From Nostoc sp. B(2019) (GTDB lineage Bacteria; Cyanobacteriota; Cyanobacteriia; Cyanobacteriales; Nostocaceae): a stretch of 52,878 nt of DNA. Of the stretch, positions 1-52,878 are shown piece after piece (positions within the stretch are counted from its first letter, which is position 1; each line of letters begins with the position of its first letter). The notes below the pieces were generated by a model, which did not search any database, had not been told where the DNA came from, and saw only the letters and a program-made list of their open reading frames with translations. Location of the stretch: positions 1 through 52,878 of the forward strand of contig NZ_WVID01000037.1 in assembly GCF_010091925.1 (NCBI RefSeq), written 5' to 3'. The position numbers and the translations under genes were made by a program.

Positions 1-102
1 GCTTCTTTCAACGTGAAAGCTATGCTAATTAAGCATTATACTCTTTTTTAATCTTAAATTTTGTTTAAGTCCCGCTAATTTACTTATTAATGGAGAAAAA
101 CA

Positions 103-771
103 ATGGAGAAAAGAGTACAACAAATTTTAGCTGACCTTGAACGAGTACAAGAAAATCTGTTAGCGCTTTCTGATGATATTTGGCTCAATATTGATCATAA
201 TGATTCCCAAGCACTGCAAAAAGGATTTGAATTTAAGTTAGTTTTTAATCAGAATCTAGATAACTTTAATCAGAATGCTTCTGATATCTCACAACTAATA
301 GAACAGTTTACTAACATTCATATTGAAGTAGCGGATATTGCCCAAAAGGGAACGCCAGAGCATGAGCGTATTACTCAAGAGCTTGATACAACTCAGCCAT
401 ATACAGTTGATGAAAATTTTACTTATAAACGTCCTTATGGTTTTATATTACAAGGACAAGCTTATAAGGGTATTAATACTTGGCGGTATCTCTACGAACT
501 ATTTTGTAAGCAATTAGCTGCTAAGGATATAAAACGTTTTCAAGAGTTTGTAGATAGCCCTGATGCTAAAACTGTTCGTGGTGGAGTATTTTTCTCTAGA
601 GATAAAAGCAGCTTGAGAAAAGCTATCGAAATTAACAGTGGTATCTGTGCGGAAGGCAATTTATCAGCTAATGCTATTCGAGATAGAATCAAGTTTATGT
701 TGAGTGCGTTTGAAATTGAATTGGGTGAATTTTCGCTCTACCTCCGTGAGGATCGGAACGCAGCAGAATAA
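103..771 (+). CDS. Hypothetical protein, 222 aa
   Basis: I do not recognise this family. The protein has an N-terminal half (about residues 1-90) rich in Glu, Gln, Leu and Asn that looks helical and probably coiled-coil, and a C-terminal half with a more mixed, globular composition. There is no signal peptide or membrane segment. The ATG follows a GGAGAA ribosome-binding site at a good distance, so the start is likely right. It lies upstream of a GmrSD-type restriction gene on the same strand, separated by an EVE-domain remnant, so it could belong to a defence neighbourhood, but nothing in the protein itself shows this. Confidence 0.6.
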   Translation: MEKRVQQILADLERVQENLLALSDDIWLNIDHNDSQALQKGFEFKLVFNQNLDNFNQNASDISQLIEQFTNIHIEVADIAQKGTPEHERITQELDTTQPYTVDENFTYKRPYGFILQGQAYKGINTWRYLYELFCKQLAAKDIKRFQEFVDSPDAKTVRGGVFFSRDKSSLRKAIEINSGICAEGNLSANAIRDRIKFMLSAFEIELGEFSLYLREDRNAAE

Positions 772-819
772 TTAGCAAGCGATCGCCAATTTCATCCAAA
801 CAAGCACATCTACCAAACA

Positions 820-924
820 ATGACCTACTGGCTATTTCAAGGCAACCCCAAGTATTATCGCATCATTGATGGCATCCGCAGCTTTGAGGAGATGCCCTGG
901 CTTATTCTCACTATGCAATTTTGA
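820..924 (+). pseudogene. EVE-domain gene fragment, copy 1
   Basis: This 34-codon frame begins MTYWLFQGNPKYYRI, the typical N-terminus of an EVE-domain protein, and runs out after about 27 family-like residues into an unrelated stop. The start of the fragment at 2857 repeats it with scattered differences. It is a broken copy; EVE domains bind modified bases and often accompany restriction systems. Confidence 0.75.
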
Positions 925-990
925 ACTGGTTATTGGTATACAACACTTTTTTCAGAGAGATTCAAATAAGTTATTAGGAGAAATATCTAT

Positions 991-2832
991 ATGTCTACAT
1001 TTGATTCTACCAAGACAAGTCTAGCCACTTTACTAAACGATATTGTAGTTGGCAAAATTCAACTGCCCGATTTTCAACGAGGGTGGGTTTGGGATGATGA
1101 ACATATCCGCTCCCTGTTAGTAAGTATTGCTCGTGCTTTTCCTGTGGGAGCAATCATGTTACTAGAGGCAGGTGGTGATGCGAAGTTTAAAGCGCGTCCC
1201 ATTGAAGGAGTAGAGCTAACAAAAGCAATACTCAGCAAACTAGAAAAGTTAATTCTTGATGGACAACAGAGACTGACTTCATTAACGCAAGTGTTAATGT
1301 TCACACAACCAGTACAAACTCGTGACTACAAAAAAAAATTACTTCATCACTATTACTACATTGATATCGAAACAGCCCTATTAGGGAAAGAGCATTATGA
1401 AAGTGCGATTATTAGCGTTGATACTGATCGGACTGTGCGAGAAAATTTTGGACGCGATCTAAAGCTTGACCTCAGCACTCCAGAAAAGGAATATGAGAAC
1501 TTTTATTTTCCTTGTAACCAGCTCCTTAATTCTGACGAATGGGAGGAGGGATTGCTTGCCTACGACGTTACAAAATTCGGGCGATATGCTCAATTTCGTA
1601 AACAGGTTGTGAATGAATTTCGTAACTATGACATTCCGATCATTGAACTCAGCAAGGAAAACAAGAAAGAAGCAGTCTGCCTTGTCTTTGAGAAAGTAAA
1701 TACCGGGGGTGTTTCCCTTTCAGTATTTGAACTCATGACTGCTACTTACGCTATTGATAATGTAAACCTACGGGATGAATGGTTTGGTAATGCTCACGAA
1801 GGTATTGAAGGTACTCAACCGCATTTAAGAAAGCAAAGTTTGTTACGCGAGGTTCAACCTACTGAATTTCTTCAAGGATTGACACTATTGTATACTTGGG
1901 ATAAACGAAGGGAAGACTTAAAGGCGGGAAAAACTGGCAAGCAGGTAACAGGTGTTACTGCAAAGCGCGAAGCAGTTTTGTCTTTACCTCTAGATGCTTA
2001 CCAAAAATGGAAACAGCCTCTTACGCAAGGTTATTGGAAAGCAGCTAAATTTCTACGTCAAGAATCGTTTTTCTCTACCAACGATTTACCCTACCGTACC
2101 CAACTTGTTCCGCTTGCCGTGGTCATGGCATTCCTTGGCGATCGCTGGCTTGAACCGAAAATCTATGACAAAATTGCTCGTTGGTTTTGGTGTGGTATCC
2201 TCGGTGAACTTTACGGCGGGGCAGTTGAAACCCGTATAGCTTTGGACATTCAGGAACTTATAGACTGGATTGAGGGTAGCAAGGAAGAACCTTCGACTAT
2301 TAGGGATGCTAACTTCCAGCCTACTCGGTTAGGTACTTTACGTTCCCGCAATAGCGCTGCATATAAAGGTATCAATGTCTTAGTTCAGCGTGAAGGCGCT
2401 CAAGATTTCTTCTGGAAAGTTGCTACACGAGATTTGGATGAAAGCGATTGGGAAGAGCGTAGACTAGATATTCATCATATTTTTCCGAAGAGTTGGTGTG
2501 ACAAGCAGGGTATTCTCGCATCTCGCTATAACTCTATCCTCAACAAAACTCCGATATCCTTCAAAGCAAATCGGATGATTGGTGGTAAAGCTCCAAGCGA
2601 ATATCTGGTTCAGCTTCAAAAGCATGACAGTGTTCAGCTTGATGATTCAGGTATGGACGCAATTCTAACAACACACCAAATTGATCCAATAACACTGCGA
2701 AAAGATGACTTTGAGGGTTTCATGGCATCGCGTCAACGGATGATACTTGCGAAAATTGAAGCTGCTATCGGCAAGCCTGTGTTGGCTGTGGATGATTCGA
2801 CATTTAACGATGTTGTAGATGAAGACGAGTAA
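991..2832 (+). CDS. GmrSD-type DUF262/DUF1524 (HNH) protein
   Basis: This 613-residue protein fuses the two halves of GmrSD-like type IV restriction systems. The N-terminal DUF262 (ParB-like) part shows LPDFQRGWVW near residues 25-34 and the motif DGQQRLTSL at 90-98, which in this family is linked to nucleotide use. The C-terminal part holds an HNH-type motif DIHHIFPKSW (His495-His496) followed by downstream Asn residues, as in DUF1524 nucleases. Such proteins cut foreign DNA, in studied cases DNA with glucosylated or otherwise modified bases. The length fits an intact single-chain member. The gene starts with ATG after AGGAG and sits alone between two EVE-domain remnants, suggesting a decayed defence locus. 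Function is inferred from family. Confidence 0.85.
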   Translation: MSTFDSTKTSLATLLNDIVVGKIQLPDFQRGWVWDDEHIRSLLVSIARAFPVGAIMLLEAGGDAKFKARPIEGVELTKAILSKLEKLILDGQQRLTSLTQVLMFTQPVQTRDYKKKLLHHYYYIDIETALLGKEHYESAIISVDTDRTVRENFGRDLKLDLSTPEKEYENFYFPCNQLLNSDEWEEGLLAYDVTKFGRYAQFRKQVVNEFRNYDIPIIELSKENKKEAVCLVFEKVNTGGVSLSVFELMTATYAIDNVNLRDEWFGNAHEGIEGTQPHLRKQSLLREVQPTEFLQGLTLLYTWDKRREDLKAGKTGKQVTGVTAKREAVLSLPLDAYQKWKQPLTQGYWKAAKFLRQESFFSTNDLPYRTQLVPLAVVMAFLGDRWLEPKIYDKIARWFWCGILGELYGGAVETRIALDIQELIDWIEGSKEEPSTIRDANFQPTRLGTLRSRNSAAYKGINVLVQREGAQDFFWKVATRDLDESDWEERRLDIHHIFPKSWCDKQGILASRYNSILNKTPISFKANRMIGGKAPSEYLVQLQKHDSVQLDDSGMDAILTTHQIDPITLRKDDFEGFMASRQRMILAKIEAAIGKPVLAVDDSTFNDVVDEDE

Positions 2833-2856
2833 TTTTAAATTAATTAACTTAGCAAC

Positions 2857-3063
2857 ATGACCTACTGGCTATTCCAAGGCAACCCCAAGTATTACCGCAT
2901 TATCGATGGTATCCGCGATTTTGAGCAGATGCCTTGGTTGGCCACGCGCTATGCCAAAGAAATGGCTGCTGGCGATGGTGTGCTGATCTGGAAATCTGGG
3001 GAGCAATCAGGGATATATGCGATCGCAGAGATCATCGAACAACCGCAGAGATCATTGAACTGA
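2857..3063 (+). pseudogene. EVE-domain gene fragment, copy 2
   Basis: The 68-codon frame matches the first half of an EVE domain: start MTYWLFQGNPKYYRI, then AAGDGVLIWKSGEQSGIYAIAE. It ends just after a short direct duplication (a roughly 16-bp segment starting GCAGAGATCAT occurs twice between 3025 and 3060) that shifts the frame. Normal EVE proteins are about 140 residues, so the C-terminal half is lost. It lies 25 bp after the GmrSD-type gene. It could still make a short protein, but is best read as a remnant. Confidence 0.75.
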
Positions 3064-3352
3064 AACTCAAAAGGAGTGGAAAAAAAGGAAATATCCAGGA
3101 ACAGCTAGAAAACCAGCATTAGAATTACCTTGCACCCACCAAGCCTATGAAATACCTGATCCAGGTGATTGTTTTTGTTGTGCGGGGATGGAAGGCTATG
3201 AGGTTCTGACAGTAGAAGAGTTTATAAAAAGAATACAAAGCTCACCAGATGACTATGTTCTTTCATTCTTGGAAGATAACGACGATATTTGGCATGAATT
3301 TGATAATTGGTGCGTGAAATTTTTAAATTATTCGCTTTTTACAAAAAAATGA
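3059..3352 (+). pseudogene. Open frame without start, orphan C-terminus
   Basis: A 97-codon frame without an early start codon ends in an acidic, protein-like stretch (VLTVEEFIKRIQSS, then SFLEDNDDIWHEFDNW). A short intact reading from an internal ATG at 3188 would give 54 residues. It looks like the 3' end of a gene whose beginning was lost where the EVE remnant breaks off. I cannot name the family. Confidence 0.4.
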
Positions 3353-3440
3353 ATTAGGCAATGTGATTGAAAGAGTCAGCGCATAAAAACCAGCAATTTA
3401 ACTAAGTGCAGTTGTGAATCGGGCTTCTACCGTGCAATAT

Positions 3441-3474
3441 AAAACTGCCCTAGACAAAAGCTAGAGCAGTTTTT
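3441..3474 (+). terminator. Rho-independent terminator
   Basis: The arm AAAACTGC-C-CTAG pairs with CTAG-A-GCAGTTTT around a short A-rich loop and ends in a T-run. It closes the GmrSD/EVE-remnant stretch. The arms are A/T-rich at the base, so it could act in both directions. Confidence 0.75.
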
Positions 3475-3640
3475 GATAGAAGTAAATTATATAGGAGACT
3501 TTTACTGTGTCCCCGGTTTATTCATAGTAAGTACTGTTATATAATACTATTCACCTCAAGTTTTGTACTTTACGCAAAAAACGAATAATCTTGAGGTTGG
3601 CATTACAAAAGTTAGAAATCAGCATCAGCCAGTGTATTAC

Positions 3641-3706
3641 AGACCATATCCGCGATTTTGAGCTTCTTCCTTGAGGGCACACAGAACATGGTTGCTGGTG
3701 ATGGGG
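3641..3706 (+). pseudogene. EVE-domain gene fragment, copy 3
   Basis: The words ATATCCGCGATTTTGAGC and then ATGGTTGCTGGTGATGG align in order with the middle of the EVE fragment at 2857 (its IRDFEQ and MAAGDG coding parts), with a deletion between them. It is a third, heavily eroded copy. Apart from this and the terminator at 3441, I see no gene between 3353 and 3870. Confidence 0.5.
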
Positions 3707-3870
3707 GCTGATGAACGAAAATCTAGGAATGGAAAAAGTAGAGATCGCTCTTAAACCAGGGTGTAAGCATCACCCAAACTATTGAACCTGTTAAGCTGTG
3801 TACCTCAGCAGCCTGGTAACTTCCACTTGTATTAAAATGAGAATTAAATAAAACGAGGGAGGAAAAAACT

Positions 3871-4152
3871 ATGTCAGTTAAACTTTTACCCGACCTTGGA
3901 GATTTAGCGGAAGGATTAGGAGTCACAGGTATTGTAGGGATAATTCTTTTACCAGTATTCTTGCCAGCTATTGGTAGTGTTGGTAGGCCAATAGCAAAAG
4001 CACTTGTAAAAAGCGGAATCGCTTTTTACGACAGAAATAAAGAAGCTTTAGCCGAATTGAGCGAAACTTGGGACGATATCATCGCAGAGGCAAGGGCTGA
4101 GGTCGGTGAAGAACGCCTCAAATCAGCTGAACCTATGGACACGAATGGCTGA
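3871..4152 (+). CDS. DUF5132-like small membrane protein
   Basis: The 93-residue product has a hydrophobic stretch at about residues 18-40 (GVTGIVGIILLPVFLPAIG), then a charged amphipathic C-terminus rich in Glu and Ala. This layout matches the small cyanobacterial DUF5132 proteins, of unknown role and probably membrane-associated. The ATG follows a strong GAGGGAGG ribosome-binding site. It stands alone; the family assignment rests on pattern only. Confidence 0.6.
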   Translation: MSVKLLPDLGDLAEGLGVTGIVGIILLPVFLPAIGSVGRPIAKALVKSGIAFYDRNKEALAELSETWDDIIAEARAEVGEERLKSAEPMDTNG

Positions 4153-4344
4153 ATGCTGGAAAACAGTGGTGGTAGTTTCAATACTTCTTCAAATTCGACT
4201 ACTTCCACACCCCAAGCTTGGATGCTTTTGCTATTTCTTGAGCCTGTTCAAAAGCCAGCAAGTGAAGCAGTTCCTTAACCAAACTTAAACCCAATATTTC
4301 TCTGACAACAATTACTGTGGGAGTGAGCATTAAAGCTGTAGCCC

Positions 4345-4581
4345 TTATCTCGCATACTTCACAGCTTTTTTTAGTGCCATTCCGTCAGGATCGCAGTGCT
4401 TGGGGGTGAGGTCGAATAAGCTTATTTGCTGTGGTAGTTGAGCTTGCCTAAACTGTTGCTGATGAGTGAGTATGCGCGATTTCCACTCTTGCAAAGCATC
4501 TGAACTCATCACCAGTTGCTTTGACCTGGGTGCTGGCGTGGTTTTGGTATTGGGGAATAAGTTTAGTTGATTTGGTTCCAA
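4345..4581 (-). CDS. Small plasmid protein, hypothetical
   Basis: The 78-residue product starts MEPNQLNLFPN and contains QQISLFDLTPKHCDPD, a segment I associate with small proteins that recur on Nostoc plasmids. The similar ending of related proteins usually runs on beyond this point, so the C-terminus (KKAVKYAR) may be truncated or replaced. There is no recognisable domain, and the role is unknown. Confidence 0.5.
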   Translation of the reverse strand: MEPNQLNLFPNTKTTPAPRSKQLVMSSDALQEWKSRILTHQQQFRQAQLPQQISLFDLTPKHCDPDGMALKKAVKYAR

Positions 4582-4677
4582 GGAAATACAAAAGATGTGA
4601 TCGACTAATTGATTATTGCCTCCAACTAAAACTAAGCCAATGACTTGAGTCAGACATCGTTTATTGTAAAACGGGGC

Positions 4678-5187
4678 TTAGTCATCTCCATCCATTAAGC
4701 GACAACGATTTTGGGAGTTGCAAGCTTGTCGAGAAGAACGCTCTCGTACAATAGTTGCTAAATCTGGTCGTCGGGTGAAGAAAAGTCGCCAATCGGCCCA
4801 AATCCCATATAGGAAGTCGGCAATAACACCGATAACTGGTAAAGAAGTTGCAGCATAGACCCAACCCATCCCCAAAATTTCGTAAATGCGACGGAAAACC
4901 TCAACATTTTTAACTAGCGTTCCGTCTGGCAACACAGCATGAATACGCCCCATTGCAGTTTCATAGTCAACACTGCCATGCGCTTGGGGATTGTAGCCAT
5001 CAGCTGCAATATCTACAAACGCCACCAGCCCTCGCCCCGCGTCCCGCTTCTTCAAAAAGTTAACCTCACGCAGACACAAGGGACATTGACCGTCATACAA
5101 CAGTTTGATTTTCCACGACGGCAGAGTGGATAAAGGCTGGTTTAGAGAATTGTTACGACCGTAGGATTGGATTTGTGGTGAGGACAT
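4678..5187 (-). CDS. DCC-family thiol-disulfide oxidoreductase (DUF393)
   Basis: The 169-residue protein shows the family hallmark DGQCPLC at about residues 32-38, with a thioredoxin-like CxxC, followed by NFLKKRDAGRGLVAFVDI and the conserved family body. DCC proteins are small thioredoxin-fold proteins proposed to act in thiol-disulfide exchange; substrates are not established. The length is normal. A hydrophobic patch at about 110-125 is part of the family fold. Upstream on the same strand lies a broken thioredoxin, so this may be the surviving half of a redox pair. Confidence 0.8.
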   Translation of the reverse strand: MSSPQIQSYGRNNSLNQPLSTLPSWKIKLLYDGQCPLCLREVNFLKKRDAGRGLVAFVDIAADGYNPQAHGSVDYETAMGRIHAVLPDGTLVKNVEVFRRIYEILGMGWVYAATSLPVIGVIADFLYGIWADWRLFFTRRPDLATIVRERSSRQACNSQNRCRLMDGDD

Positions 5188-5314
5188 TTCGGGAGCTTAA
5201 ATTAAGTTTATTTCCTTACATCAAGCGTAACGCCTCTGGAATTATAAGTAATCCCTAATGTGAATTAAAAACGTCTTTTATCGTGTTTTGATTCGTGCAA
5301 ATACTCAAATATAA

Positions 5315-5642
5315 TCAAGCTAAATACTTATCAAGGGTGCTACTAAATTCCTCATAGGTTTTGACACCGACGATTGTTTGCGCCAATTTGCCTTGCTCAA
5401 AGAACATGACAGCAGGAATGCTACGAATAGCAAATCGTTTAGCAACAGGTTGGTTGGCATTCAGGTCTAGCTTCAAGACTTTAACGCGATCGCTGTATTC
5501 TGTTGCTAGTCTATCTATCAAGGGGTTAATGAGGAAAGCACGGGACACACCAAGTAGCTGTACAATCTACGAAAAGTAACGGCTCGGTTTCAAGCAGTGT
5601 GTCTAATTCGGTTTCGTCTTGAATATAAACAGCAGTCAGCGT
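5315..5642 (-). pseudogene. Thioredoxin, frameshifted and without start
   Basis: Read leftward from 5642, the sequence encodes a thioredoxin: AVYIQDETELDTLL, then LLFVDCTATWCVPC, then (after a one-base frame change near 5531-5538) LINPLIDRLATEY and the rest to the stop at 5315, including SIPAVMFF with the cis-proline. Three defects are visible. No ATG or GTG follows the upstream in-frame stop, the active site reads WCVPC instead of WCGPC, and the frame breaks directly after the active site. The ATG at 5548 would give only the C-terminal 77 residues without the active cysteines. Confidence 0.85.
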
Positions 5643-5667
5643 GTAACGGGATTGTTAGCTCTTGGCG

Positions 5668-6276
5668 TTATTTCAATGGACGACTGAGAAATTTGTTAAT
5701 TTGATACACTGTATCCTGTTTAACACCAGTAAGTATATCTTTCCGAACTATCTTTCCATCTTTTCTTCTTCGAGCTAATTGAACAACTTGAACGGAAGCA
5801 ACGCCTGCCGATGCGCCAATAAAAATTTGTTTGCTGGCTAGTGTAGCCTCTACAATTTGGTTGAGTGGGTATTGAACTGAGGGATACCAAAGTAGAATCT
5901 TAGAATATTTTATAGTCAAAAGTTTTCTGTTTTTGTCGAAAGTAAGAGAAGCAATCTGCGGAAATTGAAGCAAGCCAACGGCTGTAAGAGACAATAAAGC
6001 AACTCCTAGGAAAGGAATAGAAGCGAAAGTGACTGTGAATAAGTAACCAGGATTTGTTTTATTTCCTGGAAACAAAAGATGAACCAGCAGCCAACCAATA
6101 GCAAGAGATATAGCAAAGGATTCATGGCTGAGCGGAGGCAGATTTTCCGAGATTGCTACAAAACAGATAGTAACAAGAACATTCACCCCTAGCGCTAAAC
6201 ATACCAATTCGAAAGCACTGGTAGGCTCTTCACGCCTAATCACTAGTTGCTCTTCCGTAGACTCTACAATCTTCAT
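5668..6276 (-). CDS. Membrane protein of unknown function, 202 aa
   Basis: The protein starts MKIVESTEEQL and has three or four hydrophobic segments (about residues 22-45, 52-68, 78-103), then a soluble tail with SLTFDKNRKLLTIKY, a beta-strand-rich domain probably on the cytoplasmic side. The 164-residue protein at 51538 has the same plan (MKI start, membrane segments, then an SFNK...VTVKY tail), so the two are likely distant paralogues. Function is unknown. Confidence 0.6.
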   Translation of the reverse strand: MKIVESTEEQLVIRREEPTSAFELVCLALGVNVLVTICFVAISENLPPLSHESFAISLAIGWLLVHLLFPGNKTNPGYLFTVTFASIPFLGVALLSLTAVGLLQFPQIASLTFDKNRKLLTIKYSKILLWYPSVQYPLNQIVEATLASKQIFIGASAGVASVQVVQLARRRKDGKIVRKDILTGVKQDTVYQINKFLSRPLK

Positions 6277-6306
6277 GATTATTACGTTAACGTGAGTTCG
6301 AGAAAA

Positions 6307-6655
6307 CTAAAAAATGGCAGGAGGTAGCGCAGGCAAGTCTTTAAGGTAAATGTCAATAGAGGGTTTGTTGGGTAAGTAAGTATAACCAACTAAACCAGCT
6401 ACCAAATTAACCAAAAAGTTTAAAGGGTTACGGTGTCTTGAGTGTTCGATCTGACATACATCTTTGAGATGGTCATTAACCGATTCAATGACTACCCATT
6501 TGCGTAGTAAGATTTTATCAATTAGTTTAACCAAGCAATTTTTCATATTCTTCTTGAATGTGATAATTAACTCTAAACCTCGCTCGTAAAGTTCTTCAAA
6601 TAATTTTTGTGAGATGTATCCTCTGTCTCCAAAAATTTGAGCCAGTGCGTTGGGC
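6307..6655 (-). pseudogene. IS982-type transposase fragment
   Basis: Reading leftward, the frame gives AQIFGDRGYISQKLFEELYE, then MKNCLVKLIDK, LLRKWVVIESVNDHLK and QIEHSRHR, the C-terminal third of IS982-family transposases. The frame is open across the ATG at 6546, so the remnant is longer than that start suggests. The N-terminal catalytic part is absent, and the sequence changes abruptly near 6655, next to a fragment of the ParB/KorB-like gene. Confidence 0.8.
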
Positions 6656-6699
6656 GGCTCTGTCTACTTGAAGCAACTGGCGTTACCAATAATATCTTC

Positions 6700-6897
6700 A
6701 GTCAGCAGGTGTAGCAGATTAGCGATGCCTGCGGCGGGCTACGCCTACGCATCAGTAGGTTAGGGGAAAACGAGAATTTAGAAGAAGCTGCCCGTGCTGT
6801 GCTGAAGCATTTAGGGGAGTTAAAGCGGCCGTATTTGACAAATATGGAACAAAAATTATTAACTTTGATAGAGCTTGAATGTGAGATGGAAGGCTAA
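6700..6897 (+). pseudogene. ParB/KorB-like gene 3' fragment (copy F1)
   Basis: From CAGCAGATT onward the DNA encodes a match to the C-terminus of the gene at 50078: ENLEEAARAVLKHLGELKRP, then a stop at 6895-6897. The first part is broken by a short dispersed repeat at 6722-6750. The methyltransferase ATG follows two bases after this stop. Confidence 0.75.
6722..6750. repeat. Short dispersed repeat in a HIP1-like site
   Basis: A 24-nt GC-rich palindromic element (GCCTGCGGCGGGCTACGCC core) splits the GCGAT|CGC-like site of gene fragment F1. Related inserts sit at the equivalent site of F2 (10048) and at a similar site in F4 (10764). Confidence 0.6.
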
Positions 6898-6899
6898 CG

Positions 6900-7661
6900 A
6901 TGACACTGACGAAATATGGAGCCTTATGCACAGAGGTATATGATATTACCAAGCCCATTGGTGGACAATACTCTGACGTTCCATACTACATAAAACATCT
7001 TTCCAAAATTGGTGGCAGAATTCTCGAAGTCATGGTGGGTACGGGACGACTACTCATCCCACTGTTAGAAGCAGGTATTAACGTTGAAGGTATTGATGCT
7101 TCACCAGATATGCTTGCTTGTTGCCACAAACATTGTTTAGAAAGAGGTTTGAAACCTATTATTTACCAAGGTGAGGTAGAAAATCTGAACTTGCCGGGAA
7201 AGTACAATGCAATAGTTGTGACCTTTGGCTCGTTCATGTTGTTGTCACGTCCTGCTGCTATGGCGGCATTGCAAGCTTTTGCACGACACCTTGAACCACA
7301 GGGGCAGATTTTTATTGATTTGGAACTTCCGATTGAAGATTTCAAAACCCAAAATATTGTTAAGCAATGGCAGCCAATTGAGTGTGCTGATGGCTCAATC
7401 ATCCTCATGCAATCTTCTTCTAGTATTGACTGGTTAAAACAACTAAACTTGACGATCATTCGCTATGAAAAGTGGTTAAATGGCAACCTCGTAGCAACTG
7501 AACTTCAAAGTTTTCCACTGCATTGGTTTGGCAGGGATGAATTTATATCTTGTTTACAAGAAAACGGTTATACAAACATCAGTTTGTGTGCTAACTATAA
7601 CCCAGATTTGCAGCCCACTTCTTACAAAGATACTTTATGTTTTTCAGCATTAATACCATAG
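6900..7661 (+). CDS. Class I SAM-dependent methyltransferase
   Basis: The 253-residue protein carries the SAM-binding motif ILEVMVGTGRLLIPL at about residues 41-55, an acidic residue ending strand 2 (GIDAS, Asp66) and a Methyltransf_25-like core. The methyl acceptor cannot be read from the sequence; small-molecule or protein substrates are more likely than DNA because no DNA-methylase catalytic motif (NPPY or PCQ) is present. The ATG comes two bases after the stop of a ParB/KorB-like fragment, and another piece of that family follows the gene, so it looks like cargo captured between copies. It overlaps no other gene. Confidence 0.8.
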   Translation: MTLTKYGALCTEVYDITKPIGGQYSDVPYYIKHLSKIGGRILEVMVGTGRLLIPLLEAGINVEGIDASPDMLACCHKHCLERGLKPIIYQGEVENLNLPGKYNAIVVTFGSFMLLSRPAAMAALQAFARHLEPQGQIFIDLELPIEDFKTQNIVKQWQPIECADGSIILMQSSSSIDWLKQLNLTIIRYEKWLNGNLVATELQSFPLHWFGRDEFISCLQENGYTNISLCANYNPDLQPTSYKDTLCFSALIP

Positions 7662-7669
7662 GCATCTTA

Positions 7670-7710
7670 CGGCGGTTGAGGAGAAGCTGTTGAGTGTTTT
7701 GGAGGCGTAA
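7670..7710 (+). pseudogene. ParB/KorB-like gene tail (copy F3)
   Basis: The bases encode HLTAVEEKLLSVLEA and a stop, matching the last residues of the gene at 50078 (YLTAVEEKLLSVVEK). Only this tail is left, immediately after the methyltransferase. Confidence 0.65.
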
Positions 7711-7824
7711 TATGAGAACTAGATTACCCAGATTTATTAACATCTTCGTGAGTAGCAATTCTTGAGATGACTGCTTTTTGCCTGCTAGCCTGAGAACAGC
7801 CTATGATTCTGCTAACTAGAATAG

Positions 7825-8352
7825 ATGAAGCTAATTCTATTTTCTGGTATTCCTGGCACTGGTAAAAGTACCCTGTCAGAAGAAATTGCGCGGACATTGC
7901 ATATCCCTGTATTCTCTCTGGACTGGATATTAGGGGCAATGCTGCTATCACAGTTGCGTGTTCAACAGGAGGGATTTTACGTTACGACTGCTGAAGCACT
8001 GCTCACAATGCTGATTCAAAGACAACTAATGCTAGGACAATCGGCTATTTTGGACACTCCTGCTAATACAGCCGCGCAAAGAAAACGCTGGCAGGATTTA
8101 GCGCAATCATATAATGCAGAATTTTATGGAATTGAAACAATTTGCTCAGATATGGAGCTACATCGTAGGCGAGTCGAAGGGCGTAAGCGTAGTATTCCAG
8201 GTTGGCATGACACTGTTAGTTGGAGCCATGTAGAACGAATGCGTTACAAAAGTGAAGCTTGGGCAGCTGATGAAGGAGAACACTTGATGATAGATGCGGT
8301 TCATCCTTTAAATGAAAATGTTCAGGCCATCCTGAAATACGTTCAATCCTGA
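7825..8352 (+). CDS. P-loop kinase / AAA-type ATP-binding protein
   Basis: The 175-residue protein begins MKLILFSGIPGTGKSTLSEE, a Walker A motif at residues 8-16, as in small zeta-toxin- or chloramphenicol-phosphotransferase-like kinases. A possible second-strand motif ILDTPANTAAQRKRW lies near 72-86, and a basic lid-like region RRRVEGRKR near 113-121. It probably phosphorylates a small molecule, with the substrate unknown. It sits between ParB/KorB-like fragments and acetyltransferases in the accretion zone. Its partner genes, if any, are not obvious. Confidence 0.75.
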   Translation: MKLILFSGIPGTGKSTLSEEIARTLHIPVFSLDWILGAMLLSQLRVQQEGFYVTTAEALLTMLIQRQLMLGQSAILDTPANTAAQRKRWQDLAQSYNAEFYGIETICSDMELHRRRVEGRKRSIPGWHDTVSWSHVERMRYKSEAWAADEGEHLMIDAVHPLNENVQAILKYVQS

Positions 8353-8382
8353 AAATAATAACAGAACTAGCTCAGGAAGAGT

Positions 8383-8478
8383 GATCACATCCTCAGTTTA
8401 CTGAAGCGCGTTCAGCAGATGGAGCAAGAAAAAGCGGGGGTTAAGAAGATATTGCAAGTATTGGGGGTTAATATCTGA
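8383..8478 (+). pseudogene. Orphan 3' coding fragment
   Basis: The frame LLKRVQQMEQEKAGVKKIL followed by a short ending and stop looks like a genuine helical protein C-terminus, but there is no start codon with a ribosome-binding site. I do not recognise the parent gene. Confidence 0.3.
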
Positions 8479-8524
8479 GACGACAATAACTTACTATTAT
8501 TGTGCAACTTGTAAGCACAAAAAC

Positions 8525-9097
8525 TTACTTTGAGCAATTGCTCCACTGCGCTCTTGTGATTCGCCAATTGACCTCGCTCCAACCTCGTTTGGACATCCAT
8601 GTGGAACCTGGACGGATGGTAACTACTTCTGCTCCCATCCACCCTGCCAACCGAGCGACCCGCACATTTGCACTGACTGTGAAACCAGAGATCACGTCTA
8701 GCCTGAGTTCCCTAAATCCGAAGTCGAGCAGGGCACGTCCAACCTCGATCGCGTAGGCATATCGCCCCCAATAGTCTGGTGCAAGTTCAATCCCCAGTTC
8801 CATTTCACCTGCATCATACCCCCTTCCCCGTAATCCGCAGCAACCGACAAGCGCGTAAGGTTCACGCCGTTGGACAATCGCAAGCTGGTAGTTAAGTCGA
8901 GGCTGCTCAGAAGCCCATGTGCAAAATGTCTCAAACAAACGTGCTGAATTTTCGGGACTAGCTTCGCCCCTTTGAGAAAATATTTGACTGCGTGGATCGG
9001 CTTGATAGTTTAGGAATGACAATCTATCTAACTCAACGAAATCACGCAGCAGAAATCTCTTGGTCACTATCTCTATATCAATAGCTGAATGGTTCAT
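8525..9097 (-). CDS. GNAT acetyltransferase, RimJ/RimL-like
   Basis: The 190-residue protein starts near TKRFLLRDF, the usual opening of RimJ/RimL-type N-acetyltransferases, and has GIELAPDYWGRYAYAIEVG, matching the acetyl-CoA pyrophosphate-binding loop, then SANVRVARLAGWMGA as the C-terminal motif. These enzymes move an acetyl group from acetyl-CoA to an amine, for example a protein N-terminus or an antibiotic; the substrate here is unknown. It is one of four GNAT genes within 3 kb. The high-GC core differs from the AT-rich surroundings, consistent with transfer. Confidence 0.85.
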   Translation of the reverse strand: MNHSAIDIEIVTKRFLLRDFVELDRLSFLNYQADPRSQIFSQRGEASPENSARLFETFCTWASEQPRLNYQLAIVQRREPYALVGCCGLRGRGYDAGEMELGIELAPDYWGRYAYAIEVGRALLDFGFRELRLDVISGFTVSANVRVARLAGWMGAEVVTIRPGSTWMSKRGWSEVNWRITRAQWSNCSK

Positions 9098-9231
9098 ACG
9101 GTTTTAATTGGATAGAAGCTTTGCATGAGTGTCAAGCATGGGTCGAGGAACTGGTCGGTTTCATTCGGAATAAGCAGGCATATTATCGGCGAGGTTTAAG
9201 GGCTATGAAGCTTATACAGCAGGCTCTTTAG
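9085..9231 (+). pseudogene. Orphan 3' coding fragment
   Basis: Between an in-frame TAG and the TAG at 9229-9231 runs NWIEALHECQAWVEELVGFI and a basic tail. The composition is convincingly coding but the start is missing, and the first bases overlap the 5' end of the leftward GNAT gene. The parent gene is unknown. Confidence 0.35.
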
Positions 9232-9422
9232 CTCACTTGTCCCCCCTTGAACCAATCGCGTGCGATCGTCCTTGCTAATTTGCAATTGAGGAATCAGGGA
9301 TAAAGGTTGAGTATTGGAAGATAGGTAAGTCGGTAGAAAAATTTATAAGTATGTAACAAACAGGAGAGCAGAAGAATAAGAGTTAAATCTTACACTGTGC
9401 GGTTGGTTTGGAATGGTGAACT

Positions 9423-9902
9423 TCACAGCTTCTTAAAGTACCTGGCAACTGGGAACAACCCGAAACCCATCTTTTCATAGATGCAACGTGCTGGTGCATG
9501 ACCAGGGTCTCCTCCAGTCTCGACCATAGCAACAGACATACCAGCAGCTTTCATCCAATTAAGAGCGAACTCGACTAGAGCGGCTCCAATGCCTTGACGT
9601 TGATAATCTGGATCAACGGCAATCATGTAGATTTCTCCCATACTACTGTCTGAATGGAGTTTCACGGCTACAAAGCCCACAGTTGAATCAGAGTCGATGG
9701 CAACCCACACCTTCATGTCTGCTGTAGTACAGACGGACTCGACAGCATTAAGCTGGCTTACACGCCAACCATCAGGGTAGAATGAATGGTACACCTCAAT
9801 ATCCATCGCTTTTTGAATCGAATCAAAGACCGGACTCCATGCCCGAAGCGAAAGACTTTTGATGGTATCAAGTTGATTATCTTCGTATGGTTCAATTCGC
9901 AT
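9423..9902 (-). CDS. GNAT family N-acetyltransferase
   Basis: The 159-residue protein has the GNAT core: YMIAVDPDYQRQGIGAALVE at about residues 92-111, with the Q-R-x-G-I-G acetyl-CoA loop, then ARCIYEKMGFGLF near the C-terminus. The substrate is unknown. It is transcribed leftward and separated from the next GNAT (10229) by a ParB/KorB-like fragment. The start MRIEPYEDNQL is typical of the family, so the ATG at 9902 is accepted. Confidence 0.85.
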   Translation of the reverse strand: MRIEPYEDNQLDTIKSLSLRAWSPVFDSIQKAMDIEVYHSFYPDGWRVSQLNAVESVCTTADMKVWVAIDSDSTVGFVAVKLHSDSSMGEIYMIAVDPDYQRQGIGAALVEFALNWMKAAGMSVAMVETGGDPGHAPARCIYEKMGFGLFPVARYFKKL

Positions 9903-9953
9903 AAGGGTATTATGTGGTTATAGTATGTTACATAAATACTACCAGCTAATCTT

Positions 9954-10251
9954 TTGTTTTTCTGGTATGGGGAGTACACCGTCAGAATTGACCACCTCAA
10001 GCCACTGAACTACCTGGAATTGGAATGTCAGCAGATGCAGCAGATTAGCGATGGCGTAACCGCCCACCGTAGGTGATCGCATTCGTAGGCTACGGGAGAA
10101 TGAGAATTTGGAAGAGGCTGCCCGTGCTGTGCTGAAGCATCTGGGGGAACTGAAGCGACCGTATTTAACGGCTGAGGAGGAGAATCTGTTGGGTTTGATT
10201 GAGCAGGAATATGGGGTTAATGAAGGAAATGAGCCGATTGCACATTCGTGA
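9954..10251 (+). pseudogene. ParB/KorB-like gene 3' fragment (copy F2)
   Basis: Reading from FWYGEYTVRIDHLK through ECQQMQQISD, then after a dispersed repeat ENLEEAARAVLKHLGELKRP and EQEYGV, the fragment matches about the last 90 residues of the gene at 50078. The repeat at 10048-10080 interrupts it. The next gene starts inside its tail. Confidence 0.75.
10048..10080 (-). repeat. Short dispersed repeat, family A
   Basis: On the minus strand the element reads GCGATCACCTACGGTGGGC followed by GGTTACGCCATCGC. Near-identical copies occur at 26105-26132 and 31939-31971. Here it splits a HIP1-like GCGATCGC site in fragment F2. Confidence 0.75.
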
Positions 10252-10696
10252 AGATGACTTGACAGGTAAAAATATTGCTGACCTTTTGAGGGAACATCTC
10301 GAAAATATGCATGAGATTACCCCACCCGAAAGCGTTCATGCTCTTGATATAGAGGCATTGCGTTCGTCTGATATTACTTTTTGGACGGCTTGGGATGGCG
10401 AAGAACTGCTTGGATGCGGGGCATTGAAAGAACTCTCTTCAACAAGTGGCGAAATCAAATCAATGCGTACAGCCAAGGCTTACCGTCGTCAGGGTGTCGC
10501 CTCCAAAATTCTGGAACACATTATTAAAGAAGCCCAACGGCGTGGTTACGATTGCTTGAACTTAGAAACAGGGGCAATTCCAGAATTCGCTCCAGCACGA
10601 GCTTTGTATACACGGTATGGGTTTGAGTACCGAGACCCCTTTGCTGAATACATTAATGACCCGAACAGCGTATTTATGACGAAAAAGCTTGCTTGA
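10229..10696 (+). CDS. GNAT family N-acetyltransferase
   Basis: I place the start at the ATG at 10229 (MSRLHIREDDLTG) because the ten codons upstream belong to the tail of fragment F2, not to this family. The 155-residue product shows SMRTAKAYRRQGVASKILE, the acetyl-CoA loop with Q/R-x-x-G-V-A, and ARALYTRYGFEYR near the end. It resembles the YjgM/PhnO-like group seen widely in bacteria; the substrate is unknown. It may be translated from the ParB-like fragment's ribosome-binding context. Confidence 0.85.
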   Translation: MSRLHIREDDLTGKNIADLLREHLENMHEITPPESVHALDIEALRSSDITFWTAWDGEELLGCGALKELSSTSGEIKSMRTAKAYRRQGVASKILEHIIKEAQRRGYDCLNLETGAIPEFAPARALYTRYGFEYRDPFAEYINDPNSVFMTKKLA

Positions 10697-10706
10697 TTGG
10701 TTAGTA

Positions 10707-10873
10707 ACAATTACCATTATTGCTGTTGAACTTCCAGAACTGACCTAGCAGGAAATTAGCGATAAGCCTGACGGCATGGCTACGCTTACCGCTTGCACTT
10801 GGAACGCAAAGTTGAAAGAGCATTTTTTGAAGCAGGAAAGGCGTTGATGGAGTTACGTGATCGTAAGTTATAA
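10707..10873 (+). pseudogene. ParB/KorB-like gene 5' fragment (copy F4)
   Basis: This piece matches the N-terminal part of the family: it reads AVELPELT, then a TAG in place of a Glu codon, then (after a repeat) HLERKVERAFFEAGKALMEL and RDRKL with a stop. The same block is in the genes at 13381 and 50078. Two stop codons and the inserted repeat show it is dead. Confidence 0.75.
10764..10790. repeat. Short dispersed repeat in fragment F4
   Basis: A 26-nt GC-rich element (AAGCCTGACGGCATGGCTAC) interrupts the site that reads GCGATCGC in the intact paralogues. Confidence 0.55.
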
Positions 10874-10914
10874 TTATGGCTATTTTTATATAGTCAGTGT
10901 GCAATAAGCTCCTG

Positions 10915-11436
10915 TTAGGCATCATGGTTGAAATATAATGCCAGATGCTCCTCATCGAAATATGTACCATCAATAAATAAAGCATCACGCTCTAACCCGA
11001 AACGCTCAAAACCCCGTGATTTATAAAGAGAAACTGCTGCTACGTTGGTTGTAGTGACCGCGAGGATAATCTGTCGTAGTCCATCAATTTGTTGAGCATG
11101 GGATAATGCCTCATCGAGAAGGGTGGCTGCAACGCCTTGCCTGCGAAACTCAGGCAAAACATACATACTCCAGAGAGAACCAATGTGAGTACGCTTCAAA
11201 CGGCTTTCGCGTGAGAAGCCGAGCATACCAATAAGTCGATCTTTGTCGCCGAAAGCACCGAAAATACCGTTAGCAGAATCATCATGAGGGCGAAGTCTGG
11301 CAGCAAAGTCAGTCAAAGAAAAACAGGATTCCTGCTCATAACTGGAAGCAAAAGCCGTCGGTGACTCTATCAATGCTTGGAGACGCAGGTCACGGTAAAC
11401 GACGACATCCTGGGAGTTTAAAAATCGGATTTCCAT
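10915..11436 (-). CDS. GNAT family N-acetyltransferase
   Basis: The 173-residue protein begins MEIRFLNSQDVVVYRDLRL, a normal GNAT opening, and has SMYVLPEFRRQGVAATLLDE with the R-R-x-G-V-A acetyl-CoA loop at about residues 90-108, then AAVSLYKSRGFERFG. It is the fourth GNAT in this cluster and runs leftward. The substrate is unknown; similar proteins include ribosomal and small-molecule acetyltransferases. Confidence 0.85.
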   Translation of the reverse strand: MEIRFLNSQDVVVYRDLRLQALIESPTAFASSYEQESCFSLTDFAARLRPHDDSANGIFGAFGDKDRLIGMLGFSRESRLKRTHIGSLWSMYVLPEFRRQGVAATLLDEALSHAQQIDGLRQIILAVTTTNVAAVSLYKSRGFERFGLERDALFIDGTYFDEEHLALYFNHDA

Positions 11437-11613
11437 TTCAAAAGCGAGAAAGGATATCTAGAATTTTTCTGGATACTGTTCAACAAAACATAATATACAG
11501 AGTTTTTTGTTCAAATACTTTTCCCCTTTTCCCAGTCCTCACCCACCCTTTGCTTGGGTTGGCAGACTACTAGTTATAATCTAAGCTATATGCTTGCGGA
11601 GGTCAGGCTTTCT

Positions 11614-12015
11614 ATGACTGCACAAAAAGAAATTCGCAAAAGAGCGATCGCTCTGCTGGAACAATTACCAGGAGAATCTTTAGTAAAGGCAGTGGAATTT
11701 TTAGAATCCCTTTCTCATGAGGCTTTACAGGTATCAGAAGCGCTAAAATCTGAAGCCAGTGAAGTAGCTTTAATTCAAATTATTCAACGCCGTCTATCTT
11801 CTAAAGAACAAGACAGATTAACTTATTTGCGTCAGAGAAACGAAGCTGGAGTTATTACACAGACAGAGCATCAAGAACTACTAATGTATGTTGAGCGTGT
11901 CGAACAACAAGATGCTGAACGCGCAGAAGCATTAATTAAACTGGCTCAACTTCGTCAAGTTGATTTGAAAGTGCTGATTAACGAGTTCTTATCTACACAT
12001 AGCGATGTAGCCTAA
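11614..12015 (+). CDS. Hypothetical helical protein, 133 aa
   Basis: I choose the ATG at 11614 (MTAQKEIRKRAIALLEQL) because the codons before it read as poor protein. The product is almost wholly alpha-helical and charged, with SLVKAVEFLESLSHEA resembling the DUF2281/antitoxin-like opening of small cyanobacterial proteins. Its stop overlaps the ATG of the following HNH gene (TAATG), so the two are translationally coupled. It may be a partner, such as an immunity or antitoxin-like protein, for the nuclease; this is inference from context. Confidence 0.65.
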   Translation: MTAQKEIRKRAIALLEQLPGESLVKAVEFLESLSHEALQVSEALKSEASEVALIQIIQRRLSSKEQDRLTYLRQRNEAGVITQTEHQELLMYVERVEQQDAERAEALIKLAQLRQVDLKVLINEFLSTHSDVA

Positions 12016-12452
12016 TGTCACGAACCCCAGAATCAATGAGGCGTATTGTTGCTGTTCGTGCGGGTGGTTACTGTGAATATTGCTGTTGTTATGAGCAATT
12101 TGCCACACAGAGTTTTACGGTTGAGCATATAAAACCCCGAAAAGCAGGTGGTGAAACAATTTTGGAAAATCTTGCTTGGAGTTGCTTTGGTTGTAATAGT
12201 TATAAACACACCAAAACACAGGCAACAGATCCAGAAACAGGAGAAAAAATTGCGTTGTATAACCCTCGGCTACAAGTTTGGAGCGAACATTTTGACTGGA
12301 GTGACGATTTTACACAGGTGATTGGTAAGACGCCTTGTGGTAGAGCAACGGTTGAAGCTTTGCGTTTCAACCGTTATGGTGTTGTTAATCTACGCCGTTT
12401 GTTAAGGAGTGCAAATCTGCACCCACCAAAGAAGATAGAAGATGATGAGTAG
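12015..12452 (+). CDS. HNH endonuclease
   Basis: The 145-residue protein has a zinc-binding pair (GGYCEYC, Cys20/Cys23), the nuclease motif TVEHIKPRKAGG with His38, an Asn in ENLAWSC, and the second zinc pair CFGCN (Cys57/Cys60). This is the compact HNH arrangement seen in many cyanobacterial free-standing nucleases. It is coupled to the preceding gene by a one-base overlap. Whether it acts in defence, as a toxin or as a homing nuclease cannot be told from the sequence. Confidence 0.85.
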   Translation: MSRTPESMRRIVAVRAGGYCEYCCCYEQFATQSFTVEHIKPRKAGGETILENLAWSCFGCNSYKHTKTQATDPETGEKIALYNPRLQVWSEHFDWSDDFTQVIGKTPCGRATVEALRFNRYGVVNLRRLLRSANLHPPKKIEDDE

Positions 12453-12522
12453 CATTCTTTGTTCACGTTTGCGCTTTTGGATTTAGGCGATTGGTAGAAT
12501 AGTGAACGCTTCAATTAATCAG

Positions 12523-12738
12523 TTAATCATACGTAAACAACTGAATATTCTTACAATCAATGCATTTACACGCCCGTAGCCTTTCACCTTCCCCCCAGCC
12601 AGCCTCATCCGCCCGGAAATACACCCACTGACTTACTGATTCTCCAACGGTACGACCCCAAACAAAATTTTGTGAGCCGCAGATAGGACATGGCGTTTCT
12701 TGTAGGCTACGGTTTTCTTGATTTGGTTGCTTGTTCAT
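12523..12738 (-). CDS. Small zinc-ribbon protein, hypothetical
   Basis: Starting at the ATG at 12738 (MNKQPNQENRSL), the 71-residue product has CPICG and CKCIDCKN, two CxxC knuckles that should bind one zinc. No catalytic motif is visible. The upstream ATG at 12774 would add 12 residues with weak coding character. Its role is unknown. Confidence 0.55.
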   Translation of the reverse strand: MNKQPNQENRSLQETPCPICGSQNFVWGRTVGESVSQWVYFRADEAGWGEGERLRACKCIDCKNIQLFTYD

Positions 12739-12841
12739 GATCTCTCCACTATCAATTCTGAGTGCAATCTTCAAGAGTATTGCGCTCTAAGTGTGATCGC
12801 TCCAGATTGAATTACCGATTATCCCTAGACATTGTTGATTT

Positions 12842-13036
12842 CTATTTCCAGCAATCATCACCATAAAGTACTTTCTGTTCTCCGTTGGGTAAAAATCTCG
12901 CGCACCATCCGTTTCTAACACGCCAGCGGTCAATAGCAATTCCAGCAAGCATCACAGCTACTACACCCAAAGCTATAGCTAACCCAACACGCTGCCAACG
13001 GAAGTTGCGTTTGTTTTCTTGAGTTTTCATCTGCAT
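12842..13036 (-). CDS. Small single-pass membrane protein, hypothetical
   Basis: The 64-residue product has one hydrophobic helix (VGLAIALGVVAVMLAGIAI, about residues 17-35) flanked by Arg, and a short outside tail with two cysteines (NGWC, DDCW). It could be a small membrane or secreted peptide. It follows the zinc-ribbon gene in the same direction across a 100-bp gap. Confidence 0.45.
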   Translation of the reverse strand: MQMKTQENKRNFRWQRVGLAIALGVVAVMLAGIAIDRWRVRNGWCARFLPNGEQKVLYGDDCWK

Positions 13037-13269
13037 GATGAAGAGTGCTGAGTTGAAAGTGCTGAGTGCTGAGTTAAAAGACCACCCACAAGGGGTGGGG
13101 TATCAACCTACTCCTAAAAAAAAGATTCCGCCCACGAGGGGCAGGGCAAATACCTACGTGCAAAAGTGCTGAGTACTCTTTTTCTTGCTCAGCACTCAGG
13201 ACTCAGCACTCAGTACTGAGTAAGGTAAATTTGAGGCTGTTTTACCATAGCAACAAAATTTCAATAAAA

Positions 13270-13299
13270 AACCCCAACCTCAGCAAAGGTTTGGGGAAG
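13270..13299 (-). terminator. Hairpin with T-run on the minus strand
   Basis: On the minus strand CCCCAAACCT pairs with AGGTTGGGG and is followed by TTTTTT, a good intrinsic terminator shape. The rest of 13037-13380 holds direct repeats of the word GTGCTGAGT and two GGGGTGGG-type hairpins, and no gene. Confidence 0.55.
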
Positions 13300-13380
13300 A
13301 AATTTGAATATAGTTAGTTATACACTCATCATGGCACAACTCAATATCTATTCAAGCGCTGTTAGCTTGGAGGTGGAATC

Positions 13381-14148
13381 ATGACCAAACCACCACCCCG
13401 TAAGCGCAACAAAGCCACCTCTGCTGCATCTGCCGATTCAATACCAGCACCTAAGCCAGACAATCAGAATGTTGTAACCATTGATGTATCTGCTGTTGAA
13501 GTACCAGAGTTGACGGAGGAAGAACAAAGCGATCGCCTGCTCCTAGAGAGAAAAGTGGAACGGGCGTTTTTTGAAGCTGGGAAGGCTTTATTAGAATTAC
13601 ACGATCGCAGATTGTACCGTTCTACGCATAAAACGTTTGAGGAATACTGCAAAGATAGATTTGGCTACAGCCGCAGACAGCCCTACCATTTAATAGAAGC
13701 TGCGGTTATTTTTGATAATTTGGTGGAAAAATGTGAACGGAACGTTCACATTTTGCCGACTAATGAGTGGCAAATCAGGCCACTGTCCAAGCTTGACGCG
13801 GACATTCAGCCCGAAGCATGGGAGCAAGCTGTAGAGTCTGCCAATGGGAAAGTACCGTCTCATCGCATCGTGAAAGATGTTGTGCAGCGCATCATGGAAA
13901 GGACGAAAGTACCAAACAACTACCAAGTTGGCGAAGTATGCCAAATTATTGCGAGGGATAATCCTGATTTACGCGGGAAGGGCGGGTGTTGGGCGATTGT
14001 CAGCCAAGTAAATGAATTTAGTTGTACTGTGAAAATCTGGAATGGAGAACTTACGGTTGGGCTGAAGCACTTGAAATCTTACGACTATCTAACGCAGGAC
14101 TGTGAAAATATGCAAGGAATATGCGATCGCATTAACCGAGGGGAGTGA
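13381..14148 (+). CDS. ParB/KorB-like HTH protein, C-terminally truncated
   Basis: The 255-residue product aligns along its length with the 320-residue protein at 50078: a Pro/Ala/Ser-rich head, VERAFFEAGKALLELHDRR, EEYCKDRFGYSRRQPYHLIE (a likely helix-turn-helix at about 85-108), and a C-terminal SH3/KOW-like block CWAIVSQVNEFSCTVKIW. It stops at CDRINRGE, about 60 residues short, so the tail found in the other copy is missing. This is exactly the region that exists as separate fragments at 6700 and 9954. The ribosome-binding site GGAGGTGGAAT is shared with the other copy. It probably binds DNA, perhaps as a plasmid regulator or partition factor. Confidence 0.65.
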   Translation: MTKPPPRKRNKATSAASADSIPAPKPDNQNVVTIDVSAVEVPELTEEEQSDRLLLERKVERAFFEAGKALLELHDRRLYRSTHKTFEEYCKDRFGYSRRQPYHLIEAAVIFDNLVEKCERNVHILPTNEWQIRPLSKLDADIQPEAWEQAVESANGKVPSHRIVKDVVQRIMERTKVPNNYQVGEVCQIIARDNPDLRGKGGCWAIVSQVNEFSCTVKIWNGELTVGLKHLKSYDYLTQDCENMQGICDRINRGE

Positions 14149-14269
14149 AGCTATGGCGATTGTTGTTTGTTCAGTAGGTTTGACCCAGATCACAATTTCA
14201 GAAGTAAATACAAATTACTATTGATACAGATAATAATCAGTCAGATCTACGTAGATAAATAAAGTCAGT

Positions 14270-14542
14270 ATTCTTGAGTATCCTTACTGCTTTTCTCTGG
14301 GACGCCAACTGTAGCACAAACGAGTCTTCCAAAGATGACGGTGGTTAGTGTGGGTGGGCAATACGTTGAGAGTCCGCAATCCTCAAGGACAACCATTGAC
14401 CATCCGCTTGGCTTGTGTTGATGCACCCGAACTCAAACAAAATCCTTGGGGGCAGCAGTCTAAATCTCGACTCCAGCAACTTCTGCCAGTGGGTCAGTCA
14501 ATGCAAGTTCGGTTAATTGAGCGTGATAAATATGTGAATTGA
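14270..14542 (+). pseudogene. Thermonuclease (SNase) gene, frameshifted and truncated
   Basis: The sequence encodes TVAQTSLPKMTVVSVG, then after a two-base loss near 14353 (where GDGNTL would be expected) TLRVRNPQGQPLTIRLACVD, APELKQNPWGQQSKSRL and VRLIERDKY, the N-terminal half of a staphylococcal-nuclease-like domain with its catalytic Asp and Arg region. It ends abruptly at 14540. About half the domain is gone. Confidence 0.75.
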
Positions 14543-14777
14543 TCAACAATATCATTAATTTATTTATGGGGGTCATCAATTTTGAATTTTGAATTCGGAT
14601 CGAAGCAACATGACTGGCTGTAGTTTGTGTGTACGACATGATGAAGTTATCAGATAGTACAGACTAATAAGATAAATTCCTTATTGCAAATATCCTGATA
14701 ATTGTTGTAAATTAAGCATTAATACTTTTTTAATTAAGAAATCTTCGCAATTTATTAACCAAAATTGCCGTTAAAAA

Positions 14778-15797
14778 ATGACCAATATCTTGACGGAAGA
14801 ACAAATCAATCAAATTGAACAGGAAACTTTAGAAAATTTAGAGGTATCGTATAACAATCAAGGTTTTGACAAAATTCAAAGATCCCGTAACATCCTATAT
14901 AATACTTTTTGTCAAGCAGTTGAATTCCGTCCAGGATTAAATCTAGAAATTTTTGATGATCGCTACTACCAGGAAGTTAGTTGTAAAATTGATCACTATA
15001 GTTTATACGCACTAACAGCAAAATTTTACTTATCAGGTAATCATCATGTAATTTGCCCTGGCATTACAGGAGTAAAGGAAAATTACCAAGAAACAGTAGG
15101 GAATAACTACTTGTTTTACCTACCAGATATTGAGGAAACAGAGCAATATTTTGCAGGCGATCGCATCTATTTAATTAGAATTTGTATAGATCTAGACTTC
15201 CTGAAATCCTTCATTAATGGAATAGAGCATCTACCAAAACAGTTGCAGCCTTTCTTAGAAAGAGACTCCCCACCTCTGTTTCACCGTCCAGTGGGTAAGA
15301 TTAACCTTCCAATGCAGACAGCATTACAGCAAATTCTCAATGTACCCTATCAAGGGATGATACAAAGAATGTATCTGGAAGGCAAGGTATTAGAATTGCT
15401 AGCTTTGCAGTTTGCTCAATTAATAGAGGCTGAGGGAGATAAACAACCTTTAATTAATCTCAAAGCTGGTGATGTTGAGAAAATTTATCAAGCCAGGGAT
15501 ATTCTTAGCAAAAACTATGATCATCCACCCTCATTGATTGATCTAGCGAAAAAAGTTGGTATTAATGACAACAAACTCAAGTACGGTTTCCGTGAAGTAT
15601 TTGGCACTACAGTATTTGGATATTTGCGTGACTATCGCCTAGAAATAGCGCGAAAGTTGCTACAGGAACAGAAGCAGAACGTGAGAACTGTAGTCAACAC
15701 AGTTGGTTATGCAAATCAAAGTCACTTCGCCGCCGCATTTAAACGTAAGTTTGGTGTCACTCCTCAAGATTGTCGGTTAGGGAGAAAAGCTGTGTAA
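14778..15797 (+). CDS. AraC-family regulator, PchR-like
   Basis: The 339-residue protein has an N-terminal sensing domain and a C-terminal double helix-turn-helix AraC domain (about residues 235-335) with KVGINDNKLKYGFREVFG and GYANQSHFAAAFKRKFGVTP, as in PchR-type siderophore regulators. Such proteins bind a ferric siderophore and switch on the matching uptake genes. It stands directly upstream of the TonB receptor and is probably the local activator. A half-site TTGCAAA lies about 80 bp upstream of its start; full inverted copies occur before the genes it may control. Confidence 0.85.
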   Translation: MTNILTEEQINQIEQETLENLEVSYNNQGFDKIQRSRNILYNTFCQAVEFRPGLNLEIFDDRYYQEVSCKIDHYSLYALTAKFYLSGNHHVICPGITGVKENYQETVGNNYLFYLPDIEETEQYFAGDRIYLIRICIDLDFLKSFINGIEHLPKQLQPFLERDSPPLFHRPVGKINLPMQTALQQILNVPYQGMIQRMYLEGKVLELLALQFAQLIEAEGDKQPLINLKAGDVEKIYQARDILSKNYDHPPSLIDLAKKVGINDNKLKYGFREVFGTTVFGYLRDYRLEIARKLLQEQKQNVRTVVNTVGYANQSHFAAAFKRKFGVTPQDCRLGRKAV

Positions 15798-16042
15798 TGA
15801 GAAATATTTCTACTCCCCACCTAAGTAGCGGCAGATTTATCAAGAATTACGTCTATCTATAGATTCACTGTTTAACCTCGCCCCTACTATCTTTCCTTGG
15901 CTGCAACTTGTTATGAGCTATTTGCTGCTTACTTGCGGGTTTATGTCAAAAATTAGTCATACTCTCCGTCTATGGTTCAAAACTCTCCGTCTACTATATA
16001 GACTAATCCTTCGTAAATTACATAAACTCTTTCCAAAGACAG

Positions 16043-16059
16043 TTGCAAATTATTTGCAA
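16043..16059. promoter_or_regulatory. Inverted repeat before the TonB receptor
   Basis: TTGCAAA and TTTGCAA form a perfect 7-bp inverted repeat with a 3-bp spacer, 30 bp before the receptor ATG. A related site is at 19756-19768 and a half-site at 14694. It is a candidate binding site for the AraC-type regulator at 14778. Confidence 0.5.
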
Positions 16060-16089
16060 TATTGAATTTGCCTTTGTGGAGTGAGGGGT

Positions 16090-18654
16090 ATGGAGTTTCG
16101 ATCATCGAAAGAGATTATTTCAGCAGCAATTGTGTTTGCATTCGTGCCATTATTTGTACAACCAGCTATTGCAGAAACTAAATCACATCATTTTATCAGT
16201 ACAGCGAAGTTATTACTAGTGCAACAAAGTGATGTTGCATCTGTGCAAGTTACAGGCGTAAAAGTCAATAATACAGACAAGGGTATCGAAGTTATTTTAG
16301 AAAGTGCTAACCCAGAAGCACTTCGACCGATTATTAAAAGTGCAGAGAATAATTATATTGTAGATGTCCCTAATTCGGTGTTAGCATTACCTGAAGGTAA
16401 AGATTTTAGCATTGCTAATCCAGTAAATGGGATTGTCTCTGTAAGTGTCACTCAAGCTGATGCTAATACTGTACGGCTAACAGTAACTGGTGAGACGGGT
16501 TTACCAACAGCAGAGTTATTTGATAGTGATGAAGGTTTAATTTTTGCACTTGTACCCGTAGCTGAAACAACACAGCAACCACAGGAACCTGAACAGCCAA
16601 TAAGTAAAACACCACCAGAACAACCAACAACTCAAAGTGATGAACCTATTGAATTGGTTGTAACAGGTGAACAGGATGGTTATCGAATACCTACAGCTAG
16701 CACCGCCACAAAAACAGATACGCCTCTGCGTGATGTACCCCAAGCAATTCAGGTAATACCTCAACAAGTCCTGCAAGACCAGCAAGTGAGGCGTTTGAAC
16801 GAAGCTTTGAAAAATGCACCAGGTGTTATAGCCGATAACTCAGAACGTTCTGCTTTTGAAGGATTTACCATTCGCGGTTTTAGTAACCGTAATATCATCC
16901 GCAACGGGCTAAGAGATGATACTAGCATTACAACTAACATTAATACTGAAAATATTGACCAGATAGAAGTTCTGCGAGGGCCAGCCTCGGTTTTGTTTGG
17001 ACAAGGAGGTGCTGGAGGTACGATTAATATCGTCACAAAAAAACCCCAAAGCATTCCTTTTTATTCCATTGAGGGAACCATTGGTAGTTTTGATAGCTAC
17101 GGTGGCTCAATAGATTTTACAGGGCCGTTAAATGATGACAAAACTGTTTTATATCGGTTAAACGCATCTGTATTTACGACAGACACATTTGTTGATTTTT
17201 TTGAGAGAGATCGCTTCTTTATTGCTCCCAGCCTAACTTGGCTGATGGGAGACAACACCCAACTAACTTTAGAAGCTGAATATTCAGACCAAAGACAACC
17301 CAACGACCGGGGTTTACCTGCTCGTGGTACAGTCTTACCTAACCGCAATGGTCAATTACCAATCAGTCGTTTTATTGGTGAGCCTTTTGATGAAATTGAT
17401 AAAAATAATCGTCAATCACTGCGGGTTGGTTACAATTTTGAACATCGTTTTAGTGAAAATTGGCAGTTCCGCAATAACTTTAATTTTTCATACCTGAGTG
17501 TGGATCAAAATTCTTTGTTTCCCTCAGAACTTTTAGAGGATGATCGCACCCTAGAACGAGGATTATATGTCTCTAAATTTGCTCAACAAACCTACAGCTT
17601 AGATACAAATGTTGTCGGTAATTTCAAATCAGGCAGCCTCGATCACAAACTCTTATTTGGGATAGATTTGTCGAGAGATATTTCTTATGATGAAGGGCTA
17701 GATTCATTGCGAGAGCTTGATCCCATAAATATTTTTGATCCTATTTATCGGCGTGATAGTCTTGGTGCAATCATTGAGCAGATTCCTGATACACCTACAA
17801 TATCTGAAGGTTTAGGAATTTATTTACAAGACCAAATTTCTTTTTCAGACAACTTTAAATTAGTTCTAGGCGGAAGATTTGATATTGTCACGCAGGAACT
17901 AGAAGATTCTCAGGGAGAAACAACTGCTTTTCAACAAGATGAAGCATTTAGTCCTCGTGTTGGTATTGTCTATCAACCAAGCGAAGCAGTTTCTCTCTAC
18001 GCAAACTATAGCCGTTCATTCCAACAAGTTACGGACTCAAGCAGCAACAGACTATTTATACCAGAACGGGGAACTCAGTATGAAGTGGGGATGAAAGTAG
18101 ATTGGACAAGTAATCTTTCTTCAACTCTAGCTTTATACCAGATAACTCGGTCAAACGTTCTCTTTACTGATTTAGACGATCCAAGTGGAAGGACTTCTCT
18201 TCAGGCAGGGGAACAAAGAAGTCGGGGTATTGAATTAGATATAACTGGTGAAATTGCACCAGGATGGAAAATAATTGGTGGCTACGCTTACAACGATGCA
18301 CAAGTAACTGAGGACAATCTTATTCCTGAAGGAAACCGCATTAATAATGTGCCAGAACACGCTTTTAGTTTGTGGAGCACCTACGAAATTCAACAAGGTA
18401 ATTTGCAAGGCTTAGGATTTGGCTTAGGTTTATTTTATGTAGGAGAAAGACAGGGAGATTTAGATAATACTTTTAGTTTGCCAAGTTACCTACGCACTGA
18501 TGCAGCGTTGTTTTACCGCAGAAACAACTTCCGTGCGGCTCTGAATGTGCATAATTTGTTTGACAATGAATATTTTGAAACAGGTGAAAGTATTCTGCGC
18601 GTTTATGCTGGCGCACCACGCACAGTAAAATTTACCTTGGGTTGGCAATTTTAA
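16090..18654 (+). CDS. TonB-dependent siderophore receptor with AMIN domain
   Basis: The outer-membrane protein has an N-terminal signal peptide (about residues 1-30, ending near QPAIA), an AMIN domain (about 55-155), a Pro/Gln-rich linker, a plug domain (about 205-325) with TPLRDVPQAIQVIPQQVL and VLRGPASVLFGQGGAGGTIN, and a 22-strand-type barrel ending in VKFTLGWQF with the terminal aromatic. AMIN-plus-receptor fusions are typical of cyanobacteria. It would bring ferric siderophores across the outer membrane using TonB energy. I prefer the ATG at 16090 over the GTG at 16081 because of the GGAG-type site. The inverted repeat at 16043 and the neighbouring AraC gene suggest iron-dependent control. 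Confidence 0.93.
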   Translation: MEFRSSKEIISAAIVFAFVPLFVQPAIAETKSHHFISTAKLLLVQQSDVASVQVTGVKVNNTDKGIEVILESANPEALRPIIKSAENNYIVDVPNSVLALPEGKDFSIANPVNGIVSVSVTQADANTVRLTVTGETGLPTAELFDSDEGLIFALVPVAETTQQPQEPEQPISKTPPEQPTTQSDEPIELVVTGEQDGYRIPTASTATKTDTPLRDVPQAIQVIPQQVLQDQQVRRLNEALKNAPGVIADNSERSAFEGFTIRGFSNRNIIRNGLRDDTSITTNINTENIDQIEVLRGPASVLFGQGGAGGTINIVTKKPQSIPFYSIEGTIGSFDSYGGSIDFTGPLNDDKTVLYRLNASVFTTDTFVDFFERDRFFIAPSLTWLMGDNTQLTLEAEYSDQRQPNDRGLPARGTVLPNRNGQLPISRFIGEPFDEIDKNNRQSLRVGYNFEHRFSENWQFRNNFNFSYLSVDQNSLFPSELLEDDRTLERGLYVSKFAQQTYSLDTNVVGNFKSGSLDHKLLFGIDLSRDISYDEGLDSLRELDPINIFDPIYRRDSLGAIIEQIPDTPTISEGLGIYLQDQISFSDNFKLVLGGRFDIVTQELEDSQGETTAFQQDEAFSPRVGIVYQPSEAVSLYANYSRSFQQVTDSSSNRLFIPERGTQYEVGMKVDWTSNLSSTLALYQITRSNVLFTDLDDPSGRTSLQAGEQRSRGIELDITGEIAPGWKIIGGYAYNDAQVTEDNLIPEGNRINNVPEHAFSLWSTYEIQQGNLQGLGFGLGLFYVGERQGDLDNTFSLPSYLRTDAALFYRRNNFRAALNVHNLFDNEYFETGESILRVYAGAPRTVKFTLGWQF

Positions 18655-18711
18655 TTTACACATTGCTCACATGGACAGTTATTCTTAATTGCGAGTTAAG
18701 AAAAATTACAT

Positions 18712-18744
18712 ACAGCCCTTGAATAATACTAGGGCTGTTTTATT
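18712..18744 (+). terminator. Rho-independent terminator after the receptor
   Basis: ACAGCCCT and AGGGCTGT form a perfect 8-bp stem with an 11-nt loop followed by TTTATT. It probably ends the receptor transcript, so the binding-protein genes may have their own promoter or depend on read-through. Confidence 0.8.
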
Positions 18745-18769
18745 CCCAAATTCATCGCCAAAATATCCA

Positions 18770-19750
18770 ATGATTAGTAAATGGTTGTATTACATCAGAT
18801 TATTATTGATAATCACCCTGTCTATCATATTTCTCAAAGGCTGTTATACCGTTTCTCCTAAAAAAACTTACTCACCAAAAGTCAAGTTATCTACATCAGA
18901 ATGTCGGATTATTAAGCATGAATTAGGAGAAAGCTGTATTCCTCTCCATCCTCAACGGATCATTGTGACTGACCAAGAGAGTTTAGAAATTTTAGTAGCA
19001 TTGGGGTTAAAACCAATAGCAGCAACTACAGCAAATCGAGTAGGTAACAAAACACCTATATTGAAAGGAAAAATTGATAATATTATAGATTTAGGTAAGG
19101 AAAGCCAGCCCAATCTTGAAAAAATTGTTAAATTATGCCCTGATTTGATTGTAGGCTTTTCTTGGAGTTCCCCAAATTATCAATTATTTTCTCAAATAGC
19201 TCCAACGATTTCCATTGAATATAGAGAAAACGGTTGGAAAGAAATTTTACTACAGGTTGCAAAAGTAGTTGATAAAACTCAAGAAGCAGAAAAACTACTG
19301 GCAGAATATGAACAAAGAGTTGAAAATTTAAGCTTGAATTGTGCTCAAAAATTCAAAAATAAAGAAATTTCTGTAATGCGTTTTTACACAAGTATTCAAT
19401 TTACGCAATTCTTAAATCAATTATCATTTCCTGTAGCTATTTTAAAGGATTTAAAATTATCTATACCCTTGGCACAACGCCAGGTTAGTATTGGTGCAAG
19501 TGTCAGTTATGACAATGTTAGTTTAGAACGTGTAGACTTGCTAGAGTCAGACGCGATGTTTATAGCACTAGATCCAGGTTCGGAAGAAAACTTCCAAAAA
19601 TATCAGAATAGTCCCTTATGGCAAACACTTAATGTAGCTAAAAATAATCGAGTATATACCGTTGATTCAAGTTACTGGATCTTTGGAAATGTCCTTTCAG
19701 CTAATGCTATTTTAGATGACATTGTTAAATACTTAGTAGAAGAGTCATGA
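18770..19750 (+). CDS. Iron-siderophore ABC substrate-binding lipoprotein
   Basis: From the ATG at 18770 (MISKWLYYIRLLLIITLSI) the 326-residue protein has a lipoprotein signal ending in FLKGC, with the lipidated Cys, then a FecB/FepB-type periplasmic fold: PQRIIVTDQESLEILVALGL, LEKIVKLCPDLIVGFSWS and the ending VLSANAILDDIVKYL. It would bind ferric siderophore and deliver it to an ABC permease; no permease or ATPase gene is in this window. Codons upstream of 18770 overlap the terminator and are not likely coding. It is a paralogue of the next gene. Confidence 0.9.
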   Translation: MISKWLYYIRLLLIITLSIIFLKGCYTVSPKKTYSPKVKLSTSECRIIKHELGESCIPLHPQRIIVTDQESLEILVALGLKPIAATTANRVGNKTPILKGKIDNIIDLGKESQPNLEKIVKLCPDLIVGFSWSSPNYQLFSQIAPTISIEYRENGWKEILLQVAKVVDKTQEAEKLLAEYEQRVENLSLNCAQKFKNKEISVMRFYTSIQFTQFLNQLSFPVAILKDLKLSIPLAQRQVSIGASVSYDNVSLERVDLLESDAMFIALDPGSEENFQKYQNSPLWQTLNVAKNNRVYTVDSSYWIFGNVLSANAILDDIVKYLVEES

Positions 19751-19755
19751 AAATT

Positions 19756-19768
19756 TGCAAACTTTGCA
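19756..19768. promoter_or_regulatory. Inverted repeat between the binding-protein genes
   Basis: TGCAAA-C-TTTGCA is a perfect inverted repeat sharing its half-site with the one at 16043. It lies in the 135-bp gap before the second binding-protein gene and may be a regulator site. Confidence 0.4.
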
Positions 19769-19885
19769 TCATATTTTCCGGTTTAACCAGCACTAAAATT
19801 GCATCGAAATAATTTAAGATGGTGCGTTGTAATACATGACAATACAAGTTACAAAAAACAAACTGTAATTTAGGTAATTTAACTT

Positions 19886-20857
19886 GTGATAAAACTTTAT
19901 ATCAAACTATTTTTTGTCATAACGTTAGCTATGATTTTGGTACAGGGTTGTTATACTAATTACACTAAAATCACAGAGTTAACCAAAGCAAATTTAGCAG
20001 CATCTAATTGTCGAGCTATAAAACATCCTTTGAGAGAAACTTGTGTTCCTGTAAAACCTCAATGCATTATTGCTTTAGATGAAACCTCTATGGAGGTATT
20101 GCTCGCGCTGGACTTAAAATCAGTAGCAGCAACACAGCCAAATATAGCGGGAAGCATTATACTCAAGTTGGGTAAAAAAGTTGAAGGTATAATTTCTTTA
20201 GGAAAAGAAAATCAGCCAAATATAGAAAAAATGGTGCAGTTAAACCCAAATTTTATTTGGGGTTTTTCTATCAGTAAAGAAATATACCAGTTATTTTCAC
20301 AAATAGCACCGACAGTTACACTTGATTACATTCAAAGTGCTTGGAAAGATGCTTTATCACGTATTGCTGAAATCACAGGTAAAAGTGAACAAGCACAAAA
20401 ATTAATTGAGCAATATCAGCAACGAGTTCAAGCATTACGTATAGTTATTAATAATCAACGCACAAAAACAACAGTTTCTGTCAGCCGCTTTTATGGTGGT
20501 AAACAAGTGCCAGAGTTTCGTACCAAGTATTCATTCCCTGAAAGTTTAATTACAGAGGTGGGAATATCTCTACCACATATGCAAAATCAACTGAATATTA
20601 ATGAAAATCAGCCTTTAGTTTCAGTTAGTTTAGAGCGTTTAGAGTTATTAGATGCAGATATTTTATTTGTAGTATTAGACCCAGGTGCGGGAGATGCTTT
20701 TAAAAAATATCATAATAGCCAGTTATGGCAAAATTTGAATGTAGTTAAAAATAGCCGAGTGTATACCGTTAATTCTGGTTATTGGATATTTGGTAATATT
20801 CTGGCAGCAAATGCTATTTTGGATGATTTGTTTAAATACTTGGTAAACAATTCATGA
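19886..20857 (+). CDS. Iron-siderophore ABC substrate-binding lipoprotein, second copy
   Basis: The 323-residue protein starts at GTG, has a lipoprotein signal ending LVQGC, and then the FecB-type fold with DETSMEVLLALDLKSVAAT, IEKMVQLNPNFIWGFSIS and ILAANAILDDLFKYL. It is clearly related to the protein at 18770 along its length but diverged, consistent with binding a different or additional siderophore. It overlaps the FhuF-like gene by four bases (ATGA), so the two are cotranslated. Confidence 0.9.
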   Translation: MIKLYIKLFFVITLAMILVQGCYTNYTKITELTKANLAASNCRAIKHPLRETCVPVKPQCIIALDETSMEVLLALDLKSVAATQPNIAGSIILKLGKKVEGIISLGKENQPNIEKMVQLNPNFIWGFSISKEIYQLFSQIAPTVTLDYIQSAWKDALSRIAEITGKSEQAQKLIEQYQQRVQALRIVINNQRTKTTVSVSRFYGGKQVPEFRTKYSFPESLITEVGISLPHMQNQLNINENQPLVSVSLERLELLDADILFVVLDPGAGDAFKKYHNSQLWQNLNVVKNSRVYTVNSGYWIFGNILAANAILDDLFKYLVNNS

Positions 20858-21759
20858 GAGTTAATCATCATAGAGAAATAATGTCTCAACAACTAACTAA
20901 CAAAACTGTGCTGAATTTTCTCAAAGAAATATTTATTCTTGCTCAAAGTAATTTAGATAGTTTTTATACGGACTGTATAATTTTGACTCAGCCTCCTGAT
21001 GGTGCTGAGGTGATTTCATTAGATAATTATCTCCAACCAGATAGACTTTTATCTCAATGGCAAGCAAACGATATATATCAAAAAACTCAAGATATTCGCA
21101 TTGCTGCATCTATATGGAACAAAGTGTATAGCTGGAAAACATTACCAGGTGTTTTAGCCTTAATGACTTGGGCTGGTGTAGGGCTAGATGCTGGGCTTGA
21201 CAACGTAAGTTTTGTTTTAGAAGAGGGTGAACCCAAGGCGTTATGGTTTCATGATTTGAGCGGGACTGTAATTTATCCTCAGAGATTACCTATCCCCATT
21301 CCCGAAGATTATTCAGGAAAAATAGTAAATAGTGTGGAAGCCCTACACCAAATTGTATTTACTAGCTTATTCCAACGCAATCTTGCACTCATGATAGACA
21401 GAGTTTATATTTTAACCAAACTCTCCAAAAAAATTATGGGGGGTAACGCTGTGAACGCTTCGGAACAGCAGTTTGCTGAACTTAAGCAACGTACAAATCT
21501 AGAAGTGGTACAAACAGATTATTCCATCTTATATGAACAACCCTACAGTTTAGTCATGCCCGGACGCAATCCCCTCTACAACTTAGTACGCACCGAACAA
21601 CTCAACGAACCCGGTTTACCAGCTACAACTACAGTCCGTCTCACCTGCTGCTTATATAGTTTTATTCCTCCATACGATGAAAAGTGTCCAAACTGCCCTC
21701 TAATAGAATCACAGGAAAGAATTGCACTCATGAAGGAAGAAATGGTAAAGATTGACTGA
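20854..21759 (+). CDS. FhuF-like ferric siderophore reductase
   Basis: The 301-residue protein ends with the FhuF signature RLTCCLYSFIPPYDEKCPNC, a Cys-Cys-x10-Cys-x2-Cys cluster that binds a 2Fe-2S centre, at about residues 260-285. FhuF-type proteins reduce siderophore-bound Fe(III) in the cytoplasm so iron is released. The start overlaps the previous stop; an ATG at 20881 (MSQQLTNKTV) is an alternative with more typical sequence. It fits directly behind binding proteins and before the exporter, giving uptake, release and possible recycling in one unit. Confidence 0.85.
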   Translation: MRVNHHREIMSQQLTNKTVLNFLKEIFILAQSNLDSFYTDCIILTQPPDGAEVISLDNYLQPDRLLSQWQANDIYQKTQDIRIAASIWNKVYSWKTLPGVLALMTWAGVGLDAGLDNVSFVLEEGEPKALWFHDLSGTVIYPQRLPIPIPEDYSGKIVNSVEALHQIVFTSLFQRNLALMIDRVYILTKLSKKIMGGNAVNASEQQFAELKQRTNLEVVQTDYSILYEQPYSLVMPGRNPLYNLVRTEQLNEPGLPATTTVRLTCCLYSFIPPYDEKCPNCPLIESQERIALMKEEMVKID

Positions 21760-21795
21760 AATTACACTAATCAAAATACCGAAAAAACCCTACAA

Positions 21796-23130
21796 ATGCC
21801 ACAACAACCAAACTTAGCCAGTATGCGTGATTTTCTTATCATCTGGCTTGGTCAGCTAGTTTCTACCATTGGTAGCAGTATGACCAGCTTTGCAATTGAA
21901 ATTTGGGCATGGGAAATTACAGGTAAAGTAACTACCCTGACTCTAGTAGGTTTTTTTAGTTTATTACCAAGTATTATTATTACCCCGATTAGTGGTGTAA
22001 TTGTAGACCGATTTAACCGTAAATTATTAATGATGGTTGGTGACACAGTAGCCGTTCTCAGCACAATTTTCATCCTGCTACTTCATCTGACTAATAATTT
22101 ACAAATTTGGCACTTTTACTTCGTAGGCGCTATTGTCGGAACTTTCAATCAATTTCAGTCTTTGGCATATTCAGCATCAGTGTCGCTGATGATTCCCAAA
22201 CAACACTATGCTCGCGCTAGTAGTCTACAATTTGTATCCAGTTATGGTAGCAATATTATTGCCCCTACTTTAGCGGGCTATCTTTACACAGTCATTGGTT
22301 TTTTAGGAATTTGGTTGATTGATATCTTCACTTTTACTATAGCAATTAGCAGCTTATTATTAGTTATTATTCCTCAACCACCACTAACAACAGAAAATGA
22401 AAGTGTATTCAACATTTGGCAAGATTTGGGATTTGGTTGCCGCTATATTGCTACTCATAAAAGTTTATTAGCATTATTAGTAGTTAACTTATTATTTTGG
22501 CTACCCCATGATATTGGGGATTCTCTCTACGCACCAATGATTTTATCACGCACTAATAATAATACTTTAGTGCTAGGTACTTTGGCTTCTGCGGCTGGTT
22601 TTGGTGGTGTGACAGGGGCAATAATTGTTAGCACTTGGGGTGGCTTCAAGCGGAAAATCAAAGGTATTTTGCTGGGGATGGTGGGTGCAGGTATAAGTAA
22701 AATTATTTTTGGTTTGGGTACAACACCTTGGGTTTGGATTCCGGCACAATTTTGTTCTTCTTTTAATTTTCCTTTGAATGGCAGTTCAGATACTGCTATT
22801 TGGTTAGCGAAAGTACCTCCTAATCTGCAAGGGAGGGTTTTTGCAGCGCGATCGCTATTTTTGCAGATTGCTTCTGCGGTAGGCTATTTAATAGCAGGTC
22901 CATTAGCAGATCATGTTTTTACACCAGCCTTGCAATCAAACGGTGTTCTTGTTGGTATTCTCGGTGGATTATTTGGGACAGGCACTGGTGCGGGAATTGC
23001 ACTGTTATATGTGATTTGTGCAGTATCTATGTTGTTAGTCGGTTGGCTAGGCTTTTCTGTGCGTGTGCTGCGAGAATTGGAAGATATTTTACCTGACTAT
23101 GATGCAGAGTATAGCGATTTAAAGCAATAA
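21796..23130 (+). CDS. MFS transporter, siderophore-export type
   Basis: The 444-residue protein has about 12 hydrophobic segments and the MFS_3-type opening (FLIIWLGQLVSTIGSSMTSF) with the loop motif VDRFNRKLLMMVGD, similar to EntS-like exporters. In siderophore loci such transporters secrete newly made or recycled siderophore, or act in uptake; direction cannot be read from sequence. No siderophore synthesis gene is present in the window, so it may handle a siderophore made elsewhere in the genome. It is 36 bp from the FhuF-like gene and likely cotranscribed. Confidence 0.87.
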   Translation: MPQQPNLASMRDFLIIWLGQLVSTIGSSMTSFAIEIWAWEITGKVTTLTLVGFFSLLPSIIITPISGVIVDRFNRKLLMMVGDTVAVLSTIFILLLHLTNNLQIWHFYFVGAIVGTFNQFQSLAYSASVSLMIPKQHYARASSLQFVSSYGSNIIAPTLAGYLYTVIGFLGIWLIDIFTFTIAISSLLLVIIPQPPLTTENESVFNIWQDLGFGCRYIATHKSLLALLVVNLLFWLPHDIGDSLYAPMILSRTNNNTLVLGTLASAAGFGGVTGAIIVSTWGGFKRKIKGILLGMVGAGISKIIFGLGTTPWVWIPAQFCSSFNFPLNGSSDTAIWLAKVPPNLQGRVFAARSLFLQIASAVGYLIAGPLADHVFTPALQSNGVLVGILGGLFGTGTGAGIALLYVICAVSMLLVGWLGFSVRVLRELEDILPDYDAEYSDLKQ

Positions 23131-23192
23131 ATTTAATTCACGCTGTTTTGAGCTTCTTGTAGAAATGGTTTTTAAACATTTGTTTGATTGTT

Positions 23193-23297
23193 ATTAGCGC
23201 TCTGCTGTTAGCTTAAACAACATTGCCTGTATTTGCCAATGATCTTACTGCTACAGCTGTAAGTGTCGGCGACGGCGATACCTTACGCGTGAAGAGT
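23193..23297 (+). pseudogene. Thermonuclease (SNase) 5' fragment
   Basis: The DNA encodes a hydrophobic lead with a stop, then LPVFANDLTATAVSVGDGDT and LRVK, the start of an SNase-like protein, and then diverges at 23297. It differs in sequence from the fragment at 14270, so it is a separate gene remnant. The rest of 23298-23757 shows no gene that I can support. Confidence 0.65.
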
Positions 23298-23757
23298 ATT
23301 ATGAAGCGGTATTTTTATTTCGAGTGGTTTTGGGTAAAAGAGTATACTTACTACACAATTTTGAGATGTGGGGTAGTTTGGGTGGTTGTGATGAGTAGCG
23401 AGAATGGAAGGGTAGGAGCATGGGTGCAAGTCTATTGAAAATGAGTTTTGGTAAATGTAATTAATATCAATTTCCTACAAAAAATGATCAAACTCCCCCT
23501 AGAAACAGTAAAACTATTCGCTCGAAAGTAACCACAAAGCAATCCCAAGCACTACCACAGCATAGGCAGCATTCATGATCTTAGGCAGATGCTGTGGTAG
23601 GTTGCTGAGTAAGGAAATTCGAGGATAGAGCAAGGATGCAGCAGTAGTTCTGCATTGTTAATTTTCATGTTTTGCTGGATATTTATTCGTTTTTCTCTTT
23701 TCAGATCGAAGTTAGTGATGCTAAATTTCCTTTATTTATAATGCTTTAGGGGGATTT

Positions 23758-24033
23758 ATGAATAAAGGTGAATTAGTGGATGCTATAGCAGCAAAGACCA
23801 ACATCACAAAAAAGCAAGCTGAAGAAGTAATCAGTGCTTTTTTGTCAGTCGTTACCGAGGCTGTAGCTGATGGGGAGAAGGTAGCGCTGGTTGGGTTTGG
23901 GTCATTTGAGCGACGCGAACGCTCCGAGCGCGAGGGGCGTAATCCCAAAACGAATGAGCCGATGACTATTCCAGCTACCAGAGTGCCTGCGTTTTCTCCT
24001 GGGAAGCTGTTCAAAGAAAAAGTAGCGCCATAG
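23758..24033 (+). CDS. hup: HU-family DNA-binding protein
   Basis: The 91-residue protein is a typical HU: MNKGELVDAIAAKTNITKKQ, the conserved VGFGSFERRERSER (body to beta arm), NPKTNEPMTIPATRVPAFSP with the Pro at the arm tip, and GKLFKEKV. HU bends and compacts DNA as a dimer and assists replication and recombination. A plasmid copy may help maintain the replicon or vary the HU dimers of the cell. The GGGGG stretch before the ATG provides the ribosome-binding site. The symbol is the generic family name. Confidence 0.95.
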   Translation: MNKGELVDAIAAKTNITKKQAEEVISAFLSVVTEAVADGEKVALVGFGSFERRERSEREGRNPKTNEPMTIPATRVPAFSPGKLFKEKVAP

Positions 24034-24080
24034 ATTAATTGCTAGTGGTCAAGCAATCTAATTACTGCTCCCGCTGTAGT

Positions 24081-24111
24081 GTTCGCCCAGGCGCGTTGGC
24101 GCAGCCATCGC
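24081..24111. repeat. Short dispersed repeat
   Basis: A GC-rich palindromic segment (GGCGCGTTGGCGCAGCC core) next to ATCGC resembles the small repeats that sit at HIP1 sites elsewhere in the window. Confidence 0.45.
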
Positions 24112-24149
24112 AGTTCTCAAGACAGGATATAGCAACGGCAAGGGGAACG

Positions 24150-24373
24150 TCAGCAACCCCGCTCTAAAGAGACGGGGCTTCAGGCGTAAGCCTTATAGCC
24201 CTAGCTGACCAGACTATCCGTTTAAGGCAAGAGTTAAAGACCCATTTCAGGATGCTTGCTAGTCCTGAACTCTGGAACCGAACGATTAAACAGGCTTATG
24301 GGTTGAACCAGTGTCGTTTGGATAGTACCGACCCTAAACATTGTCGAAGCAAACATTACTTTATTGAGCAGAA
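24150..24373 (+). ncRNA. HEARO / omega-RNA-like region upstream of a broken iscB
   Basis: The 220 bp directly before an IscB start codon carry a strong hairpin (CCCCG-CTCT ... AGAG-A-CGGGG at 24157-24177), the segment GGCGTAAGCC, and further paired stretches, in the position where IscB loci encode their HEARO/omega RNA. In active systems this RNA guides the IscB nuclease and its 5' end comes from the transposon edge. Position and hairpin are seen directly; membership of the HEARO family is inference and would need a covariance-model match. The protein partner is truncated here. Confidence 0.55.
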
Positions 24374-24505
24374 ATGCAAAATTACGTATTTGTTTTAGAC
24401 ACAAACAAGCAACCTCTCAACCCAGTTTCTCCAAAACGAGCCAGAGAATTGTTGAGTAAACAAAAAGCAGCGGTGTTCAAGCTGAAAAATCATAACCATC
24501 ACTAG
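24374..24505 (+). pseudogene. iscB: IscB nuclease, truncated to its N-terminus
   Basis: The 43-codon frame MQNYVFVLDTNKQPLNPVSP, ARELLSKQKAAVFKL is the PLMP/RRXRR start of IscB, the RNA-guided nuclease of IS200/IS605-type elements. The reading frame then ends with HNHH and a stop; the RuvC and HNH domains, some 350-400 residues, are gone. No TnpA transposase is nearby. The locus is therefore a relic, but the RNA region upstream looks less damaged than the gene. Confidence 0.75.
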
Positions 24506-24944
24506 TTTGATAAGATGTGGGCAGAAATTCTCAATGGCACTGCTCAAAAGTTAACCCCTGGTGAGGATGGGACAGAGTATAAGCCAGGGGACAAGGGCTA
24601 GTTTATGGAAGGGGAAAGCTCTACAGCAGATTGCTGAAGCGATGCCTGCCTGCGGCAGTAAACTACGCGGCTGCTCTAAACTAAATATTTTTCCCAAGAG
24701 GAAAAGGCGATCTAGTTAATTATTAGGGCGATGATGAACTTCAAAAATAACAGGTTGCAATATTCAATTTTAAAGCTGTGATAAAGATTACTTGAAATAC
24801 TAGTGTTCATATAAAGAATGTGTGATGATAACCTCGTTCAAGATTAGACTCAGCAAACTTTGCTCAGAAAACTACGATTTTTAGTGGCTGGCAAGCAAAG
24901 AGATTTACTAATGCGGAGTTGACAATATAACGAGGTATAAAGCC
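24506..24944. other. Stretch without an intact gene
   Basis: Two short open stretches remain: MWAEILNGTAQKLTPGEDGT at 24515-24601 and LQQIAEAM before a dispersed repeat at about 24638-24675. They look like pieces of different genes. Otherwise I see only AT-rich DNA that probably holds the promoter of the following hydrolase. Confidence 0.5.
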
Positions 24945-26021
24945 ATGAATTTTCTCTCCTCAAAGAAGCAATCATCGATGGCTATAGTTGGGGCATTGAT
25001 GATAACTCTGGGAGTAGAGCGAGGTGCTAGTGCCGCTATATTTAACCCTGCTCCTATTTTTGAGAGTGCAGTCAGCTATTCTACTACGATTCCTAGAAGC
25101 GATGGTGGTATAGATGCTACTGATATTTACTACCCAGTTCTTTCCAATACCGATAAGAGTTCACTGCCCGTTGCTTTGTTCTTGCAGGGAGCGCTTGTTG
25201 ATAAATCCGATTACTCAAACTTTGCCAATATCGTAGCGCGTTATGGGTTTGTAGTAGTCGTACCTAATCACATTAGAACCGCAATCAGTCCAATGGGTGC
25301 GGTTACAGGATTAATCGCTGAACAGCAGCAGGTAAATGATGTTCTAACTTATATGCAGAGTGAAAAATCTAAGAGAGCATCACCTGTTGCTAATCTACTC
25401 GACCCCAGTACCCTAGTCTTGCTTGGTCACTCATTTGGAGGAGCAGTAGGAATTGCTGCGATTCAGGGTAACTGTTTTGCCGTTTTATGTACGGAAGATT
25501 TTAATCGACCTGATGAATTGAAGGCTGGGGTGTTTTATGGTACTAACTTCCGGATCGGCCAAAGTAGTGGAGGGCTTCCGGTTATTGACAACGATGACAT
25601 ACCCATTGCTCTAGTGCAGGGTAATCGAGATGGTGTTGCAAATCCCGCTAATGCTCAAGAAACATACGCAGGCATTCAAGACCCTCCCAAGGCGTTTATC
25701 ACCATTCCTGGTGCTAACCACTATGGCATTACTAATGAAGACAATCTCATACGTGAGCCGAACAGATCAACGCTAGAGCAAGATGTGGCAATTGAAACCA
25801 TTGCCCTTTGGAGTGCGCTTTTTTTACGCGGAACTGCACTCAACGACAAAGGAGCATTTGATTATGTATTCAACTCAGGTGATGCGTTAGATCCAAATGT
25901 CAGTGTGGAGAGCGTTACAAAACCTATACCTGAATACACTTCTGTAGTTAGTTTGCTGGGATTAGGGGTAATAGGTGCAAGTTCACTGCTAACACGTAGG
26001 CAGAAATTAGTTAAAAAATAA
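24945..26021 (+). CDS. Alpha/beta hydrolase, chlorophyllase-like, with PEP-CTERM-type anchor
   Basis: The 358-residue protein has a signal peptide (about residues 1-31, ending ASAA), an alpha/beta-hydrolase core with the nucleophile elbow LLGHSFGGAVG (Ser of GHSFG), a likely catalytic Asp in QGNRDG and a catalytic His in IPGANHYG. This layout is that of the chlorophyllase / dienelactone-hydrolase-like group. The C-terminus, PEYTSVVSLLGLGVIGASSL followed by TRRQK, has the form of a PEP-CTERM sorting signal (PEx, hydrophobic helix, Arg cluster), which exosortase uses to sort proteins to the cell surface. It would act outside the cytoplasm on an ester substrate that cannot be read here. Confidence 0.8.
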   Translation: MNFLSSKKQSSMAIVGALMITLGVERGASAAIFNPAPIFESAVSYSTTIPRSDGGIDATDIYYPVLSNTDKSSLPVALFLQGALVDKSDYSNFANIVARYGFVVVVPNHIRTAISPMGAVTGLIAEQQQVNDVLTYMQSEKSKRASPVANLLDPSTLVLLGHSFGGAVGIAAIQGNCFAVLCTEDFNRPDELKAGVFYGTNFRIGQSSGGLPVIDNDDIPIALVQGNRDGVANPANAQETYAGIQDPPKAFITIPGANHYGITNEDNLIREPNRSTLEQDVAIETIALWSALFLRGTALNDKGAFDYVFNSGDALDPNVSVESVTKPIPEYTSVVSLLGLGVIGASSLLTRRQKLVKK

Positions 26022-26104
26022 ACATAGTCATAAATTTGTTATCTACCCTCGGCTACCCACTGAGGTTTTTCGTTTGAACTGATGAAATACTGGCCTTAGC
26101 AACT

Positions 26105-26132
26105 GGCGATCCGGTGGGCGGTTACGCCATCG
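26105..26132 (+). repeat. Short dispersed repeat, family A
   Basis: GGCGATCCGGTGGGCGGTTA followed by CGCCATCGC matches the elements at 10048 and 31939, with a small internal deletion. Confidence 0.65.
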
Positions 26133-26476
26133 CTAAAATGCGCTCCGTGCGATCACTATCCTCTAAGAAACTCTGTGCTGGACAAACATATACTACAAAT
26201 GTAATATTAATATTAATCTCAATTATAAATACTACAAACATTCAATGATCAGCAGATTCCCCTCAACCATTAGTAGCGCGGTGCATTGCCAACCCAACAA
26301 GGGTTTAGGCAGAGTCATCGTACTGTTTGCGTTTGAGGGAATATATTGCTTTGTCGGCGGTAAATCTGCAAGTAAAGGCATTTTTGGAGCAATTGCCACA
26401 TGGCTGAATCTAGACCAATTTATCCAAAGCGGGAGGTGCACATGTCTCACAGCACCGACATAGTACAGAAAGTATC

Positions 26477-26500
26477 AACCCTTCGACTTCGCTCAGGGTT
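26477..26500. repeat. Palindromic short repeat
   Basis: AACCCTTCGACTTCGCTCAG followed by GGTT pairs with itself (AACCCT/AGGGTT). It resembles the insert in the tRNA gene at 27634. Between 26133 and 26476 I see no gene I can support. Confidence 0.5.
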
Positions 26501-26509
26501 AACTACCTG

Positions 26510-26549
26510 ACCCCCGCTTCTCTTCACCAGAGGCGGGGGTTATTTTTTT
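26510..26549 (+). terminator. Rho-independent terminator
   Basis: ACCCCCGC and GCGGGGGT form an 8-bp GC-rich stem followed by TATTTTTTT, a near-ideal intrinsic terminator just before the HNH gene. Confidence 0.85.
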
Positions 26550-26573
26550 AGGAGTTTAGGAGTAAATTAACGT

Positions 26574-27110
26574 ATGGAAGCTCAGCAGCAGAGCCAGCAA
26601 CCACACATATTACAAAATTCGGTGGTGGTGTTCTCCAAGAACTACTTACCACTGGCACGCATCAATATCAAACGAGCAATCGTGCTGTTAGTCACAGGTC
26701 AGGCAGAATCTTTGAATTTTGGTACTACAAAGCAGTGGGAAGTTCGCTCTCCCAGTGTTGTACTACAAGTGCCTGAACACATTCGTTTGACAGTAGGTAA
26801 TCCTGAACGCCATTGGAAAGTACCTCCAGTCAATCGACGTGAGGTGTTAAAGCGTGATAGTCACATCTGCCAATACTGTGGTAGCACTAAGCATCTAACA
26901 CTTGACCATGTAATCCCCCGCTCGAAAGGTGGACAACACAGTTGGGACAACGTTGTAACTGCGTGTGAGAAGTGTAACTCAATTAAGAGCGATCGCCTCC
27001 CACATGAAGCGGGAATGGTACTGAAAAACAAGCCCAAAGCTCCAATTCACCCAGCAGTTGCGTTTGCTGAACAATTTTGGAATATGCAACGCCTGAGTGA
27101 AAGCGAGTAA
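26574..27110 (+). CDS. HNH endonuclease next to the tRNA array
   Basis: The 178-residue protein has an N-terminal domain (NYLPLARINIKRAIVLLVTG) common to this cyanobacterial HNH group, then CQYCG (Cys99/Cys102), LTLDHVIPRSKGG with Asp111-His112, an Asn in DNVVTAC, and CEKCN (Cys131/Cys134), giving a zinc-stabilised HNH fold. It is complete. It ends 200 bp before the tRNA array; it could be a mobility nuclease that travels with the array, though that is only inferred from position. Confidence 0.87.
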   Translation: MEAQQQSQQPHILQNSVVVFSKNYLPLARINIKRAIVLLVTGQAESLNFGTTKQWEVRSPSVVLQVPEHIRLTVGNPERHWKVPPVNRREVLKRDSHICQYCGSTKHLTLDHVIPRSKGGQHSWDNVVTACEKCNSIKSDRLPHEAGMVLKNKPKAPIHPAVAFAEQFWNMQRLSESE

Positions 27111-27196
27111 TTTACTCCAACTCTAATCAGAGAGAGCAATACAACCATTAGATAACCTTGCTCTCTCACTTCTTTGAAAAAGTTTGTAGTATGCCC

Positions 27197-27225
27197 TTGA
27201 CACTTTGTAATACATTATGTAGTAT
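27197..27225 (+). promoter_or_regulatory. Near-consensus promoter of the tRNA array
   Basis: TTGACA (27197-27202) and TAGTAT (27220-27225) are separated by 17 bp, a near-perfect housekeeping sigma promoter. The first tRNA starts 84 bp after the -10 box. The word GTAGTA occurs three times around it (27186, 27219, 27230) and could be a regulator site. Confidence 0.75.
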
Positions 27226-27308
27226 AAACGTAGTAAAGCACTACAGCCTCTCAAAAAGGCATAGCGCAAACACTTCTGAACCATGAAAACTAAATAATTG
27301 CCATACTT

Positions 27309-27383
27309 GGGGGTGTAACTCAGTTGGTTAAGAGTGCCTGTCTGTCGAACAGGAAGCCGCGAGTTCGAGTCTCGTCATCCCCG
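27309..27383 (+). tRNA. tRNA-Asp (GTC)
   Basis: Acceptor GGGGGTG pairs CATCCCC; anticodon stem CCTGT/ACAGG with loop CTGTCGA gives GTC. G discriminator. It is the first gene of the array. Confidence 0.9.
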
Positions 27384-27386
27384 TGT

Positions 27387-27463
27387 AGCCTTGTGGACGA
27401 ATAGATAAGTCGTTCTGATTCTCAGTCAGAAAGAAGCGGGTGCAACTCCCGTCAAGGCTTCCA
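27387..27463 (+). tRNA. tRNA-Glu (CTC)
   Basis: Acceptor AGCCTTG pairs CAAGGCT; loop TTCTCAG gives anticodon CTC. The T-loop reads TGCAACT instead of TTCAACT. CCA is encoded. Confidence 0.75.
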
Positions 27464-27468
27464 AATGT

Positions 27469-27544
27469 GTCCAGGTCGCCAAGTGGGAAGGCGTTGGTCT
27501 GCAAAACCGACTATGCGAGAGTTCGATTCTCTCCCTGGACTCCA
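27469..27544 (+). tRNA. tRNA-Cys (GCA)
   Basis: Acceptor GTCCAGG pairs CCTGGAC; loop CTGCAAA gives GCA. T discriminator and encoded CCA. Confidence 0.9.
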
Positions 27545-27549
27545 AGCAT

Positions 27550-27624
27550 TGCAGCGTCACCTAACGGCAAGGTACTCGGCTCATAACCGAGCATATACGG
27601 GTTCAACTCCCGTCGCTGCTACCA
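27550..27624 (+). tRNA. tRNA-Met (CAT), elongator or Ile-type
   Basis: Anticodon stem CTCGG/CCGAG with loop CTCATAA gives CAT. The acceptor pairs TGCAGCG with CGCTGCT, with one mismatch at the first pair. CCA is encoded. One of three CAT tRNAs in the array. Confidence 0.85.
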
Positions 27625-27633
27625 AATGCCAAA

Positions 27634-27730
27634 TGCACAGATGGTGTAACGGCAGCACCAGGGTCTCCAAAACCTTTGGTCAGTATACCCTTCGGGAAGG
27701 CTTCGCCAACAAATCCAAGTCTTTGGCGTT
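27634..27730 (+). pseudogene. tRNA-Trp (CCA), interrupted
   Basis: The 5' half is good: D stem GGTG/CACC, and anticodon stem AGGGT/ACCTT with loop CTCCAAA (anticodon CCA). After it comes a short palindromic repeat (27687-27709) and then no convincing T-arm or acceptor partner for TGCACAG. Probably inactive. Confidence 0.6.
27687..27709. repeat. Short dispersed repeat inside tRNA-Trp
   Basis: ACCCTTCGGGAAGGCTTCGC is a palindromic element of the kind scattered in Nostoc genomes; a related form is at 26477. Confidence 0.6.
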
Positions 27731-27753
27731 GTCGTGTCCTGACCGAAAAAGCT

Positions 27754-27824
<71 letters not shown>

Positions 27825-27855
27825 CAACAGCTTTTTCAACTTACATGGCACACAT

Positions 27856-27932
27856 GGTGCAGAAGCGAAGTGGCCGAGCGGCACGTCTTTCAAGCGTGTA
27901 ATTAGCAGGTTCAAGTCCCGTCTGCACTACCA
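27856..27932 (+). tRNA. tRNA-Glu (TTC)
   Basis: Acceptor GGTGCAG pairs CTGCACT; anticodon stem CACGT/GCGTG with loop CTTTCAA gives TTC. CCA is encoded. Second Glu gene of the array. Confidence 0.8.
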
Positions 27933-27939
27933 AATTTAT

Positions 27940-28021
27940 GGGTCGGCTCGCCTATTGGTGTAGGTAACTGTCTGTAAAACAGCCGCGTTCAGTATTGCTG
28001 GTTCAATTCCAGCCCGACCCA
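27940..28021 (+). tRNA. tRNA-Tyr (GTA)
   Basis: Acceptor GGGTCGG pairs CCGACCC; loop CTGTAAA gives GTA. A long variable arm is present as expected for class II tRNA-Tyr. Confidence 0.88.
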
Positions 28022-28023
28022 TA

Positions 28024-28093
28024 GCGGGATAGAGTAGTGGTCACTCACAAGTCTCATAAGCTTGTCTAGGAAGGTTCGATTCCTTCTCCCGCA
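28024..28093 (+). tRNA. tRNA with CAT anticodon (Met or Ile2)
   Basis: Acceptor GCGGGAT pairs CTCCCGC with one mismatch; anticodon stem CAAGT/GCTTG with loop CTCATAA gives CAT. It lacks initiator features, so it is an elongator Met or a lysidine-type Ile tRNA. Confidence 0.8.
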
Positions 28094-28099
28094 TCTGGT

Positions 28100-28189
28100 G
28101 GAGAGGTGGCTGAGTGGCTCAAAGCGTCCTCCTGCTAAGAGGAAACGGGTTTTTAAAGCCCGTCGCAGGTTCAAATCCTGTCCTCTCCG
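28100..28189 (+). tRNA. tRNA-Ser (GCT)
   Basis: Acceptor GGAGAGG pairs CCTCTCC; loop CTGCTAA gives GCT; the long variable arm (ACGGG ... CCCGT) fits class II. Confidence 0.92.
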
Positions 28190-28193
28190 TTCT

Positions 28194-28267
28194 GAGAACG
28201 TGGTGTAACTGGATTGCATCTCAGATTACGAACCTGAAGGTTGAGGGTTCAAGTCCCTCCGTTCTCG
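28194..28267 (+). tRNA. tRNA-Arg (ACG)
   Basis: Acceptor GAGAACG pairs CGTTCTC; loop TTACGAA gives ACG, with one A-C mismatch closing the loop. Confidence 0.85.
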
Positions 28268-28273
28268 CCTTAT

Positions 28274-28371
28274 CCCCTGGTAGCTCAGTTGGTAGTAGCG
28301 CCTGTCTGTTCGCGTAGCGTCTCCGATAGGAGAAGAACAGGAGGTCATCCGTTCAATCCGGATCTGGGGGA
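28274..28371 (+). tRNA. Interrupted tRNA, probably tRNA-Phe (GAA)
   Basis: Acceptor CCCCTGG pairs CTGGGGG, D and T arms are intact (ATCCG TTCAATC CGGAT), and the anticodon stem is CCTGT/ACAGG. The loop is 31 nt instead of 7 because a 24-nt repeat is inserted. Removing it can leave CTGAAGA, anticodon GAA, which with A73 fits tRNA-Phe, the only amino acid otherwise missing from the array; other placements would give GTT (Asn) or GTA (Tyr). It is dead unless the insert is removed after transcription. Confidence 0.6.
28308..28333. repeat. Short dispersed repeat in an anticodon loop
   Basis: TTCGCGTAGCGTCTCCGATA followed by GGAG contains the hairpin TCTCC/GGAGA and matches a repeat type common in Nostoc and Anabaena genomes. 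It sits inside the tRNA at 28274. Confidence 0.75.
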
Positions 28372-28380
28372 CTGGCATAT

Positions 28381-28456
28381 TGCCTTGTAGCTCAGTGGTA
28401 GTAGCAGTCGCCTGTTAAGCGAACGGTCGCAGGTTCGATCCCTGCCGAGGCAGCCA
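28381..28456 (+). tRNA. tRNA-Asn (GTT)
   Basis: Acceptor TGCCTTG pairs CGAGGCA; loop CTGTTAA gives GTT; G discriminator and encoded CCA. The outermost anticodon-stem pair is a mismatch. Confidence 0.85.
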
Positions 28457-28461
28457 TTTAT

Positions 28462-28537
28462 TGCAGGGTGGACGATTGGCAAGTCGCCTTGACTCTGAAT
28501 CAAGGAGAGGTTGGTTCAACCCCAACTCCTGCATCCA
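28462..28537 (+). tRNA. tRNA-Gln (CTG)
   Basis: Acceptor TGCAGGG pairs TCCTGCA; anticodon stem CTTGA/TCAAG with loop CTCTGAA gives CTG. CCA is encoded. Confidence 0.88.
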
Positions 28538-28545
28538 AATTTTAT

Positions 28546-28622
28546 TGGGAAGTAGGCAAATAGGCAAAGCCGTCGCACTTTGAATGCGAAGTTTGAAGGT
28601 TCGATTCCTTCCTTCCCAGCCA
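28546..28622 (+). tRNA. tRNA-Gln (TTG)
   Basis: Acceptor TGGGAAG pairs CTTCCCA; stem TCGCA/TGCGA with loop CTTTGAA gives TTG. G discriminator and encoded CCA. Confidence 0.9.
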
Positions 28623-28627
28623 TTCAT

Positions 28628-28705
28628 GCTCCTGTAGCCCAATTGGAAGAGGCGGCTGTCTCAAAAACAGTCTGTGTGTGGGTTCAAATCCCACCGGGAG
28701 TACCA
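28628..28705 (+). tRNA. tRNA with Leu anticodon (CAA) but short variable arm
   Basis: Acceptor GCTCCTG pairs CGGGAGT; stem GCTGT/ACAGT with loop CTCAAAA gives CAA, a Leu anticodon. The variable region is only about 6 nt, whereas bacterial tRNA-Leu has a long class II arm. A discriminator and CCA are present. Its true charging identity is uncertain. Confidence 0.7.
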
Positions 28706-28706
28706 A

Positions 28707-28780
28707 CGGGATGTGGCGCAACTTGGTAGCGCGGCAGCTTTGGGAGCTGAAGGTTGTAGGTTCAAATCCTACCATTCCGA
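28707..28780 (+). tRNA. tRNA-Pro (TGG)
   Basis: Acceptor CGGGATG pairs CATTCCG; loop TTTGGGA gives TGG; A discriminator. Confidence 0.9.
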
Positions 28781-28786
28781 TCATTT

Positions 28787-28860
28787 GCCCTTGTGACGTA
28801 ATTGGAAACCGTCGCTCGTTTAGACCGAGTGTTTTGCAGGTTCAACTCCTGTCAGGGGTA
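28787..28860 (+). tRNA. tRNA with Leu anticodon (TAG) but short variable arm
   Basis: Acceptor GCCCTTG pairs CAGGGGT; D stem GACG/CGTC; stem GCTCG/CGAGT with loop TTTAGAC gives TAG, a Leu anticodon. Like the CAA tRNA at 28628 it lacks the class II variable arm. Confidence 0.7.
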
Positions 28861-28861
28861 T

Positions 28862-28939
28862 CGCGGAGATGGAGCTATGGTGCGCTCTGGGGTCTCATAA
28901 GCCTTCACATACCGGGTTCAAATCCCGGCTCCGCTACCA
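28862..28939 (+). tRNA. tRNA-fMet-like (CAT)
   Basis: Acceptor CGCGGAG against CTCCGCT leaves the first base unpaired (C1/T72), the hallmark of bacterial initiator tRNA, and the D arm GGAGC resembles initiators. Loop CTCATAA gives CAT. The anticodon stem is weak, with only two of the usual three G-C pairs. CCA is encoded. Confidence 0.75.
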
Positions 28940-28942
28940 AAT

Positions 28943-29016
28943 GCTGGTGTAGCTCAATGTGGCAGAGCGATCGCTTTGTAAGCGATGGGTTGCAGGTTCA
29001 ACCCCTGTCACCAGCT
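28943..29016 (+). tRNA. tRNA-Thr (TGT)
   Basis: Acceptor GCTGGTG pairs CACCAGC; stem ATCGC/GCGAT with loop TTTGTAA gives TGT. The stem forms a HIP1-like GCGATCGC in the DNA. Confidence 0.92.
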
Positions 29017-29024
29017 TGACTAAT

Positions 29025-29095
29025 GCGGGTGTGATGTAACGGCAGCATGGGACGTTTCCACCGTCTTCGTGCGAGTTCAAATCTCGCCGTCCGCT
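29025..29095 (+). tRNA. tRNA-Gly (TCC)
   Basis: Acceptor GCGGGTG pairs CGTCCGC with wobbles; stem GGACG/CGTCT with loop TTTCCAC gives TCC. Confidence 0.85.
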
Positions 29096-29104
29096 CTAAA
29101 ACTT

Positions 29105-29176
29105 GCGGGTGTGATGTAATCGGTAGCATCTGAGTGCGCCATACTCAGTGCGTGGGTTCAAGTCCCTCCACTCGCT
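29105..29176 (+). tRNA. tRNA-Gly (GCC) lacking U33
   Basis: Acceptor GCGGGTG pairs CACTCGC; stem TGAGT/ACTCA with loop GCGCCAT gives GCC, but position 33 is C instead of the near-universal U. Decoding may be impaired. Confidence 0.7.
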
Positions 29177-29181
29177 TGCGT

Positions 29182-29257
29182 AGTCCTGTAGCTCAATTGG
29201 TAGAGTGTCTTCCTTACAAGAAGAACGTTGCGGGTTCAATTCCTGCCAGGACTACCA
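29182..29257 (+). tRNA. tRNA-Val (TAC)
   Basis: Acceptor AGTCCTG pairs CAGGACT; stem TCTTC/GAAGA with loop CTTACAA gives TAC; CCA is encoded. Confidence 0.92.
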
Positions 29258-29263
29258 AATCTT

Positions 29264-29337
29264 GGGAGTGTAGCTCAATGGAATAGAGCTTCGAGTTTCT
29301 ACCTCGAAAGTTGTGGGTTCGAGTCCTACCACTCCCG
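29264..29337 (+). tRNA. tRNA-Arg (TCT)
   Basis: Acceptor GGGAGTG pairs CACTCCC; stem TCGAG/CTCGA with loop TTTCTAC gives TCT. Confidence 0.9.
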
Positions 29338-29350
29338 CCTAATAAATGTC

Positions 29351-29385
29351 TTGAATTTTGAATTTTGAATTTTGAATTTTGAATT
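29351..29385. repeat. Heptamer tandem repeat, 5 units
   Basis: The unit TTGAATT is repeated five times without change. It separates two tRNA genes and is the only sizeable spacer in the array. A shorter version of the same word is near 14578. Confidence 0.9.
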
Positions 29386-29390
29386 GTTAT

Positions 29391-29464
29391 GGGGTCATAG
29401 CTCAGTTGGCTAGAGCGCCTGCCTTGCAAGCAGGAGGTCATGGGTTCAAGTCCCATTGATTCCA
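29391..29464 (+). tRNA. tRNA-Ala (TGC)
   Basis: Acceptor GGGGTCA pairs TGATTCC with two wobbles; stem CCTGC/GCAGG with loop CTTGCAA gives TGC. Confidence 0.92.
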
Positions 29465-29469
29465 CTCTT

Positions 29470-29545
29470 GGTGTCTGAAGCCAAAGCGGTCGCGGCGCCC
29501 TTTTGTGGAACCAGTCATTAGGGAGTTCAAGCCTCCTCAGATACC
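29470..29545 (+). tRNA. tRNA-His (GTG), degenerate anticodon stem
   Basis: An extra 5' G and a C73 frame the acceptor GTGTCTG/CAGATAC, as in tRNA-His, and TTGTGGA supplies GTG. The anticodon stem pairs badly (CCCTT against ACCAG). The T arm is sound. It may be a pseudogene. Confidence 0.55.
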
Positions 29546-29553
29546 CCTTATAT

Positions 29554-29636
29554 GGAAGATGCCGCTAAATGGTTGGCAATCGGTCTTGAAAACCGGGGTG
29601 GGGTAATACCCAGGAGTTCGATTCTTCCATCTTCCG
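29554..29636 (+). tRNA. tRNA-Ser (TGA)
   Basis: Acceptor GGAAGAT pairs ATCTTCC; stem TCGGT/ACCGG with loop CTTGAAA gives TGA; a long variable arm is present. Confidence 0.9.
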
Positions 29637-29640
29637 CCTT

Positions 29641-29713
29641 CCACCTGAAGCCGACTCATTGAGGCGCTGTGCTGATAACACAGATACAGGAGGGGCAGTA
29701 CCTCTCAGGTGGA
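29641..29713 (+). tRNA. tRNA-Ile (GAT), degenerate T-loop
   Basis: Acceptor CCACCTG pairs CAGGTGG; stem CTGTG/CACAG with loop CTGATAA gives GAT. The T-loop lacks the TTC motif (GGCAGTA), so tertiary folding is doubtful. Last gene of the array. Confidence 0.7.
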
Positions 29714-29852
29714 TTCTCCTTGCGATCGCTTTTGTTTTTGGTGGTTAGAAAAGAAGAAGTGATTGCACTCGCTACAGATTGTATAAAGTCACTCCCTTGG
29801 ATAAAATAGCCGCATATTAGGGAGTAAACTAAAAAATCTTCTATCAAAAATT

Positions 29853-30626
29853 GTGACCAAAACCCGCATCATTGCGCTATTTAACCAAAGTGGTGGTGTC
29901 GCTAAGACTACACTTACCCAAAACTTAGGCTACCACCTTGCACTCAAAAAACGTCGAGTCTTATTAGTGGATGTAGACCCACAAGCAAGCTTGACTACTT
30001 TTATGGGGCTTGAACCCGACACACTCGACCAAACCATACAGCAAGCAATAGTAGATAACAAGCCATTACCCGTATATCCTGAACTAATTCACGGTATGGC
30101 GCTTGTTCCTGCTGACATTAACCTAGCAGCTAGTGAAATGCAGCTAGCAAGTGCGATCGCTAGGGAATATCGTCTGAAAAATGCACTCTTGACAGTACAA
30201 GATAAATACGATTTTATTTTGATTGACTGTCCCCCTTCTTTAGGGTTACTCAGTATTATTAGTTTGACTGCTGCAACTCACATTCTTGTACCTATCCAGT
30301 GCCAATTTAAATCGTTTAAGGGGACAGAACTTTTACTAAGTACAGTAGCCCAAGTTAGGAGTCATACCAATCCCACTTTACAATTTGCTGGGTTTGTACC
30401 CACAATGTTTGATGGCCGCACTGCCCAAGAATCACGTACCGTTAAAGCTGTGCAAGAACAATTATCAGATATTGGTACTGTTTACCCACCCATTCCTAAA
30501 ACAATTGCCTTTGCCGATGCATCTGAGCGGAGAGTACCGTTAGCATTGTTTGATAAAAATCACCCTGCTGTGGGTGTACTCAAAAAAATTGCCAACAGCA
30601 TAGATAAACTTGAAATAAAACCGTGA
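29853..30626 (+). CDS. parA: ParA partition ATPase
   Basis: The 257-residue protein has a deviant Walker A motif NQSGGVAKTT at residues 11-20 (the usual KGGxGKTT form is altered at the first Lys and second Gly, as in other cyanobacterial ParA proteins), a second ATPase motif VDVDPQAS near 39-46, and DFILIDCPPSLG near 119-130. ParA moves plasmid copies apart along the nucleoid with ParB. The start is a GTG at 29853 with a weak ribosome-binding site. Its stop overlaps the GTG of parB, so the two are coupled. Confidence 0.93.
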   Translation: MTKTRIIALFNQSGGVAKTTLTQNLGYHLALKKRRVLLVDVDPQASLTTFMGLEPDTLDQTIQQAIVDNKPLPVYPELIHGMALVPADINLAASEMQLASAIAREYRLKNALLTVQDKYDFILIDCPPSLGLLSIISLTAATHILVPIQCQFKSFKGTELLLSTVAQVRSHTNPTLQFAGFVPTMFDGRTAQESRTVKAVQEQLSDIGTVYPPIPKTIAFADASERRVPLALFDKNHPAVGVLKKIANSIDKLEIKP

Positions 30627-31588
30627 GTACTAAACGCAACGAACCCTACGCCGCAATTAAAAAGCCTGTTGATTTGTTATTTGGCAGCAGTACGACGCAG
30701 CCCGATGATAAAACCAACGTTCCCAACACCATCGCTATTACTAAAATTAAGCTGCCTCTCTCGCAACCCCGCCGCTACTTTGACCCCCAAAAACTAGAAG
30801 AACTATCACGCTCAATCAAAGAGTTGGGTATCCTTGAACCTCTTTTAGTGCGTCCGCTCTCTAAAGGTGATTATGAATTGGTAGCAGGGGAACGCCGCTA
30901 CAAAGCCGCATCAATGGCAGGATTAACCGAAGTGCCTGTTGTTGTAAGGGTTATGGACGATGCAATTACATATCAAGTGCGCCTCGTTGAAAACCTGCAA
31001 CGCGAAGACCTTAACCCTCTAGAAGAAACTGAAGGTATCCTTGAACTGTTGGCTTTGCGGTTAGAAATCAGCGTTGATGAAACCGTCAAACGGCTGCAAA
31101 AAATGGAAAACGAAGCTAAAGGTAAAATTACCCGTAACGTTACGGGTAACGCTCAAACTTTGCTTGTGGAACAGGTATTTACAGTGTTGGGAAGCATGAA
31201 GTGGGACTCTTTTGTTCGCAACCGCCTACCACTACTAAATCTCCCTACTGATGTGCTGGAAGTACTACGCTCTGGTCAAATTGAGTACACTAAAGCACAA
31301 GCGATCGCACGAGTTAAAGATGAGTCAACACGAAAAGAACTTTTAGAAAATGCGATCGCCTACAATCTCTCATTGAGTGAAATCAAGCTCAAGATTAAAG
31401 AAATTGAACAGCAATCTCAAGTAAATTCGTCATTTCAAACAAAGTCGAAATCCATAAAAGACCGCGTTGATGATACCTTCCAACGCTTCAAGAAAGCTAA
31501 AGTGTGGGATGACCCCAAGAAAAAGGTAAAGGTAGAGAAGTTGTTAGCTCAACTGGATGCATTGATGCAAGATGACAATCCAAAGTGA
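30623..31588 (+). CDS. parB: ParB partition protein
   Basis: The 321-residue protein has a flexible head, the ParB/Srx domain with QPRRYFDPQKLEELSRSI, the CTPase motif GERRYKAASMAGLTEVPV near residues 92-110, VENLQREDLNPLEE, and a KorB-type helix-turn-helix region (about 180-240). The C-terminus is charged and helical for dimerisation. It binds parS and loads ParA. A perfect palindrome at 31128 lies inside its coding sequence and is a candidate parS or operator. Confidence 0.92.
   Translation: MSTKRNEPYAAIKKPVDLLFGSSTTQPDDKTNVPNTIAITKIKLPLSQPRRYFDPQKLEELSRSIKELGILEPLLVRPLSKGDYELVAGERRYKAASMAGLTEVPVVVRVMDDAITYQVRLVENLQREDLNPLEETEGILELLALRLEISVDETVKRLQKMENEAKGKITRNVTGNAQTLLVEQVFTVLGSMKWDSFVRNRLPLLNLPTDVLEVLRSGQIEYTKAQAIARVKDESTRKELLENAIAYNLSLSEIKLKIKEIEQQSQVNSSFQTKSKSIKDRVDDTFQRFKKAKVWDDPKKKVKVEKLLAQLDALMQDDNPK
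31128..31149. promoter_or_regulatory. Perfect 22-bp palindrome inside parB
   Basis: TTACCCGTAAC and its exact complement GTTACGGGTAA form a 22-bp perfect palindrome. It encodes part of a Thr-Arg-Asn-Val-Thr-Gly stretch, so codon constraint alone is a poor reason for it. It may be a parS-like centromere or autoregulatory site. Confidence 0.5.
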
Positions 31589-31613
31589 ACTAATGCGTAA
31601 ATCATAGAATTAA

Positions 31614-31844
31614 TTATTCAATTTGCTGTCTGAGAGATGGTGTCAGAATCATTATTCCTCTAACAATTTCTTCAGGGGTAGCCGTGCCATTAATTACCTT
31701 TGGTGCGATTGCTATCACTTCCAGAGCTAGGTTTGTTGGGATTCCCTTTGCTTCTAATCGCTTCAATTCCAAAACATCAATGCCTGCTGCCAATCCATCT
31801 AAATACTCTTCTACACTTACTCCCAAGTTTTTAATCTTCGACAT
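31614..31844 (-). CDS. Hypothetical protein, 76 aa
   Basis: Starting at the ATG at 31844 (MSKIKNLGVSVEEYLDGLAA) the product is helical and acidic, with no motif I recognise. It runs against parB, so the two genes converge. The longer start at 31853 adds three residues. It is counted as real because of its length and good composition. Confidence 0.45.
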   Translation of the reverse strand: MSKIKNLGVSVEEYLDGLAAGIDVLELKRLEAKGIPTNLALEVIAIAPKVINGTATPEEIVRGIMILTPSLRQQIE

Positions 31845-31938
31845 AGGTATCATTAGTTTTTTGTTCGACCTCTATATTCAAGCATTTATTACGTGGCGGT
31901 TATACAGTGGGAAGTATATTCTCTATGCCAACTTGAGG

Positions 31939-31971
31939 GTGATCACCTACGGTGGGCAGGTACGCCATCGC
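31939..31971 (+). repeat. Short dispersed repeat, family A
   Basis: GTGATCACCTACGGTGGGCA followed by GGTACGCCATCGC matches the element at 10048 with few changes. The rest of 31854-32276 is AT-rich and holds no gene that I can support. Confidence 0.7.
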
Positions 31972-32276
31972 ACTGGTAGTTTGTGATGGGGTACGCTCAT
32001 CTTTTTGCAGCAGATGGTAAAAATGGTTGGAGAAACCCTAAAGTAAGAAATTTATTGCTGAAGTTTCTTACTTTGGTTGCTATAGTCAAGCGATATCAGA
32101 GCTTTTGAAAGCCAGTGCTATTTACCTTTCTTGCGAGGTAATGGCTAAAACAGATTCTTGAGAATATATTTTTTTAGATGAAAAGTTTCTGTTTATTATG
32201 AAGGCAAACTCTCAGTGAAGTGGAAGAAAAGGAGATTTTCTGTTGGCGCTTAAAGTTAAGTTGTTGCAAATTTTCT

Positions 32277-33191
32277 TTATAGGATACACATGGTTGTAAA
32301 AGCCTCCTTCTGAGAAGCTGCAAACTCAACAAATGCTCTAATGCGTGGTGCAACAAAGCGCCGATCCAGATAGCAAATCCACACCGGAACTTCTGGCGGT
32401 CGATAGGCTTTGAGAACCTCTTCCAAACAGCCAGTAGTAACAGCTTCTGCTGCCAAGAATCCAGGCATCTGACTTAAGCCCAGACCTGCAATTGCTGAGC
32501 GTACAATCGCATCTGCATTATCAAACACAACCGAACCACTGACCGCACATCGCTCAACCTTCCCATCAACTGCGAAAGACCACGGATAAAAGCGCCCAGT
32601 TGACCGATTGCGAAAATTCAAACAGTTATGCTGTTGAAGTTGTTCTGGGTGCTGGGGTCGCCCATGTTGCTCAAAATATGCAGGTGAACCACAAACTATT
32701 AAAGAGTAAGTGACAAGTTGACGAGCGATCAGATTCGCGCTGTCGCTCAATTGTCCTGTGCGAATCACCACATCAATTCCTTGATCGGCTAGATCTACAT
32801 GGCGATCGTCCATCGAAATGTCAAGGGCAATCTCTGGAAAAGCTTGACTGAATCCCTTAAGGATTGGTACTAAGCAAACGCGCCCAAATGCAGTCGGTAC
32901 ACTTACAGTTAATCGCCCTCTGGGAGCCGCACGATTACCCTGGATTTCTGCTTCAAGGGCATCCAGTTCACCCAGTAATTGCTGACATCCTTCATAAAAC
33001 CTCATCCCATCAGGAGTCAGGCTAATGCTACGGGTGGTGCGATGGAAAAGTTTAACACCTAAGTCAGCTTCTAAGCGGGCAACAGCTTTGCTAACGGCTG
33101 AAGTGGACAATCCTAATCCATTGGATGCTTGGACAAAGCTTTGAACCTCTGCCACTCGCACAAATGCCAATATGTTCGACAAACTCTTCAT
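32277..33191 (-). CDS. LysR-family transcriptional regulator
   Basis: Starting at the ATG at 33191 (MKSLSNILAFVRVAE) the 304-residue protein has a winged helix-turn-helix with GLGLSTSAVSKAVARLEADL and LFHRTTRSISLTPDG, then a LysR substrate domain including NSANLIARQL-like and FDNADAIVRSAIAGLGLSQM blocks. The longer frame to 33308 has poor LysR character upstream. It is divergent from the SnoaL-like gene at 33336, so it probably regulates the 33-35 kb redox genes; the inducer is unknown. Confidence 0.9.
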   Translation of the reverse strand: MKSLSNILAFVRVAEVQSFVQASNGLGLSTSAVSKAVARLEADLGVKLFHRTTRSISLTPDGMRFYEGCQQLLGELDALEAEIQGNRAAPRGRLTVSVPTAFGRVCLVPILKGFSQAFPEIALDISMDDRHVDLADQGIDVVIRTGQLSDSANLIARQLVTYSLIVCGSPAYFEQHGRPQHPEQLQQHNCLNFRNRSTGRFYPWSFAVDGKVERCAVSGSVVFDNADAIVRSAIAGLGLSQMPGFLAAEAVTTGCLEEVLKAYRPPEVPVWICYLDRRFVAPRIRAFVEFAASQKEAFTTMCIL

Positions 33192-33335
33192 CGCTAATTG
33201 TTGAAAAAAAGTGGATAAAGAAGTGAAATAAAGCCTGTTCTCAAAAGATTGTAAACATAATATCTTGTAAATCAAGACAGGTGCAAAGCAAACCACTCTT
33301 GCACACAAGCCAAATCACAATTAGGAGAAACTAAA

Positions 33336-33926
33336 ATGACAACTCAAAGCTTAAACTCAACCCTACTGCATACCCAATTTCCCGATGCGCTGTTTGCCCA
33401 GTACACAAAAGAACCCGCAAACAATCTTGCAGCAGCAGACAAATTAGAAATAATTGAAAAACTGTACTTACTAGAACTGATTTTTGATACTCGTCGCTAT
33501 GAGGTAATGGATGCCATTGTCACCGAAGACTTTGTGATGGATCATGCACTTGCAAAGCGTATGGATCGAGCCTCATTCAAACAGTTGTGGCAGGACAATG
33601 AGGCAGTGTTACTCGATGGAATTCGACATCAATTGACTAACATCATTGTCTATCCTAATCAGGATGGTACAGCAACTGCCATTGCCTATTTAAATGTCCT
33701 CAAGTTTGCCAATACCCCTACATTGTCCAAAACCGACAATCCTGCTTTACTGGCTCATGCTGTTCAAGTGGTTCAGTTCCGCAAAGAGAACCATGTTTGG
33801 AAACTGGCTCACCTCACGATTGATCAAATGGCAGTGTCAAACATCTTTGGTTTAGATGAAGCTACTCAACATTACTTTGCAGCACTAGCAACTGAGCGCG
33901 ATCAACTCCGCCAACCTTTGTTCTAA
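33336..33926 (+). CDS. SnoaL/NTF2-like protein
   Basis: The 196-residue protein has the NTF2-like cone fold pattern: KLEIIEKLYLLELIFDTRRY near residues 36-55, then strand-rich repeats ending with WKLAHLTIDQMAV. Such proteins are enzymes or binding proteins for hydrophobic ligands; the role here is open. The ATG follows TTAGGAGAAAC. It begins a rightward run with a quinone oxidoreductase and is divergent from a LysR gene that likely controls it. Confidence 0.75.
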   Translation: MTTQSLNSTLLHTQFPDALFAQYTKEPANNLAAADKLEIIEKLYLLELIFDTRRYEVMDAIVTEDFVMDHALAKRMDRASFKQLWQDNEAVLLDGIRHQLTNIIVYPNQDGTATAIAYLNVLKFANTPTLSKTDNPALLAHAVQVVQFRKENHVWKLAHLTIDQMAVSNIFGLDEATQHYFAALATERDQLRQPLF

Positions 33927-33964
33927 AACTATCTAACAACATTTAGACAACCAAAGAAAACACT

Positions 33965-34957
33965 ATGATGAAAACCATTCAAGTAATTCAGCATGGTAAT
34001 GCTGACGTTCTTCAACTCACTGATGCTGAAATTCCCCAACTTCAACCTGGGCAAGCCTTAGTCAAGATCCACTATGCAGGTGTAAACTTTATTGATGTTG
34101 CCATGCGGCGCGGTTGGTATCCCAATCCACCGATTCCTACGCCCTTTATTCCTGGTGTAGAAGGAGCAGGAGAAGTAGTTGCGATCGCACGGGATGTTAG
34201 CGAAGTTCAAGTGGGCGATCGCGTTAGCTTTATGCAAGAAGAAGAGCCAGGATTGGATCGAGCCTATGCTGAATATATACCGCTTGCAGCTTGGAAACTG
34301 ATTCCGCTCCCTGATTTCATCTCATTTGAAACAGCAGCTGCAATGACCGCCCAAGGTTTGACAACTCAGTACATGATGCATGAGTTTACAACCATTCAAC
34401 CTGGAAAAACGGTACTCATTCATGCTGCTGCGGGAGGAATGGGTTTAAATCTGGTGCAGTGGGCAAAGCATCTTGGTGCATTCGTTATTGGTACTACCTC
34501 CAATGAAACTAAGGCGCAACGGGTTTTGTCGTTAGGTGCAGATGCCGTGATTGATTACACCCAAGAAGACTTTGTGCAACGGGTAAAAGAACTGACCGAT
34601 GGTAGAGGTGCAGATCTAATCATCGACGGAGTTGGTAAAACAACCTTTGCAGGCGACCTCGAAGCCGTAGCCACACGCGGTCATATCGTTACTTATGGCA
34701 TTACAGGTGGTATGCCAGACAACATTAATCCGTTTGAGTTACTATACCGCTCCAGAACTGTGCATGGAGCAGACTTGTTTGACTACATTGCTAATCGCCA
34801 AGAACGCATCATGAGAGCTAATGCTGTTTGGGAAGCCATTGCAGGTAATTGGCTCAAACCGCAAGTCTCTCAAGTGTTTATGCTAGAAGATGCGAACACA
34901 GCCCATCGCCTCATCGAAGACCGCAACAACATGGGCAAAATTCTGCTCAAGATCTAA
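33965..34957 (+). CDS. Quinone oxidoreductase (zeta-crystallin type)
   Basis: The 330-residue protein is a medium-chain dehydrogenase/reductase without the zinc site, with the N-terminal GroES-like half (PFIPGVEGAGEVV near residues 60-72, VGDRVSFM) and an NADPH-binding fold (VLIHAAAGGMGLNLVQWA near 150-167). It would reduce quinones or alkenals with NADPH, a detoxification role. It follows the SnoaL-like gene by 38 bp, so they are probably one operon under the LysR regulator. Confidence 0.9.
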   Translation: MMKTIQVIQHGNADVLQLTDAEIPQLQPGQALVKIHYAGVNFIDVAMRRGWYPNPPIPTPFIPGVEGAGEVVAIARDVSEVQVGDRVSFMQEEEPGLDRAYAEYIPLAAWKLIPLPDFISFETAAAMTAQGLTTQYMMHEFTTIQPGKTVLIHAAAGGMGLNLVQWAKHLGAFVIGTTSNETKAQRVLSLGADAVIDYTQEDFVQRVKELTDGRGADLIIDGVGKTTFAGDLEAVATRGHIVTYGITGGMPDNINPFELLYRSRTVHGADLFDYIANRQERIMRANAVWEAIAGNWLKPQVSQVFMLEDANTAHRLIEDRNNMGKILLKI

Positions 34958-35028
34958 TCAGTATGATTGCTATATACCATATAAGCCCAGCGCAACTTAC
35001 TGATTCGACACAACAAAGAGAATAAAAT

Positions 35029-35092
35029 TATCAAACTCAAACTACAAGGTAAACGCGCACTGGTAATCAGTAGAGCAGTGGTATTGGCTCTG
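35029..35092 (+). pseudogene. Short-chain dehydrogenase 5' fragment
   Basis: The bases read KLKLQGKRALVI then, after a small deletion, SSGIGS, the N-terminal strand and glycine motif of a short-chain dehydrogenase. Only about 20 residues survive before a stop. Confidence 0.5.
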
Positions 35093-35112
35093 TAATCACT
35101 AACAAAGTCATT

Positions 35113-35757
35113 ATGAATATCGGGATTATTGGTTCAGGCAAAGTCGGCAGTACATTAGGTGAGCTTTGGGCAAAAGCCGGACATCAAGTTATGTTTAGCT
35201 TCTCACGTTATCCAGAACGCCTACAAACACTTGCAAACCAAATCGGCTTTAATGCTACAAGTGGAACACCAGCATCAGCCGCAAATTTTGCAGATGTTGT
35301 GTTGTTTGCTCCCAACTTTTGGCTAGTGCGGGAGGCGATCGCTCAAGCTGGTTCTCTCGCCGGCAAGATAGTAATTGACACTACTAACCCTTACCGTTGG
35401 GCTGAAGGCGGTGATATCATTCGCATGATTGATGAGAAAACTTCTGGTGCAGAGATTATTCAAAAACTTTTGCCAGGAGCTAAATTAGTCAAGGCATACA
35501 GCAGTTTTCAACCAAACGCTTTGCGGCGCTCGCTAAAGCATCCTCTAGAGCAACGTTTAGCAGTAGCAATCGCATCTGACGACGAAGCAGCAAAAGCAGT
35601 TGTAGCCCAATTGGCACAAGACAGTGGAGGTCGCCCGTTCGATCTTGGCTCACTGCAAAATGCTAGTCTAATGGAAATCCCTGGTGCTTTTTCTTCCAGT
35701 GATACTCAAACCTTGGATGTTGCATTCAAGCAAAGGCAGCTAGTCCTCGGTTACTAA
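35113..35757 (+). CDS. NAD(P)-binding oxidoreductase (F420-dependent NADP reductase type)
   Basis: The 214-residue protein starts MNIGIIGSGKVGSTLGELW, the Rossmann motif GxGxxG (residues 7-12), and has the family features ADVVLFAPNFWLVREAI and VIDTTNPYRWAEGG. Members of this group bind NADP and sometimes F420; a role in redox metabolism of a small molecule is likely, with the substrate unknown. The gene is complete. A strong hairpin at 35775 follows it, marking the end of the transcript. Confidence 0.85.
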   Translation: MNIGIIGSGKVGSTLGELWAKAGHQVMFSFSRYPERLQTLANQIGFNATSGTPASAANFADVVLFAPNFWLVREAIAQAGSLAGKIVIDTTNPYRWAEGGDIIRMIDEKTSGAEIIQKLLPGAKLVKAYSSFQPNALRRSLKHPLEQRLAVAIASDDEAAKAVVAQLAQDSGGRPFDLGSLQNASLMEIPGAFSSSDTQTLDVAFKQRQLVLGY

Positions 35758-35774
35758 GGCTCTTAGATATTGAA

Positions 35775-35812
35775 TTAGGTCGAGGGTGAGATAATACTTA
35801 CCCTCGACCTAA
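35775..35812 (+). terminator. Long-stem hairpin after the reductase gene
   Basis: TTAGGTCGAGGGT and its exact complement form a 13-bp stem with a 12-nt loop. No T-run follows, so it may act as a weak or bidirectional terminator or transcript stabiliser. Confidence 0.6.
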
Positions 35813-36390
35813 CTTGATACCAATACTAATACTAGCCATTACCGGGAAAGGAAGTTAAGTAGCACTGGCAGCCAAAAACCTTTACTACAAGTCATTACAA
35901 GCTTTTATAAAAGAGCTATTGCTTACTTGCTTTTCTTACCGAGGGCTGGCTTGTTGCTTCTGCTGAAGTGGAGGGGCTTGTTGGGTGTAAGCCAAGGGGG
36001 AAGTAGGGGGAAGCAGATGCAGGTAGAATTTTCTTCTAGTGCAGAGTCGAGCATATACTCTGTGGTTGATCTCGGCACCCCCCTAAAAATCAAATCTATT
36101 AATGTTCAAATCCCAAAATTTTGGGGAATACTTAGTTTACGTTTTTACGTGCCATAAATACATACTTTACAACCCTGAATAAATTGCAATCTCGACAGAG
36201 TTGGCATTTCTCCAGGTTTTTTTATATGCAATAGGTTTATTAGCAAAGAGTTTGTACTCTACTCTCTACCATCTAAACCCAAATTACACGATTGTCGGCT
36301 CAACGCCACATCAATATATATAGGCAGTAATTACACGTAATGGCTCCTTCGTTGAATGCTGTCACCATTAGCTATACTTATCTCAGTTAT
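35813..36390. other. Stretch without a clear gene
   Basis: The DNA is of mixed composition with several stop-rich frames. A short open frame at 35927-36157 has no ribosome-binding site or recognisable protein features. I see no other structure here. Confidence 0.5.
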
Positions 36391-36675
36391 TCAAACACCG
36401 ACCGACTGAAGCACTCCCCGTGTGATTGGATGATGGGAGAGTTCGGCAATTCGATTTTCTTGTACTACTTGCAGTAATAAGAAGGTGAAATTCTGCCAGA
36501 CGATTTCAGTGGTGGAATGGTTGTCTTTGAGTGTGTTGCTCAAAATGGGTATAGCTTGTATAAAGAGTAGTTCAGCTTCACCGTACCGTCCTTGCGAACG
36601 GTAGAAGGATGCCAAATTATTGAAGGCTATTGCCATATTTGGATCAGCATTGCTGAGATGCTTCTTATGAAGCAT
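36391..36675 (-). pseudogene. TPR-protein C-terminal remnant
   Basis: The frame contains MAIAFNNLASFYRSQGRYGE and AELLFIQAI, one and a half kinesin-light-chain-type tetratricopeptide repeats, with normal repeat spacing (about 42 residues), then a divergent tail. A real TPR protein would have several repeats, so this is the end of one. The ATG at 36675 overlaps the TetR gene's stop, but there is no N-terminal domain. Confidence 0.6.
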
Positions 36676-37275
36676 CTAAAATTCAGTGAGCTTGATGGCT
36701 TTCAGCGCCCATAGAGGTAATTGCTCTGCAAACTGCCGATCCAGGGGTAAGTGTCCTACCAAAAGCCGAAAATAAATCGGCCCGTAAAGAATGTCGATCG
36801 CTAGCTCTGGATCGAGGTTCGGATCGAATTCGCCACTCTCGATACCCTTTTGAAGGATGGCTTTAACCGCAGCACGACGGGGATAGATAAAGCGATCGCG
36901 GTAACTGGCTAGGGCATCTGGATCTGCCTGTCCCTCTGCAATAATTTGCGCCACGATTCGACCATAGTCCCCTGAAAATGTCTGCACCAAAGAAGCCATT
37001 TGCACTTTGATTGCTTCCGTTGCTGATAAACCTTCTGGGAAAGGCGTGACAGATAGCACATTTTCTACGAACGCATCCATAACCACCGCTACTTTACTAG
37101 GCCACCAACGGTAAATCGTCGTTTTGCCCACACCCGACTCACGGGCGATCGCCTCAATGGACAAGTCTCTGAGGGTTGTTATTTTGAGCAGCGTCCAGGT
37201 TGCGTTCAAAATTGCCGCCCTCGATTCTTCTGAGCGGGGCCGCCCAATCTGTTTAGTATCAGAGGTTTTAGGCAT
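36676..37275 (-). CDS. TetR-family transcriptional regulator
   Basis: The 199-residue protein has the N-terminal helix-turn-helix (ILNATWTLLKITTLRDLSIE and ARESGVGKTTIYRWWPSK, about residues 24-62) and a helical ligand domain. TetR proteins repress divergent genes until a ligand binds. It is divergent from the gene at 37372, with a promoter and GATACGTATC palindrome in between that is probably its operator. It may sense a toxic compound handled by the neighbours. Confidence 0.9.
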   Translation of the reverse strand: MPKTSDTKQIGRPRSEESRAAILNATWTLLKITTLRDLSIEAIARESGVGKTTIYRWWPSKVAVVMDAFVENVLSVTPFPEGLSATEAIKVQMASLVQTFSGDYGRIVAQIIAEGQADPDALASYRDRFIYPRRAAVKAILQKGIESGEFDPNLDPELAIDILYGPIYFRLLVGHLPLDRQFAEQLPLWALKAIKLTEF

Positions 37276-37290
37276 TTTTCAAATTAGTAC

Positions 37291-37326
37291 TTGACATCTG
37301 GTTTTTATTCTAATACGATACGTATC
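37291..37326 (+). promoter_or_regulatory. Promoter with TetR-type operator
   Basis: TTGACA (37291) and TACGAT (37314) with a 17-bp spacer form a good promoter reading away from the TetR gene. The perfect palindrome GATACGTATC (37317-37326) overlaps the -10 box, the usual place for a TetR operator. Confidence 0.7.
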
Positions 37327-37371
37327 ATAAATAAAGATACGCAACGGCGCGAAACTAAAAGGAGACGGGTG

Positions 37372-37668
37372 ATGCGAGGCATCTATTGTGAAGCATTTCA
37401 TCGAGAACAAGCACAGCGTCGAACCATTGCAACTGCTAGGCAAACTGACCCTCGCACTCAGCCACCCCGTTACAAGATGTTCTTGCTGACCTGGCTTGCC
37501 ATTTATCCCTTGATTACGGGCATTTATCTACTGTTTGGCAATCTGTTAAGTGGTTTGCCGTTGTTGCTTCGCACCCTGTTACTGACTGGAGTTCTAGTTT
37601 ATCTAATGACGTATCTCGTCATGCCTAAGCTGACAAAAATATTCCATAAATGGTTGTTTAAGCCCTAA
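37372..37668 (+). CDS. Small membrane protein, related to the membrane tail of ABM-type proteins
   Basis: From the ATG at 37372, behind an AGGAGACGGG ribosome-binding site, the 98-residue product has a short charged head and two hydrophobic helices (about residues 38-57 and 60-82) with a PPRYKMFLLTWLAIYPL segment. This pattern is seen at the C-terminus of membrane-anchored antibiotic-biosynthesis monooxygenase-type proteins. The start chosen by length alone (37291) is the -35 box and is rejected. It is probably the first gene controlled by the TetR protein. Confidence 0.65.
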   Translation: MRGIYCEAFHREQAQRRTIATARQTDPRTQPPRYKMFLLTWLAIYPLITGIYLLFGNLLSGLPLLLRTLLLTGVLVYLMTYLVMPKLTKIFHKWLFKP

Positions 37669-37701
37669 ACGAAATTAATCTAACAGCAATATGCTCCTGC
37701 C

Positions 37702-37890
37702 ATGACAAAACCTGAAATTATCACATTTAACTCAAACTTAACTCAACAGGATTTGCCTTATGAAAAGCTACGCAATAATCCAGCACTTCCCGGTAGGGAT
37801 TCAGCTTTTAGAGTTTGGGTCTTAGAAAGTACCCCAGAAAACGACATCTGGCAACAACTTGAGACTATCTACAGTTGGGTTGGCATTTAG
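37702..37890 (+). CDS. Hypothetical protein, 62 aa
   Basis: The product (MTKPEIITFNSNLTQQDLPY and so on) has no motif I recognise and may be a shortened version of a larger protein. It sits 33 bp after the small membrane gene and would be in the same transcript. Confidence 0.4.
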   Translation: MTKPEIITFNSNLTQQDLPYEKLRNNPALPGRDSAFRVWVLESTPENDIWQQLETIYSWVGI

Positions 37891-38045
37891 AAGTAAACCA
37901 TTTAATTTCAAATACTTAGGAGATTAACAATGACTACGCTGACTACTGTTACAGACCAACCCGGACAGAATGTAGAGGATCGCCAACAAATCCAACAGCT
38001 TACCCAACAGTGGGTGAAGCTCTGGAGTCTCAAAGACAAGTATGC

Positions 38046-38571
38046 TTTGAATGATAATGTGAGAAAAATTTTGATCCATAAATTAGAAAAGAGTTAACGA
38101 AAATTCAGGCTTTTGCGCTAATCACAAATTAAAACTTTGAATCAAATTATGAGTGAGAGTTGAAATTCTGAATCATAACTAGAAAATGAGTTGAAAAAAC
38201 ACAATTGGACAAAACTTGCACAAAAATTTTCTGACAAAATTGCTTTAACTTAAACTTTCAATTCAAAATATGGTTCAAATACCCATGTTATGGTTCAAAA
38301 CTTTTGTTTTAGTAGATATCTGAGTAAAAATCAAATATTTCATTGTCCAAGCGATCGCCCAATAACAGAGCGATCGCTAACCTCAAATCGTAGCTGAATA
38401 ATAATGATAATCAAGTCAAACTATTGATACAAACGTTCCTTTTAACAGTCTTTTTATCTCCTAAACGATAATCATTATTAGTAAAAAAACTCGAATATTA
38501 AAAGTGAACTATAAACTGGATACTCATTTCTGAAGCATATCATGGGTTAAAATCTCAATTTTTAGTTCAAA
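38046..38571. mobile_element. MITE-like insertion
   Basis: The roughly 526-bp element begins TTTGAATGATAATGTGAG and, on the opposite strand, starts TTTGAACTAAAAATTGAG; the imperfect inverted ends run for about 30-35 bp. It has no coding capacity, is AT-rich, and interrupts a gene. These features fit a non-autonomous transposable element. Direct target repeats are not clear. Confidence 0.6.
38399..38480. promoter_or_regulatory. Inverted pair of Fur-like boxes in the MITE-like insert
   Basis: TAATAATGATAATC (38399-38412) and GATAATCATTATTA (38467-38480) are inverted copies of each other and each resembles one side of the Fur consensus. They could bind an iron regulator, though AT-rich DNA can look like this by chance. 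Confidence 0.35.
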
Positions 38572-39103
38572 TCACAACAAGCCCTTTGGAGAAGGCTTTG
38601 AGCAAATCTTTGCTACAGGTGAGAACGAAATTTTGGTGTTTGATAATTTCGATGGCTCGGTCGTTGTTCTCCACAGTTTGCAGGAGTATTTGAATACCTG
38701 GATACCTGTGATGCAGCAGTTCACCTTTTGGGAGATTGCGATTGAGGACAATTTAGAGATTTCCATCAGTGGCGATCTAGCCGTTACAACTTTTTCCTTC
38801 GCTGGTGGCGGACAAAGTAAAGACGGACAGGATTACAAACTACGTCAGCATGTCACTCATGTTTGGAAACGTATAAACGGTTCATGGCGACTCGTTCACG
38901 AGCATTTAACAGTAGGAGATACACCTTAATAACAGTGCATCGCATCGATCACTTTTGTGCTTTCACAGTATGGATGACAACAAATTTAGGCGTTGCTGAT
39001 TGAGATGTTTTTTGCTTCACACAGAGAATAACAGTTTAAAAGATTGAATTTTAAATCTTCATACTCATATTTAGCAACGTCCAAATCTAATAAGGTAATG
39101 AAT

Positions 39104-39562
39104 ATGACTCGAGTAAATCAACTCACTCCAAATCCGACTCCCAACAGTTTCAGTTCTATGCAAATCGATCACGTTTGCTTGAATGTGCTGAACTTCTCCC
39201 AAACGCTTCAGTGGTATCAGGAAAAGCTCGATGCCACAATCACACAAGAATGGACTGTTGATGTCTTTCCCGATCTCAAACTGGCTTACTTGGATGTATA
39301 CGGCTTTAAGATTGAAATCATCGGTAGCACTCAATCTTTAGCTGGAATGCCGACGGCTCAAAACTTTGGCGAAGGATTACGCACCAGTGGTATTGGTCAC
39401 TTCTGTTTTCGGGTGGATAATGTCGATGCAGTTTTAGTAGAACTTAATCGACGGGGTGTACCAACCTTTGTACCTCTAGGTAGCTATCCCGATGCGGGGG
39501 TTCGCCTCTGTTTTATTCAAGACAACAATGGCAACCTCATCGAGTTTGTCACCCCGTTGTAA
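39104..39562 (+). CDS. Glyoxalase/VOC-superfamily protein
   Basis: The 152-residue protein, from the ATG at 39104 behind AAGGT, has the vicinal-oxygen-chelate fold: QIDHVCLNVLNFSQTLQWYQ, GIGHFCFRVDNVDA in the second half and NNGNLIEFV at the end. Potential metal ligands (His, Glu) occupy the usual positions. It could be a dioxygenase, a glyoxalase or a binding protein for a toxic compound. It fits the redox/detoxification neighbourhood but has its own ribosome-binding site. Confidence 0.8.
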   Translation: MTRVNQLTPNPTPNSFSSMQIDHVCLNVLNFSQTLQWYQEKLDATITQEWTVDVFPDLKLAYLDVYGFKIEIIGSTQSLAGMPTAQNFGEGLRTSGIGHFCFRVDNVDAVLVELNRRGVPTFVPLGSYPDAGVRLCFIQDNNGNLIEFVTPL

Positions 39563-39673
39563 TACTAATTCGTAATTCCGAAAGCTCTACAGAATCTGGG
39601 TTTTGGCGTTTGATTCTGTTGCCGGGCTTTAGGGAATTGGTACAAAAGAGAGCCAACAATTGAGGTAAAAATA

Positions 39674-40552
39674 ATGAATAGCGCTACATCAGTTTCTACT
39701 ACATTTGCTATTGGTGGCGATTTACTGGTCAATCGACTTGGTTACGGTGCGATGCGGCTGACCGGACAACCTGGCAACTTTGGCCCTTACGCCGACTGGG
39801 AGGGTGGGCAAAACCTGCTTCGACGTGCTGTTGAACTGCGTGTAAACTTTATTGATACTGCCCAAGCCTATGGCCCAGGTTTCAATGAAGAACTAATTGC
39901 CTCAGCTTTGTATCCGTATCCATCCAATCTAGCGATCGCTACCAAAGGTGGAATTGACAAACCTACACCAGATAATATCCGTACCAACGGTAGCCCCGAA
40001 AATCTGCGGCGTGGTTGTGAGGCAAGTTTGCAACGGTTGAAAGTTGATCGCATTGACCTGTATCAACTGCATCGCCCCGACCCGAATGTGCCGTTTGCCG
40101 AATCAGTGGAAGCACTTGCCGAACTCCAGCGCGAAGGCAAAATTCGCCATATTGGCTTGTCAAATGTGACACTCACTGAGTTAGAAGAAGCCCAAAAAAT
40201 TGTGGCGATCGCTTCTGTGCAAAATCGCTTCAGCATTCGCGATCGCACTCATGCTGATGTTCTTAACTATTGCACACAATACGACATTGCCTTTATTCCC
40301 TACGGGTCGCTTGACGCGCATCCCCTAAAGCGCGGCGCGCCCCTAGCCAATGCTGGTGGAAGCTTGCAAGAAATCGGTGCGAGGCATAGCGTGAAGCCCA
40401 ATCAAATTGCCTTGGCATGGTTGCTACATCATGCACCTAACATCATTTTGATTCCAGGTACAACCATCATCAGCCATCTAGAAGAAAACATTGCCGCTGC
40501 TTCTATTAAGTTGACTAATGACGAGATGCAAGCTGCAAGTGAGTTTTTGTAA
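39674..40552 (+). CDS. Aldo/keto reductase
   Basis: The 292-residue protein has the full catalytic tetrad: Asp61 and Tyr66 (NFIDTAQAYGPG), Lys91 (IATKGG) and His133 (YQLHRPD), with the NADPH-binding block near the C-terminus (LIPGTTIISHLEEN). It would reduce aldehydes or ketones using NADPH. The ATG follows GAGGTAAAA. It lies 53 bp before the NmrA-like gene and the two may be cotranscribed. Confidence 0.92.
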   Translation: MNSATSVSTTFAIGGDLLVNRLGYGAMRLTGQPGNFGPYADWEGGQNLLRRAVELRVNFIDTAQAYGPGFNEELIASALYPYPSNLAIATKGGIDKPTPDNIRTNGSPENLRRGCEASLQRLKVDRIDLYQLHRPDPNVPFAESVEALAELQREGKIRHIGLSNVTLTELEEAQKIVAIASVQNRFSIRDRTHADVLNYCTQYDIAFIPYGSLDAHPLKRGAPLANAGGSLQEIGARHSVKPNQIALAWLLHHAPNIILIPGTTIISHLEENIAAASIKLTNDEMQAASEFL

Positions 40553-40605
40553 ATAGATAAATACTAAGCACAATTGTGGAATTAAGAAAGGAAATAAGAC
40601 CAATC

Positions 40606-41481
40606 ATGAGTACTCAGCCCACCATTCTTGTTCTCGGTGCAACAGGCAAAGTTGGTGCAAAAATTGCACAGATTTTAGCCCAATCAGGTGATGTCAAAGT
40701 CGTTGCAGGAGTGCGTTCTCCTAACAAGATCAAAACACTCGAAGCCATTGGTATCGAAATTCGACATCTGGATCTTGATCGCCAGGAAACCCTCGCACCT
40801 GCCCTAGCAGGAATTGATCGCGCCTTGCTCCTCACGGGTTACACCGTGGATATGCTCAAGCAAAGCAAAGCCTTTCTCGACACTGCCAAACAAACTGGCG
40901 TTGAACACATCGTTCATATTGGAGCATCTGGCGCACCGACTAACGAAATTGCTCACTGGGGTTGGCATCAGTTCATTGAAAAATACATTGAAGCACTGGG
41001 ATTTAACTTTACACACTTGCGTCCAGAGGCTTTTATGCAAAACCTTCTGGGCTTTGGCTGGCTCAACAAAGGCGTTTTGACCAATTACATTGCCAATGCT
41101 CGGTGGAGTTGGGTAAGTTGTGATGATGTGGCACTAGTTGCCGCAGTAACCTTACGTCATCCTCAGGCACATCGAGGGCAAATCTATCCCCTTGGCTATG
41201 AAGCCGCAACAATGCCAGAGATTGCTAATCTGCTAACAGAGATTGTTGGCAAGCCGTTTCAAATAGATAACCACTCGCCAGAGGAATTTTTAGAAACGGT
41301 GTTAAAGGCAGGTGGCGAGCCAGCTTATACACAATGTATTTATCACCAATTGAAACTGAATATCGCTAACGCTATTCCTCAAGCTGATGCAACCTTCGAT
41401 AATTTTGAACAGATCACAGGACAAAAGCCAACGACTTGGCGATCTCTAATTCAACAAAAGCGCTTGTCTTTCACCTACTAA
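40606..41481 (+). CDS. NmrA-like NAD(P)-binding protein
   Basis: Starting at the ATG at 40606, the 291-residue protein has the Rossmann motif VLGATGKVGAKIAQ at the N-terminus (GATGKVG), DLDRQETLAPALAGIDRALL, and the NmrA-type body including HWGWHQFIEKYIEALGFNFT. NmrA proteins act as redox sensors or as reductases of the atypical short-chain family. The upstream GTG start is unlikely because the ten extra residues are basic and uncharacteristic. It closes the redox region. Confidence 0.85.
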   Translation: MSTQPTILVLGATGKVGAKIAQILAQSGDVKVVAGVRSPNKIKTLEAIGIEIRHLDLDRQETLAPALAGIDRALLLTGYTVDMLKQSKAFLDTAKQTGVEHIVHIGASGAPTNEIAHWGWHQFIEKYIEALGFNFTHLRPEAFMQNLLGFGWLNKGVLTNYIANARWSWVSCDDVALVAAVTLRHPQAHRGQIYPLGYEAATMPEIANLLTEIVGKPFQIDNHSPEEFLETVLKAGGEPAYTQCIYHQLKLNIANAIPQADATFDNFEQITGQKPTTWRSLIQQKRLSFTY

Positions 41482-41552
41482 AATATCGTTTATGGCAAAA
41501 CACACCTCGCAAGCAATAGTTTATTGGTTTAGCACTAAACATTGGATGTAAA

Positions 41553-44500
41553 TCAAGCCATCCACTCCACCCACTGTGGGGCATCTACAAGCAACTGACT
41601 AAATTTGTCTGGATTTACCTCCTCAAATTCCAACATCACGCCCCAACACTCATTAGTAGTAAGTGTATTTAGCAATTCTTTGACCTGCTCAACTCCGTGT
41701 TCTACCCGTTCAATCGCCAGTTGAGCATAATATTTAACTCTATTCCACCACTGATTACTGAGATTATCTTCCCCGTCCATACCCCCCCAATTATTACTTC
41801 CATCTTTATTAGTGGGGGGTGTGGACGGAGCATTAATCCCATACATAGCCTGCATAGTAGCAGTATAAGCAGCCTGACGCTCTTGCTCCTCTTGGCGCTT
41901 GCGTTCTTTGTGTTCTCGCTGCTGCTGACGATACTCTAAGACCTGTTGCACAAACTCAACGTCATCAGTATTTAGCCGATAATACCTAACTCGCTTTCCA
42001 TCTTCTACAGGTCGCCGCGATTCGGTAGACAGTCCCAGCTGCTCTAAATACTGCCCTAAAATCCAGATTGGGGATTCGTCAAGCGGTATGGTGAGATTTA
42101 AGATACCCTTGATGTGCGGTGTATTGCGCTTCGAGAACTGTGCGATTGCCTTAACAACTGCCTCAGTTCCCGTTACCTCAACTCCGGCGAACAAATCCAT
42201 CAACACTGGCCTCAACCCCAAGCGATGACGCATGAGCCAGGATGTAGAATAATTGCCCCAGTCCGTGCAGATAGCCAAACGCTCGCGTTCCGATTTATCC
42301 CGTTGTGCAACAATATCCGGCGGCGTGACAAATTCCCGTCCTTGGTCATTAGTTATGGTTGATCCAGCTTGGGCAAGTATCCCCTCCAATGAAATTATCT
42401 TCCGAATTAATCTGCCCCCATCATCCTTTTCAACCAATTCCGGGGTGACAGTCATGCCGTAGGTGTCCTGTATACGGAACTTCTCACATTCTAAAACTTC
42501 TTCTGGCTTGAGATAATCTTGATTTTGTCTACTGTCATAAATCCTTTTGTCAATATCCTTAGCATTGGACACCTTGTTACAATGCTCCCAAGAGAGGACA
42601 TCACCAGCTGCTTTGATCCAACGAGCAGCCCCATCATCGCTACCGTCTCCAGCAGGGATGATGGTATTGCCCATTTCCTCTAACAGCGATCGCAAATCAG
42701 CGCGTAAATTATTGATAGACCAATTGCGCTGTGCTTCGATTTGGCAGCTGGTGTCCAACATCCAGTCTTTCTCTGCCCCACGCTTACCCGTTTCTTTGTC
42801 AATCCGAATCAGAAAAGCAGTCATCTCGTTTTTCTGAAGGATTTTCTCCTTGATGCGTCGGGCGTTGGTTTCAGCATAACCAAAGGGAGGACGCGGGGCT
42901 ACCCAAACGTACATGGGGATATTGGGACGAACTCGCCATAATTGCTGGGCGCATTCTGTAGCTGACTGGGATACGGCATGAAACACACCAAAAATAGCAT
43001 CAAAATGCTCAGTCGAGATATCTACACCTGTACCCAAACTGGGAGTAACAAGTAGTGCGTCGATATCCTTAATCGCAGTGTTAATCTCGCGAATGAAGAC
43101 GATATTTTCTTCAGAGCCACTATTTTCCGAATGGATAGCCCAGGCTCTCAGCTTACGATCTTCTTCTAGTTCCGGTGTGTCATCATTGTGTATTGTTGTC
43201 TTACCGTTTAAGGCGCGTTCTAGCTTCTTGATGAACCGCTTACTGTCGCTGACTATCATCAACTTCTTGCCCAACAGCAGTTGAACGTGTAACTCTGCAA
43301 CCAATGCACTGCTATTGTGACCCTCATACCAATAAACCTGACGACCACCACTACGGTACTCATTTTTGATGATGTATGGCTTTTCTCCCTCTGGTCGCAT
43401 TTTCATAAAAAACTCGATAGTAATATCATCGAGGTGAGCATCTGCCAGAACGACTAGCTTGGCATTGTAGACGAGATACTCCAACACCTCCAGAATATCC
43501 CCTCGGTGTTCCTTACAGGTTTTGGACTTTAGTAGGTGAGCTAGATATTGGCAGGCTTCATCAATGAACAAAACATCGTAAGCTTGTAAATCACTCGCCA
43601 TTTTATACAGCGAGTCAACAGTAATGCTGAGGGCTTTGGCTTTTGCCCAGTCACCGCAAGAGATCGCAGAGTACATGGCAGTTTGCAAGCGATCGCTCAA
43701 ATTCTTCAGTAAGTTGACGCGATGCCCGTTGTTCAAAAAGCTCAAGTGTGGATTATCTCTTCTGATGATCGCCAGAATCTCAGTCTTACCAGTCCCCATA
43801 TCAGAAGCCAAACCAACCAACCCAGATTCAGGCAATGACTTGATGACTTGGGAAAGGTAACGAGTGTTTACTGTGACATTGGGCTTGAACTTACGCAATC
43901 CCCTGACACGATTGATGAAAAATCTCTGCTGGTATTCGTTTAGAGTCAGAGCATCAGCAATCATTGCTGTCACTGCTTTATCCGCCTTTTTGCCCAGTGC
44001 TACCACCCAATCATCAATTCCTTTTTCTGGCCCAGGTAATAGCGCCACTTCACACTGACAGCCTTGTTGTAGGATAACGTTAGCAGTACGGCGGGTGGCT
44101 TGAAAAACGTGGAGTTTGGTTTTGGGCTTAGTTTCGTAGTCAAATAAAATGATAAATTTCCGCCCCGATTGCGCCATTGGCATTAAATCAGGATGCAGCC
44201 GTTCTAAATCTTCCTTGCCAACGCGCCCGTTCCAAATACCCGGAAGTGCGATCGCTACAAAACCCAACGACAGTAAACAACCTGCCTTTTTTTCTCCTTC
44301 GGTAAGAATTACAGGGATTTGAGGATGTGCCATGACCCAAGACCAGAATCCTAATGCCTCACCTGATTGGGTGATTGTAATCAGGTGAGGCATCGGTACA
44401 TCATACCGCAGAGCTACCAACTTCCAGATGTGGAGGGGAACTCGCAGATAGGTAACGCGGTTTGGGGTTTTCGGCGGTGACTCGTATTTGATGGGTTTCT

Positions 44501-44843
44501 CAGTATGCTGTTGGGTTTGTTTGTCCCATTCGAGTCTAGGAGAATTTGGTTTCATTCTTCCCCAATCCATTGGTAGCCAGTCGTTGAGTGGGTCAAGTCC
44601 ACTTACCCACCATGCACCTTTTGTCGTGTGGGCGTACCGTCTCAAATAGGAGTCCCGCAATCGGAGATCGTTACGTCGGGCGGTTTGAGGTAAGGCAAAG
44701 AGCAGGTACTCGTATACTTCATTCCCACTTAGAGAACGGACATTTAGTGCAGTGAGGGTGGGGTCAACGGCTGAACCCTTTACCCATTCTGAATAATGGT
44801 TTTGTGCTAAATCGTTGTTGTTATTATCTGCAATTGCAGGCAT
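41553..44843 (-). CDS. Plasmid replication protein, CyRepA1-like
   Basis: The 1096-residue protein (from the ATG at 44843, with GGAGGGG just upstream) is the kind of large plasmid replication protein found in cyanobacteria. It has a toprim-like segment ([17 protein letters not shown] at about residues 180-196, then a FDYE acidic motif), a helicase-type Walker A ([13 protein letters not shown] at about 345-357), a Walker B (VLFIDEACQ) and further helicase motifs, then a coiled, charged C-terminus. Primase-like and helicase-like parts in one chain fit a replication initiator, so the origin should be near. I see no clear iterons beside it. It is transcribed toward the redox region, with its own likely promoter upstream. 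Confidence 0.85.
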
Positions 44844-44960
44844 ATCCCCTCCAATATTTTTACGCATGAAAATGGGGCGGCACTATGAGTAATGCCGCTT
44901 TGAAAGTCTTTCAGACTGGGAAAAGCTTAAAGGTTAAAGGGAAAATCTAAACCTTCCCCC

Positions 44961-45563
44961 TTACCCTTTCTTTCCTCTCATGTGTGGGCGAAACGTTAAA
45001 TTGATACGTGTGCTTACTACTTTGTTGGTCTTTGGAACCTGATGCAGGTGTGTAGATTGGCAACCGGGATGCATGATTAGTAAACTTCCGTGTTCCAACC
45101 AAAAATCAGTCGGTCTACCGCCAATCGGTTTAATCTGAAACTTCCGAACACACCCCAGGCTGATTGATGTGATCGCAGGGGACAATCCCATCGATGTTTC
45201 ATTGTCAGCATGCCAGCCGATAGAGTCTTGTCCGCTACGGTACTGGTTGCCGATAACGATGCGGAATTTATAGCCTGTAAGGACGGTGATAGAATCTCTT
45301 AGGTTAGACAGTTCGTCTGTCCAAGATAGTGGTTTGAGAAGGACACTTTTGGAGTAGAGATAGTCACAGCCTTTATCGCCGTAAATACATTCGAGGCGGG
45401 GAACAGGTAGAGTTTTGCCGACCATCCTGATGTAATTCTGCTGCCATTCCAGTTTCAAACAGTGTTGGTAAAGTTCATTTGCTTGTTGCGTTCTCAAGAA
45501 ATCGGGATAGTAGGTGACGGGTAATATTGGTGCTGATTGTGGAAATAAATCGAGTTGCTGCAT
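44961..45563 (-). CDS. alkB: AlkB-like 2-oxoglutarate/Fe(II) dioxygenase
   Basis: From the ATG at 45563 (MQQLDLFPQSAPILPVTY) the 200-residue protein has the dioxygenase core: an NQY segment at 106-108, GWHADNE giving His118 and Asp120, LHQVPK with His174, and RINLTFR giving the 2-oxoglutarate-binding Arg residues 186 and 192. AlkB repairs alkylated bases in DNA or RNA by oxidation. It lies just upstream of the replication gene in the same direction. A plasmid copy could protect single-stranded plasmid DNA, though that is inference. Confidence 0.85.
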   Translation of the reverse strand: MQQLDLFPQSAPILPVTYYPDFLRTQQANELYQHCLKLEWQQNYIRMVGKTLPVPRLECIYGDKGCDYLYSKSVLLKPLSWTDELSNLRDSITVLTGYKFRIVIGNQYRSGQDSIGWHADNETSMGLSPAITSISLGCVRKFQIKPIGGRPTDFWLEHGSLLIMHPGCQSTHLHQVPKTNKVVSTRINLTFRPHMRGKKG

Positions 45564-45705
45564 GGTGATTAACTCCAAAGAAGTTCGATAACTTGTGCAA
45601 TTTCGATTTGAGACATAATTTTTACTTGTGTGATTGGAGATAAAGACCGGGGAGTAATTGGAAAAAGCGAGGAGAAATGCTATGAATTGGATGTGCGGTT
45701 TTCAA

Positions 45706-46164
45706 CTAAAAAAGCACCCGTACCAAATCCCTTTGAGGTACAAAAGCTAGTCGGTCATCCAAGGTGGTAGGTTCTTCTAGTGCAGGAGGCATTGACTCGA
45801 CGTAATAAAACCAAGACCTATTGAGTAAATGAATCCCCAGAATGATACGCTGCTTTGTCCCCTCGTCATGAGAACGCAACATGACGCGTTCGCCTAAAAC
45901 GAAAGCAGGTTTCTCTACGGCGGCAAGTTGCATTTCACCCGTGCCGATAATTTCGTGTTCAGTGGTGTAAATGATGTCCTCGTTGCAAACAACTGCATAA
46001 ATCCAACGGTCTTGTTTCCACTTCACACCACAGCAATAGCCGAATGTCCTCGTAGTTCCGATGTAAACTCTCTCCAGCAGATTGACTTCAACGGGTGGGA
46101 ATTGGTCATGCCAGGGCGGGGAGAGATACCAGCACAGATACAGTGCATTAATTTGGTCAATCAT
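45706..46164 (-). CDS. DUF1392-family protein
   Basis: The 152-residue protein (MIDQINALYLCWYLSPPWHD, VNLLERVYIGTTRTFGYCCG) fits the DUF1392 family known from Nostoc plasmids, with several Tyr/Trp-rich strands. Function is unknown. Its ATG overlaps the stop of the upstream interrupted gene (ATGA), so they are translationally coupled. Confidence 0.7.
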   Translation of the reverse strand: MIDQINALYLCWYLSPPWHDQFPPVEVNLLERVYIGTTRTFGYCCGVKWKQDRWIYAVVCNEDIIYTTEHEIIGTGEMQLAAVEKPAFVLGERVMLRSHDEGTKQRIILGIHLLNRSWFYYVESMPPALEEPTTLDDRLAFVPQRDLVRVLF

Positions 46165-46562
46165 GATGCACGTCTTCCTAGCAAATAATTAACGGCTTGG
46201 GGGTCAAGAGCAGCAATACGTTTTTTAATCGATTGCGGAGGACTATCAAAAAACTGCTTCAGATGCCATTTACGAATTTGATAATGTTTAGGAGAGCGTC
46301 TTTTGGCTTTAAGCCAACCTCGTCTAACTCAGAAACAAACGGTTGACAAACTTAAATTAAGAACTTGAGCTATTTCTTTACAAGAATAGTTATCGAGAGT
46401 AGGGCGAACTGAGTAACCATTACTGTTTAATCTCAAAGCTATGGCATTAGTTGACCGATGATATCCTCGTCTTTTTAAACTAGAGGCGATTTGTTTGACG
46501 GTATAAACTTCAGCCTTAGCCTCGATAATTGCTAGTTCTTCTGGTGTGCATTTGATAGTCAT
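46161..46562 (-). pseudogene. HTH-like protein gene with an internal TGA
   Basis: Read leftward from 46562 the frame encodes MTIKCTPEELAIIEAKAEVY, a helix-turn-helix-like region (TVKQIASSLKRRGYHRSTNA and KEIAQVLNLSLSTVCF), then a TGA, and then continues in the same frame with VRRGWLKAKRRSPKHYQIRK and KRIAALDPQAVNYLLGRR to a stop overlapping the next ATG. Without the TGA it would be one protein of about 133 residues, a likely DNA-binding protein. The intact coupling with the next gene suggests the stop is a recent TGG-to-TGA mutation. Confidence 0.75.
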
Positions 46563-46637
46563 ATCTGGTTCTCCAATTATTATGCAGATATAGAATTGAT
46601 GTCAGATTGATTTGGGAAAATCCGGGCGCTGATAGAT

Positions 46638-46796
46638 TCAAAATCCACTTGGAAAGATATTCAAATCAATCAATACTTCCCCACTGTTGTAGAGGTCAAT
46701 GATGTATTGTTTGATAGCGGATTCATCAAGACCATCAGGAATATCAATATGAGCCTCGCTGGTAATCCTTTCGACAACTGTAATGATGACTCTCAT
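46638..46796 (-). CDS. Small protein, 52 aa
   Basis: A frame too short for most gene finders encodes MRVIITVVERITSEAHIDIP and then an acidic, strand-helix pattern. The ATG has a GGAGAG ribosome-binding site about 10 bases upstream, and it lies between genes of the same direction. The family is unknown, but the coding signal is good. Confidence 0.6.
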   Translation of the reverse strand: MRVIITVVERITSEAHIDIPDGLDESAIKQYIIDLYNSGEVLIDLNIFPSGF

Positions 46797-46830
46797 TGCT
46801 TAATTTCTCTCCAATAAATTAGAAGCCAAA

Positions 46831-47676
46831 TCATACTGAATTCTGACGACTGACTTCGGAATTCTGCGCTTGCAACTGTTGCATCCATGTGCTGAGTGCG
46901 GTTAATTCATCAGTACCGCTAGCCACAGCATCAACAACTTGCTTTTGATACGAAGATTCAGCATAATTGGGATGCTCACACTTATCAGATGCCCAAGCCA
47001 AACACATGGTTTTGATAAGTTCATCAATCTTTTCTTCAGGTAATAAACTAGGAAGCTCAACGTCTTGAAATCGTAACCACTCTTTGACTAAATCCAACGG
47101 ATAATCAAGTAGAGTGCGAATGTTCTTTACTCGTAAGTCTTGTGGGTGGATTGGTTGGGGGACTACACTAAGTTTTGGTGTTGGTGGAATAGTTGAGGAT
47201 GTGCCACCTAAAAGAGACTGAATATCGTGAATAATGCTTGCCCAGTCTGCATCTTTATTCCATTCCCTCTTGATTTTGGTTTTCGTTGTAGCATCATAAA
47301 GATTGCAGAAGACTGTATTTTCTTCACCACCAGTAGCAGCAATAATTAGTGGTTTATCAAAGTCTTTAACTAATGATGCAGCTAACAAAAAGCTTTTAGC
47401 AAAGTTGGTTTCTAGCCCAGTTCTAATAACGTAAAGCTCATCAGCACTAACAACAATATCAAGTTTCAGGTTGTCCTTGCCTTTGAATTCCTTAGTTGTC
47501 AATCGCAGTTCAGATAAGTATCCAGTTAAGCCTCTTTGTTGCACAGGGATAGTTCTATCTTTCTCAATATCGTATCGATACCAGAGATAAGATTCTCCAC
47601 CCAACTCAGCGTTTTTAACATACAAGTAAATGGGTTCTGGTGGATTGCAAAGACCTAGTTTGATTTCAGTATTCAT
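46831..47676 (-). CDS. Hypothetical plasmid protein, 281 aa
   Basis: The protein has an N-terminal strand-rich domain (about residues 1-160, with ELYVIRTGLETNFAKSFLLA) that resembles proteins next to single-strand or helicase functions on Nostoc plasmids, a Pro-rich linker (about 165-180), and a helical C-terminus rich in Glu and Gln. No catalytic motif is visible. It heads a leftward group of small genes. Confidence 0.55.
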   Translation of the reverse strand: MNTEIKLGLCNPPEPIYLYVKNAELGGESYLWYRYDIEKDRTIPVQQRGLTGYLSELRLTTKEFKGKDNLKLDIVVSADELYVIRTGLETNFAKSFLLAASLVKDFDKPLIIAATGGEENTVFCNLYDATTKTKIKREWNKDADWASIIHDIQSLLGGTSSTIPPTPKLSVVPQPIHPQDLRVKNIRTLLDYPLDLVKEWLRFQDVELPSLLPEEKIDELIKTMCLAWASDKCEHPNYAESSYQKQVVDAVASGTDELTALSTWMQQLQAQNSEVSRQNSV

Positions 47677-47789
47677 GTTGACCTCTAAAATGTATGCAGT
47701 GTGCGATAATGAAATTTTTCTAGCGAAATGTAGCTTTAAGCCATAGGCAATCGCCTGAATAAAAGCACTCTTCAGGCGAACGCTCTTTT

Positions 47790-47987
47790 TTAAACCGAAG
47801 TTTTTGGCACAATCGAAGGCTGTTGATTATCCTCTAGCTCTTGCTTCAGATAAGAAAGTGCAGTTTGGGCATCACCAATTGTTAAATCTGGGTAATACTC
47901 AAGTGTTATAAAATCGGGATGTACTGCAATCTCGTTAAGGATAAATTTTGCAGCGTCAACTAATGTGTACAGATTGGGATGAGACAT
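47790..47987 (-). CDS. Hypothetical protein, 65 aa
   Basis: The short, mostly helical protein (MSHPNLYTLVDAAKFILNEI) has no motif I recognise. It has a TTAGGAG ribosome-binding site and lies 18 bp from the next gene upstream, so they are likely one transcript. Confidence 0.55.
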   Translation of the reverse strand: MSHPNLYTLVDAAKFILNEIAVHPDFITLEYYPDLTIGDAQTALSYLKQELEDNQQPSIVPKTSV

Positions 47988-48005
47988 AATTAATTACTCC
48001 TAAAT

Positions 48006-48203
48006 TCAATTACGCTCGACGACCGACAATAAAAAACCGTGACCCGTATTTTGTACCTGCACTAGCTTTTTATCCAGCAGATATTGGATAATAGTTGACG
48101 AAAACTGAATACGGTGTAGAGGAACATAACCACCGCAGCGAAGGAGTGAATGCATCAGCCTATAGGAGGTACGCTCCACATAGTTATCAACAGGCTTGGG
48201 CAT
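48006..48203 (-). CDS. Hypothetical protein, 65 aa, possible winged-helix
   Basis: The product (MPKPVDNYVERTSYRLMHSL, then VPLHRIQFSSTIIQYLLDKK and a hydrophobic hairpin end) has the spacing of a small winged-helix domain. Its ATG lies inside the end of the upstream gene (17-base overlap), pointing to coupled translation. Confidence 0.5.
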   Translation of the reverse strand: MPKPVDNYVERTSYRLMHSLLRCGGYVPLHRIQFSSTIIQYLLDKKLVQVQNTGHGFLLSVVERN

Positions 48204-48522
48204 TGTTGCGATCTCCTGTGACTATTGATAGCTGTTGAATGAGGGATTTTATTTGCTGTTGATATGAGTCAATCTCCGTTTGAATCTGTATTTGTAATTC
48301 TTCTGGAGATAGCAAAGTAAACTCATCTTCTAAATAATGGTGTACCTCTTCAGAGTGTTTGTTAGGTGAAATGGTATAACGCCATCCTTCGCCAAATTCT
48401 TCAGCAAGGTGAGTACCTTTTTGGTAATAAACTAAGCCGACGACAACACCTTTTGTTGTCAGTTGCCCAAAGGGAAACCGAGGATAATCCCAACCGTGGG
48501 GAATACTGATTGTGGGTTGCAT
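48187..48522 (-). CDS. Hypothetical protein, 111 aa
   Basis: The N-terminal part is strand-rich (VVVGLVYYQKGTHLAEEFGE) and the C-terminal part helical (about residues 75-105). The family is unknown. It overlaps the next gene by 17 bases. An inverted repeat (AGAAGTCAGGA with its complement, 48560-48610) lies just upstream. Confidence 0.5.
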   Translation of the reverse strand: MQPTISIPHGWDYPRFPFGQLTTKGVVVGLVYYQKGTHLAEEFGEGWRYTISPNKHSEEVHHYLEDEFTLLSPEELQIQIQTEIDSYQQQIKSLIQQLSIVTGDRNNAQAC

Positions 48523-48624
48523 AGATGAATGGGTGAATGAAGAGATGATGGGAGAAAGAAGTCAGGATTCAGGATTCAGAAGGGAATTATTCTGACTCCT
48601 GACTTCTGGCTCCAATGTTCTGAT

Positions 48625-49458
48625 TTACGCTGCGACTAGTTCCTGTACTGGCTCAGATTCCATCACCAGTAACCATTCCTGTGTACTGAGTTGATCGAAT
48701 GGTTTATCTAAAAGCTCTTGCCAGTCCACAGGCTTCACTATAGACAGCGATGTCTCACGACAAACTGCTTTGCATCTACGCACTGCCGACTCCACCGACT
48801 CACAAACTACTTTCTGCTCGACTGAAAAAGCCCGGATGACCCACCAAACGCCATTAGTGCAACCGACTTCGCCCAGTTTCACGCCATCACTGGTATAAAT
48901 CCCATCGTCGAGCAGTTCCAAGCCGTATTTTTCGCACTCGTTGAAAATCTGCGCCATGATTTCATTACCAGTAGTGGCTGTAGCGTTCTGCTCTTGCACT
49001 GGTAATGAACTGTCCTTGTAATGTATGCGAATGTAGCGATCGCAAAGCATTGGGGTCGCTGCGCGGTGTATTTCCACACCGTTCACCATTACTACCCATC
49101 GTTGCGTTACAAAATCGTTGTCATCATGGGTGATTGCGGCTATTAGCTTGTCACCGCAGTAGTATTCGTGATCGTAAAAGGATATTTCGACTGTTCTGAG
49201 TTCTTCTGGGGCTACCGCTTGGGCTTGGGTGGTGATGTAGTGATCGAGTTCGGCTTGGGCTGTGGCTTGTTCGTTGGGGACAACAGGGGCGACTTTCTGA
49301 ATCTTGCTAGCTTGGTAATCAGCGATCGCACTAATCCACGCATCCTTACAACGTCTGTCGCTTACCTCAACTGTACAGCCGATTTCGCTGTAGATTTGCT
49401 TAAGACGGGCAGTTGATTTCAGGTGCAGCTGTTGATGGCTGTAGATTTGGTGTGTCAT
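48625..49458 (-). CDS. Hypothetical plasmid protein with SAP-like N-terminus, 277 aa
   Basis: The first 40 residues (LKSTARLKQIYSEIGCTVEV and DAWISAIADYQAS) look like a SAP-type DNA-binding helix pair. The rest is strand-rich and acidic with no motif I can name. It is the first gene of the leftward group and is divergent from the XRE gene, sharing the regulatory region at 49459-49673. Confidence 0.55.
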   Translation of the reverse strand: MTHQIYSHQQLHLKSTARLKQIYSEIGCTVEVSDRRCKDAWISAIADYQASKIQKVAPVVPNEQATAQAELDHYITTQAQAVAPEELRTVEISFYDHEYYCGDKLIAAITHDDNDFVTQRWVVMVNGVEIHRAATPMLCDRYIRIHYKDSSLPVQEQNATATTGNEIMAQIFNECEKYGLELLDDGIYTSDGVKLGEVGCTNGVWWVIRAFSVEQKVVCESVESAVRRCKAVCRETSLSIVKPVDWQELLDKPFDQLSTQEWLLVMESEPVQELVAA

Positions 49459-49561
49459 TATTAAGATTCCCTGTACGAGTGTATGGGTTTTTCAAAAGGC
49501 GATCGCACGAAGTTTTCCAGGCTGTGGGCGGTCGTCTTCTGTTTGTCTCTACGATTATTAT

Positions 49562-49580
49562 ATTAGTCGCTACGACTAAT
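49562..49580. promoter_or_regulatory. Inverted repeat operator candidate
   Basis: ATTAGTCG-CTA-CGACTAAT is a perfect 8-bp inverted repeat in the divergent promoter region. A related word (TACGATTATTA) lies just upstream. It is probably the binding site of the XRE regulator at 49674. Confidence 0.5.
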
Positions 49581-49673
49581 AAAGTCAAGGTATAAACTAA
49601 TGTATTATTCGCTATGCTTAATGTTATAGTTGCGGCTACTAAAGAGCCAACACAAGGAGGTGTAAGGTAAAAG

Positions 49674-49922
49674 ATGCCGATACTTATAAAAGAATCAATG
49701 CCGATTAAGTGGCGCTTGGCTGTATTAATGGCTGATAGAGAAATAGATTATAAAGAGCTTGCCGAGATGACAGGTATGCATCCTGTGACTATTAGTAAGC
49801 ATAAAAATATTCGGGTGATGCCAGAGAGGTTAGAAAGAGAAACATTGGAAAAATACTGTAAAGCCCTTAATTGCCAACCCGGAGACCTGTTGACTTATGT
49901 CCCCGATGAGCCGAAAGACTAA
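49674..49922 (+). CDS. XRE/Cro-type regulator
   Basis: The 82-residue protein is a single Cro/C1-type helix-turn-helix domain (WRLAVLMADREIDYKELAEM and GMHPVTISKHKNIRVMPERL). It has an AAGGAGGTG ribosome-binding site. It likely represses its own gene and the divergent gene at 48625 by the inverted repeat at 49562. Confidence 0.85.
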   Translation: MPILIKESMPIKWRLAVLMADREIDYKELAEMTGMHPVTISKHKNIRVMPERLERETLEKYCKALNCQPGDLLTYVPDEPKD

Positions 49923-50077
49923 ACATCGTAGGTATTGCTTTTAGCAGACATCTACTAGCTGATAAGTCAAAAGTATTTTTTCCTCTGAAGCTTAAACCAT
50001 CTTATGAAAATGCAATTTTAAGAGTTAATCTGCAATCTACTTTGAGTAAATGGTACTAATCTAAAAGAGGTGGAATA

Positions 50078-51040
50078 ATGGCTAAACCACCTTCTAAACA
50101 TAAAAAAGCCACCTCAGCCGCATCTAGTGACAACACGCTACTTGCTAGTTCTGCGGAGGATATTTTTGAGCCAGAAAATTCTGCTACAGCAACGATTACC
50201 GTTACTGCTGTTGAAGTTCCAGAGTTGACAGAGGAAGAACAGCGCGATCGCCTACATCTAGAGCGGCGTGTGGAACGGGCGTTTTTTGAAGCGGGGAAGG
50301 CGCTGATGGAATTACGCGATCGCAGGTTATATCGTTCGACTCACAGAACCTTTGAAGAATACTGCCGTGATAGATTTGGGCATAGTCGCCAACAATCGAA
50401 TTATTTGATTGCCGCAGCTGAAGTTTATGAAAATTTGACAACCATTGGTTGTCAAAATGTGGTGAATAAGGATTTGACAACCATTGGTTCCCAAATTCTA
50501 CCCACGAACGAGCGTCAAGTCCGTCCCCTTACGAAGCTCGAACCCCAACAACAGCAGGAGGTATGGCAACAGGCTGTAGAAGAAGCAGGCGGTAAACTCC
50601 CATCCGGTCGCATCGTTAAGGATGTGGTGCAGCGCATAATAGAGAGAACCAAAGTCCCCAATACTTATCAAATTGGTGAAGTCTGCCAAATTCTCGCAAA
50701 GGACAACCCGGAACTGAGAGGAAAAGGAGGGTGTTGGGCTATTATCAGCCAAGTGAATGAGTTTAGTTGTACTGTAAAATTTTGGGATGGCGAGTACACC
50801 ATCGGGTTGAAGCATCTGAAGTCTTACGATTACTTACCTGCCGAATGTGAGCAGATGCAGGTGATTTGCGATCGCATCAGTCGCGTGTATTCCGATTTGC
50901 TGGAGGAGACAGTCAAAAGTCTGTTGCAGTTGTTGGGAAAACTGAACCGACCTTATCTTACTGCTGTAGAAGAAAAGCTGTTGAGTGTGGTAGAGAAAGA
51001 ATACGGGATCATGGATGAAGTACCATGTAATTCTCAATAA
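50078..51040 (+). CDS. ParB/KorB-like HTH protein, complete copy
   Basis: The 320-residue product is the only full copy of the family seen broken elsewhere in the window. It has an Ala/Ser/Thr-rich head, VERAFFEAGKALMELRDRRL, EEYCRDRFGHSRQQSNYLIA (helix-turn-helix), a variable section with a duplicated DLTTIG motif, SGRIVKDVVQRIIERTKVPN, the SH3/KOW-like CWAIISQVNEFSCTVKFWDG, and a helical tail. The HTH and the KOW-like region suggest a DNA-binding regulator or partition helper. Downstream lie an antitoxin and a broken toxin. The ribosome-binding site AGAGGTGGAAT matches the copy at 13381. Confidence 0.7.
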   Translation: MAKPPSKHKKATSAASSDNTLLASSAEDIFEPENSATATITVTAVEVPELTEEEQRDRLHLERRVERAFFEAGKALMELRDRRLYRSTHRTFEEYCRDRFGHSRQQSNYLIAAAEVYENLTTIGCQNVVNKDLTTIGSQILPTNERQVRPLTKLEPQQQQEVWQQAVEEAGGKLPSGRIVKDVVQRIIERTKVPNTYQIGEVCQILAKDNPELRGKGGCWAIISQVNEFSCTVKFWDGEYTIGLKHLKSYDYLPAECEQMQVICDRISRVYSDLLEETVKSLLQLLGKLNRPYLTAVEEKLLSVVEKEYGIMDEVPCNSQ

Positions 51041-51064
51041 ACCAAGGAGCAGGAGAAAACAGTA

Positions 51065-51319
51065 ATGCAGAGTATCAAGTTATGTTCTCATGTTGGGGCC
51101 GACGGCATTTTACACCTGAATATCCCCGTGGGGATAACGGACAAAGAAATAGAAGTAATGGTAATTGATCAACAGCTAGAACCATCAGCCCAAACAAAAA
51201 CACCAGAAGAGTTAGGATGGTCGCCAGGGTTTTTTGAAAAGACCTACGGCATTTGTCAAGACGATCCAATTGTCATTGATTCTGAAGGCGATTTTGAGGT
51301 CAGGGAAGAAATACTATGA
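51065..51319 (+). CDS. Antitoxin-like protein (VapB type)
   Basis: The 84-residue protein starts with a strand-rich DNA-binding-like half (MQSIKLCSHVGADGILHLNI, a swapped-hairpin pattern) and ends in an acidic, flexible tail (GFFEKTYGICQDDPIVIDSE), as in VapB-type antitoxins. Its stop overlaps the start of a vapC fragment (ATGA), the usual toxin-antitoxin arrangement. The toxin is broken, so this antitoxin is an orphan. Confidence 0.75.
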   Translation: MQSIKLCSHVGADGILHLNIPVGITDKEIEVMVIDQQLEPSAQTKTPEELGWSPGFFEKTYGICQDDPIVIDSEGDFEVREEIL

Positions 51320-51396
51320 GATATTTGTTAGATACTAATGTTTGCGCTCGTTGGAGTTTAGTGGGTCATGAACTTTCAGTTCAGCACCACGGATGA
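51316..51396 (+). pseudogene. VapC-type PIN toxin, truncated
   Basis: The frame MRYLLDTNVCARW is the start of a PIN-domain toxin with its first catalytic Asp, but it loses homology after about 10-13 residues and stops after 26. The remaining catalytic acids are missing. Confidence 0.75.
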
Positions 51397-51537
51397 AAAT
51401 CCTTATTCCTTCTGCCCTCTGCCGTCAGCATAGCTGCCTTATTTTCAGAGGAGACTCAATAATTTAACTCGAAGAAACAAATAGACTCTGGTGATAGAGT
51501 AAAAACTACATCAACAGCAGTAGGGAAATTCAAAAAA

Positions 51538-52032
51538 ATGAAGATTTTAGAGCAAACTGAAGATGTTTTAACGTTTCAAAATCCAGCTAGAGATTTTTGG
51601 TTTGGTATGATTTTTCTCCTCTTTGTCAGTCCACCTGTCATAGTATTGTTTGCTATGTATACTATGTCAGGTGGGTGGTGGGGATTCCTGTACTTGCTTG
51701 TAGTAGCAGGTGGATTTTATCTAGCCTTGCAACAGATATGGGCAAGTAAAGTAGTTAAAGTTTGTAGTTTCAATAAAGCTCTCAGCAAGGTAACTGTCAA
51801 ATACCACGGCTTACAAACTAAAATCAAGAATTTTCCGCTCCAAGATGTCCAAACAGTTGAGGTGAGACACAGAACAGGCTTTGCCTACGGTTGTGCGTTT
51901 GAATGTCACCAACTTTGGCTTGTTACAAGGAACTTCAATAGAGATATTTCTTTATCAGAGGAAGGTAATGACAAGGCTTCGTTAGAGGCACTCGCTAATC
52001 GAGTTCGAGAATTCTTAATCTTAAGCAATTGA
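51538..52032 (+). CDS. Membrane protein of unknown function, 164 aa
   Basis: The protein starts MKILEQTEDVLTFQNPARDF and has two hydrophobic segments (about residues 20-40 and 46-66), then a soluble strand-rich tail (SFNKALSKVTVKYHGLQTKI). It has the same layout as the gene at 5668 and is probably a paralogue. It has its own upstream region and may be expressed alone. Confidence 0.6.
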   Translation: MKILEQTEDVLTFQNPARDFWFGMIFLLFVSPPVIVLFAMYTMSGGWWGFLYLLVVAGGFYLALQQIWASKVVKVCSFNKALSKVTVKYHGLQTKIKNFPLQDVQTVEVRHRTGFAYGCAFECHQLWLVTRNFNRDISLSEEGNDKASLEALANRVREFLILSN

Positions 52033-52100
52033 TTAGTGTAGGTTGTTGCTAAATTCAAAATTTGAGAACGTATTAAAAAAAAATGCTCAGGAGTGAATAG

Positions 52101-52463
52101 GTGGATATGAACCAGAAATTAGATGATAAACAAGCACGGTTTCAAAGCGAAAATACATCAAATCGCTTAGGACATATAGCCTCTAATTTAGCTAGATTGA
52201 GAACATTTTGTAATACTGCTTACCCTCAAGCAGTTGAAAGTGTGGCAGATGAAACTATGTGTTTTATCGAATGGACAGCAGCAGAAATTGAACCAGAATA
52301 TGCCGAAGAATTGGTGAACATCCAAGTTCAATTAGCAGGATGGAAATTAAAGTTTGATAGTCTTTGGTCTGATGAGAGCGAACGCACAAATATGTCCGAG
52401 CAAGCTAGTGCTTGGTCAGAGCGAGTGTTAGATATGTCAGGGTTGTTGTCCGAATCTATCTAA
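52101..52463 (+). CDS. Hypothetical helical protein, 120 aa
   Basis: The product (MDMNQKLDDKQARFQSENTS and RLGHIASNLARLRTFCNTAY) is alpha-helical throughout, with several Trp residues (FIEWTAAEIEPEYAEELVNI). It lacks a membrane segment or known motif. A GTG at 52101 or the ATG at 52107 is possible as start. Confidence 0.5.
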   Translation: MDMNQKLDDKQARFQSENTSNRLGHIASNLARLRTFCNTAYPQAVESVADETMCFIEWTAAEIEPEYAEELVNIQVQLAGWKLKFDSLWSDESERTNMSEQASAWSERVLDMSGLLSESI

Positions 52464-52711
52464 AATTTTATTTAAAGACAGTTGCCCTCACCTGCATGAA
52501 TACTCAAATGCGCTCTAATTCTCCAGATATTTATTCACAGGACTTACGCAACTGGCACAGCGCGATCGCAATTTTATAGTATTTACGTACTATGTCAAAG
52601 TGGCGTACCTAGAGGGCATTGCTGAAATTAATAACAGTAATTAGCTGTGTTAAGTATTTTTCAAATCATGAGAAAATGAGTTGAGTATTCATAAAATAAA
52701 TCTTGTAGTTT
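52464..52711. other. Region before a transposase, likely insertion-sequence end
   Basis: The stretch contains a HIP1 site (GCGATCGC at about 52562), AT-rich DNA and the word GAAAATGAGTTGA that also occurs in the MITE-like element at 38046. It may hold the left end of the insertion sequence whose transposase begins at 52712. No gene is seen. Confidence 0.4.
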
Positions 52712-52878
52712 ATGAGATTTACAAAACTTAACTATTGCCAGTACTTGTTAAGTAGTCAGATTAATTATACTCTGACAAATTTGGCAGAGCATTTAGAGCG
52801 GATTAGTCATGATAAAATTAACCGTTATCTTAAGAATGAAAAGTTAACACCACGTTTACTTTGGGATAATGTTAAAGA
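52712..52878 (+). CDS. IS701/IS4-type transposase, N-terminal part (cut by window end)
   Basis: The 55 codons in the window read MRFTKLNYCQYLLSSQINYT, LAEHLERISHDKINRYLKNE and LTPRLLWDNVK, a start I associate with IS701/IS4-like cyanobacterial transposases. The DDE catalytic part lies beyond the window, so completeness cannot be judged. Confidence 0.75.
   Translation, partial: MRFTKLNYCQYLLSSQINYTLTNLAEHLERISHDKINRYLKNEKLTPRLLWDNVK

Follow-up and report, generated by a model that had tools for sequence, protein, structure and literature searches.

When a short repeat sits in the anticodon loop of a tRNA gene, has the gene been lost, or can the repeat be removed from the transcript as an intron is? 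This question is raised by a tRNA array in the window, namely the whole stretch of 52,878 nucleotides analysed here, whose contig is part of a draft 7.4-Mb Nostoc-type genome of 109 contigs. The features on which the discussion depends are as follows.

26574..27110, + strand, HNH endonuclease-like ORF, directly 5′ of the array
27185..27192, + strand, TGTAGTAT box; passages of PMC10272220 give this motif for the TrcR operator of the Anabaena trn operon
27218..27225, + strand, second TGTAGTAT box, 5′ of the first tRNA
27308..29713 (3′ end approximate), + strand, tRNA array of 28 slots by our own count, with 22 intact calls by ARAGORN
27634..~27728 (3′ end approximate), + strand, tRNA-Trp slot, interrupted and partly degraded
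27687..27708, + strand, 22-nt two-hairpin element in the T-loop of the tRNA-Trp slot
28274..28372, + strand, interrupted tRNA-Phe(GAA), called by ARAGORN with introns allowed, with a 24-nt insert
28309..28332, + strand, the 24-nt insert TTCGCGTAGCGTCTCCGATAGGAG, between G34 (28308) and A35 (28333)

At 28274-28372, ARAGORN without its intron option calls no tRNA, and Rfam at the gathering threshold has no tRNA match over the same positions. Once introns are allowed, ARAGORN calls tRNA-Phe(gaa), and the anticodon loop, counted between CCTGT and ACAGG, is 31 nt long, just as the preliminary description had read it. Its claim that removal of 24 nt restores GAA and thus a tRNA-Phe holds as well, because one contiguous removal gives GAA in a 7-nt loop, in four registers, within a tRNA body that is otherwise perfect. 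A few shifted placements of the insert are equivalent to the one listed above. Without the insert, the gene is 100% identical to the intact tRNA-Phe of another array. Intact tRNA-Phe genes are also present elsewhere in this genome, one on the chromosome (contig C65), from which the array gene differs in its T-arm and acceptor, and one in a second array (contig C44), so that the interrupted gene would be dispensable for reading Phe codons.

The preliminary description further held that Phe is the only amino acid missing from the array. This cannot be kept, since 22 nt at the T-loop interrupt the tRNA-Trp slot as well, which is the array's only one for Trp and gives no tRNA call even when the insert is taken out. 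The 18 amino acids other than Phe and Trp are covered according to our reading of the sequence. The slots that receive no ARAGORN call are those for Trp, Phe, a second Gly, His, Ser and Ile, recognized by Rfam, by intron-allowing ARAGORN or by eye; His, Ser(tga) and Ile(gat) genes are seen by eye near 29465-29713, where ARAGORN missed all three. A tRNA-Gly-like gene at 29105-29176, found by Rfam and not by ARAGORN, has a 9-nt anticodon loop by eye. In a tRNA-Ile(gat)-like gene at 29640-29713, the T-loop reads GGCAGTA by eye and the usual TTC is absent; a similar tRNA-Ile(gat)-like gene is the last one in the second array of this genome (L100, G000:C44:7000-11000), where tRNA-Phe is intact and the tRNA-Cys slot, as read from the sequence, has a T-loop insert.

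Arrays related to that of the window are found on plasmids of Nostoc, Tolypothrix, Calothrix and Kovacikia (L010-L025), and in 10 of the 16 plasmid loci fetched an HNH endonuclease gene is annotated upstream of the array, a count of context that depends on the annotation. The window has six TGTAGTAT boxes against 1.65 expected by chance, and two further ones lie on the minus strand at 26190-26236, upstream of the HNH ORF. A HEARO RNA (RF02033) is located at 24149-24359, ~2.2 kb 5′ of the HNH-type ORF. Viral contigs gave no match to the array tRNA-Phe pattern, and in phage records the best place covers 8% of the array.

What is the insert? Together with its flank it makes a 27-nt sequence which occurs once in the window and in none of 100 shuffles. 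If two bases are left free, its 25-mer has nine copies in the genome including that of the window. None of the other eight is in a tRNA, all of them lying in copies of a single larger repeat, with flanks of the TG^AAGG type; the window copy sits in CTG^AAGA. The insert was rightly taken for a dispersed repeat of the Nostoc type. Comparison with orthologous arrays, which had been proposed as a check, does reveal the uninterrupted gene: between tRNA-Arg(acg) and tRNA-Asn(gtt), the loop is uninterrupted in 13 of 14 aligned plasmid arrays (L010-L023), one of the 13 (L020) having a degenerate stem and no tRNA-Phe call by ARAGORN. The remaining one, from Nostoc sp. MS1 (L021), carries an insert identical to that of the window, and the identical 24 nt are also present in FACHB-152 (L031) and 106C (L071). 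PA-18-2419 (L043) has a one-base variant, and the same tRNA-Phe holds a second insert in its T-loop. Could the insert be an accident of assembly, given that the window comes from a draft genome in 109 contigs? The chance of this is negligible, because an insert common to independent assemblies, among them the MS1 plasmid record titled complete sequence, is not such an accident. Filled and empty alleles can be compared in closely matching genes. The tRNA-Arg and tRNA-Phe genes of MS1 and of N. parmelioides FACHB-3921 (L030) are identical save the insert, and so are those of 106C and of Nostoc sp. T09 (L063). Thus, the insertion is exact and the site is empty in relatives. The insert is found with two upstream and two downstream haplotypes, of which the window has one of each, and such mixed haplotypes suggest either recombination through the gene or repeated insertion.

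The same point of tRNA-Phe has been hit by other elements. Using a gapped pattern for array-type tRNA-Phe, 47 loci were collected from named genomes, and five of them are interrupted (L031, L043, L045, L048 and L071). Among 388 genomes of the order, the pattern gives 27 copies in 26 genomes, four of which are interrupted: that of the window genome and those of G026, G087 and G212. The latter three have elements of a different subfamily (22, 22 and 24 nt) at the same insertion point. Inserts which share the site but not the sequence of that in the window (type A) are here called types B, C and D; they come from an Aphanothece MAG (L045), from a Microcoleus vaginatus MAG (L048), whose sequence is the same as that of G087, and from G212 (L079). 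Judging from these sequences, the anticodon of tRNA-Phe appears to have been hit on at least two and probably on four separate occasions.

Is it possible, then, that an interrupted tRNA is kept for some role other than decoding, for example as bait for nucleases that attack the anticodon or the T-loop, and that a single ancient insertion, maintained by selection on its hairpin, gave rise to types B, C and D? The insertion point is the same in all four types, and the hairpin persists in types B, C and D with altered bases. By an exact pattern, moreover, the TTGGCG-type element has 13 copies in G026 and one each in G087 and G212; since types C and D are thus without any other copy in their genomes, local hopping is not what these single copies suggest, and they speak against full independence of the insertions. 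However, congeners of G087 and G212 are uninterrupted, and the tRNA-Phe genes bearing types C and D are, apart from the insert, similar to others of the same genus, so that separate insertion is the better reading. Insertions are also spread over many kinds of tRNA, and the function is a supposition. We therefore regard a maintained non-decoding role as very improbable.

How general are such inserts among array tRNAs? For a survey, 235 slots without a tRNA call in 86 array loci were aligned to 981 distinct intact array tRNAs, and inserts were counted if they lie inside slots between called tRNAs and the slot is 85% or more identical to an intact tRNA, spacers not being counted. Five loci (L025, L026, L075, L087 and L098) were excluded as duplicates and L024, which has one tRNA only, was set aside; the survey still includes near-duplicate pairs of loci, and distinct sequences were counted to limit their effect. 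Types B and C (L045 and L048) were missed by this survey and are known from the gapped tRNA-Phe pattern. Interrupted tRNAs amount to 81 instances, spread over 34 of the 86 loci; they make up 67 distinct sequences, and in 57 of the 67 the insertion site is the T-loop. Some inserts are nested within one another. Elements in the T-loop often read CCC-TTC-GGG and then form another small hairpin; the insert of tRNA-Phe, read on the opposite strand, follows the same plan with TCTCC-TATC-GGAGA and CGC-TAC-GCG. Indeed, a parse into two tandem hairpins succeeds for 40 of 51 oriented inserts and, after shuffling of the letters, for 351 of 5100 sequences, under a parse rule of our own choice and with one 17-nt insert, probably not an element, among the 51; the architecture is thus common to these elements. 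In the anticodon stem of tRNA-Arg(tct), 25-27-nt inserts occur at nearly the same point in L018, L093 and L064.

T-loop inserts of the CCCTTCGGG class have 28 matches in 18 of the 388 genomes, and 25 of these matches are beside at least seven other tRNAs within the fetched stretch. In the genome of the window, the exact 21-nt pattern of the T-loop element has no copy. Three matches are not within an array stretch. One of them, L152 in G196, resembles a tRNA-Lys(ttt) gene that is complete but for its T-loop insert; another, L154 in G225, is a relative of L152 with an anticodon loop one base longer, and in both cases an array lies ~6.8 kb away in the contig. Looking in nearby stretches only, another tRNA-Lys(ttt) is called in L169 and none in L168. 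The third, L174, is a tRNA-like piece.

Do housekeeping tRNAs receive such inserts? The housekeeping tRNA-Phe pattern is present in 340 of the 388 genomes and, among the matches listed, all are of uninterrupted length. The same pattern with 10-40 extra nucleotides finds no interrupted gene in the 388 genomes, of which 340 are assessable, as compared with 4 interrupted among the 27 copies of the array type. A point on the other side, against silencing, is that in G212 (92% complete, 680 contigs) no housekeeping tRNA-Phe was found. As the housekeeping and T-loop patterns need exact matches, these counts are lower bounds. Among the genomes assessed, inserts are kept out of the housekeeping gene in the case of tRNA-Phe, and only likely so for other tRNAs, as L152 and L154 may be the sole tRNA-Lys(ttt) genes of their genomes.

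If interrupted genes are silent, they might be expected to decay, and here the evidence is mixed. Their identity to nearest relatives has a median of 0.956 (n=67) as compared with 0.987 (n=553) for intact tRNAs of the same arrays, a difference to which the insertion itself contributes one altered base; a flanking base is changed along with the insertion in types B-D and in almost every T-loop copy. ARAGORN recognizes 46 of the 67, with the anticodon expected, once the insert is taken out, so that most interrupted tRNAs are without visible degradation. No decay is seen in the tRNA-Phe of the window, which is otherwise perfect with GAA restorable, and decay hence gives no support for silencing in this case.

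Such a well-kept gene brings us to the second of the two options in the preliminary description, which were that the array has lost its Phe tRNA or that the transcript sheds the repeat in a new, intron-like way. How could a bacterium remove it? A nuclease might open the enlarged anticodon loop and the RNA ligase RtcB might join the halves without the 24 nt, to give a functional tRNA-Phe under stress. One contiguous excision indeed suffices for GAA in a 7-nt loop, in any of four registers. In the predicted fold, the insert lengthens the anticodon arm into a single longer stem with side hairpins, the folding as such being unexceptional (z -0.84). The genome encodes RtcB, a ligase able to seal tRNA halves, and in Anabaena TrcR represses both rtcB and the trn operon, as described in passages of PMC10272220, so that a cut-and-reseal route should not be dismissed outright. 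However, the other elements do not behave in this way. At the same point, types B, C and D cannot give GAA in any register, the anticodons obtained being TTA or ATA, GTA and GTT. Among T-loop alleles, one removal restores a 7-nt TTCRA loop in only 1 of 48 tested, with two skipped; a looser test, in which the 7-nt loop was not enforced, gave 18 of 50 and has been superseded as too permissive. Restorability is thus not a property of the element class. The absence of interrupted housekeeping tRNA-Phe among the 340 assessable of 388 genomes also argues against removal, as does the lack in this genome of any match to the EndA-type splicing endonuclease (PF01974); a control search over 14 genomes matched in the four archaea. 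An archaeal-type intron with a bulge-helix-bulge (BHB) motif was rejected on the same ground, PF01974 being the one splicing-endonuclease family searched. Taken together, removal from the RNA is very improbable, and of the two options it is the loss of the Phe tRNA from the array that is favoured, with a new intron left unsupported.

Our reading is therefore that a recent insertion of a Nostoc small dispersed repeat has silenced a dispensable tRNA-Phe of the array, and this is very likely. The events could be pictured as follows. A non-coding repeat of two tandem hairpins (~19-27 nt) would enter the anticodon of the array tRNA-Phe between G34 and A35, in reverse orientation relative to the T-loop copies. 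The transcript would retain the insert, and the tRNA-Phe made from it could not decode. The loss may be tolerated because the chromosome and the second array supply intact tRNA-Phe, and also because the array may normally be silent, as reported for Anabaena. Why should the element reach tRNA genes at all? Integration may prefer a T^C junction (G^A on the complement), which would be offered by the TTC of the T-loop and by that facing the GAA anticodon on the other strand. A target rule built on T^C or TTCRA alone proved only partly adequate. Intact array tRNAs contain 1484 TTCRA sites in the T-loop and 319 elsewhere, and 70 of the latter are in tRNA-Glu(ttc) and 66 in tRNA-Gln(ttg), neither of which has an insert outside the T-loop in the array survey; the target of type A in tRNA-Phe is TTCAG, which does not match TTCRA. 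The anticodon is thus hit in tRNA-Phe and spared in tRNA-Glu(ttc) and tRNA-Gln(ttg), despite similar motifs. Tentatively, and with considerable doubt, one may suppose that plasmid arrays are a preferred landing place and that two-hairpin elements of 19-27 nt are specific for TTC in a 7-nt hairpin loop, which would be the T-loop on one strand and the anticodon of tRNA-Phe on the other. If this specificity is true, integration would be guided by structure and probably single-stranded, and the elements would possibly be the smallest mobile elements known.

What would follow for tRNA arrays? If the insertions do silence their genes, stress arrays that are otherwise silent lose tRNAs at predictable nucleotides, and interrupted slots should be treated as probably dead when genes of an array are counted or when a decoding role is considered. 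The slots also provide a natural assay of how a 20-nt element chooses its site, because filled and empty alleles exist in matching backgrounds. Recurrent and position-specific targeting of array tRNAs seems to be new.

How does the locus compare with known systems? The trn operon on the delta plasmid of Anabaena PCC 7120 is described in passages of PMC10272220 as an array of 26 tRNAs with a TGTAGTAT operator, and the window likewise has a plasmid-type tRNA array with such an operator, in the form of two boxes upstream. A difference is that the words 'pseudogene' and 'insertion' are absent from the main text of PMC10272220, the Anabaena array being known here by description.

A second comparison is with the small dispersed repeats of Nostoc. 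SDR4, SDR5 and SDR6 of Nostoc punctiforme and its relatives, the subject of the 2008 work of Elhai et al. in Genome Res, are reportedly ~21-27 nt long, dispersed, precisely inserted, sometimes nested and built of hairpins, and the present insert resembles them in length, dispersed copies, precise insertion, nesting and hairpins. The 25-mer occurs nine times, eight of them outside tRNA; 40 of 51 inserts share the hairpin plan with varying stem sequences, as compensatory change would have it; and filled and empty alleles lie in matching arrays. A later paper from Elhai (PMC4390886) places SDR5, in the passage concerned, between nucleotides 3 and 4 of HIP1 GCGATCGC. Here the insert differs, SDR5 being in HIP1 (GCG^ATCGC) and the window insert in CTG^AAGA. 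Since its flanks and the TG^AAGG flanks of the other copies are not HIP1, we give the insert no SDR family name.

The third comparison is with inserts that have been called introns. For two adjacent chromosomal tRNA-like genes of this genome (L101, G000:C32:135400-135800), which have similar ~50-nt inserts in the anticodon arm, the motifs CTTGCCT, AAGGC and GAAGAAT of the first gene fit those that passages of PMC5733544 give for the 'group I introns' of Nostoc 7107 and Gloeocapsa. L174 seems related, and bears a T-loop insert in addition. In those passages, the paper (2017) reports 22-49-nt 'group I introns' in tRNA genes of Nostoc PCC 7524, Nostoc PCC 7107 and Gloeocapsa PCC 73106, including one at nucleotides 39-60 of tRNA-Arg(ACG) of PCC 7524, and, like the present insert, these are short and sit in the anticodon arm of a tRNA gene from a cyanobacterium. 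Could our inserts be tiny group I introns of this kind? The PCC 7524 insert appears to be that of L014, which lies in an array of the same family and starts with the same TTCGCGTAGCGT as the window insert, and cyanobacterial tRNA-Leu and tRNA-fMet genes are reported in the same source to have group I introns. However, Rfam at gathering thresholds has no intron match in the window, and a group I intron was rejected as a candidate there; inserts of this sort are two-hairpin repeats found at several places of tRNAs, in T-loops above all. A group I catalytic core does not fit in 22-24 nt. The probability of this explanation is accordingly close to nil. What was named a group I intron there is, by the present comparison, better described as insertion of a mobile repeat: on this evidence, the 22-nt insert of PCC 7524 would be a mobile repeat and not a group I intron, and if this is true, the published tiny group I introns in cyanobacterial tRNAs need revising.
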